Part shown: in pieces, positions 1-37,015 of the stretch | Layout of the letters: each line of letters opens with the position of its first letter | Position numbering within the stretch: position 1 is the first letter of the stretch | NCBI GenBank assembly: GCA_021772595.1 | Contig: JAJFLS010000484.1 | Coordinates: 1-37,015, forward strand | DNA: 37,015 bases | Direction of reading: 5' to 3' | Origin: Opitutales bacterium | Lineage (GTDB): Bacteria > Verrucomicrobiota > Verrucomicrobiia > Opitutales > Opitutaceae | Translations under genes and position numbers: made by a program | Notes under the pieces: model-generated | What the model was told of the DNA's origin: nothing | Databases searched by the model: none | The model's input: only the letters and a program-made list of their open reading frames with translations

Positions 1-10
1 GGAAAGGACG

Positions 11-1216
11 TCACCGAGGAGTATGAAGGTTGCAATGGGTGGTCTTTCCGTAATCAAATTGAAATTCGTCCCCGGCGTTTTGAATTTGATCCATTTGTGG
101 ATCCTCTTGAACTTGATCGAGAGGCTTTAGAATCTCGTTCTTTTCGATGTGTTCGGCATACGTTGTGATGTTGTGATTGATATGCTGATACAGCCCTGTC
201 TCACGCTCGGTCCTCAGCTCTAGCCATTTGAGTCTACCGTCTCCTTTAACCTGTAGGATCTGTCTTTTGGTGGCCTTGATGAAGGGATTGAAATCTGTGA
301 CAGTGTATGAGTCGAAGTTTGATGCTCCGTACCTCGCTGCCTCTCGACCTCCGACTAGGATCGGGTGAATAGGTCTACCCAATTTATCTTGGAACCGAAT
401 GATGTTGTTCATTGTTCTTTCGGCTCGCCCGTTGTTGCTGTCCGCTGTTTGGAATTCCAGCGTCACGAGGTTTAAGTGTTCTTGTTCCGTATAGAAACTT
501 GTCCAGAATTCCCATTCGCGTTGGGTCGTTGCGTACACATGCGGAGCAGTTGCGACCCCTTCAAAAGCAAAGGAGTCGCCTACCTTGAGGATACGTTTCG
601 TATTCCAAATGTGGTGTGTCTTGGGTAGGTCGAGAAAGTAGGAAAAGTTTGGAGGCGTAACGCATTCTAGGTCGAGTTTCGCCAACGCTTTGGCAGTTTC
701 GTATTGGCTGTGAAAGCTCCAGTATCGCTCAAGATGTCGGTCCTCGCCAACTCCAACGGCGATGATTTTACAGTCGCTCCTTAGGCAAAACAGCTTCCGA
801 AGTTCTTCGCCGTTCTCTGCTATTGGTGCGTATTCGTTTTTGCCTATGCTCTTAAAAAGCTGAAAGAGTGAGACAGCCGCCCAAGCTGTGTCCAAGGGAC
901 GGGCGTTCCTGCTTTTCTTACCTCTCTTCCATGCTTTGTTGATCCTTGGTATGTACGAGGGTAGTTTTACGCCATTTGTATTTGGCAATTGCGCGCAGTT
1001 ATCGGTCGTTAGGCTTTTCCCGTCTACTTCCGCCCATCTCTTCGTGACAAGGTAGGAATCTGGATTGTTGGGGCAGGTATAGTCGCATGTCCCTCTCGGT
1101 ACGCATACCTCCCGGCAGTGGTGAAAGCAGCCAAGTAATTCGTCTTCCTCAGCCATGCCTAGGCAATCGGAAGAGTATCTACACTCTTGGCAGTTGGCAA
1201 ATTGGGCCCCGGTCAC
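11..1216 (-). CDS. Cys-rich N-terminus plus DUF4417/TIM-barrel-like protein (uncharacterised)
   Basis: 401-aa ORF, GTG start overlapping the upstream stop (GTGA). Eight Cys in the first 48 aa (CxxC..C..C...C...C..C...C). Motifs 'CVTPPNFSYFLDLPKTHHIWNTKRIL' and 'TATAPHVYATTQREWEFW'-type region resemble phage/mobile DUF4417 proteins by eye. Confidence 0.6.
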   Translation of the reverse strand: MTGAQFANCQECRYSSDCLGMAEEDELLGCFHHCREVCVPRGTCDYTCPNNPDSYLVTKRWAEVDGKSLTTDNCAQLPNTNGVKLPSYIPRINKAWKRGKKSRNARPLDTAWAAVSLFQLFKSIGKNEYAPIAENGEELRKLFCLRSDCKIIAVGVGEDRHLERYWSFHSQYETAKALAKLDLECVTPPNFSYFLDLPKTHHIWNTKRILKVGDSFAFEGVATAPHVYATTQREWEFWTSFYTEQEHLNLVTLEFQTADSNNGRAERTMNNIIRFQDKLGRPIHPILVGGREAARYGASNFDSYTVTDFNPFIKATKRQILQVKGDGRLKWLELRTERETGLYQHINHNITTYAEHIEKNEILKPLDQVQEDPQMDQIQNAGDEFQFDYGKTTHCNLHTPR

Positions 1217-1602
1217 TTACTCCCCTCTTGGGGCCTCTCGATCTTGACGAGATAATCGCCTGTTAGGATTTCTTGCTCCAAGAAAACCGCCGGTACCTCA
1301 CCGCAGAGTTCGGGATGGGAAGCAAAGAAGGCCTGGAGGGCTTTTTTGCTTTCGTTGTCAGCTTCTCCGATTACTGAAGGTCCTGTCGCTATCGTTACGC
1401 TTTCATCAAGGGAAACAAGCGTGGCTTTACTTCCTGGAGCTATGATTCCGGTCGCTGAAGGACATCGAAAACGGTAGGTTTCCTCGAACTCAGGAGCCGA
1501 ACTGGTGAATAGATTGGATTCGAGGAAGACGGTCTCGAATGCACGATCGCTCCTGTGTTTGAAACGCTTTGCTTTTTCAGCAAGAAATATTAACCCCATC
1601 AA
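1213..1602 (-). CDS. hypothetical protein, 129 aa, operon member
   Basis: ORF overlapping both neighbours on the same strand; no recognised motif. Confidence 0.55.
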   Translation of the reverse strand: MMGLIFLAEKAKRFKHRSDRAFETVFLESNLFTSSAPEFEETYRFRCPSATGIIAPGSKATLVSLDESVTIATGPSVIGEADNESKKALQAFFASHPELCGEVPAVFLEQEILTGDYLVKIERPQEGSK

Positions 1603-2227
1603 TTATCTCCTCCGTTAGCGATGTGTAAACTAGGCTCCTACCGGCCTTGCGTCTGCTCAACAATCTTAGGCGATGAAGTTCCGCAAGTCGGTTGCTCCAT
1701 CCTGATGGCCTGATTCCTACTGCGGGCAAATTCTTAGCTAAGTCGCCTGCCGTGGTTTCTCCGTACTCGGAACAAAACTGAAGCGTATCCTTAATCGCGG
1801 GATCCAATTTGCCGAGTAGTCTCGCGCTCGCAACCTTTCCCTCGTCTATTCTTACAGCACTGAAGATGGCAACACCCCGTCGGCCGAAGACTTCGTTGAC
1901 AGCGTCTTCAACATCTTCAGACGCGTTTTCCAAGATAGGAATAAGGGGGAATGGTTCGAGTTCAGAATTCGCTTCCTTCGCTTCCTCGTAGGTCAGGCTT
2001 TGGGTAAATAGTCTGGAGCAATTGTATAGACTAAGAAGCATCGTTTTTAGGTAGCTAGGAGTTGCGAACTCTACCTTGTCGAAATCGAGCAATACGCTGA
2101 TTTCGTCGGAACTCTCGATGGAGTCCCTTATTTTGTTCTTAGCTAGATCGAAGTGCTTTGTACCCAAGAGAGCGCCTGCCGCATAAGCTCGGCTACCGAG
2201 CATGTCTGAGATCACAATCTTAATCAT
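1577..2227 (-). CDS. STAS-like (DUF4325-type) domain fused to C-terminal winged-HTH-like region
   Basis: N-terminal 'VLLDFDKVEFATPSYLKTMLLSLY' resembles STAS-like DUF4325; C-terminal 'ETTAGDLAKNLPAVGIRPSGWSNRLAELHRLRLLSRRKAGRSLVYTSL' resembles a wHTH. Confidence 0.6.
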   Translation of the reverse strand: MIKIVISDMLGSRAYAAGALLGTKHFDLAKNKIRDSIESSDEISVLLDFDKVEFATPSYLKTMLLSLYNCSRLFTQSLTYEEAKEANSELEPFPLIPILENASEDVEDAVNEVFGRRGVAIFSAVRIDEGKVASARLLGKLDPAIKDTLQFCSEYGETTAGDLAKNLPAVGIRPSGWSNRLAELHRLRLLSRRKAGRSLVYTSLTEEIIDGVNISC

Positions 2228-2268
2228 GTTTATGTTTTATCATCACGTTATCACGTGACGCAAGGAAA

Positions 2269-3105
2269 TTATGGAAAAATCGGTTTCCCGTTCTTCGTGC
2301 ACGTGGCAAAGATAGAAGTACCAGGAAAATTGGCAGTACCTCGAAGGGTAGCCCGTTTGGAGTCCAAAGAACCAGACATGTCGATCCCAGCGGATCCGCT
2401 GGTTATCGTTATCATTCCGCCTATTCCGAGGAAGTTTCGAGTGAATGTTTCAAATCCGTTGCCCTCCGAAGCCTGCACGACGCTGCTCGCGTTTTCACAG
2501 ACCGCCTTTTTAATTGCATCCCTGTCATTGGAGATGCTCGACCACTTAGGGTTTCGAGTAAGGCTGGATAGTATTCCGATGCCGTGATCGATGACCGCGA
2601 TTGCGCTACTGCCGTCATTGACGTGCCACGCCACTAAATGAAAAGGCAGTTGCTCGCTATCTTCTGTGGAATGTCTCGGAATATTGTCTGCCATTTCCTC
2701 GACTGCTGATGCGAGGCTAAGAGAAAGCTTTCTAGCGAATCCCTCCGCCCGGAGTGCTGCTTGGTATCGCTCCAAGAATTGAATCCACGATAGCTCTCCG
2801 GAATCTATTCCTTCCGTTGATCTAGCTTCTGCATGTCCCGAAAGGCATTCGAGTTTGATTGCTTGGGGGCCAGTTTGTATTGTTCTACAATACTCCAGGA
2901 GGTCGCCAAGGAAAGGGCTCCTTCCAATGATTGCCTCCAACAACCCCTCCTTATCATGCTCGTACGATTGCAGTGCGGCACTTACTAAATCTAGTCCGCC
3001 AGCGAGGCTGTACCCTATAGGCGAGGGAGCTGAAGCCAATCGAGAAAGATCGTCATTGGCGGCTAGTTGCCTGATTTGACCAGAAACTTTTACGTCTACG
3101 AACAT
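2269..3105 (-). CDS. GHKL/HATPase_c-type ATP-binding protein (anti-sigma-kinase-like)
   Basis: N-box-like 'AVEEMADNIPRHS', G1-like 'VIDHGIGI', G2-like 'EGNGF'. Confidence 0.65.
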   Translation of the reverse strand: MFVDVKVSGQIRQLAANDDLSRLASAPSPIGYSLAGGLDLVSAALQSYEHDKEGLLEAIIGRSPFLGDLLEYCRTIQTGPQAIKLECLSGHAEARSTEGIDSGELSWIQFLERYQAALRAEGFARKLSLSLASAVEEMADNIPRHSTEDSEQLPFHLVAWHVNDGSSAIAVIDHGIGILSSLTRNPKWSSISNDRDAIKKAVCENASSVVQASEGNGFETFTRNFLGIGGMITITSGSAGIDMSGSLDSKRATLRGTANFPGTSIFATCTKNGKPIFP

Positions 3106-3291
3106 AGTTGTGAGCGTTGCTCCGTAATTTCACATGGAAGCGGAGCCAACTTTAAGGGAGGGATTAACCGAACAAGGGATTCTGAGGAATCGAAATGCGT
3201 CAACCGAACAATTGACGCTAAAGATAGGCCCTGCCAGATGTATACAGGTAGCAGGTCGTGCATTTATCGCGGCTTGTCACGACTGGTCTAA

Positions 3292-3318
3292 TGGTGGAGG
3301 TGGCGGGGGTCGATCCCG
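3292..3318 (-). repeat. att-like partial duplicate of the tmRNA 3' end
   Basis: tggtggaggtggcggg(g)gtcga(t)cccg matches ssrA 3' end 5601-5627 with 2 mismatches in 27; same orientation. Confidence 0.85.
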
Positions 3319-3571
3319 GACGATAACTGGTAATGTATTGATGAAATGTTCTCCCAGAAAATACTTATCAGTCATATTCCAAACCTCATGTTCCAATTAA
3401 GACATTTGCCGCAGTGATGCTTAGCAATAGAGGCGAGGGCGTTATTAGTGGGGCCAAAAGTGGGGCTTTTGTTCACGTAATTCGGCGATATTTCAGAATG
3501 TTTCAACTGCTTGGAAAGCGCTTTAATTTCCACCCCAAAGGCGTAATGGGCCGAATCAATCCCCGTAAGTC

Positions 3572-3840
3572 GTTGATTGTCTTTTAAATGGCGAAGGCCC
3601 AAGGGTTTAAACCTTGGGCCTTCATGGGTGCAGGGCTTGGATTGTTTGGTCGGACTTAGACCTCCTGATCTCTGCCTTCGGCTCCGGAAAGAACCAAGGG
3701 TACCGCTGCGGGATTATGAGCCGGAAGCGACTTTGGCTCGATTGCGTCGTTCCCCATAGCGGGCTCGCTAAGCCCTGTTTATTGAGAATTGGGGAATCTC
3801 TGAAATCAAAGTTCCCCTGTTTTTCTAAAAGACAATCAAC
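3572..3840. repeat. region bounded by 15-bp perfect inverted repeats
   Basis: gttgattgtctttta (3572-3586) vs taaaagacaatcaac (3826-3840). Confidence 0.6.
3593..3623. repeat. 12-bp perfect-arm palindrome, 7-nt loop
   Basis: gaaggcccaagg-gtttaaa-ccttgggccttc. Confidence 0.8.
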
Positions 3841-3934
3841 TAGAGTGGAGGTGTGCGGACAGATTCTCTTCCAACTTTGCTAGAATTAAAAACCGTATGT
3901 CTGAGCGTCTAAGGCCAGAAAGTGAAACATCCCA

Positions 3935-4168
3935 ATGAGCGAGGATAAAACAACGATAGAAGAATCGGAAAATGGCACAAGATTGGTCGATGCCAAAGGC
4001 TTGCTTAACGCTCTGTTCGACGATGATTGCCGACCTTCGCTCCGCTGGGTAAGACAGATGCAATCTACTCGCCGTATTTCCTACATCAAAATTGGGCATT
4101 TGGTGCGTTTTGACATCGGTGAGGTTCGTAAAGAACTGTCAAGCAAGTACAAGGTCTCAAGTCGCTAA
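3935..4168 (+). CDS. small HTH DNA-binding protein, excisionase-like
   Basis: 77 aa: 'DAKGLLNALFDDDCRPSLRWVRQMQSTRRISYIKIGHLVRFDIGEVRKEL', the MerR/excisionase HTH pattern; next to integrase. Confidence 0.75.
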   Translation: MSEDKTTIEESENGTRLVDAKGLLNALFDDDCRPSLRWVRQMQSTRRISYIKIGHLVRFDIGEVRKELSSKYKVSSR

Positions 4169-4245
4169 TGTAGAGATGCCTTAGTACCTCTGGTATCCTC
4201 ACTTGGGCCGTTGCTAGCGACTAGCAAGATTGCCTTCTTTCTTGT

Positions 4246-5544
4246 TTACACAACTTTGAGGTCTGATTTTTGAAATCGGCCTTCGTGCTTTATTAAGTTT
4301 GAAGGTAGCTTCGTTCCTTTGGGGTGGATTTTCCAGAATTCATCCGCTTCCTCGACGGATTTTGAGTCGAGGTAGTGTTTGCGGATAACTAGTTCGGAGT
4401 TTCCTGCTTGTAGTGATGCATCGCCTACTGAGCGGAACGACCCGACGGTCATTGAAATGAAGGTGTGCCGAAGCCCATCGTGGGGAAGCGTGAAGTTTTT
4501 CCTGACATCGACCCACATGTCGCGAAATCGGCGTTCTGGGATGATGGGAAATTTTGCGAGCGGATACTTTCCAAACCAGAGCCGAAGATTGGGTTGGATT
4601 TTGATTGTTCGCTTTTCGTTTACCTTCGAAACTTCCGGTTCGATGTGGATGACGTTCGTATCTAGTTGAATGCTATTCGCGCGTAATTTCGTAATCTCTC
4701 CATCCTTATAATCGGGGCGAACACCAGCGAATAGAGCGAGGGCGAAGTAGGGAATCATACAGCCTTTTTCGCCCCACCAGGAACCGTCTTTGTTTTGCTT
4801 TCCGCGATAGTTTTCGAGGAAGGCCATGAATTCGCGGGCCTCCGTTGCAGAGAGTGTGGCTGCGGTACCGCGAGCTTTCTTAATCTTGTATTGCGGTACT
4901 TCGAGTATTGGGTTTTCCGCTACGAACTTCTTGGAGAGAGAGTATTTGAAAAAGGTGCTCAAGTAGCCGCGTCGATTGTTCCAGGTCTTGAGAGAAGGAG
5001 CTGATGACGGCTTGCGGTTTTTGTTTTGGTATCGGGGTGGGGCATTGAGGTATTCCTTGATTTCTTCGGGGCCAATCTCGCCGACGATTCGTGCGGGGAA
5101 GTAGTCGCAGAGTTTCAGCAATTCGAATTTGATGGCTCGAAGCTGCCGGGAGGTGATTATCTCGCGTTCCATTTCGATCTGTTTTTCGAGAAGGTATTCT
5201 TTGACCGCTTCGGGAAGGCTCATTTGCTCCGCTACTTCCTTGTAGTGTTCGAGAAAATATTTGACTGCGAAGGTGAGCGTACGCTTGGACTCGGCGGCTT
5301 TGAGGATATTGTTTGCGGCAATGGCCTCTCGATTATCCTCGAGGCTTAGCGTTGTCCAGATTGTCTGGCCGCTCGATGGCTCATTCAGCCGTATGATGTC
5401 GAGCTTCTGCCGGAATGCGACGGCCTCCTTGCGAGTGTCGAAATTCTTCCGTATGCGTTCGCCGTTCAATGTGCCTGAAAGGCGATGGACGAACTGGCCG
5501 CTCGGGTTCTTGAACCGGGCGATCTTAAACGATTGCTTTGCCAT
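4246..5544 (-). CDS. tyrosine recombinase / phage-type integrase
   Basis: 'LFAGVRP' (Arg I), 'LPHDGLRHTFIS' (HxxR), C-terminal 'KHYLDSKS' (catalytic Tyr); adjacent to tmRNA att site. Confidence 0.93.
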   Translation of the reverse strand: MAKQSFKIARFKNPSGQFVHRLSGTLNGERIRKNFDTRKEAVAFRQKLDIIRLNEPSSGQTIWTTLSLEDNREAIAANNILKAAESKRTLTFAVKYFLEHYKEVAEQMSLPEAVKEYLLEKQIEMEREIITSRQLRAIKFELLKLCDYFPARIVGEIGPEEIKEYLNAPPRYQNKNRKPSSAPSLKTWNNRRGYLSTFFKYSLSKKFVAENPILEVPQYKIKKARGTAATLSATEAREFMAFLENYRGKQNKDGSWWGEKGCMIPYFALALFAGVRPDYKDGEITKLRANSIQLDTNVIHIEPEVSKVNEKRTIKIQPNLRLWFGKYPLAKFPIIPERRFRDMWVDVRKNFTLPHDGLRHTFISMTVGSFRSVGDASLQAGNSELVIRKHYLDSKSVEEADEFWKIHPKGTKLPSNLIKHEGRFQKSDLKVV

Positions 5545-5554
5545 TATTTGTCAA

Positions 5555-5578
5555 ATTTGCCAATTACTATTGGCAAAT
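5555..5578. promoter_or_regulatory. palindrome upstream of int (possible operator)
   Basis: atttgccaat-tact-attggcaaat, 10-bp perfect arms, between int start and ssrA. Confidence 0.5.
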
Positions 5579-5600
5579 GCAAGCTAAGTCGTTGATAAAT

Positions 5601-5958
<358 letters not shown>

Positions 5959-6137
5959 TCTAGTAAATTAAGAAGTAAGAAGGCGGAACTAAGAAGTGAG
6001 ATCTTGAATTGGCCTTCTTGGATTCGATTTGTCGGATGCTGTATTAGCATTTTTGACAAATCAAAGAACAGGAGGGGCTTATCGACGCTTTTGATGGAGA
6101 AATCAAGTTGAATGCGCGGGGAGGTTTGGCCTAGCCT

Positions 6138-7622
6138 GTGGTTATGCCTCTTTTCTTCTCTTCGCTCCTGGGTATAGACCTCAACTCCTGGGCCGCTAGC
6201 TTGTGGTCCGAATACGCCGAGCCTTGGTGGAACTCGTTCAAGCAGATTTTCATTGGCGAGGATCTTGTGATGCAACTGGCGGGGATCGGTGGGGCTTTCG
6301 CCTTGGCTTTTGTTTTGCTGCTGGGACTGAAGCCTTTGCTTCGCCGGGTGACGGAGGCTATCGAGGAACGCGACGATTGGATCGAAGGGATTATCGATTG
6401 GATAAGCGATAATCTTTTCCGCCTGCTTCTGGCGAGTTTGCTTTGGTCGGTCTCGCTTTATCTCGACTCGTATGTTCCCGAGCCCGATCTGTCGGTTCCG
6501 GCTGGATCAGTGGCGGTGGAGGCGGACGCTGCCGATACGGGCGGTGTTCAGTATCGAGAAGCGGGTGGCAGCGCTACGGCGTCCTCAAATAAGAACTATC
6601 TTCTGGCTCGAGCTGCGGCGAGCATGGCGACCTTGTGGTTGATATCGGCCGCGTTGCCGCTTCGAATTAAGAGCCAGGTCTATTACAAGCCGCTGTTCTA
6701 TGTCTTGGCGATGTTCTTCATTTTGAATTGCTTTGGCATTTGGGAAGTTATTCGAGAGGGGCTCAACGGGATTAGGCTGTTCCCGTTTTCGGAGTCGGGC
6801 CAGACTCAGGTGACGCTTCTCACTTTGGTTAAAGGGTTCATTGCGATCTCGATACTGTTTCCTCTGACTGGATGGGTGATTCGCATTTTGGAATCGCGGG
6901 TCGGTAAAATGAAGAGTACGTCGCCGGCGCTTCAGGTGCTGTTTATGAAGATCCTTAAGGTCGTGATCACTTCTGCGGCGATCTTGTTCGCGATAAGCTC
7001 GATAGGCGTGAATCTCACGTCATTCGCGGTGCTGGGCGGCGCGATCGGTTTGGGCTTGGGCTTCGGCTTCCAAAAAGTGATCTCAAATTTGATTAGCGGC
7101 GTGATCTTGTTGGGAGATAAGTCGATCAAGCCAGGCGATGTGATCGAGGTGGACAACACCTACGGTTGGATCAACACGCTCGGGGCGCGGTACACGTCGG
7201 TCATCACGCGCGACGGGACGGAGCATTTGATTCCGAACGAAATGATGATCACCGAGAAGGTTGTCAATTGGTCCTTCAGCGACGACAAGGTGAGGGTGAA
7301 GATTCCGTTTGGCGTTTCCTATACGTCGGACATCCACAAAGCGATGGAACTCGCTTTGGAGGCGGCGAATGAAGATGGGCGAATATTGAAGGATCCGCCA
7401 GCCGCGGTGAGGCTTACGGGGTATGGCGACAATTCGGTGGATTTCGAAATGAGAGCTTGGATACTTGATCCTGTCGATGGGCTTGGGAATATTCGCAGCG
7501 CTTTCTATATACGTATTTGGGATCTGTTTAAGGAAAATGGAATAGAATTTCCTTACCCGCAGCGCGACGTGCATATCAAGGAATTGCCGCCGGTGGATGT
7601 TCGAGTGGCGAAAGGGGAGTAG
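6138..7622 (+). CDS. MscS-family mechanosensitive ion channel
   Basis: 'GGAIGLGLGFGFQKVISNLISGVILLGDKSIKPGDVIEV' MscS core. Confidence 0.93.
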   Translation: MVMPLFFSSLLGIDLNSWAASLWSEYAEPWWNSFKQIFIGEDLVMQLAGIGGAFALAFVLLLGLKPLLRRVTEAIEERDDWIEGIIDWISDNLFRLLLASLLWSVSLYLDSYVPEPDLSVPAGSVAVEADAADTGGVQYREAGGSATASSNKNYLLARAAASMATLWLISAALPLRIKSQVYYKPLFYVLAMFFILNCFGIWEVIREGLNGIRLFPFSESGQTQVTLLTLVKGFIAISILFPLTGWVIRILESRVGKMKSTSPALQVLFMKILKVVITSAAILFAISSIGVNLTSFAVLGGAIGLGLGFGFQKVISNLISGVILLGDKSIKPGDVIEVDNTYGWINTLGARYTSVITRDGTEHLIPNEMMITEKVVNWSFSDDKVRVKIPFGVSYTSDIHKAMELALEAANEDGRILKDPPAAVRLTGYGDNSVDFEMRAWILDPVDGLGNIRSAFYIRIWDLFKENGIEFPYPQRDVHIKELPPVDVRVAKGE

Positions 7623-7633
7623 GATTTATTGGA

Positions 7634-7725
7634 AGCGGCCGATCTCCGAGCGGCCATTGTCGTAAATCAATCGGAACGACGCAGTCGTCCCGCTACAAAA
7701 TATGGCCGCTCGGAGATCGGCCGCT
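7634..7725. repeat. REP-like long palindrome, 24-bp perfect arms
   Basis: agcggccgatctccgagcggccat ... atggccgctcggagatcggccgct; nested aatcggaacgacgcagtc. Confidence 0.85.
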
Positions 7726-7757
7726 ACCTGATTGTTGGGCTGGTGGGCACAATAAAA

Positions 7758-7782
7758 AAGGAGGACCTTGATGGTCCTCCTT
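7758..7782 (-). terminator. intrinsic terminator downstream of mdh
   Basis: aaggaggacc-ttgat-ggtcctcctt with T-run on the minus strand. Confidence 0.8.
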
Positions 7783-7817
7783 GATTTGAAAGTCAGTAAA
7801 AAGCGTCGCTTGTCGAT

Positions 7818-8801
7818 TTATGGAAGCAGGTCGGCGACCATGGATTTTTCTTCGCTTAGCTCGGCTTCGGTGGCTTTGATCTTCTCTTGGCTGAAGTCGT
7901 TGATGTCGAGTCCTTCGATGATGCTCAGGTTTTCGCCGTCGCTCTTCATCGGGTAAGAATATATGAGTCCGGGCTCGATGCCGTATTCGCCATTTGAATG
8001 CACGGCTACGCTGAAGCAGTTGTCGCTTTCGGTGGGCGTGATGATGGATTGGACCGTGTCAACCGCTGCATTGGCAGCGGAGGCGGCAGAGGATAGTCCG
8101 CGCGCTTTGATGATGGCCGCGCCGCGTTGCTGAACGGTGGGGATGAAATCGTCTGCGAACCAGGCTTCGTCGGCGATGGCTTCGGGGACTGGTTTACCGT
8201 CGATCGTCGCGTCGAAATAGTTTGGATACATAGTAGAAGAGTGGTTGCCCCAGATGGCGAGCTTCTTGACGGAAGCGACATCGGCGCCTGCCTTAAGAGC
8301 GAGTTGTGACTTGGCTCGGTTTTCGTCGAGACGGGTCATGGCGAACCAACGGTCTTTGGGAACATCCGGAGCGTTGTCCATAGCGATGAGGCAGTTGGTG
8401 TTGCAAGGGTTGCCGACGACGAGGGTGCGGATGTCCGAGGCGGCGTTCTCTTGAATGGCTTTGCCTTGGCCTGTGAAAATCTTGCCGTTGATGCCGAGCA
8501 GGTCTTTGCGCTCCATGCCCGCTTTGCGCGGCACGCTTCCGACGAGGAGGGCCCAGCTGGCGTTGCTGAAGCCTTCGCTCAGATCGCACGTGGGCACGAT
8601 GCCCTTTAGGAGAGGGAATGCGCAGTCTTGGAGCTCCATGACGACGCCCTCTAGGGCTTTCATGGCGGGCTCGATTTCGATGAGGCGGAGGATCACGGGC
8701 TGATCGGGCCCGAGGAGTTGGCCGGACGCGATGCGTATGAGCAACGAGTATCCGATTTGTCCGGCTGCGCCGGTGACTGAGACATGTACAGGTGCTTTCA
8801 T
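7818..8801 (-). CDS. mdh: malate dehydrogenase
   Basis: '[21 protein letters not shown]', '[12 protein letters not shown]', '[11 protein letters not shown]', '[11 protein letters not shown]'; start placed at internal Met ([11 protein letters not shown]). Confidence 0.95.
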
Positions 8802-8946
8802 AGGAGGAGCCACGCTAGGCGGGCACTATTTCGAATGCGATTAAAAACGCCTTCGAATCGAGGGAATTCCCACTGCTAATACTTCTGGTTAGCTCTGGTA
8901 AATTCTCGGTCATTTCGGAATGTCGCAGACATTCCGCGACGGGGAC

Positions 8947-10011
8947 TTATTGAGCAGTGGCGAAACGGGCGGCCAGGCGATCATAGGCTTTCAGAACGGA
9001 AGCTTCTGTCGTTTCCCAATCGATACAGCCGTCGGTGATGGAGACGCCGTATTGGAGATCTTCCTTAGGCGCGGGAAATTTCTGGTTACCGGCGTGTAGG
9101 TTGCTTTCGACCATCGCTCCGATAATCGAGTCGTCGCCGGCTTCGACCTGGTCAAGAATCGCGCCCAGAACCTCGGGCTGCTTTTCAGGCTGCTTGCTGC
9201 TGTTCCCGTGGCTGCAGTCGATCATGATCGCTTCTTTGAGGGAGGCTTTTTGAAGATCCGCGACGGTTTTGGCGACACTCGCGGGATCGAAGTTGGGTCC
9301 GGAGCTGCCTCCTCGGAGAACGACGTGGCAGTTCTGGTTGCCGGCGGTGGTGACGGCGGAGGCGTATCCGTCGCGGTTGATGCCGAAAAAGGTTTGGATG
9401 CCGCTGGCGGCCTTGATCGCGTTGATGGCGACTTGGCAAGTGCCGTCCATGCCGTTCTTGAAGCCGATGGGCATGGAGAGGCCTGAGGCCATCTGGCGGT
9501 GGGTTTGCGATTCGGTGGTGCGGGCGCCGATGGCGGCCCAGGAAACGAGATCAGCGATGTACTGGGGCGTGATGGGATCGAGAAGCTCTGTCGCGGTCGG
9601 CACGCCGAGATCGACGATGTCGCCCAGAAAGCTGCGGGCGACGCTGAGGCCTTTGGCGATGTTGGCGGAGTTGTCGAGGTCGGGGTCCATGATGAGCCCT
9701 TTCCAGCCGAGGGAAGTGCGGGGCTTTTCAAAGTACACGCGCATGACGAGGCAGATGCGGTCTTTGACGCGTTCGCTAAGCGCGGCTAGGCGTCTGCCGT
9801 ATTCGAGTCCGGCTCCGATGTCATGGATCGAGCAGGGGCCCGCGACGAGCAGGAAGCGCTTGTCGTCGCCAAAGATGATGCGGTGGATCTCTTGTCGGGA
9901 TTGGCTGATGAATTCCGATTGGGCGTCGGTAATGGGAATTTCATCGATCAGGGCGTGCGGCGCGGGAAGCGCGGCGGTACGCGTGACGTTGATGTCGGAG
10001 GTTTTCTTCAC
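8947..10011 (-). CDS. aroG: 3-deoxy-7-phosphoheptulonate (DAHP) synthase, class I AroG/F/H type
   Basis: 'LLVAGPCSIHD', 'YFEKPRTSLGWKGLIMDP', 'MIDCSHGNSSKQ'. Confidence 0.93.
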   Translation of the reverse strand: MKKTSDINVTRTAALPAPHALIDEIPITDAQSEFISQSRQEIHRIIFGDDKRFLLVAGPCSIHDIGAGLEYGRRLAALSERVKDRICLVMRVYFEKPRTSLGWKGLIMDPDLDNSANIAKGLSVARSFLGDIVDLGVPTATELLDPITPQYIADLVSWAAIGARTTESQTHRQMASGLSMPIGFKNGMDGTCQVAINAIKAASGIQTFFGINRDGYASAVTTAGNQNCHVVLRGGSSGPNFDPASVAKTVADLQKASLKEAIMIDCSHGNSSKQPEKQPEVLGAILDQVEAGDDSIIGAMVESNLHAGNQKFPAPKEDLQYGVSITDGCIDWETTEASVLKAYDRLAARFATAQ

Positions 10012-10100
10012 GGTTGGGATAGTTGGGTGACCGCGGAGCGGATTTCAATTGCGAATTCGCTAAATCGGTTCGAATCGCGGTGGTGAGGGGCAAAAAATAA

Positions 10101-10130
10101 GGCGGGCAGCCTACCCCTAAGCTGCCCGCC
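10101..10130 (-). terminator. terminator-like hairpin in the 5' leader of DAHP synthase (possible attenuator)
   Basis: ggcgggcagc...gctgcccgcc 10-bp arms followed by TTATTTTTTG on minus strand. Confidence 0.65.
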
Positions 10131-10193
10131 ATCTCGTTTTCTTAGTTACCCCAAAATCCCGCTAGGCGGGAAAGTCTTTGTTGTTGACCGAGT

Positions 10194-10221
10194 GAGATAT
10201 GGTTCGTCTGGTGTCTGTCAA
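10194..10221 (-). promoter_or_regulatory. candidate sigma70-type promoter for DAHP synthase leader
   Basis: minus strand TTGACA-16 nt-TATCTC. Confidence 0.4.
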
Positions 10222-10268
10222 CCCGTATTGTGAAAATATTTTTAGAGACAGTTGTAAGTCGTTGATAG

Positions 10269-11186
10269 ATGGCCTCTTCCAGTGCATATTTCTTTTCTCC
10301 CGAAGGGGAGCTTTTTGTTGAAGGCGAGGATGCAGCGGTTTTCTTGCAGGGCCAGTTCTCCAATAATCTCCGAATTGCCGACGGCGCGGTCGCGTATGGG
10401 CTGTGGTTGAGCTCGAAGGGAAAAGTCCTGGCGGACAGCTTTGTGTTGAAACAGTCCGAGGAGAGTTTTTTGGCGATTAGCTATTTTTGCGAGACGACGA
10501 TTTTGCAGGAGAATTTGGAAAGCCGGATCATCATGGACGAGGTGGAGACGCGGCCGCCGGCAACCGAGTTTCGCGGCGCATCTCTTTGGGGCGATGCGAT
10601 TGGGCTGGCGAGGGAAGCGCTGAATTTGGAAGAAGTAGAAGAAGGCGCGTTTGCGTTCAAAGACGGCGTATACGCTTTCTGGGGACGGAGAGGATCCGAG
10701 CCTAACTTGGAGATAGTCTCGAGCAACGCGGCCGCTATGGATGGGCTGCTTGAGGCGATTGAAGGAGCGGAGATCCGTATCTTGGATACGTTTGAAATCG
10801 AGTTGATGGCGCTGCGTTCGGGGAACTACGAAGTTTCGAAAGACATTCTGCCAAGCGATCTTCCGCAAGAAGTTGGACTGGGCGATATCGCGGTGTCGTA
10901 TAATAAAGGCTGCTACATCGGACAGGAGGTGATGGCTCGGTTGAAGGCGATGGGTCAGTCGCGGCGTTCTCTGGAATGGGTTTCGGTTTCGCGGGATCCG
11001 TCTGGCGTCGGGCCGTGGGTTTTGAGAGATGGAGCGGGCAAGCGAGCGGGCGAATTGAGAAGGACGATTCTAGGGGAAGGCGCTGAGCGAGTGGGCTCGG
11101 CGATGCTCAAGAAGGCGAACCTCGACGACACTTTCACGGTAGAAAGTCAGCCAGAAATTAGAGTGTCGCGGATTGTTAAGGACTGA
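10269..11186 (+). CDS. ygfZ: YgfZ/GcvT-domain folate-binding protein
   Basis: 'YNKGCYIGQEVMARLKAMG' YgfZ signature. Confidence 0.88.
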   Translation: MASSSAYFFSPEGELFVEGEDAAVFLQGQFSNNLRIADGAVAYGLWLSSKGKVLADSFVLKQSEESFLAISYFCETTILQENLESRIIMDEVETRPPATEFRGASLWGDAIGLAREALNLEEVEEGAFAFKDGVYAFWGRRGSEPNLEIVSSNAAAMDGLLEAIEGAEIRILDTFEIELMALRSGNYEVSKDILPSDLPQEVGLGDIAVSYNKGCYIGQEVMARLKAMGQSRRSLEWVSVSRDPSGVGPWVLRDGAGKRAGELRRTILGEGAERVGSAMLKKANLDDTFTVESQPEIRVSRIVKD

Positions 11187-11191
11187 ATTGC

Positions 11192-11443
11192 ATGAACCCG
11201 GAAGACGAGTTGCGACAGATTACGGATCTTTGCGAGAAGCTTGGATCGCCTCGGGATCAGGCGGAAACGATGGCCCAGCAGCTTGTCAAGCGGGCGGATC
11301 AACTGGTCGAGGAGCGAGGTTTGGATCGAATTGAGGCGATGCAGCGCCTTTTGGAACTGGTCGTTTCCGGCCGCCAAGGCGTGACTCCGCCGGAGTTTAG
11401 CGGGGAAAGGACGGGAAAATCCGACACGAGCGACGAAATTTGA
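11192..11443 (+). CDS. hypothetical small protein
   Basis: 83-aa ORF directly downstream of ygfZ. Confidence 0.6.
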   Translation: MNPEDELRQITDLCEKLGSPRDQAETMAQQLVKRADQLVEERGLDRIEAMQRLLELVVSGRQGVTPPEFSGERTGKSDTSDEI

Positions 11444-11551
11444 GTGAATGCAAACAATTCGTTTGACGCAGGTGTTTAAGATTATTCGATTCAACCGGTT
11501 TTCTCACCTGGGAAATTCTAAACAATAAAAAATAATTATTACTATTCACAT

Positions 11552-11866
11552 ATGAATAAAGCCGAACTCGTCGCAGAAATTCAAAACAACCTTGATGGCT
11601 CTTCCAAAGCGGAAGCCGAAAAAGCATTGAGCGCAGTATTGAGCTCAATCAAGACCGCCGTAAAGAAGGCAGGCAAAGAAGTGAAAATTAGCGATAAAGA
11701 CGCTAAGGACGCGGTAGCGATACAGCTCGTCGGCTTCGGCAGTTTTTCGGTAACTCGCCGCAACGCGCGTACCGGCATCAATCCGCTAACGAAGGCTCCT
11801 TTGAAGATCAAGGCGAGCAAGGCGGTAAAGTTCAAGGTCGGCGCTGGTCTTAAGGAACAGCTCTAG
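11552..11866 (+). CDS. hup: HU-family DNA-binding protein
   Basis: 'MNKAELVAEIQ', 'VGFGSFSVTRRNARTGINPLT'. Confidence 0.93.
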   Translation: MNKAELVAEIQNNLDGSSKAEAEKALSAVLSSIKTAVKKAGKEVKISDKDAKDAVAIQLVGFGSFSVTRRNARTGINPLTKAPLKIKASKAVKFKVGAGLKEQL

Positions 11867-11893
11867 TCCGTTTAGCTTTTATCGAATTTATTG

Positions 11894-11919
11894 ATCCTGC
11901 AGCTTTACGGCTGCGGGAT
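11894..11919 (+). terminator. terminator after HU gene
   Basis: atcctgcagc-tttacg-gctgcgggat followed by tttttcgtttt. Confidence 0.7.
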
Positions 11920-11941
11920 TTTTCGTTTTAAGATTCCTGCA

Positions 11942-13123
11942 ATGTCCATGATCAACGAACTTAAGAGCCGCTTTCGCGAGAGTTATGGAGCGAATCCCAG
12001 TGTGATAACTATCGCGCCGGGGCGAGTGGAAGTGATCGGAAACCACACCGACTACAATCAAGGTCCGGTGATCGGCGCGGCGATCGATAGAAGCGTCATG
12101 GTGGCGTTGCGACGTACGGAAGAGCCCATCTTCAAATTTTCTAGCGCAGGATCAGCCGTCGTGAAGATTGCCGATCCAGTCAAGCCGCAGAATGGTCAGG
12201 CGTCGTGGATCAATTATCCTTTGGGCGTATACAATGCATTGATACGAAGAGGATTGGAGCCAGAGGGTGGATTTGAGATGTCCGTGGAGTCGGATGTTCC
12301 TTCCGGCGCGGGCCTAAGCAGCAGCGCGGCGCTGGAGTTGGCAGCGGGAAAGGCGATGAGCGAGGCGTACGGGGTTGGATTGGATTCGTACAATCTTGCG
12401 CTCGCGAGTCGCGAAGCGGAGAACGAGTTCGTCGGAGTGCCGTGCGGAATTCTGGACCAGGGAGTTTCGGCCTTCGGGAAAGCGGGGCATCTGGTGTACA
12501 TCGATTGTCGGGATTTTGAGTTTTCGACGATTCCGATCGGAGACGAATTCAGCATTTGGATTTTCAATACGCATAAGAAGCACTCTTTGCTAGAGTCGAT
12601 GTATTCGAAGCGGCATGAGGAATGCCACGAAGCGGTCGCGCAATTGAAGGCTGCCGGGCTCGACATTACTTGCTTGGCGGATGTGTCTCCCGAGCAGTTC
12701 GAAGAGCGCAAATCAGCTCTAGATTCGGTTGTATCCAAGCGGGCGGAGCATGTGATCTACGAGATCGATCGTGTCAAACGGGTTCAGGAATATCTCAAGA
12801 ACGGTGAGTCGGCGGCGGTTGGCAAGTTGTTGTTCGCTTCGCACGCCAGCTCGAGAGACCAGTTTGGAAATAGCGTGGAAGAATTGGACTATTTGGTGAA
12901 GATCCTGGAATCGTTGCCGGAGGTTATTGGGGCTCGCTTGACGGGTGGCGGATTTGGCGGCGCGGTGATGGCGTTGGCTGGCGAGGCGTTTACCGCGTCC
13001 TACGCAGAGTCTGTCGCTTCCGCGTATCGAGGAATGTTTGGAGAAGCTCCGGAAGTGATAGAGTGTCACATTGCCGATGGCGTTCGGGTTCTCGAAAGCC
13101 GGTTGGGAGCTCCGTCTTATTGA
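11942..13123 (+). CDS. galK: galactokinase (GHMP kinase)
   Basis: 'PGRVEVIGNHTDYNQG', 'PSGAGLSSSAALE', 'RLTGGGFGGAVMAL'; start moved downstream of HU terminator. Confidence 0.9.
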   Translation: MSMINELKSRFRESYGANPSVITIAPGRVEVIGNHTDYNQGPVIGAAIDRSVMVALRRTEEPIFKFSSAGSAVVKIADPVKPQNGQASWINYPLGVYNALIRRGLEPEGGFEMSVESDVPSGAGLSSSAALELAAGKAMSEAYGVGLDSYNLALASREAENEFVGVPCGILDQGVSAFGKAGHLVYIDCRDFEFSTIPIGDEFSIWIFNTHKKHSLLESMYSKRHEECHEAVAQLKAAGLDITCLADVSPEQFEERKSALDSVVSKRAEHVIYEIDRVKRVQEYLKNGESAAVGKLLFASHASSRDQFGNSVEELDYLVKILESLPEVIGARLTGGGFGGAVMALAGEAFTASYAESVASAYRGMFGEAPEVIECHIADGVRVLESRLGAPSY

Positions 13124-14013
13124 GCTAATCTTTGGATGAGCTCGAAGTACTGATCGACCTCTTTCTCTAATAGTAGCAGGTAGACGAGCGCGCCGGCGAC
13201 GAGCATTGGACCGAAAGGCATTTGTTTCCCCACTATTCGATCGTCCTCATCGGATCCCTTTTTGGCCCGCAAGGACGGGACGGTCGCTTTTGCGATTAGC
13301 CAAAGAATGAATCCCAGCGTTCCGATCACGGCTCCTCCGAACAGGGCGAAAACAGCGCCTTCCCAGCCGGCGAAAGCACCGATGCCGCCGAGCAATTTAA
13401 CGTCTCCGAATCCCATGGCTTCCTTGCGTAGGATCGTTTCGGCTGCGAGCGCGATCCAGAGAATGAGTCCTGAACCGATCATGATCCCGATGAGCGATTC
13501 GAAAAGCCCTTTAGTTCCCGCGACGAGCGAATTCGGCTCCACGATGCCGTGCAAGGAGGGAACGAATACGGAAAGAACGACGCCCGAGAGAGCGGCTCCG
13601 TAAGAGAATCGATCGGGGATCTCCATGTGATCGAAATCGATAAAGGCGGCGCTGATCATCAGGGGAATGAAGACAAGAAGGCAGGCCGCTTTGGCGTGAG
13701 GATGCTGGAGCCAAGCCGCGAGGAAGAGGCAGGCCGTCAGCAATTCGACAAAAGGATAGCGGATGCTGTAGGGAGCATTGCAGCATCTGGCTTTGCCACG
13801 CAGGATGAACCAGCTGAGGATGGGGATGTTGTCGAACCACTTTATGGGGGCGCCGCACGCGCAGGTGGATCCTGGAAAGGCGATGGATTTCTTGGCAGGT
13901 ATTCGATAAATGCACACGTTAAGAAAACTCCCGATCAACGCTCCGAGGATAAAGATGGCGGCGGAGAAGAAAGCGGGGAATTCCTGATCGAGGGCGTTGA
14001 GTTCGGATAACAT
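13117..14013 (-). CDS. type IV prepilin peptidase (A24 family)
   Basis: 'GALIGSFLNVCIYRIP', 'FIDFDHMEIPDRFS', 'GFGDVKLLGGIGAFAGW'. Confidence 0.93.
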   Translation of the reverse strand: MLSELNALDQEFPAFFSAAIFILGALIGSFLNVCIYRIPAKKSIAFPGSTCACGAPIKWFDNIPILSWFILRGKARCCNAPYSIRYPFVELLTACLFLAAWLQHPHAKAACLLVFIPLMISAAFIDFDHMEIPDRFSYGAALSGVVLSVFVPSLHGIVEPNSLVAGTKGLFESLIGIMIGSGLILWIALAAETILRKEAMGFGDVKLLGGIGAFAGWEGAVFALFGGAVIGTLGFILWLIAKATVPSLRAKKGSDEDDRIVGKQMPFGPMLVAGALVYLLLLEKEVDQYFELIQRLAQ

Positions 14014-14041
14014 CTGAATGAACGTTGGTTGTTTGGGCAGA

Positions 14042-14962
14042 TTAGGCGATAGCGAGTTTCGCGGCTTGGTTCATCGTATCGGGATTTACAGGACGGTCGG
14101 ACCAAATCTCAAGAGCCCGCACGCCTTGGTAGACTAGCATGGACAGGCCATTGGCGGCTCGCCCTCCTTGAGAAACGACTCTGTCCATGAGTTTCGTTTG
14201 AGAGGGGTTGTAAATCATGTCGTAGAGAGCAACGGGAGTTGAAAGCGCGCTTTCAGGGAGCGGGAGGGGATCGTCCGCTTTCAGCCCGAGCGAGGTGGCG
14301 TTTATCAAAAGAGCGTCTTCCGGCAGTTCGAGAGACGGATCATTGGGAGCCTTGCCAGAGAGGGAAATGGATCGTTCGGTCGCGATGGGTCGCAACGAGT
14401 CGACCAGTTTTGAAAGGCGCTCGGGATTGCGATTGATAATGGTCAGGGACCGGCAATCGCTCCGAAGAGCTTGAACCGCGGCGGCTCGACCGGCTCCGCC
14501 AGCGCCGAGAATGGTAATTTCTCTTCCCGCAAGTTCACATTGAAGATCCGTTAGGATGCCTTGGGCGAGCCCGTAGCCATCGGTGTTGAAGCCTTCGTAT
14601 CCAGTTTCCAATCGCTTCAAGGTGTTGACGGCCCCGATCTCTTGCGCGGCAGGGTCGACTTTCGGCAGGGCGCTCAGCGCGATCTCTTTGTGAGGCACGG
14701 TGAGGTTTAGTCCGAAGAATCCTTTTTCATGGAAAACCGGGAGCGCTTCAAGCAAGTCCTCTGGCTTTACTTCGAATCGAAAGTATCTCCAATCTGAGAA
14801 GCGTGGATCTTCGCGAGCGAGCTCCGCGATGGCTGCGTTATGCATCGCCGGGCTGATGGAATGGCGGACGGGGAAGCCCAAGACAGCGAGGCTGCGGCCG
14901 TCGAAACGCCAGTTCGCGAGATCTTCCAGAGTGTAGGTCTCTTCGGAATTGTAAGGTTCCAT
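14042..14962 (-). CDS. aroE: shikimate dehydrogenase
   Basis: 'FPVRHSISPAMHNAA', 'GLNLTVPHKE', 'GAGGAGRAAAVQAL', 'DMIYNPSQTKLM'. Confidence 0.95.
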   Translation of the reverse strand: MEPYNSEETYTLEDLANWRFDGRSLAVLGFPVRHSISPAMHNAAIAELAREDPRFSDWRYFRFEVKPEDLLEALPVFHEKGFFGLNLTVPHKEIALSALPKVDPAAQEIGAVNTLKRLETGYEGFNTDGYGLAQGILTDLQCELAGREITILGAGGAGRAAAVQALRSDCRSLTIINRNPERLSKLVDSLRPIATERSISLSGKAPNDPSLELPEDALLINATSLGLKADDPLPLPESALSTPVALYDMIYNPSQTKLMDRVVSQGGRAANGLSMLVYQGVRALEIWSDRPVNPDTMNQAAKLAIA

Positions 14963-15017
14963 GCCGGAGGGAGCGAACTAGAATGCCGCGCTCTGGGCGA
15001 GAAAATTATCCGGCTCC

Positions 15018-16022
15018 TTAAACGCGCTTTTTGTAGGCGTCTTCGAACTCCTGGAGAAAGCTCTGAAACAGGTTCGCCATGCCGTTATGGTCTGAACGCG
15101 TGTAATGGTCGACCAAGTTGCGGCAAATGCGCGAAAGGGTTTCCCGAGACGAAGATGGGGCGAGGTGGCTCAGGTTGGGCTCCATGCAATTAGCCTCGAC
15201 GCGCTTGAGCATTTGCCCGGCAGTCAGAATCCGGCCGTGATCGAAGGAATCGACGTAGAACGGAACGGACTCCTCGAAGCATCCGATGACAAAATGCCCG
15301 GGAGCGCTGATGGGTTCGAGCGCCGCTCCAAGTCTTTCCGCGACAAGCAAGTAGAGCGCTGACAAGGAGATTGGCAGTCCTTTGCGTGTTTGGAGAACTC
15401 GGTTTATGAAACTGTTTTCGGGATCGGTGTAGTTCTCCGTGTTGCCCCGAAAGCCGAGCTCGTGAAAGAGGACGCGATTGATCACCAGGCATTGATCTCG
15501 CGTGCTGGCTGGCCGGACGATTAGTTCTTTGCAGCGGGCGGCGATCTGGTCGAGCTCGCTACAGATGCTCCCGATATCGATGGTCGGGTAAGCGACGCGA
15601 CTGATCATGATCCACCCGGATTCGAGCTCGTAGTTCATCGAGCGTATGAAGGTTCTGAATTCCTCGGACGGGTTCGCGTTTTGCAGTTCGGATAAGTAGG
15701 TGCTCGCATGCCATCCGAGCAAACGGTTGGGGCCTTCGACTGCATCCTTGAGCAGTTCCAGGCCAGTGCTTCCTAGACTGTCGAAAGCCTTGAGCAGTTC
15801 CTTTCGGACGACGGGGCTGGGGTCGTCGAGTAGATTTAAAAGAGCATCCTTATCGAGTGTCGTCAACCGGTCGTCTTGCACGTATCTAACGGTGCAGAAT
15901 CTTTGTGGAATCGCAATAGTGAATACGTTATAAATGTTTGAAACGCTGGCGCATTTCGGTAGCGGATCAATAAGTTCAAGTTGGCGATTCCGGAGCGAAA
16001 ACCGTGGGAAATAGGTAGGCAA
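15018..16022 (-). CDS. transglutaminase-like (SirB1/Transglut_core2-type) protein
   Basis: 'LFHELGFRGNTENYTDPENSFINRVLQTRKGLPISLSALYLLVAERLG', 'PGHFVIGC'; N-terminal start uncertain. Confidence 0.75.
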   Translation of the reverse strand: MPTYFPRFSLRNRQLELIDPLPKCASVSNIYNVFTIAIPQRFCTVRYVQDDRLTTLDKDALLNLLDDPSPVVRKELLKAFDSLGSTGLELLKDAVEGPNRLLGWHASTYLSELQNANPSEEFRTFIRSMNYELESGWIMISRVAYPTIDIGSICSELDQIAARCKELIVRPASTRDQCLVINRVLFHELGFRGNTENYTDPENSFINRVLQTRKGLPISLSALYLLVAERLGAALEPISAPGHFVIGCFEESVPFYVDSFDHGRILTAGQMLKRVEANCMEPNLSHLAPSSSRETLSRICRNLVDHYTRSDHNGMANLFQSFLQEFEDAYKKRV

Positions 16023-16073
16023 TAGGGTCGTTTGAATCCACTAGGTTTGATAGCTCACATCGCTGTGGACCGT

Positions 16074-16092
16074 GCCCTTTAAGGGCTGTTTT
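16074..16092 (+). terminator. intrinsic terminator-like palindrome not attached to a + strand ORF
   Basis: gccctttaagggc followed by tgtttttt. Confidence 0.45.
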
Positions 16093-16287
16093 TTGGTCGG
16101 ATTTGCCTGACTGTGAAGCATTTCTACGATTTGCCTGTAAGCGTTTGAATATCAGTTTCTTGAAGGGCGACGAAGTATAAAAACAACGAAAAAAAATGAG
16201 GATGAGATTAAGGTTCGGGCCAATCTGTCGATTGCGATTTCAGGGTGAATTCTACACCCAGAAGAATGGAATCAAAATGAACCGAGC

Positions 16288-16503
16288 ATGGAACCGCTCT
16301 ATCCACAGAATATAGTTGAACGTACGTTTCCCTTTTATCGCGAGCAGCGAGAAAAGGCGGAAAAGGAATTGATCGTGCGCTCGACCCACGAGGATGCTTC
16401 AGCTGATCCTTCGGGAGAAGATTCGGAGGAAGATGAAATGCTGTATTTCGAAATTCCTTACGAAGGTGGGCCCGCAGGCCGGCACCTAAACACGCTCGCT
16501 TGA
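16288..16503 (+). CDS. hypothetical acidic small protein
   Basis: 71-aa ORF in intergenic space; overlaps the convergent RR gene by 18 nt. Confidence 0.5.
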   Translation: MEPLYPQNIVERTFPFYREQREKAEKELIVRSTHEDASADPSGEDSEEDEMLYFEIPYEGGPAGRHLNTLA

Positions 16504-16941
16504 GAGATTCGCTCTCTTCTTGCGCAGGACGCCTTCGGTGATCGTTCGAATCATATCGGCCGAATTGAAAGGCTTGATGATGATCCCATCCACAGGTCTG
16601 CCGCCTAAACGGTCGATGATTTCATCGCCATGGCATCCGCTCATTAGAAAAATGGCGGGATCCGAGTTGATCGCGACGATTTCGTCGTAGAGGTCCTCTC
16701 CCCGAGTGTTCTCTAGATTCAGATCGAGAACTACTCCTTGAACGGATCCGCTATCCTGGTGCAGATAGCTGATCGTATCTTCGGCGTTGGATAAGCAGAC
16801 TGTCTCGAACCCTGCCGACTCCAAAATGATCTCCATCAGGATCCGTAGACTTTCGTCGTCGTCCACTACTAAAAACGTGCCTAAGTTCGATCCTCCCATA
16901 TAAATTAACAAGAAGTTTACGTATCTATATGAAGATTGCAA
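16486..16941 (-). CDS. single-domain response regulator (REC)
   Basis: 'FLVVDDDESLRILMEIILESAGFE', 'GVVLDLNLENTRGEDL', 'IIKPF'. Confidence 0.9.
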   Translation of the reverse strand: MQSSYRYVNFLLIYMGGSNLGTFLVVDDDESLRILMEIILESAGFETVCLSNAEDTISYLHQDSGSVQGVVLDLNLENTRGEDLYDEIVAINSDPAIFLMSGCHGDEIIDRLGGRPVDGIIIKPFNSADMIRTITEGVLRKKRANLSSERV

Positions 16942-17138
16942 CGGGAAAATCAGCTTCGTTCCACGGCCGTATTTCGCTTTTTGGGAGGATAAAAAACCTG
17001 GCTTGGGTCACCTGGATCTGAAGGGAGTTGTCGCCGATATGCTAATACGAATCAAAGACTTGAGGCAACTTTTGCGGTAACTAGATTTCGTGGCTATTTT
17101 GGCTTTGCTTCCCTCGGCGGCGAGAGTTCTATTGGGCC

Positions 17139-17801
17139 GTGATTTCGTCTAGGATAAAAGTTCTCTTGGGATTAGCTGTGTTGGGTATGGTGGCAGGAGC
17201 GGTTCTCGTGTGGCGATACTCGGACGAAATTAGGGGCATCGATGTACAGGCAATGGTGGATTGGGTAGCGAGCTTTGGGCCGATCCCTTTCTTTGCAGCG
17301 ATGGCGATTCTGCCGTTATTATGGGCCCCCATTACCCCCTTCCTGTTGCTTGCGGGAGCGGTTTATGAATTGCCGGTCGCGATCATTGGATGCTCACTGG
17401 CGCTTTCCACCAACATGGCGCTTTCCTGGCTTTTAGCCGGCAAGCTATTCCGACCGGCGTTTGAGCGGCTGGCGCATCGATTTGGCTACAAAGTGCCGGA
17501 GATGACGCGACAAAGCATGATAACGGTGGCTGTCTTGATAAGGATTACTCCGGGGCCCCCTTTCCCTTTGCAAAACTATTTGCTGGGCCTGTCGGGAATG
17601 CCGTTTGGCTGGTACATGGGAATCTCAGTTCCGCTTTCGCTAACAATGGCGCTGAGCATCATAATTTTCGGCGATGCTATTTTGAAGGGGAACGTGGCGG
17701 TTGTTCTTTTGGCGATCGTTCTTTTCGTGGTTTTAAGCCTCGCTGTTCGGCAGCTTCGCACGCGATTAAAGAATAAGGCGTTGAACGGGGAAGCGGCGTG
17801 A
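17139..17801 (+). CDS. VTT/TVP38-TMEM64-like (DedA-related) membrane protein
   Basis: multi-TM; 'RITPGPPFPLQNYLLGLSGMPFGWYMGIS'. Confidence 0.8.
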   Translation: MISSRIKVLLGLAVLGMVAGAVLVWRYSDEIRGIDVQAMVDWVASFGPIPFFAAMAILPLLWAPITPFLLLAGAVYELPVAIIGCSLALSTNMALSWLLAGKLFRPAFERLAHRFGYKVPEMTRQSMITVAVLIRITPGPPFPLQNYLLGLSGMPFGWYMGISVPLSLTMALSIIIFGDAILKGNVAVVLLAIVLFVVLSLAVRQLRTRLKNKALNGEAA

Positions 17802-19174
17802 AGGAGCGTTTTCTTTCCCAGTTTGGCTATGACGATGCTCGGACTGTCTCCGAATATACGCGCCAGATAAAGCAGTTGCTCGAAGGCTCGATCGCTCCTG
17901 GTTGGGTGACGGGAGAGGTATCCAATTTCAGAAGACAGGCCAGCGGCCATCTCTATTTTTCGCTAAAGGACGGTACGTCTCAACTTCCTGTGGTGATGTT
18001 TCGCGGCAATGCCGCTGGGCTCGATTTCGAGCTGGAGAACGGAGCGGAAGTGATTGTGTACGGTGAGATCAGCGTATTCGAGCCGTATGGACGATATCAG
18101 TTAATCGCCCGAGCTGCAGTTCAGGCGGGGCAAGGTAAACTGCATCGCGAATTCGAGCGCTTGAAGCGGAAGCTCTTGGAGGAAGGTTTATTCGACAAAG
18201 CCCGCAAGAAATCGCTGCCTCTCGCTCCTCGGTCCATCGCCTTCATTACTTCTCCAAGCGGGGCGGCGGTCCAGGATTTCATTCGCATATTGAAGCGACG
18301 CGATTGGCGCGGTCATCTTACGGTTTTGCCAGCGAAGGTGCAGGGGGCGGATGCAGCAGAGACTTTGCTGGAGAGTTTGGCCCTCGCTGAAAAGCTGGCT
18401 CGGTTCGATTTGATTGTTATTGGCAGGGGCGGCGGCAGTTTGGAGGATCTTTGGTGCTTCAATGACGAGCGGCTGGTTCGAGCCCTGGCGACCCTTTCGG
18501 TTCCGGTAATTTCCGCGGTCGGGCACGAGATCGATTTTACGCTATCGGACTTCGTCGCGGACGTGAGAGCGGAAACGCCATCGGCGGCGGCTGAGCTAAT
18601 TAGCAGCTCCTATATAGACTGCGCGAATCGGCTAGAATTCGCTCGCGATTCTCTAGACGATTCGGTGAGCGAGAGTATCCTCGCATGGAGAAGAGAATTG
18701 GGAGACTGGGGGTCGCGTTTGAAGGCGGTCGCTCCGGAAAGAAATCTGGAGACCGCGAGTCTGCGGCTCGATGAAATCTCGGGCCGTATCGAAGTCGCAA
18801 TTACGCGCGAGATCGGCAAGACGCGGCGCAATCTCGCGGAAGGAAGTATCGGTTTTGGAAATCTCCGGCCCGAGCGGGTTGTCGAGAATCTTCGAAAGCG
18901 ATTGAACTCACTTGAAGAGCGAAGTCGCCGCGAAACGGATCGAAGGATGTTGCCCTTGCGTCAGCGGCACGGCGAATTATCTGCGAAGCTAAGAACGCTC
19001 AGTCCGGATTCGACCTTGAAACGTGGATACGCGATTTTGTCGAAAGCGGACGGGCGGATGATTGCTTCGGTGGCTAGCATCGCTGAGAACGAGCGTGTGC
19101 GAGCGACTTTGGCAGACGGCGAATCGTGGCTGAGAAAAGACGCATCGGGTGAAGACGATTCTGTCTCCGTCTAA
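17798..19174 (+). CDS. xseA: exodeoxyribonuclease VII large subunit
   Basis: 'WVTGEVSNFRRQASGHLYFSLKD', 'VIGRGGGSLEDLWCFNDE', 'VGHEIDFTLSDFVADVRAETPSAAAEL'. Confidence 0.95.
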   Translation: MKERFLSQFGYDDARTVSEYTRQIKQLLEGSIAPGWVTGEVSNFRRQASGHLYFSLKDGTSQLPVVMFRGNAAGLDFELENGAEVIVYGEISVFEPYGRYQLIARAAVQAGQGKLHREFERLKRKLLEEGLFDKARKKSLPLAPRSIAFITSPSGAAVQDFIRILKRRDWRGHLTVLPAKVQGADAAETLLESLALAEKLARFDLIVIGRGGGSLEDLWCFNDERLVRALATLSVPVISAVGHEIDFTLSDFVADVRAETPSAAAELISSSYIDCANRLEFARDSLDDSVSESILAWRRELGDWGSRLKAVAPERNLETASLRLDEISGRIEVAITREIGKTRRNLAEGSIGFGNLRPERVVENLRKRLNSLEERSRRETDRRMLPLRQRHGELSAKLRTLSPDSTLKRGYAILSKADGRMIASVASIAENERVRATLADGESWLRKDASGEDDSVSV

Positions 19175-19181
19175 TCACGAG

Positions 19182-19595
19182 CTAGGCGGCCTCCGCCATT
19201 TCGTTGAGTATCCGCGCGGCCATCGGGACGTTCTCTACTTTTAAGATGAGCCTCGTGGAGGAGCCCGCTTGGTCCACCGAAGCGTAGACGTAGTCCAGGT
19301 TGATTTTCGCTTGGGCGAGAGCGAGAGTGATGCCGGCGAGTTTGCCTTTGCTATCGTTCAGACGCACGGAGAGCACTGCGTCGATCTCCACGGAGAATCC
19401 ATTGGCTCGCAGCACTGAAGCGGCGTCCTCGGCATTGTCGGCAATGAAGCGGAAATAGCCGCCTTGCATCCCATCGGCAATGGTGACCGCGCTTATGTGG
19501 ATATCCGAGTTCGATAGCAATTCGCTGATGTGAGCGATTTGGCCGGGCTGGTTTTCGATAGAGACCGATAGTTGCGATTCGATCGTATGCTTCAT
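19182..19595 (-). CDS. tandem ACT-domain protein
   Basis: 'SVSIENQPGQIAHISELLSNSDIHISAVTIAD' and 'VRLNDSKGKLAGITLALAQAKINLDYVYA'. Confidence 0.85.
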   Translation of the reverse strand: MKHTIESQLSVSIENQPGQIAHISELLSNSDIHISAVTIADGMQGGYFRFIADNAEDAASVLRANGFSVEIDAVLSVRLNDSKGKLAGITLALAQAKINLDYVYASVDQAGSSTRLILKVENVPMAARILNEMAEAA

Positions 19596-20139
19596 GGGGC
19601 TTGTTAGGGTATTCGGTTGAAAGTGCGTTTACAGTCCGTCGGGACTTACTTCCAGGCGAACCAAATGAAAAACCGAGCTTCAATGAAACCCGGTTCGCAA
19701 ATTCATTCAGTTATCCTGAACGCTAGTCAAGCGGAGATTGCTGCCGGCTTCCGGATTTCTGGAAATAGCGAGAAACGCGATCGTGCGCGATCTGCCTTCT
19801 GAGCTTCGGCCGGGAGAAGCGAAAATCTTCGACGGTGACATTTCTGTCGCTCCTGAGCGATGACAATACTCTGAGCGGAGGATTGTACTGAAAAACTTTT
19901 ATCTCTGTTGGGGTCAATTTCATTGGGATTACATTTTGGACTGAAAAACCTGCATAATGCCCGTTGGTCTGTAAATATTATCGACAGTGATCGGGGTGAT
20001 TTGAGTCATTTTAATTCGGTTTTAATTAAAGCTCTGCTAATTTCTGGCGTGCGGGCTATTATAGCTAGGTAGATTTCGGGGTAATTTATTGACAGTGCTA
20101 CAGATTCGCCGTAGTTCTGGACGCCTTCTTTGTATGTGA

Positions 20140-20697
20140 ATGGCTATGGAACGCTGCCCCATCTTCTTGATCGCTGTTGTCGAGGCTTTCGCCCTCCTGT
20201 TCGTCGGATGTAGTTCGACGGGCGGAAATCGCTACATGACGGTTTCGTCGCACGTCTCCCACTTGGTGGAGAAAGGTGTCGTGGTCGACATTCACAATGT
20301 GATGGTCGACGGGAAGTCGGGCCCGACAGGCTTTTACGGGGGCGCGATTGAGGGTGCAGTGGTCGGCGGAGCGGCTGGAGCCGATATTAGCAAATCAAGC
20401 AGAGGCGCAGCCATCGGCATCGCAGCGGGGACTGTGGTGGGAGCCGCAGTAGGGCCGAAGATTCAGAAGGCGATGAGCGCAAGATCCGCCCAGGAGTTGA
20501 CGATCGAGCTGGAGGAGGGAAAAATAATTGTCGTAGTGCAGGAGCGCCGCGAACCCGATTTCAACATCGGAGAGAAAGTCCGCGTGTATAGTAACGCCCA
20601 AGGATCGGCCCGCGTTTATCATCATGACGAGGATCCCTATATAGATCCGGATACAGGAGCGTATTTACCGGAGGATTTCGAGAATCCGGATTTGTAG
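20140..20697 (+). CDS. glycine-zipper lipoprotein, copy 1
   Basis: lipobox 'LLFVGC'; Gly/Ala-rich zipper 'GAVVGGAAGADISKSSRGAAIGIAAGTVVGAAVG'. Confidence 0.75.
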   Translation: MAMERCPIFLIAVVEAFALLFVGCSSTGGNRYMTVSSHVSHLVEKGVVVDIHNVMVDGKSGPTGFYGGAIEGAVVGGAAGADISKSSRGAAIGIAAGTVVGAAVGPKIQKAMSARSAQELTIELEEGKIIVVVQERREPDFNIGEKVRVYSNAQGSARVYHHDEDPYIDPDTGAYLPEDFENPDL

Positions 20698-20774
20698 CGA
20701 CGTGACGCAAACTTGGTGAATCCAGATTGCGGATCTCGGCGAACTAGTTGTTCAACAAGCGTAAGGAGATGGAA

Positions 20775-21260
20775 ATGAAACGAAGAATAATTGCATTAAT
20801 AATTGGATCGACATTGGCGGCTCTCATTTCCGGGTGCGCGTCGAGCAACTACGAGACGGTGCCGAATGCGTCGGCCAGTTCGGCCCAGAGCCTGGCCATG
20901 GGGACGATAGTCGCCACTCGCCATGTTCAAATCGATGGGACCAGTACCAATTTGGGGCTCTACGGCGGCGGAATTATGGGAGGCGCAGTGGGCAGAACAG
21001 TCGGCTCGGGAGATGGAACGATTTTGGCGAGCGCCGGCGGCGCGGTCGCTGGGGCGATTGTAGGAAAAAAGGTCGAGAAGGCGTTGACCAAGAAGCTGGC
21101 CCAGGAGATGACGATCGAGTTGGACGATGGAAGGACAATTGTTGTCGTGCAGGAAGTGCGCGATCCCCAGTTCAATTCCGGCGATCGAGTCAGCGTGCTC
21201 GAAGGGCGCAGCGGGTATGCCCGCGTGAGGCACGAAGATTATACGGCTTCCGCGTATTAA
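20775..21260 (+). CDS. glycine-zipper lipoprotein, copy 2 (paralogue of upstream gene)
   Basis: MKRRIIALIIGSTLAALISGC lipobox; shared 'QE(L/M)TIEL(E/D)(E/D)G(K/R)xIVVVQExR(E/D)PxFN'. Confidence 0.8.
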   Translation: MKRRIIALIIGSTLAALISGCASSNYETVPNASASSAQSLAMGTIVATRHVQIDGTSTNLGLYGGGIMGGAVGRTVGSGDGTILASAGGAVAGAIVGKKVEKALTKKLAQEMTIELDDGRTIVVVQEVRDPQFNSGDRVSVLEGRSGYARVRHEDYTASAY

Positions 21261-21296
21261 GATTTTTTTTGAAATGTTGTGAGTTGGGGGACTCTA

Positions 21297-21325
21297 AAGG
21301 AGAGGCGGATTATCTGCCTCTCCTT
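21297..21325 (+). terminator. terminator after glycine-zipper lipoprotein pair
   Basis: aaggagaggc...gcctctcctt then tttct. Confidence 0.8.
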
Positions 21326-21368
21326 TTTCTTTTGCTAAAGAAGCGCGGCTCTGGCTGGCTGCTTCGAG

Positions 21369-23486
21369 ATGGATTCGGAGTCTCAGCTTCCCCGCAACCA
21401 GCTGGCTCACAGCCGCTCTCCGTACCTGCTGCAACACGCGAGCAATCCGGTTGACTGGCACGAATGGGGGACGGAAGCGTTCGAGCTCGCGAAGGAAAGA
21501 GACGTCCCCATTTTCCTGTCGATCGGCTATTCGACCTGCCATTGGTGCCACGTGATGGCGCACGAGAGTTTCGAGAGCGAGACGATCGCGGCGCAGATGA
21601 ACGCGAGTTTCGTGAATATCAAAATCGATCGCGAGGAGCGACCGGATGTCGACCGCATCTACATGGCGTTCGTGCAATCTCTGACCGGCAGCGGTGGCTG
21701 GCCGATGAGCGTTTGGCTGACCCCTGACTTGAAGCCGTTCTACGGAGGCACTTATTTTCCGCCTGACAATCGCTACGGTCGTATTGGGTTTCCGCAATTG
21801 ATTGACCGGATAAGCGAGATGTGGAGAGAGCGGCGGGCGGAGCTGGTGAGTCAAGGCAGCCAATTTGCGGATTCTATTAGCGAAACCAATTCCGGAATGG
21901 AAGCGGGAGCGTTTGATTGGGACGCTCCCGATCGTTGTCTCGAAGAGCTGGCGTCTTCGTTCGATGAGCAATGGGGTGGATTCGGAGGCGCTCCGAAATT
22001 CCCGATGCCGAGCTACTTGGCGTTTCTCCTCGAAATGGTGGACGCCCAAGGCCTGGATGAACGCAAGCGGCAACTGATTGGTTGCACCTTGGACCGAATG
22101 GCAGATGGGGGGATTTGGGATTTCGTAGCGGGCGGATATCATCGGTATTCAGTTGATAGATACTGGCATGTTCCCCATTTCGAGAAAATGCTCTACGATC
22201 AGTGTCAACTCGCGAGCGCGTTGTCGGATTCGGCGCGGTTGCTGGGGCGTATGGACGATCTGGCGACGGGCCAGGAAATCGTGGGCTATGTGCGCGAGCA
22301 ACTCGTTTCGGCGGAAGGCGGAGTCTTCTCGGCGGAAGATGCGGATAGTCCCTTGCCGGACGATCCGTCGCGTAGTGGAGAAGGCGCGTTTTATGTTTGG
22401 AAGGAGGCGGAGTTGAAAGAGATTCTCGATGCTGAATCGTATGCCGCTTTCCAGACGCGATTTGGTGTGGGAGAATCGGGAAATGTGAGAAGCGAATCCG
22501 ACCCGCATGGAGATTTCAATGGATTGAACGTTCTGATGTGTCAGCGCTCGGAAGAAGGAGAGCATGAACCAGCGGCGGTTGACAAAAGCGTACGATCGTC
22601 GCTCGAAATTTTGAAGGCTGTTCGGAGCCGGCGACCGAGGCCGCATTTGGATGACAAGATCATCAGTTCTTGGAACGCGTTGATGATATCGGGCACGTGC
22701 AAGATCTATCAAGCGGGCGGAGAAGTGGATGCGCTTGAGCTCGCTTTGGGGGCGGGTGAATTTGTCGCGACTCGCTTGTTCGACGAAGGTTCGGGTACGC
22801 TATATCGAGCGTTTCGTGGTGAGAGAGGGGATACGGCAGGGTTTGCGGAAGACTACGCGAGCGCCGCGTTAGCGTTTGTTGATTTGTATGAGTCAACTGG
22901 TGACACGAATTGGTTGAAACGCTCGGAGCGATTTCTGAACATTCTGATCGAGCGATTCTGGGATGAGTCCAATGGCGGCTTTTTCGCGAGCCAGGAAGGG
23001 GACGCTTCGCTCATCGCCCGATTGAAAGACGACTACGACGGCGCGGAACCTTCGGCGAATTCTCTGGCGGCGCTGGCGTTGCTAAAGCTGGGCGCGATTC
23101 TTGGCGAGGAGCTCTTTAATGACTATGCGAGGAAGACGATCCGCGCGTTCCACTATCAATGGTCGCGGTCGCCGCGCGCGATGCCGCTAATGCTGGTGGC
23201 GATGATGCGAGCGATGCGGCCAGTCCAACAGATCGTTATTTCGGGAGGCGGAGATGCGACGATCCGCGAAGCATTTCGGCAAACGGCGTTTCAAAAGCGG
23301 AGACTCCACTCGGTGCTGATTCATTTGGATGGCGATTCCGAATGGCTTGTTTCGCGAAATGAGCGCCTCGCTGTTTTTCAAAGCGGCGATACGAAGCCGG
23401 TTGTTTTCGTGTGCGAGAATTACGTCTGCAAGCTGCCTGCGTCAGACGTGGAAATGCTAGTAGAGCGTTTGCGAGGATTTAGGTAA
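21369..23486 (+). CDS. thioredoxin-domain (DUF255/YyaL/SPATA20-like) protein
   Basis: '[18 protein letters not shown]', '[15 protein letters not shown]', '[13 protein letters not shown]', 'GGTYFPP'. Confidence 0.95.
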
Positions 23487-23519
23487 TTCTAAGGGTTACC
23501 CTCTGGGAGGAGTCTAGTC

Positions 23520-23828
23520 TTGCAAAATCGATCCGTTTGGCCGATGATGTTTCTTATGGATTTGGTATCGGGATATTATAAAGGGTTAAAGTCGTCGGTG
23601 TATCAGAGCACGGTTCCAAAGGCTATAGAGCAAATCAAAGGAGCGGGCCTGAAAGTGGAGCAAAACGGGGAAGACCTGGTCGTTTTTGTCCCAAAGCGTT
23701 CGACGATAAAGCGTTCGAAGAAAAAAGGCGCCCTGAGCTCTACATATAAAATCCTTACAGGAAACTCTCCTTTAGAGATTGATATTCCAATTTCTGCTAA
23801 GATTCGTTTTAAAGGCACTGCAGAATAG
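23520..23828 (+). CDS. hypothetical protein
   Basis: 102-aa ORF just upstream of the next ORF. Confidence 0.5.
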   Translation: MQNRSVWPMMFLMDLVSGYYKGLKSSVYQSTVPKAIEQIKGAGLKVEQNGEDLVVFVPKRSTIKRSKKKGALSSTYKILTGNSPLEIDIPISAKIRFKGTAE

Positions 23829-23840
23829 CTGGTCACTGTA

Positions 23841-24620
23841 ATGATGTGGGTAATAGCCGTATTATTAAGTATTCTATTAAGTTTTCTATTTGGATGCGGC
23901 GTTGGGTTGGCAGAAATTTTCCCTCGCTATCGAGACGATCCGTTTAAGGCGGCATTTTCCAGGTGGGGCAATTTGTATTGGGTGGCTAACGGATTTATCG
24001 CTCTATTTGTTTTCTTGGCGAGTTGGACGCTATATCCGGTTGAATTGAAGAATCTAGGGATGGACGTGTCTACGAGCGCTGGATTGTTTCAACTTTCGCT
24101 CGCAGCAGGATTCGGGGCGATGCTGCTTCTGCGAACGAAAATGTTCACGATTAGAACCACTGGTGGGGAGGAATACGCTGTTGGTCCGGAATACGTCTTA
24201 AATGTCCTGATGAAGACGATCGATGTCTACATCGATAGGCAGCGCGCTCAGCTTCGGACGGAATTGGCATACGAGAAATTCGCCGAGATTCCGTACGAGT
24301 CGCTGCAGTATCATGCTCCTGTTTTGATCGAAGGTTCGCGTCAGAACATACCGATTACTGAAGCGGTCGAGATGGGAAAACGTGTGGGCGAGATTGTTAC
24401 AGATGAGCTTATGCCCGCAGAAGATAAATCGATTAATATCGGGTTTCTGATTATGGATTATTTAGGCGAGGGATTCGTGAGAAATATCGATATTGCGGAG
24501 CACCTCAAAGGTAGGAACGTAGTGGATATGGAGTACGAAGATACTCTTGTTTTGATCGAAGATGGAGATGCGCCGACCGAAGATGGAGAAGTGCCGACGA
24601 AAAGGGATAACGCAAGCTAG
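23841..24620 (+). CDS. hypothetical membrane protein
   Basis: 259-aa ORF with N-terminal hydrophobic segments. Confidence 0.6.
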   Translation: MMWVIAVLLSILLSFLFGCGVGLAEIFPRYRDDPFKAAFSRWGNLYWVANGFIALFVFLASWTLYPVELKNLGMDVSTSAGLFQLSLAAGFGAMLLLRTKMFTIRTTGGEEYAVGPEYVLNVLMKTIDVYIDRQRAQLRTELAYEKFAEIPYESLQYHAPVLIEGSRQNIPITEAVEMGKRVGEIVTDELMPAEDKSINIGFLIMDYLGEGFVRNIDIAEHLKGRNVVDMEYEDTLVLIEDGDAPTEDGEVPTKRDNAS

Positions 24621-24623
24621 CGT

Positions 24624-26393
24624 CTATAAGAACTTTCGCAAATAAGAAATGCTTTCTTCGAGGCCTCCGGGGCGGTTTCGGGCGAGCCAGAGTTCTCGGT
24701 AGCGGGCGATGAGCGCTTGGATGGAGTCCGTTGGCATCTTGGAGCGATCAAATCCTGCGAGTCCTTTTTCGGCGGCTAAGATGAGAAGGTCGGTCGCGAG
24801 AAGCAGCTCTTGTTTCGACTGGCGGGCGTTGTCCGTCGGGGCGTTCGCCTGCTCGATGAAATTTCGTGTATCCAGAAGTTCGGTATGGCAGGCCTGAAGT
24901 TCTTTGGGATTGGTCTTTTCTAGTTCCGTTGAGAGTTTTTCCGGGGTTGCGAATAGGAGGTCGTTGAGGAGCATTCGATTGGCGGGGTTGTGGGAAAAGT
25001 GATTTTGGGCGGTTCCGAGTTTGACGATCGAATTGGCGAGTTCTTCGGATTGTCCATCGAAGAAGATTGTATTGATAGCATGGATATCATTGAATTGGCT
25101 AGCGGACTCGTGATTCCAAGACAGCGCTGCGGCCCAGACGAGGGCGGGGTAGCTGACGGGGGGGAAGTGGTGATGTCCGAAGTCGCCCCAGTCGGTGAGG
25201 AGCATTCCGTTCGCGTTGAAACGAATTGCTTGCGCGGTTGCTTCTTTGATGTTGGCGACTGCGTTTTCGTAACGTCCGCCGATCGTATTCCAAGCGGACG
25301 TTCCGGGGGCGACGTAGTAGGGGACACCCGAATTCCGGAACGCCACGCACTGCGTTCCGAAGGGATGGTCTGCTTCGTATCCCCAGATGATCCCGATGGA
25401 ATTGGACGGCAGTTCTTTGGCGAGTTCTGGCTCTTCGAGAATGATGTCTCCCCAGAACTGCATCGTCTTTCCGCGAGCGGAAACCTCAGCGTGAAGGGAT
25501 AGGAGGAAATCGAGATAGACGCGGTGTTTCCCTTTCGCTTGAACGGCTTCCGCGCTCCAGCCTTGGCCGAGTTCCCAGGGTTCGTCGCCGCCTATGTTGA
25601 AAAGGTCGCTGGCGAAATTCGGGAGAAGCTCGTCGTAAAGGGTGGCGACGAATTCGAGGGACGCTTTGTTCGGCTTGAGTGTGCCACCGAATTCACGCGG
25701 ACCGAGGATGGGGTGCTCGTATCCGTTTGGACACTCGGCGAGATGCTTGTACGGATCATGCCGGAGCCAGCGCTCCATGTGGCCAAACGAATTCTGGTTC
25801 GGGACGAACTCGATGTATCGGTTGGAGCAATACGCGTCGAGCGATCGAATGTCATCGGCGGTGAGTGGCGAGGCATTTTCCCAGACGGTTTCGTGATCTC
25901 GGTAGGCGAACGTATGTTCGGTGTAGAGTTGAAGTTGATTGAATTTGAGGACAGCGAGGTGGTCGATGAGCTTGTAGAGTGTTTCGAGCTTCGGAACTTT
26001 GCAACGGCTGATGTCCAACATGTAGCCTCGGACGGCGAGGTCGGGCTGATCTTCGATGCGGGAGCAAGGCAAGTTGCGATCGGATGATCGCGCAAGTTGC
26101 TGCAGCGTTGAGAGTCCTCTGTACAGCCCTGTTTCGGAATTTGCTTCGAGCTCGATTTTTACGTGGTCGATTGTCAGGCAGTAGAGTTCGTCGCGGACGG
26201 AATTCTCTAGTAGCTTCAGTTGAAGCGGGGTTGAGCTTCGGTCGTTTTGGGATAGGTCCAGAAAGTCGAAGCAACGAAGCGATTGGAGGAAGCGGGGGCT
26301 TGGTTCGAAGCCGAAGGAAGCAGGAATCGCTTCGTTAAGCGGTAGGTGGCCGGGGCGTGGTTCTATCGACTTGGGAGGAGGATAGAGATGCAT
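24624..26393 (-). CDS. glycoside hydrolase family 20 (beta-N-acetylhexosaminidase-like)
   Basis: 'GLYRGLSTLQQL', 'VRGYMLDISRCKVPKLETLYKLIDHLAVLKFNQLQLYTEHTFAY', 'FNIGGDEPWELGQG'. Confidence 0.85.
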   Translation of the reverse strand: MHLYPPPKSIEPRPGHLPLNEAIPASFGFEPSPRFLQSLRCFDFLDLSQNDRSSTPLQLKLLENSVRDELYCLTIDHVKIELEANSETGLYRGLSTLQQLARSSDRNLPCSRIEDQPDLAVRGYMLDISRCKVPKLETLYKLIDHLAVLKFNQLQLYTEHTFAYRDHETVWENASPLTADDIRSLDAYCSNRYIEFVPNQNSFGHMERWLRHDPYKHLAECPNGYEHPILGPREFGGTLKPNKASLEFVATLYDELLPNFASDLFNIGGDEPWELGQGWSAEAVQAKGKHRVYLDFLLSLHAEVSARGKTMQFWGDIILEEPELAKELPSNSIGIIWGYEADHPFGTQCVAFRNSGVPYYVAPGTSAWNTIGGRYENAVANIKEATAQAIRFNANGMLLTDWGDFGHHHFPPVSYPALVWAAALSWNHESASQFNDIHAINTIFFDGQSEELANSIVKLGTAQNHFSHNPANRMLLNDLLFATPEKLSTELEKTNPKELQACHTELLDTRNFIEQANAPTDNARQSKQELLLATDLLILAAEKGLAGFDRSKMPTDSIQALIARYRELWLARNRPGGLEESISYLRKFL

Positions 26394-26396
26394 TGG

Positions 26397-27116
26397 CTAG
26401 GCGTTTATGCTTGGCACGATTGCTTCGATGAGGTCGGGCAGTTGTCGGATCGATTCGAGCTGATAGAAGTTGTCGTGCTCGTGGGGCGGCGCTTCGATTC
26501 GCTCGTGTTCCCAAGTAATTCGATACGGGATGTGAACGCCGTGGCCTCCAAGGTCGAGCACGGGAAGGATGTCGGATTTCAGCGAGTTTCCGATCATCAT
26601 GAACTGTTCGACGGGGATCTGGTTGCGTTGGAGAATTCGGGCGTAGGCTTCGACTGTTTTATCCGAAACGACTTCTGTGTGTTCGAAGCAGTGGGCGATT
26701 CCGGATTTCGCGATCTTGCGTTCCTGATCGCGTAGGTCGCCTTTGGTAATGAGGAGTAGGCGGAAGCGTTCGCTGAGTGTCTGCAAAACGTCGCTGACTC
26801 CTTCGAAAAGTTCGACTGGGTGAAGGAGCATCTGTCGACAATGCTCGATGATGCGGCGGATTTCTTCGGCTTTGATTTCGCCGTTTGTCAGGCTGATAGC
26901 GGTTTCGATGCAAGACAGGGTGAAGCCCTTGATTCCGTAGCCGAATAGCTCGAGGTTCCGCATCTCCGTTTCGTAGAGGACGCTTTCGACGGTTTTCGAA
27001 TCGTGGTATTCAGAAAGCAGTTCGCAGTATTTCTGATGGTGGTCCTCGAAGAGATTCTCGTTGTGCCAAAGCGTGTCGTCCGCGTCCAGACCGATGGTTG
27101 TAATGTGCCATTTCAT
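26397..27116 (-). CDS. HAD-superfamily hydrolase
   Basis: 'IGLDADDTLWHNE', 'LLLITKGDLRDQERKI', 'MIGNSLKSDILPVLDLGGHGVHIPY'. Confidence 0.88.
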   Translation of the reverse strand: MKWHITTIGLDADDTLWHNENLFEDHHQKYCELLSEYHDSKTVESVLYETEMRNLELFGYGIKGFTLSCIETAISLTNGEIKAEEIRRIIEHCRQMLLHPVELFEGVSDVLQTLSERFRLLLITKGDLRDQERKIAKSGIAHCFEHTEVVSDKTVEAYARILQRNQIPVEQFMMIGNSLKSDILPVLDLGGHGVHIPYRITWEHERIEAPPHEHDNFYQLESIRQLPDLIEAIVPSINA

Positions 27117-27161
27117 GGGCTCGCGATCAGGATTGAGGATCTAAAGGGATAGGGCGAGCAA

Positions 27162-27944
27162 TTAGCATTGGAGCAGTGTAGTTACTTCCAGCGCTCGTTG
27201 GAAATCGGGCCAGAGCGGAGCGTCGATGGCGATCGGCTCGCGAGTGATCGGATGCTCGAAAGAGAGGTGCGTGGCGTGAAGAAACAATCGTAGGAATCCG
27301 AAGTGATCTCGAAAGGCCTTGTTCTGATGGGTGTCACCATGCCGGGTGTCGCCGATGATGGGGCAATCGATATGCTGCAGATGCCGGCGCAGTTGATGGC
27401 GGCGACCGGTTTCCGGAAAGAGCTCCACGTGGGAATAGCGTGTCGTTTCGTATCGTCCGGATGGGAAGGGCAGCTCCACGCGCGCCAGGGTTTGAAAGCG
27501 TGTGGTGGCTTCCTGGGCCTCGTCGCTTTTCGATTTGGGGCCGCGATCGAGGAGTTTTCGCAAGGGGTGGTCAATCGCTCCAGAATCGGGCGTGTATCCG
27601 CGGGTGATAGCTTCGTAGCGTTTCGAAAAGCTACGTTCTTCGAAACACCGTTTCATCTAGGCGAGCGATTCGTCGTCTAAGGCGAAAAGCAACACGCCAG
27701 AGGTGGGCTTGTCGAGGCGATGGACTGGATAGACGCGGCGTTCCAGTTGGTCGCGAAGCAGTTGGATGGCGAAGCGTGTCTCTCTCGCGTCGATGTCCGT
27801 TCGATGAACGAGCAGGGAAGGGGGTTTGTTGATCGCTACGTAGTGATCATCCTGGTACAGAATTTCGAGGGTGTTGTTTTCGTCGGGCGTCAAGGGAGAG
27901 GTTATCCGCTCGAACGCGCCGATCTGGCAAGCCGGATGCAACAA
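27162..27944 (-). pseudogene. truC: RluA/TruC-family pseudouridine synthase interrupted by an in-frame TAG
   Basis: N-part ...'VAINKPPSLLVHRT...VYPVHRLDKPTSGVLLFALDDESLA' TAG then in-frame 'MKRCFEERSFSKRYEAITRGY...GRRHQLRRHLQHIDCPIIGDTRHGD'. Confidence 0.8.
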
Positions 27945-27947
27945 AAA

Positions 27948-27976
27948 AAGATCCGCGCCCCCACGACGCGGATCTT
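27948..27976 (-). terminator. terminator for the TSGG-repeat gene
   Basis: aagatccgcg...cgcggatctt with T-run on the minus strand. Confidence 0.8.
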
Positions 27977-28045
27977 CCCCCTTTGTTTTCCCTCTTGGAC
28001 TAGTTTCCCTCCAAACTTCCCAAGTGAAACTCTTGAAAATTCTCT

Positions 28046-28993
28046 CTATAGATGTCTGACGCTTATGCTCCCGCCGGACGTATGAAGCTCCAGCGTCGGT
28101 CCTCCTCCATTAACTTTTCCTTCAGCGTGACTGCGTTTGAGTTCGCCTTTCATCGTAATCGGAAATTCGGTACGGACTCCGCCTCCGCTCGTGTGAGCGC
28201 TGAGGTAGAAACTCTCGTTGCGCGGAAGTTTTGCGGTAATGCTTCCTCCTGAGGTTTTCAATCTGGTGTCGGCGTCGATGCCTCTTGGAAAGCTAGCAGT
28301 AATTCCTCCGCCGGATGTTTTCGCGTCAAGCGGTCCATTGAGTCCGTTGGCCCAGATCCCTCCTCCTGAAGTGCGAAGTTTTGATTGTCCGGCGATCGCC
28401 TCGACCGAGACCCGCCCGCCGGAAGTGGAGAGATCCACGTCACCGTTGATGTCGGATGCTTCGACGGATCCGCCACTGGTGTGAGCATGGACGGGGCCGT
28501 TGATTTCCTGAAACTCCAGATGGCCTCCTGATGTTTGGGCTTCCACCTCGCCGTCGATGCCTGTGACTTCAATGTGGCCGCCGGATGTGTTTAGGTCTAC
28601 GTCGACCGAACGTGCGGTGGCGATTACTACGTTGAAATTCACTGTCGGCTTTTTCCGAAAGAACGACCAGACGCTGTTCGATCGATCGTACTTGAATTCT
28701 ATATACAGGACGTCGCCGCGGGTTTCTATAGTCTGCTCGATATCTTCTTCCATGTCGTCCGCCTCGCTTTCCGACGCGCGTTGAAATACTTGCTCGACGA
28801 CTAAATGAGCATCGGGCCGATCTTCTCCCTCTATGTTGATGTAGCCGCCCTGGACGGAAACTATGATTTTGGAAATCCCATCAAGATCGATGGTTTGCTC
28901 GATGGAGCGGACAATTTTCGACGCGCCAAAAGATAAGGCGGGGAGCAGCGCGAAGAGCGCGATGGCGGGCAGGAGAGTCTTACTCTTTTTCAT
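28046..28993 (-). CDS. secreted DUF4097-type beta-repeat protein with TSGG motif repeats
   Basis: signal peptide MKKSKTLLPAIALFALLPALSFGA; nine TSGG repeats; upstream ORF extension judged spurious. Confidence 0.8.
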   Translation of the reverse strand: MKKSKTLLPAIALFALLPALSFGASKIVRSIEQTIDLDGISKIIVSVQGGYINIEGEDRPDAHLVVEQVFQRASESEADDMEEDIEQTIETRGDVLYIEFKYDRSNSVWSFFRKKPTVNFNVVIATARSVDVDLNTSGGHIEVTGIDGEVEAQTSGGHLEFQEINGPVHAHTSGGSVEASDINGDVDLSTSGGRVSVEAIAGQSKLRTSGGGIWANGLNGPLDAKTSGGGITASFPRGIDADTRLKTSGGSITAKLPRNESFYLSAHTSGGGVRTEFPITMKGELKRSHAEGKVNGGGPTLELHTSGGSISVRHL

Positions 28994-29104
28994 TGGCATG
29001 GTGAGGTTGTACATGCTTATACACGAGAGTTGGGGGAAGAGTTGCAGGAAATTTTTTTGGAGACTGTTTTTCCTGCGAGACTTCCAGTATGTTGATTTCA
29101 AAAG

Positions 29105-29163
29105 GTAGGGCCCGCCTGGCAGTCGAGCCCTACCAATCGGTGCGGCGCAAGCGCCGACCCTAC
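29105..29163. repeat. REP-like palindromes with GTAG/CTAC ends
   Basis: gtagggc...gccctac followed by ggtgcggcgc-aa-gcgccgaccctac. Confidence 0.7.
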
Positions 29164-30167
29164 GATTCTTCTTGTTCCGCGGGCTTTCCGGAGCGGATGC
29201 GGCCGGAGACGGTTTCAGTCCATTCGTAGAGGGTTCCGCTTTTCCCTTTCTTGATGATTTTCCAAAGCGTCTTGTCGTCGCGTTTCTGGAGTTCGTAATC
29301 GTTGAGACCGTTGTGGTCGCAAGAGAAAATTCGGGAGAAGCCTTTATACTGTCGGGGCCTGCCCAATACGCGTGATTTGCCATCTAGCGAGCGAGCCGGT
29401 TCGTGGCGTTTGGCATCCAATACGAGAAAGCTGTAGGGCAGGCTGCGAAGATCGATCTCCATGATTTGGCCGAAGCGGGCCCAGTCTCCATCGGTGAACG
29501 CTTCGACGGGTGGTTTTGCGAAAAAATGGCACCAGTGGCGCGCGTTTTCTTCGCGATGCATGGGGCAGCTCTGGGAGCCGACGCACGGCGCCACGGGCGA
29601 GAATTCGCCAAGCAGCCGATCGCGCTGCTCGGTGAGCAATCGGCTGCTTTGGGAGCTTCCGGGCTCGACCCAGAAGATCTGCGAAGCGCTGCGGACGAAT
29701 CCTGCGAGACTATCGCGATCGTTTAGGGTCAACTCGTTGAGAACATGGCTCGCTAGGAAAAGCGTGTCTTCGAGCGAAGCGATCGAGCTGGGATTGGCGA
29801 TTGAGACTTTGAGGTTCGGATAGCGGGCCGCGATTGCGTTTCTAGCGAACTCGCAGGCGAGCGTCGAGTGATCCCAAAGGAAAACCTCTTCGAGAGCTTC
29901 CGAATCGACCGCGTCGAGAAGTCGAAGCGTTGCGATGCCGGAGCCGCATCCCCAGTCGAAAAGGCGGGCGGATCGCAGTTGCCATCCTGCCTGCTTGGCT
30001 TGTTCGATGGCGTCGTCCCACTTCCAGCCAATACGTGCGGCGAAAAAGCGATGATACTGGGCGAGGTCACTGGAGGATTTCCAATAGACACCGGTGGCTC
30101 CTTTTGCGTTGAGGAATTCGGTTCTCAGTCGTTCGAGAGTATTCCAGTCTGCGGCATTTGCTTCCAT
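29160..30167 (-). CDS. Rsm22-like ribosomal small-subunit methyltransferase family protein
   Basis: 'LFDWGCGSGIATLRLLDA', 'ASHVLNEL', 'CVGSQSCPMHREENARHWCHF'. Confidence 0.8.
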   Translation of the reverse strand: MEANAADWNTLERLRTEFLNAKGATGVYWKSSSDLAQYHRFFAARIGWKWDDAIEQAKQAGWQLRSARLFDWGCGSGIATLRLLDAVDSEALEEVFLWDHSTLACEFARNAIAARYPNLKVSIANPSSIASLEDTLFLASHVLNELTLNDRDSLAGFVRSASQIFWVEPGSSQSSRLLTEQRDRLLGEFSPVAPCVGSQSCPMHREENARHWCHFFAKPPVEAFTDGDWARFGQIMEIDLRSLPYSFLVLDAKRHEPARSLDGKSRVLGRPRQYKGFSRIFSCDHNGLNDYELQKRDDKTLWKIIKKGKSGTLYEWTETVSGRIRSGKPAEQEES

Positions 30168-30223
30168 CTACGAGTCGTTTGGCTGCGGAAATTGGACAAA
30201 GCCCGCAGGGAAGTCGATAGGGG

Positions 30224-30241
30224 AATCGGAACGACGCAGTC
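30224..30241. repeat. second copy of aatcggaacgacgcagtc dispersed repeat
   Basis: 18-nt identity with 7669-7686. Confidence 0.7.
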
Positions 30242-30271
30242 ATTCCACTGCAAGGTGAGCTTCTTGTACCG

Positions 30272-30344
30272 GTAGGAGCCTGCTTGCAGGCGATTTGCTT
30301 CGCTCGTCAATCGTTGGGGGTATCGCCTGCAAGCAGGCTTCTAC
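30272..30344. repeat. REP-like palindrome, GTAG...CTAC
   Basis: gtaggagcctgcttgcaggcgat ... atcgcctgcaagcaggcttctac, one mismatch in 23 bp. Confidence 0.85.
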
Positions 30345-30420
30345 ATTTAGCGAGCCCTTAATGAACCAATAGCGTATTGGCTTGTCATGTTTTTCCTTCA
30401 AGGCACGTTTTAGCCTAGTA

Positions 30421-32166
30421 ATGAAGACCATTTGGAGAGTTTCTAGCTATCTTTTCCGCTACAAGGCGATGTTCTGGCTGACGATCGGGCTGGCGATTTC
30501 GAGCACGCTTTTCGTAATGGCGATCCCGCTGGTGACGCGGCATATCGTGAATGATATCCTGCCGGAAAAAGACATGAGGCTGCTTTTGTGGTCGGTTCTC
30601 GCGATCGTCGGCTGTTACTTTTTTAGAGAGATTTTCAATTCACTTCGTATCCGAGTGAATAATACATTGGAGCAGAAAGTGCTTATCGATATTCGGCGGG
30701 ACCTGCATGACAAGCTCATGGAACTGCCGATCGGCTACTTCGACAATCGCAAATCGGGTGATATTGCGTCGCGGGTCATTGAAGACGTACAGAATGTTGA
30801 ACGCGTTATTCTAGACGGGACAGAGCAAGGGAGCACAGCGTTGCTGACGATCATCGGCGTGACTGGGACGCTCTACTATTTCGAACCGACGCTGGCGACG
30901 CTGATGATTCTGCCGATACCGATCATGATCGTGATGGCACGTTTCCATTTTAAGGCTCAGGCGAGGAATTGGAGAAAAGTTCGAGCGTCGGCAGGTGATT
31001 TGAATTCGCTCTTGATCGAGGACATCCAGGGGAATCGTTTGATCAACTCCTTCGCTCTGAAGGATCAGGAAAAGAAGCGCTTCAAGGACCGATCGATCGA
31101 GCTTCACGATCTTACGCTGAAGTCGATGTTCCGCTGGTCGATTCACGGGCCGGCTACGAATTTCGTAGTGAGCATGGGAGGGGTCGCGGTGGTAGGCTAT
31201 GGCGGCTATCTTTTCTCAACCGAGCCGGAACGATTCCAGGCGGGCGACTTCTTGATGTTCTTCATATATTGCTCGATGCTGTACATGCCGTTGAGCCAGT
31301 TGAACGGGCTCAATAACTTGATCGCGACGGGTAAGGCTTCTGGAGAGCGCGTTTTCGAGATGCTGGATTACGCGGTCGATATCAAGAGTCCGGATACACC
31401 AAAGCCATTTCCGGAAGGATTGCTGAGAGTGGAGTTCGGATCCGTGGGGTTCAGCTATCAAGGGAGGGACCAGCTGCTTTCGGATTTCTCTTTGAATCTA
31501 GTCGAAGGCAAGGTGACTGCCCTGGTAGGCCATACCGGCGCGGGGAAATCGACTGTAGCGAATCTTTTGCAGCGGTATTACGACGTGACTACTGGTTCTG
31601 TCGCGATAAACGGCGTGGATGTGCGGGACTTGGATTTGATGAGCTTGCGAATGCACATTGGCGTGGTAGCCCAGGATCCGTTTCTTTTTGACGGGACGGT
31701 TAAGGACAACCTGGTTTTGGCCAAACAGGAAGCGACCGAGGACGAGCTGGTGGAAGCTCTGAAAGGCGCCAGCGCGTGGGATTTCGTATCCAATCTTCCT
31801 GACGGCATGGACACGCGAATCGGCGAGCGCGGCATCCGGCTCAGCATGGGGGAAAAGCAGCGGCTGACAATCGCCCGCGTTATCCTGAGAAATCCGCCGC
31901 TGGTGATTCTCGACGAAGCGACATCGAGCGTCGATACGCTCACGGAAGCGAAGATCCAACTGGCGGTGGACAATCTGGTCAAGCAGCGCACGACTCTCGT
32001 GATAGCCCATCGTCTATCGACAGTGCGGCAAGCGGACCAGATCGTGGTACTCGACCAAGGGTGCATCGTGGAAAAGGGCTCGCACGAAGAGTTGATCGGA
32101 AGGGACGGGCATTACGCCAAGCTCTGGCGGACGCAGACTGATCTGATTGAGGAGAACGCGTTTTAG
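30421..32166 (+). CDS. ABC transporter, fused permease/ATP-binding (ABCB/MsbA-like exporter)
   Basis: Walker A 'GHTGAGKSTV', signature 'LSMGEKQRL', Walker B 'LVILDEATSSVD'. Confidence 0.93.
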   Translation: MKTIWRVSSYLFRYKAMFWLTIGLAISSTLFVMAIPLVTRHIVNDILPEKDMRLLLWSVLAIVGCYFFREIFNSLRIRVNNTLEQKVLIDIRRDLHDKLMELPIGYFDNRKSGDIASRVIEDVQNVERVILDGTEQGSTALLTIIGVTGTLYYFEPTLATLMILPIPIMIVMARFHFKAQARNWRKVRASAGDLNSLLIEDIQGNRLINSFALKDQEKKRFKDRSIELHDLTLKSMFRWSIHGPATNFVVSMGGVAVVGYGGYLFSTEPERFQAGDFLMFFIYCSMLYMPLSQLNGLNNLIATGKASGERVFEMLDYAVDIKSPDTPKPFPEGLLRVEFGSVGFSYQGRDQLLSDFSLNLVEGKVTALVGHTGAGKSTVANLLQRYYDVTTGSVAINGVDVRDLDLMSLRMHIGVVAQDPFLFDGTVKDNLVLAKQEATEDELVEALKGASAWDFVSNLPDGMDTRIGERGIRLSMGEKQRLTIARVILRNPPLVILDEATSSVDTLTEAKIQLAVDNLVKQRTTLVIAHRLSTVRQADQIVVLDQGCIVEKGSHEELIGRDGHYAKLWRTQTDLIEENAF

Positions 32167-32217
32167 GGAGTGGGGACTAGGTCGTTGCCCTACCTGAATG
32201 CGAATTTTTTCCTAAAC

Positions 32218-33120
32218 CTATTCCTCGAAGGCCAGGTCGGTTCCGGCAAACTCCTCCAAAACCTTCGCAATGATTGTGGTGTCCTTGTTGCCCCAATCTT
32301 GGTCGAGAGCGTGCTGACGCAGGCCTTGAACTAATGTACCCAGCTTTTGGGGAGCGCCCAATCTTTCAGCTAGGTCCAAGGCCAGTCCGGCGTCTTTGAC
32401 CATGAGGTTCATGCCAAAGCCGTTGTCGAAATTTCGTTTGATGATCCGCTCGGGAATGGCGCGGTGTAGGTGGGCATTGTTTGCGGCCGTGCCGGATAGA
32501 ATCTCCTGCATGTCGGCGAAGCGCAGTCCGGCTTTGCGTCCCATCAGCAAGGCCTCGATCGTTGCCGCCAGAGTTACGCCTGCCAGTTGGTTGTTGATCA
32601 ACTTCATGGTCACGCCTGCGCTGGTGGGGCCGCAGTGAACGCATCGACCCAGGTGGGCGAGAAAGGAGCTGGCTTTTTCGAAATTCTCCGGCGAGCCGCC
32701 CACCATGAAAAGGAGTTTCCCGGCTTCGGCATCCACGGTGAGGCCACCGATGGCTGCATCTAGAATTTGAATACATTTATTCTCGCACTTTGCGGACAGC
32801 CCTTTCGTAACTTGAGGGTCGATGGTGCTCATTTCCAGCCACATCAGTTCTCTATTTCCCGATGCGAGAATGCCTTGGTCGCCGCTCGCTACGGATTCGA
32901 CATGCGGGCCATTGGGAAGCACGGTAAGGAGTATATCGCATTGGTTGGCAACTTGGGCGGGAGAGGCAGCCGCTGCGGCGCCTTTGTCCACGATGCGCTG
33001 CAAGGCTGACGCGTCGATGTCGTAGGCCGTTAGCAGAATGCCTTGCTCTAAAAGCCTGCCGGCAACCGGCGATCCCATTTGGCCCAAGCCAATGATGCCG
33101 GCTCTGATTTCCTTTGTCAT
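32218..33120 (-). CDS. NAD(P)-dependent beta-hydroxyacid dehydrogenase family (3-hydroxyisobutyrate DH/GlxR-like)
   Basis: 'AGIIGLGQMGSPVAGRLLEQG', 'DAAIGGLTVDAEAGKLLFMVGG', 'KLINNQLAG', 'KDAGLALDLAERLG'. Confidence 0.9.
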   Translation of the reverse strand: MTKEIRAGIIGLGQMGSPVAGRLLEQGILLTAYDIDASALQRIVDKGAAAAASPAQVANQCDILLTVLPNGPHVESVASGDQGILASGNRELMWLEMSTIDPQVTKGLSAKCENKCIQILDAAIGGLTVDAEAGKLLFMVGGSPENFEKASSFLAHLGRCVHCGPTSAGVTMKLINNQLAGVTLAATIEALLMGRKAGLRFADMQEILSGTAANNAHLHRAIPERIIKRNFDNGFGMNLMVKDAGLALDLAERLGAPQKLGTLVQGLRQHALDQDWGNKDTTIIAKVLEEFAGTDLAFEE

Positions 33121-33144
33121 GATTCGTACCCCGCTTGTTTGTGC

Positions 33145-33849
33145 TTATTCATTCAAATCTTTTTCCATGCTCCAGGGGATGAGTGCTCCGCTTCGATCCA
33201 GGAAGCGACCAGTGTTGGCCATGTCCACTCTGGCCAGTACTTGGCGCATTAAACGCACGGAGTCTTCGATTTCATAAGGCGCATCGCTACCGCCCATTTC
33301 CGTTTTTGTATGCCCCGGGCGGAGGCAAACATAGGGGATGTCATGACTCCTTAAATCGTTAGCCAGAATGACCGCGGCTGAATGGGCGGCTGCTTTGCTT
33401 GTGCGGTAAAGATAGACGCCTCCATTCTCGTACAGAGTCAGGCATCCCTGTTGACTGCCAATGGTGGCAGCGACTGGCTTGTCGGCGGCGGAAAGATTTT
33501 CGAGTAAGGCTTTCGTTAGAAGAACTGGGGCGATGGCATTCACTTTGAATCCATCGATCCACCGTTCCGCTTCTATACCCGAAAAGCCTTCGACCTTACT
33601 CTTGTCGTGAATAGCGGCATTATTGATCAGCAGGTCGATGGGATTCCCCGCGAGTGAATCGGCAAACGCATCGATGGCTTCAAAATCGAGTAGATCCAAT
33701 TTGCGAACCAGGACACCCGCTTTCGCTAGTTCTGCCGCTGCTTCAGGGTCTCGGCAACAGGCGATCACGTTCCAGTTATCGGCATGGTACTGTTTTGCGA
33801 ATTCCAAGCCCAAGCCTCGATTTGCTCCTGTGATCACTACGGTTTTCAT
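33145..33849 (-). CDS. short-chain dehydrogenase/reductase
   Basis: 'VVITGANRGLGLEFA', 'LLINNAAIH', 'YRTSKAAAHSA'. Confidence 0.9.
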   Translation of the reverse strand: MKTVVITGANRGLGLEFAKQYHADNWNVIACCRDPEAAAELAKAGVLVRKLDLLDFEAIDAFADSLAGNPIDLLINNAAIHDKSKVEGFSGIEAERWIDGFKVNAIAPVLLTKALLENLSAADKPVAATIGSQQGCLTLYENGGVYLYRTSKAAAHSAAVILANDLRSHDIPYVCLRPGHTKTEMGGSDAPYEIEDSVRLMRQVLARVDMANTGRFLDRSGALIPWSMEKDLNE

Positions 33850-34263
33850 TTTGGTTTTTCGTTTTCTCGTCTTCGCCAACATTGTATTGAGGGACTCGCA
33901 AAGAAGGACTGTTTTTACGGCGCTCTATCTGCATGATTTACAGGTTTTCTCGGTTTGGCAATACGTGGCTTCTTGTAATGATTGTTTCTTTCTGTTGCTC
34001 AGAGCTTATGCTCAATGATTTTATTGGATGCAACCACTTGGGAAAAACTTTGCACGCGATTTTCAACGGCCTTTTTGTTCCTTAAGGAATCATCACGCAG
34101 GGGCGCGTAAACTTCTAAACTGGATTGGATCATTTTGCCCTCATCTAGTGTAATGACCTCGTCTTTGTATAAAGCAGAGCGGCAAAAAGAATCTCTTTGC
34201 TCCTTCTCTCCTATCGAGAAATCGCTCTAGACAACGGTATCCGGTATCGATAAGTCATAAACT

Positions 34264-35652
34264 ATGAAACGACGAGACTTTTTCAAGGCAGCAGCAGCCG
34301 GTATCACCGCGACCGCCACGACCTCTGCCCTTCTCGGCGCAGATCGAAATTCCAGACCAAACGTAGTCTTCCTTTTTGCGGACCAGATGCGCGCGCACGA
34401 CCTGGGATGCATGGGCAACTCGCAAGTGATTACGCCTCATCTGGACAAACTAGCTAGCGAGGGTTTAGTCGTCAAAAATATGATCGCGGCTTCGCCGGTT
34501 TGCACTCCCTATCGCGGGCAGCTAATGACCGGACGCTATGGCCACGCAACCGGGGTGGTGCATAACGACATCAAACTGCCCAATTCCGAGATCACGATCG
34601 CTGATCAGATGAAGCAAGCCGGCTATCATACAGGCTACATCGGGAAATGGCACTTGGCGGGCCATCGCGACAACCCGGTTGCAAAAGAAGATCGGCGCAA
34701 TTGGCTTTTCTGGGCGGTTCGCAATTGTTCTCACGATCATTTCAATCCGCAGTACTGGATCAACGATGAGACCGAAGCAGTCGCCGTAGATGGTTGGGAG
34801 CCTGACGTTCAAACCGATGTGGCGATTGAGTATATTCGAAAGCATCGCGACCATCCCTTCTTTCTGACAGTCTCCTATGGGCCGCCACACAATCCCTACA
34901 AGGCGCCCGAGCGTTTCGTGAACCAATACGAAGGCCGCGCGCTTAAAGAACGTCCGAATGTTCCGCCCCGCAATGAGAAAGACGCGGATCAATTGCTTCA
35001 CTATGATGCAATGGTCACCAGTCTCGACGAATGCGTTGGCCGCATCACTGCGGAACTCGATCGCGCTGGGCTGAGGGACAACACGATTCTGGTTTTCACT
35101 TCTGACCATGGAGACATGCTTGGCTCGCAGGGGCACCGGTTGAAGCAGCGCCCCTGGGAGGAATCGATCAACGTACCTTTCATCATTCGCCAACCCGGCA
35201 AGATCAAGGCGGGGCAAAAGCGGGACTGGATTGTTTCCTCTGTGGACTTGATGCCTACTCTGCTCGGTCTTTGCGGCGCTAGCATTCCGGACAAGGTTCA
35301 AGGAATTGATCAATCGGCTCTGTTCCAGGACAAGGACGTTGAGAAACGCGATTCAGCCTTTCTCTTCAACACCCACAACGGAGGTGGCCCCGGCTGCGAC
35401 TGGCGGGGAATCCGAACGAAGGATTGGGTCTACGCTTTTCACATGGCAGGTGATTGGATTCTCTACGATTTGAAAAAGGACCCCTACCAGTTAAACAACC
35501 TCGTCGACCGCCCTGAGTATAAACGGAAGCGCGATGAACTGCGAGACGCTCTCGACGCATTACGCGTCGAACTGGGTGAAGACCTCCCATTAAACGGGCG
35601 ACTTCCCGATCCCATACGCCTGCCGAAACCTACGTTGATAGAGCCAAATTGA
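34264..35652 (+). CDS. type I sulfatase with Tat-like signal
   Basis: 'MKRRDFFKAAAAGITATATTSALLG'; 'SPVCTPYRGQLMTGRYGH' (CxPxR); 'FTSDHGDMLGSQG'. Confidence 0.93.
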   Translation: MKRRDFFKAAAAGITATATTSALLGADRNSRPNVVFLFADQMRAHDLGCMGNSQVITPHLDKLASEGLVVKNMIAASPVCTPYRGQLMTGRYGHATGVVHNDIKLPNSEITIADQMKQAGYHTGYIGKWHLAGHRDNPVAKEDRRNWLFWAVRNCSHDHFNPQYWINDETEAVAVDGWEPDVQTDVAIEYIRKHRDHPFFLTVSYGPPHNPYKAPERFVNQYEGRALKERPNVPPRNEKDADQLLHYDAMVTSLDECVGRITAELDRAGLRDNTILVFTSDHGDMLGSQGHRLKQRPWEESINVPFIIRQPGKIKAGQKRDWIVSSVDLMPTLLGLCGASIPDKVQGIDQSALFQDKDVEKRDSAFLFNTHNGGGPGCDWRGIRTKDWVYAFHMAGDWILYDLKKDPYQLNNLVDRPEYKRKRDELRDALDALRVELGEDLPLNGRLPDPIRLPKPTLIEPN

Positions 35653-35710
35653 CGTGCGAAAACGATAGCGCCGAGGCCGCCATTTTCGCGTGCGGTACTA
35701 TTCTGAACTA

Positions 35711-35853
35711 AGAGAGTGTCTAATAAATGCCATGAAGGCTCGGGACGGCGCCCGAGCACTACCTTTTTCTCGAGCGAAGCTCGAGCATTGGGTAGCGTCC
35801 GGGCGCCGTCCCGGATGAATAATGCGTCATATTGCATTTGTTGGACACCCTCT
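35711..35853. mobile_element. MITE-like element with about 20-bp TIRs and TA flanks
   Basis: agagagtgtctaataaatgc vs reverse complement agagggtgtccaacaaatgc (17/20), flanked by TA on both sides; nested palindrome tcgggacggcgcccgagcactacc/ggtagcgtccgggcgccgtcccgg. Confidence 0.7.
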
Positions 35854-36019
35854 TAGACACTGAGCTACATGAGATTCGCGGCATGTCGGGGCGTGTTTCC
35901 CTGGTTGGATCGGACTTTTTTGAAAAAACCTCTAGTTAATGTGGTGGGGGCTGTTCGTTTCAGTAGGGAGAGGGGTTCTCGGGAGAATACGTATTCATGG
36001 CAGAGGATGAGATTAGGTT

Positions 36020-36373
36020 TTGAAAATGGAATTGAGTCGTCGGCGGTTTTTGCGGCGGGGTTTGCCTGTGTGGGCAGCTTTGTCGCTGGTGGTTTCTTCC
36101 TTTGCAGAGGAGCGGGAGGATGTAAAAAAGAGTTTCAAGCTGGCCGAGGGCAATGCGGCACGCACTCTCAAGCAAGCTGCTCGTCAGGGTCGGGTGGACA
36201 TCGTGTTTTCAGCGGACGTCGTGAAGGGGTTGAGGACTCGGGCGATAAAGGGAGAGTATACGCCGAGCGAAGCCTTCAATCTGATGCTCAAAGGCTCGCC
36301 ATTTATTGCGGTGAAACATCAAAAATCAGGAGTGTATCTCATCAAAAAGCAAGAACAGCCCGATGCTAATTGA
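36020..36373 (+). CDS. orphan STN-domain (secretin/TonB short N-terminus) protein
   Basis: 'AARTLKQAARQGRVDIVFSADVVKGLRTRAIKGEYTPSEAFNLMLKGSPFIAVKHQKSGVYLIKK'. Confidence 0.8.
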   Translation: MKMELSRRRFLRRGLPVWAALSLVVSSFAEEREDVKKSFKLAEGNAARTLKQAARQGRVDIVFSADVVKGLRTRAIKGEYTPSEAFNLMLKGSPFIAVKHQKSGVYLIKKQEQPDAN

Positions 36374-36396
36374 GCGACAAATCATCTCAATCAAGT

Positions 36397-36446
36397 GTAG
36401 CACAGGCATCTTGCCTGTGAAGAAACAGGCTAGAAGCCTGTGCTAC
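36397..36446. repeat. REP-like palindrome, GTAG...CTAC
   Basis: gtagcacaggc ... gcctgtgctac, perfect 11-bp arms. Confidence 0.85.
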
Positions 36447-36562
36447 TTTCGACAAACCCTTCATCTAACAAAGTAGACCTGAGAAATGCCTCGAATGCGG
36501 ACTCGTTAACCATCGACTTCCTTGTCACGTATAGTTATTACCCTAAACCCAAGCTACAAGCG

Positions 36563-37015
36563 ATGCCCCCGGAATATTCAGATCAGGCCAATTGGTACAC
36601 TGAGAATCTCGCTCTTCACGAGCCAATGTTGCGTGGTTGGCTGAGAAGTCGCTACCGCAATGAAATCGAAGTGGACGATATCGTGCAGGAGGCTCTGTTG
36701 CGTGTCTTGAAGGAGAATCGTAAGAAGCCGCTTAAAGCGCCCAAAGCCTTCTTTTATGCGGTGGCTCGAAATTTGGCCATCGATCGCGTTCGCAGAAACA
36801 AGCTTACGGCCTGTGGTTCCATGTGGGACGACGAGGCGCTCGAGGTTCTGGATGATTCCGAGCAAATCGAAGAAACGGTTGCGCGAAATCACGAACGCGA
36901 GTTGCTGACGAAAGCGATCCAGAAGCTGCCCGAGCGCTGTCGCCAGGTGTTTACCTTGGCGAAAGTCTATGGGATGAGCCATAAGGAGATCGGCAAAGAA
37001 TTGGACATATCTAAC
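36563..37015 (+). CDS. ECF-type RNA polymerase sigma factor (truncated by window end)
   Basis: 'EIEVDDIVQEALLRVL...APKAFFYAVARNLAIDRVRRNK...AIQKLPERCRQVFTLAKVYGMSHKEIGKELDIS'. Confidence 0.93.
   Translation, partial: MPPEYSDQANWYTENLALHEPMLRGWLRSRYRNEIEVDDIVQEALLRVLKENRKKPLKAPKAFFYAVARNLAIDRVRRNKLTACGSMWDDEALEVLDDSEQIEETVARNHERELLTKAIQKLPERCRQVFTLAKVYGMSHKEIGKELDISN

Follow-up and report, generated by a model that had tools for sequence, protein, structure and literature searches.

Introduction

GHKL kinases and STAS proteins form the partner switches SpoIIAB/SpoIIAA and RsbW/RsbV, which serve in sigma-factor control. In the CapK/CapS pair, CapK phosphorylates the repressor CapS, whose proven phospho-serine is Ser54, and immune operons are derepressed (Chambers et al., EMBO J 2026, PMC13373217). 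The pair responds to DNA damage, with the HTH-STAS region of CapK helping to bind the activating ssDNA. CapS binds a TTAA palindrome that lies between the capK and capS genes, and many of the linked operons may, according to the authors, be stress responses (PMC13373217). The same study describes VapKSC, a GHKL/STAS pair able to act as a toxin-antitoxin-like switch on the VapC PIN nuclease; VapS has no winged helix-turn-helix (wHTH) and carries a short C-terminal region only (PMC13373217). Phages and actinobacterial plasmids encode DUF4417 (PF14386) proteins that are often fused to ParB or encoded next to it (PMC12704722). Here we describe a four-gene module that shares features with each of these and makes a good candidate for a bacterial defence system that has yet to be named.

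A conserved four-gene locus

The window analysed, 37,015 nt long, is one whole contig of the draft genome of an Opitutales bacterium. The locus consists of four genes, named here G, S, M and D:

2269..3105, minus strand: G, GHKL (Bergerat-fold) protein of 278 aa with a CapK-like kinase domain
1577..2227, minus strand: S, STAS-like and winged-HTH protein of 216 aa, predicted CapS-like repressor
1213..1599, minus strand (corrected start): M, small protein of 128 aa, an N-terminal helix followed by a candidate HIRAN-like beta domain
11..1216, minus strand: D, DUF4417-like protein of 401 aa with an N-terminal eight-cysteine cluster and a TIM-barrel domain, putative effector

G and S are separated by 41 nt (2228-2268), while M and D overlap by 4 nt. 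M very probably starts at ATG 1599 and not at TTG 1602, since its first dipeptide is MG- in all 46 aligned relatives. This shortens the S/M overlap from the 26 nt of the sequence-only reading to 23 nt, and leaves its four same-strand reading frames, gap and 4-nt overlap unchanged. D stops 11 bases short of where the contig ends, and the side of the locus beyond it is therefore not visible. Scans of the window proteins against Pfam, NCBIfam, PADLOC and PHROG gave weak labels or none.

With D as the only query, we scanned 85,462 species genomes and then applied profiles for the four proteins. The resulting 69 genome loci, together with six plasmid loci, the window itself and one locus in a genome from the same family as the window, give a set of 77. 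All four genes are present in 73 of these, including one locus (L013) whose M was found by eye. The loci were collected with D, which makes the finding of G, S and M beside it independent evidence; the operon is real, and its genes occur together far more often than chance would give. Three of the incomplete loci are cut by contig ends (L049, L072 and L080) and the fourth (L082) is decayed, with a truncated D and without S or M. Relatives of the module proteins are 13-33% identical to those of the window, and their hosts are mostly Alphaproteobacteria, with Planctomycetota, Acidobacteriota, Gammaproteobacteria and others also represented.

Three arrangements were observed: S-M-D with G convergent (36 loci), S-M-D-G (31 loci, D being broken in one of them) and G-S-M-D (six loci: the window, L013, the Planctomycetota locus L003, L067, L069 and L074). 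The genes annotated behind D on its own strand in L004 and L005 are misannotations; G is in fact encoded on the other strand. The module is also carried on plasmids, where single-gene searches had already recovered the neighbours together. S is single-copy in 24 of the 25 module genomes searched, the other having an extra weak, partial match to the wHTH. No fixed fifth gene was found among 574 flanking ORFs, the commonest families (OLD-TOPRIM and AbiE) occurring in at most nine loci. The D profile matched 2 of 390 genomes of the window's phylum, a rare and sporadic distribution that fits the expectation for mobile cargo.

G and S resemble CapK and CapS

That G is a GHKL protein, as first read, is supported by its family. 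HATPase_c_2 (PF13581) falls below the cut-off in the window protein and is matched in 35 of 40 G members; phrog_3364 matches G at 1.6e-16. Comparison with CapK by hhalign gave a probability of 95 and an E-value of 3e-8 over 116 GHKL columns. Residues E137, N141, D173, G175, G177, G215 and G217 are invariant in the 40 members; the active-site boxes align with those of CapK, and N141 corresponds to its catalytic N218. The alignment covers only residues 210-343 of the 368 in CapK, and the HTH-STAS region of CapK, with its ssDNA-contacting Trp, was undetectable in G. The N-terminal ~110 aa of G appear to be either unrelated to those of CapK or highly diverged. Because the undetected region aids ssDNA binding in CapK, the activating signal may differ.

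S had been proposed as a STAS partner with its own wHTH, and both domains are borne out. A DUF4325/STAS-like domain was recognised in 26 of 39 S members, and the S profile aligned over both domains with four CapS-family plasmid proteins (hhalign probability 97.9, E-value 6e-13, 171 columns). The top PDB matches over both domains, 9z72 and 9z71, are the CapS proteins of V. cholerae and E. roggenkampii (PMC13373217). The CapS phospho-serine S54, within 52-DSSF-55, aligns with S58 of the window protein, a position that is Ser in 39 of 39 members; T56, two residues earlier, is also invariant. Ser58 is the predicted phospho-acceptor of S. The recognition helix spans approximately W177-L184, in which W177-x-N179-R180-L181 is invariant.

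The module shares with CapK/CapS a GHKL kinase gene adjoining a STAS-wHTH gene, the phospho-serine, a palindrome upstream of the STAS-wHTH gene (below) and an association with immune genes. The two also differ. The half-site is TCAC/GTGA in the module and TTAA for CapS; S overlaps or abuts M and is followed by the same two genes, M and D, whereas capS precedes separate, interchangeable immune operons that have their own operator; and G lacks a detectable HTH-STAS region, with the GHKL gene often convergent. SpoIIAB/SpoIIAA and RsbW/RsbV also pair a GHKL kinase with a STAS protein bearing a phospho-Ser at the same position. We rejected a sigma-factor partner switch, as no sigma factor is linked to the module. 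In contrast to those systems, its STAS protein has a DNA-binding domain of its own; the nearest known mechanism is CapK/CapS and not SpoIIAB/SpoIIAA-type sigma control. The initial statement that no named system is known with this exact composition needs dividing: the control pair has been known since June 2026, with CapK/CapS as its named relative, and no description of the putative M-D effector pair was found in the literature searched. The main text of PMC13373217 does not mention DUF4417.

A conserved palindrome in the G/S gap

The G/S gap contains a palindromic operator candidate, identified by pattern match:

2243..2258, no strand assigned: predicted operator TCACGTTATCACGTGA (TCAC-N8-GTGA)

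A dyad upstream of S is visible by eye in most loci. The pattern TCAY-N8/9-RTGA, which was picked after inspecting sequences from loci that are related to each other, is present in 69 of 72 S-upstream windows, compared with 1 of 64 G-upstream windows and a background expectation, in the same loci, of about 0.9% per 90-bp window. Chance is an unlikely cause, given this contrast and the spread of the palindrome over several phyla. The half-sites covary in several loci, from TCAC..GTGA to TCAT..ATGA (L005 and L014, for example).

Since the conserved palindrome sits in the 41-nt gap, S, M and D probably have their own operator and promoter there and would be transcribed alone as well as with G. 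The four genes need not share the one transcript that the sequence-only reading took as likely, with a predicted operator in the gap and the GHKL gene on the opposite strand in the 36 convergent loci.

M and D, a putative effector pair

The AlphaFold2 model of M has a mean pLDDT of 79, with most blocks of the beta domain above 90. Foldseek matches in the PDB were to the HIRAN domains of HLTF and Rad5 (probability 0.97-1.00); these are weak, with E-values of 0.05-0.3 and a TM-score of ~0.45. The Pfam HIRAN family was not found in 40 M members, and on our own reading M shows no clear counterpart to the loop with which HIRAN domains grip DNA ends. We treat the HIRAN-like fold as a lead suggested by the model and not as proof.

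PF14386 matched the window D with an E-value of 1e-4 and 22.3 bits, under the gathering cut-off of 28.9, and 3 of 43 D members at E ≤ 0.1. By these scores D would be a relative of DUF4417 only: it has the conserved core, whereas the DUF4417 proteins of phages and actinobacterial plasmids are not part of the four-gene set. On Streptomyces plasmids, DUF4417-like proteins occur beside ParB in the absence of the module (L009 and L010). The phrog_8680 profile matched D at 1.6e-6; we did not accept the PHROG label "nuclease" for D, which may stem from ParB-type fusions. A profile search of viral contigs with D found no relative, and against named phage genomes the match was limited to a 20% core.

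The first description of D as a Cys-rich TIM-barrel protein stands. Eight N-terminal cysteines (C9, C12, C18, C30, C34, C38, C44 and C48) are conserved in 46-51 of 51 members, which suggests a metal or Fe-S site, and the model (pTM 0.80) is a TIM barrel. Its best PDB matches include bacterial TGT, QTRT2 and DpdA over most of the length (probability 0.97-1.00, query TM-score 0.36-0.46), other TIM-barrel families scoring similarly; named matches in the viral library BFVD were mostly queuine tRNA-ribosyltransferases (phage TGTs). The conserved polar residues D159, E163, N190, S192, H226, E254 and T257 follow barrel strands. D159 and E254 are conserved, and there is no conserved Asp at 309/310, roughly where the TGT nucleophile would be expected by our estimate of the position.

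Defence-gene neighbourhood

The sequence-only reading had pointed to a defence-island setting, which the flanking genes support. The 108 proteins flanking ~33 modules match 423 PADLOC families (E ≤ 1e-5), led by AbiEi/AbiEii and GajA, while 108 control proteins at least 40 kb away on module-carrying contigs match 16 families, one member each; PADLOC models are redundant, so these are not numbers of systems, and the contrast is still clear. Pfam matches in the flanks include KwaB, HamA, OLD-TOPRIM with UvrD (Gabija), HipA, Mrr and Piwi, and homologues of AbiE, Gabija, Kiwa and Hachiman are dense there. The four module proteins themselves matched no family in PADLOC-DB 2.0.0, even at E ≤ 1.

Neighbourhood enrichment can reflect island residence instead of function, and the module might be a unit for general stress, repair or nucleic-acid modification whose presence in islands is incidental. 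The resemblance of D to TGT/DpdA-like TIM barrels would suit such a role, as would the stress responses that the CapKS authors suspect behind linked operons (PMC13373217) and the fact that most flanking defence genes differ from locus to locus. Given the strength of the enrichment over the same-contig control, the sporadic distribution and the plasmid carriage, we regard this explanation as quite unlikely.

Several candidate defence operons were observed close to the module. These are a DprA-like (ShosA-like) gene with a phosphoribosyltransferase gene in L004 (2723-4622) and a Gabija-like OLD-TOPRIM/UvrD pair in L005 (8112-11779). In L020 and L021 (~10055-13380), a putative SIR2-like gene precedes a Piwi-like gene (short pAgo type) directly beside the module.

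Proposed mechanism

We consider it fairly likely that the four genes form one module serving in defence, in which a CapK/CapS-type phospho-switch (G and S) controls one dedicated effector unit made up of the proteins M and D. At rest, an S dimer would bind TCAY-N8/9-RTGA at its own promoter and keep S-M-D expression low. By analogy with CapKS, an infection or DNA-damage signal would lead G to phosphorylate S at Ser58, whereupon the STAS dimer would fall apart and S-M-D would be derepressed. M and D would then act together as the defence effector, with nucleic acid of the phage or the host as their most likely target.

The main rival is a toxin-antitoxin-like switch, in which S directly inhibits D or an M-D complex, phosphorylation by G frees the toxin and promoter repression serves autoregulation only. 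VapKSC, which like the module is a closed set of GHKL, STAS and effector genes, provides a precedent for such action by a GHKL/STAS pair (PMC13373217). S, M and D overlap or abut in one operon, as toxin-antitoxin pairs often do, and the constant presence of D and M makes a direct complex plausible. However, S, unlike VapS, retains a wHTH, its recognition helix is invariant and its predicted operator is conserved, and Pfam finds no PIN domain in either M or D, so that two partner proteins without a PIN match take the place of VapC. On balance we judge direct inhibition unlikely.

Returning to derepression by phosphorylated S, a more specific version can be put forward tentatively, although we rate it as rather improbable in full: an anti-phage system, as yet unnamed, whose CapKS-type switch permanently controls two partners: M, a DNA-binding adaptor with a HIRAN-like fold, and D, a TIM-barrel enzyme of the TGT/DpdA-like kind with a metal cluster, which would chemically alter or remove bases of invading nucleic acid. 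The module would represent a divergent branch of immune control by GHKL/STAS phospho-switches, present in Alphaproteobacteria, Planctomycetota and other phyla and linked to a single fixed gene pair; its conserved operator is directly testable. For DUF4417-like proteins, common in phages and plasmids and without a known function, the module supplies a functional setting, obligate partners and predicted active-site residues.

The ssrA site and other minor observations

Further features lie next to the module in the window:

3292..3317, plus strand: second tmRNA 3'-end copy, att-like (two exact pattern matches in the window, 0 expected)
4246..5544, minus strand: ORF of 432 aa, taken as a tyrosine-recombinase-type integrase from its sequence and its position beside the tmRNA 3' end
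5601..5958, minus strand: tmRNA (ssrA), integration site

The integrase-type ORF has no Pfam or NCBIfam match. The tmRNA 3'-end copies at 3292-3317 and 5601-5626 bound a small integrase element (3292-5626). The module had been described as cargo next to a recombinase at ssrA; the adjacency is correct, and the module lies just outside the integrase element, beyond the copy at 3292-3317. Module and element are neighbours, for which tandem insertion at ssrA would be the simplest reading.

A 77-aa ORF (3935-4168, plus strand) between the att-like copy and the integrase looks like a small excisionase-like HTH protein and has no family match. Three more near-copies of the tmRNA 3' end lie on contigs C506 and C131 of the same genome, in stretches without a tmRNA gene; on C506, a Fic-like gene and a GIY-YIG-like gene lie between two copies spaced 2.9 kb apart. 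These repeats point to several ssrA-targeted elements in the genome. Elsewhere, on the Acinetobacter plasmid pARA1 (L085, 3378-4555), a CapS-like STAS-wHTH gene follows a gene for 188 aa in place of one for a full-length CapK, a few genes after a ParB gene, and may represent a further kinase-repressor variant.
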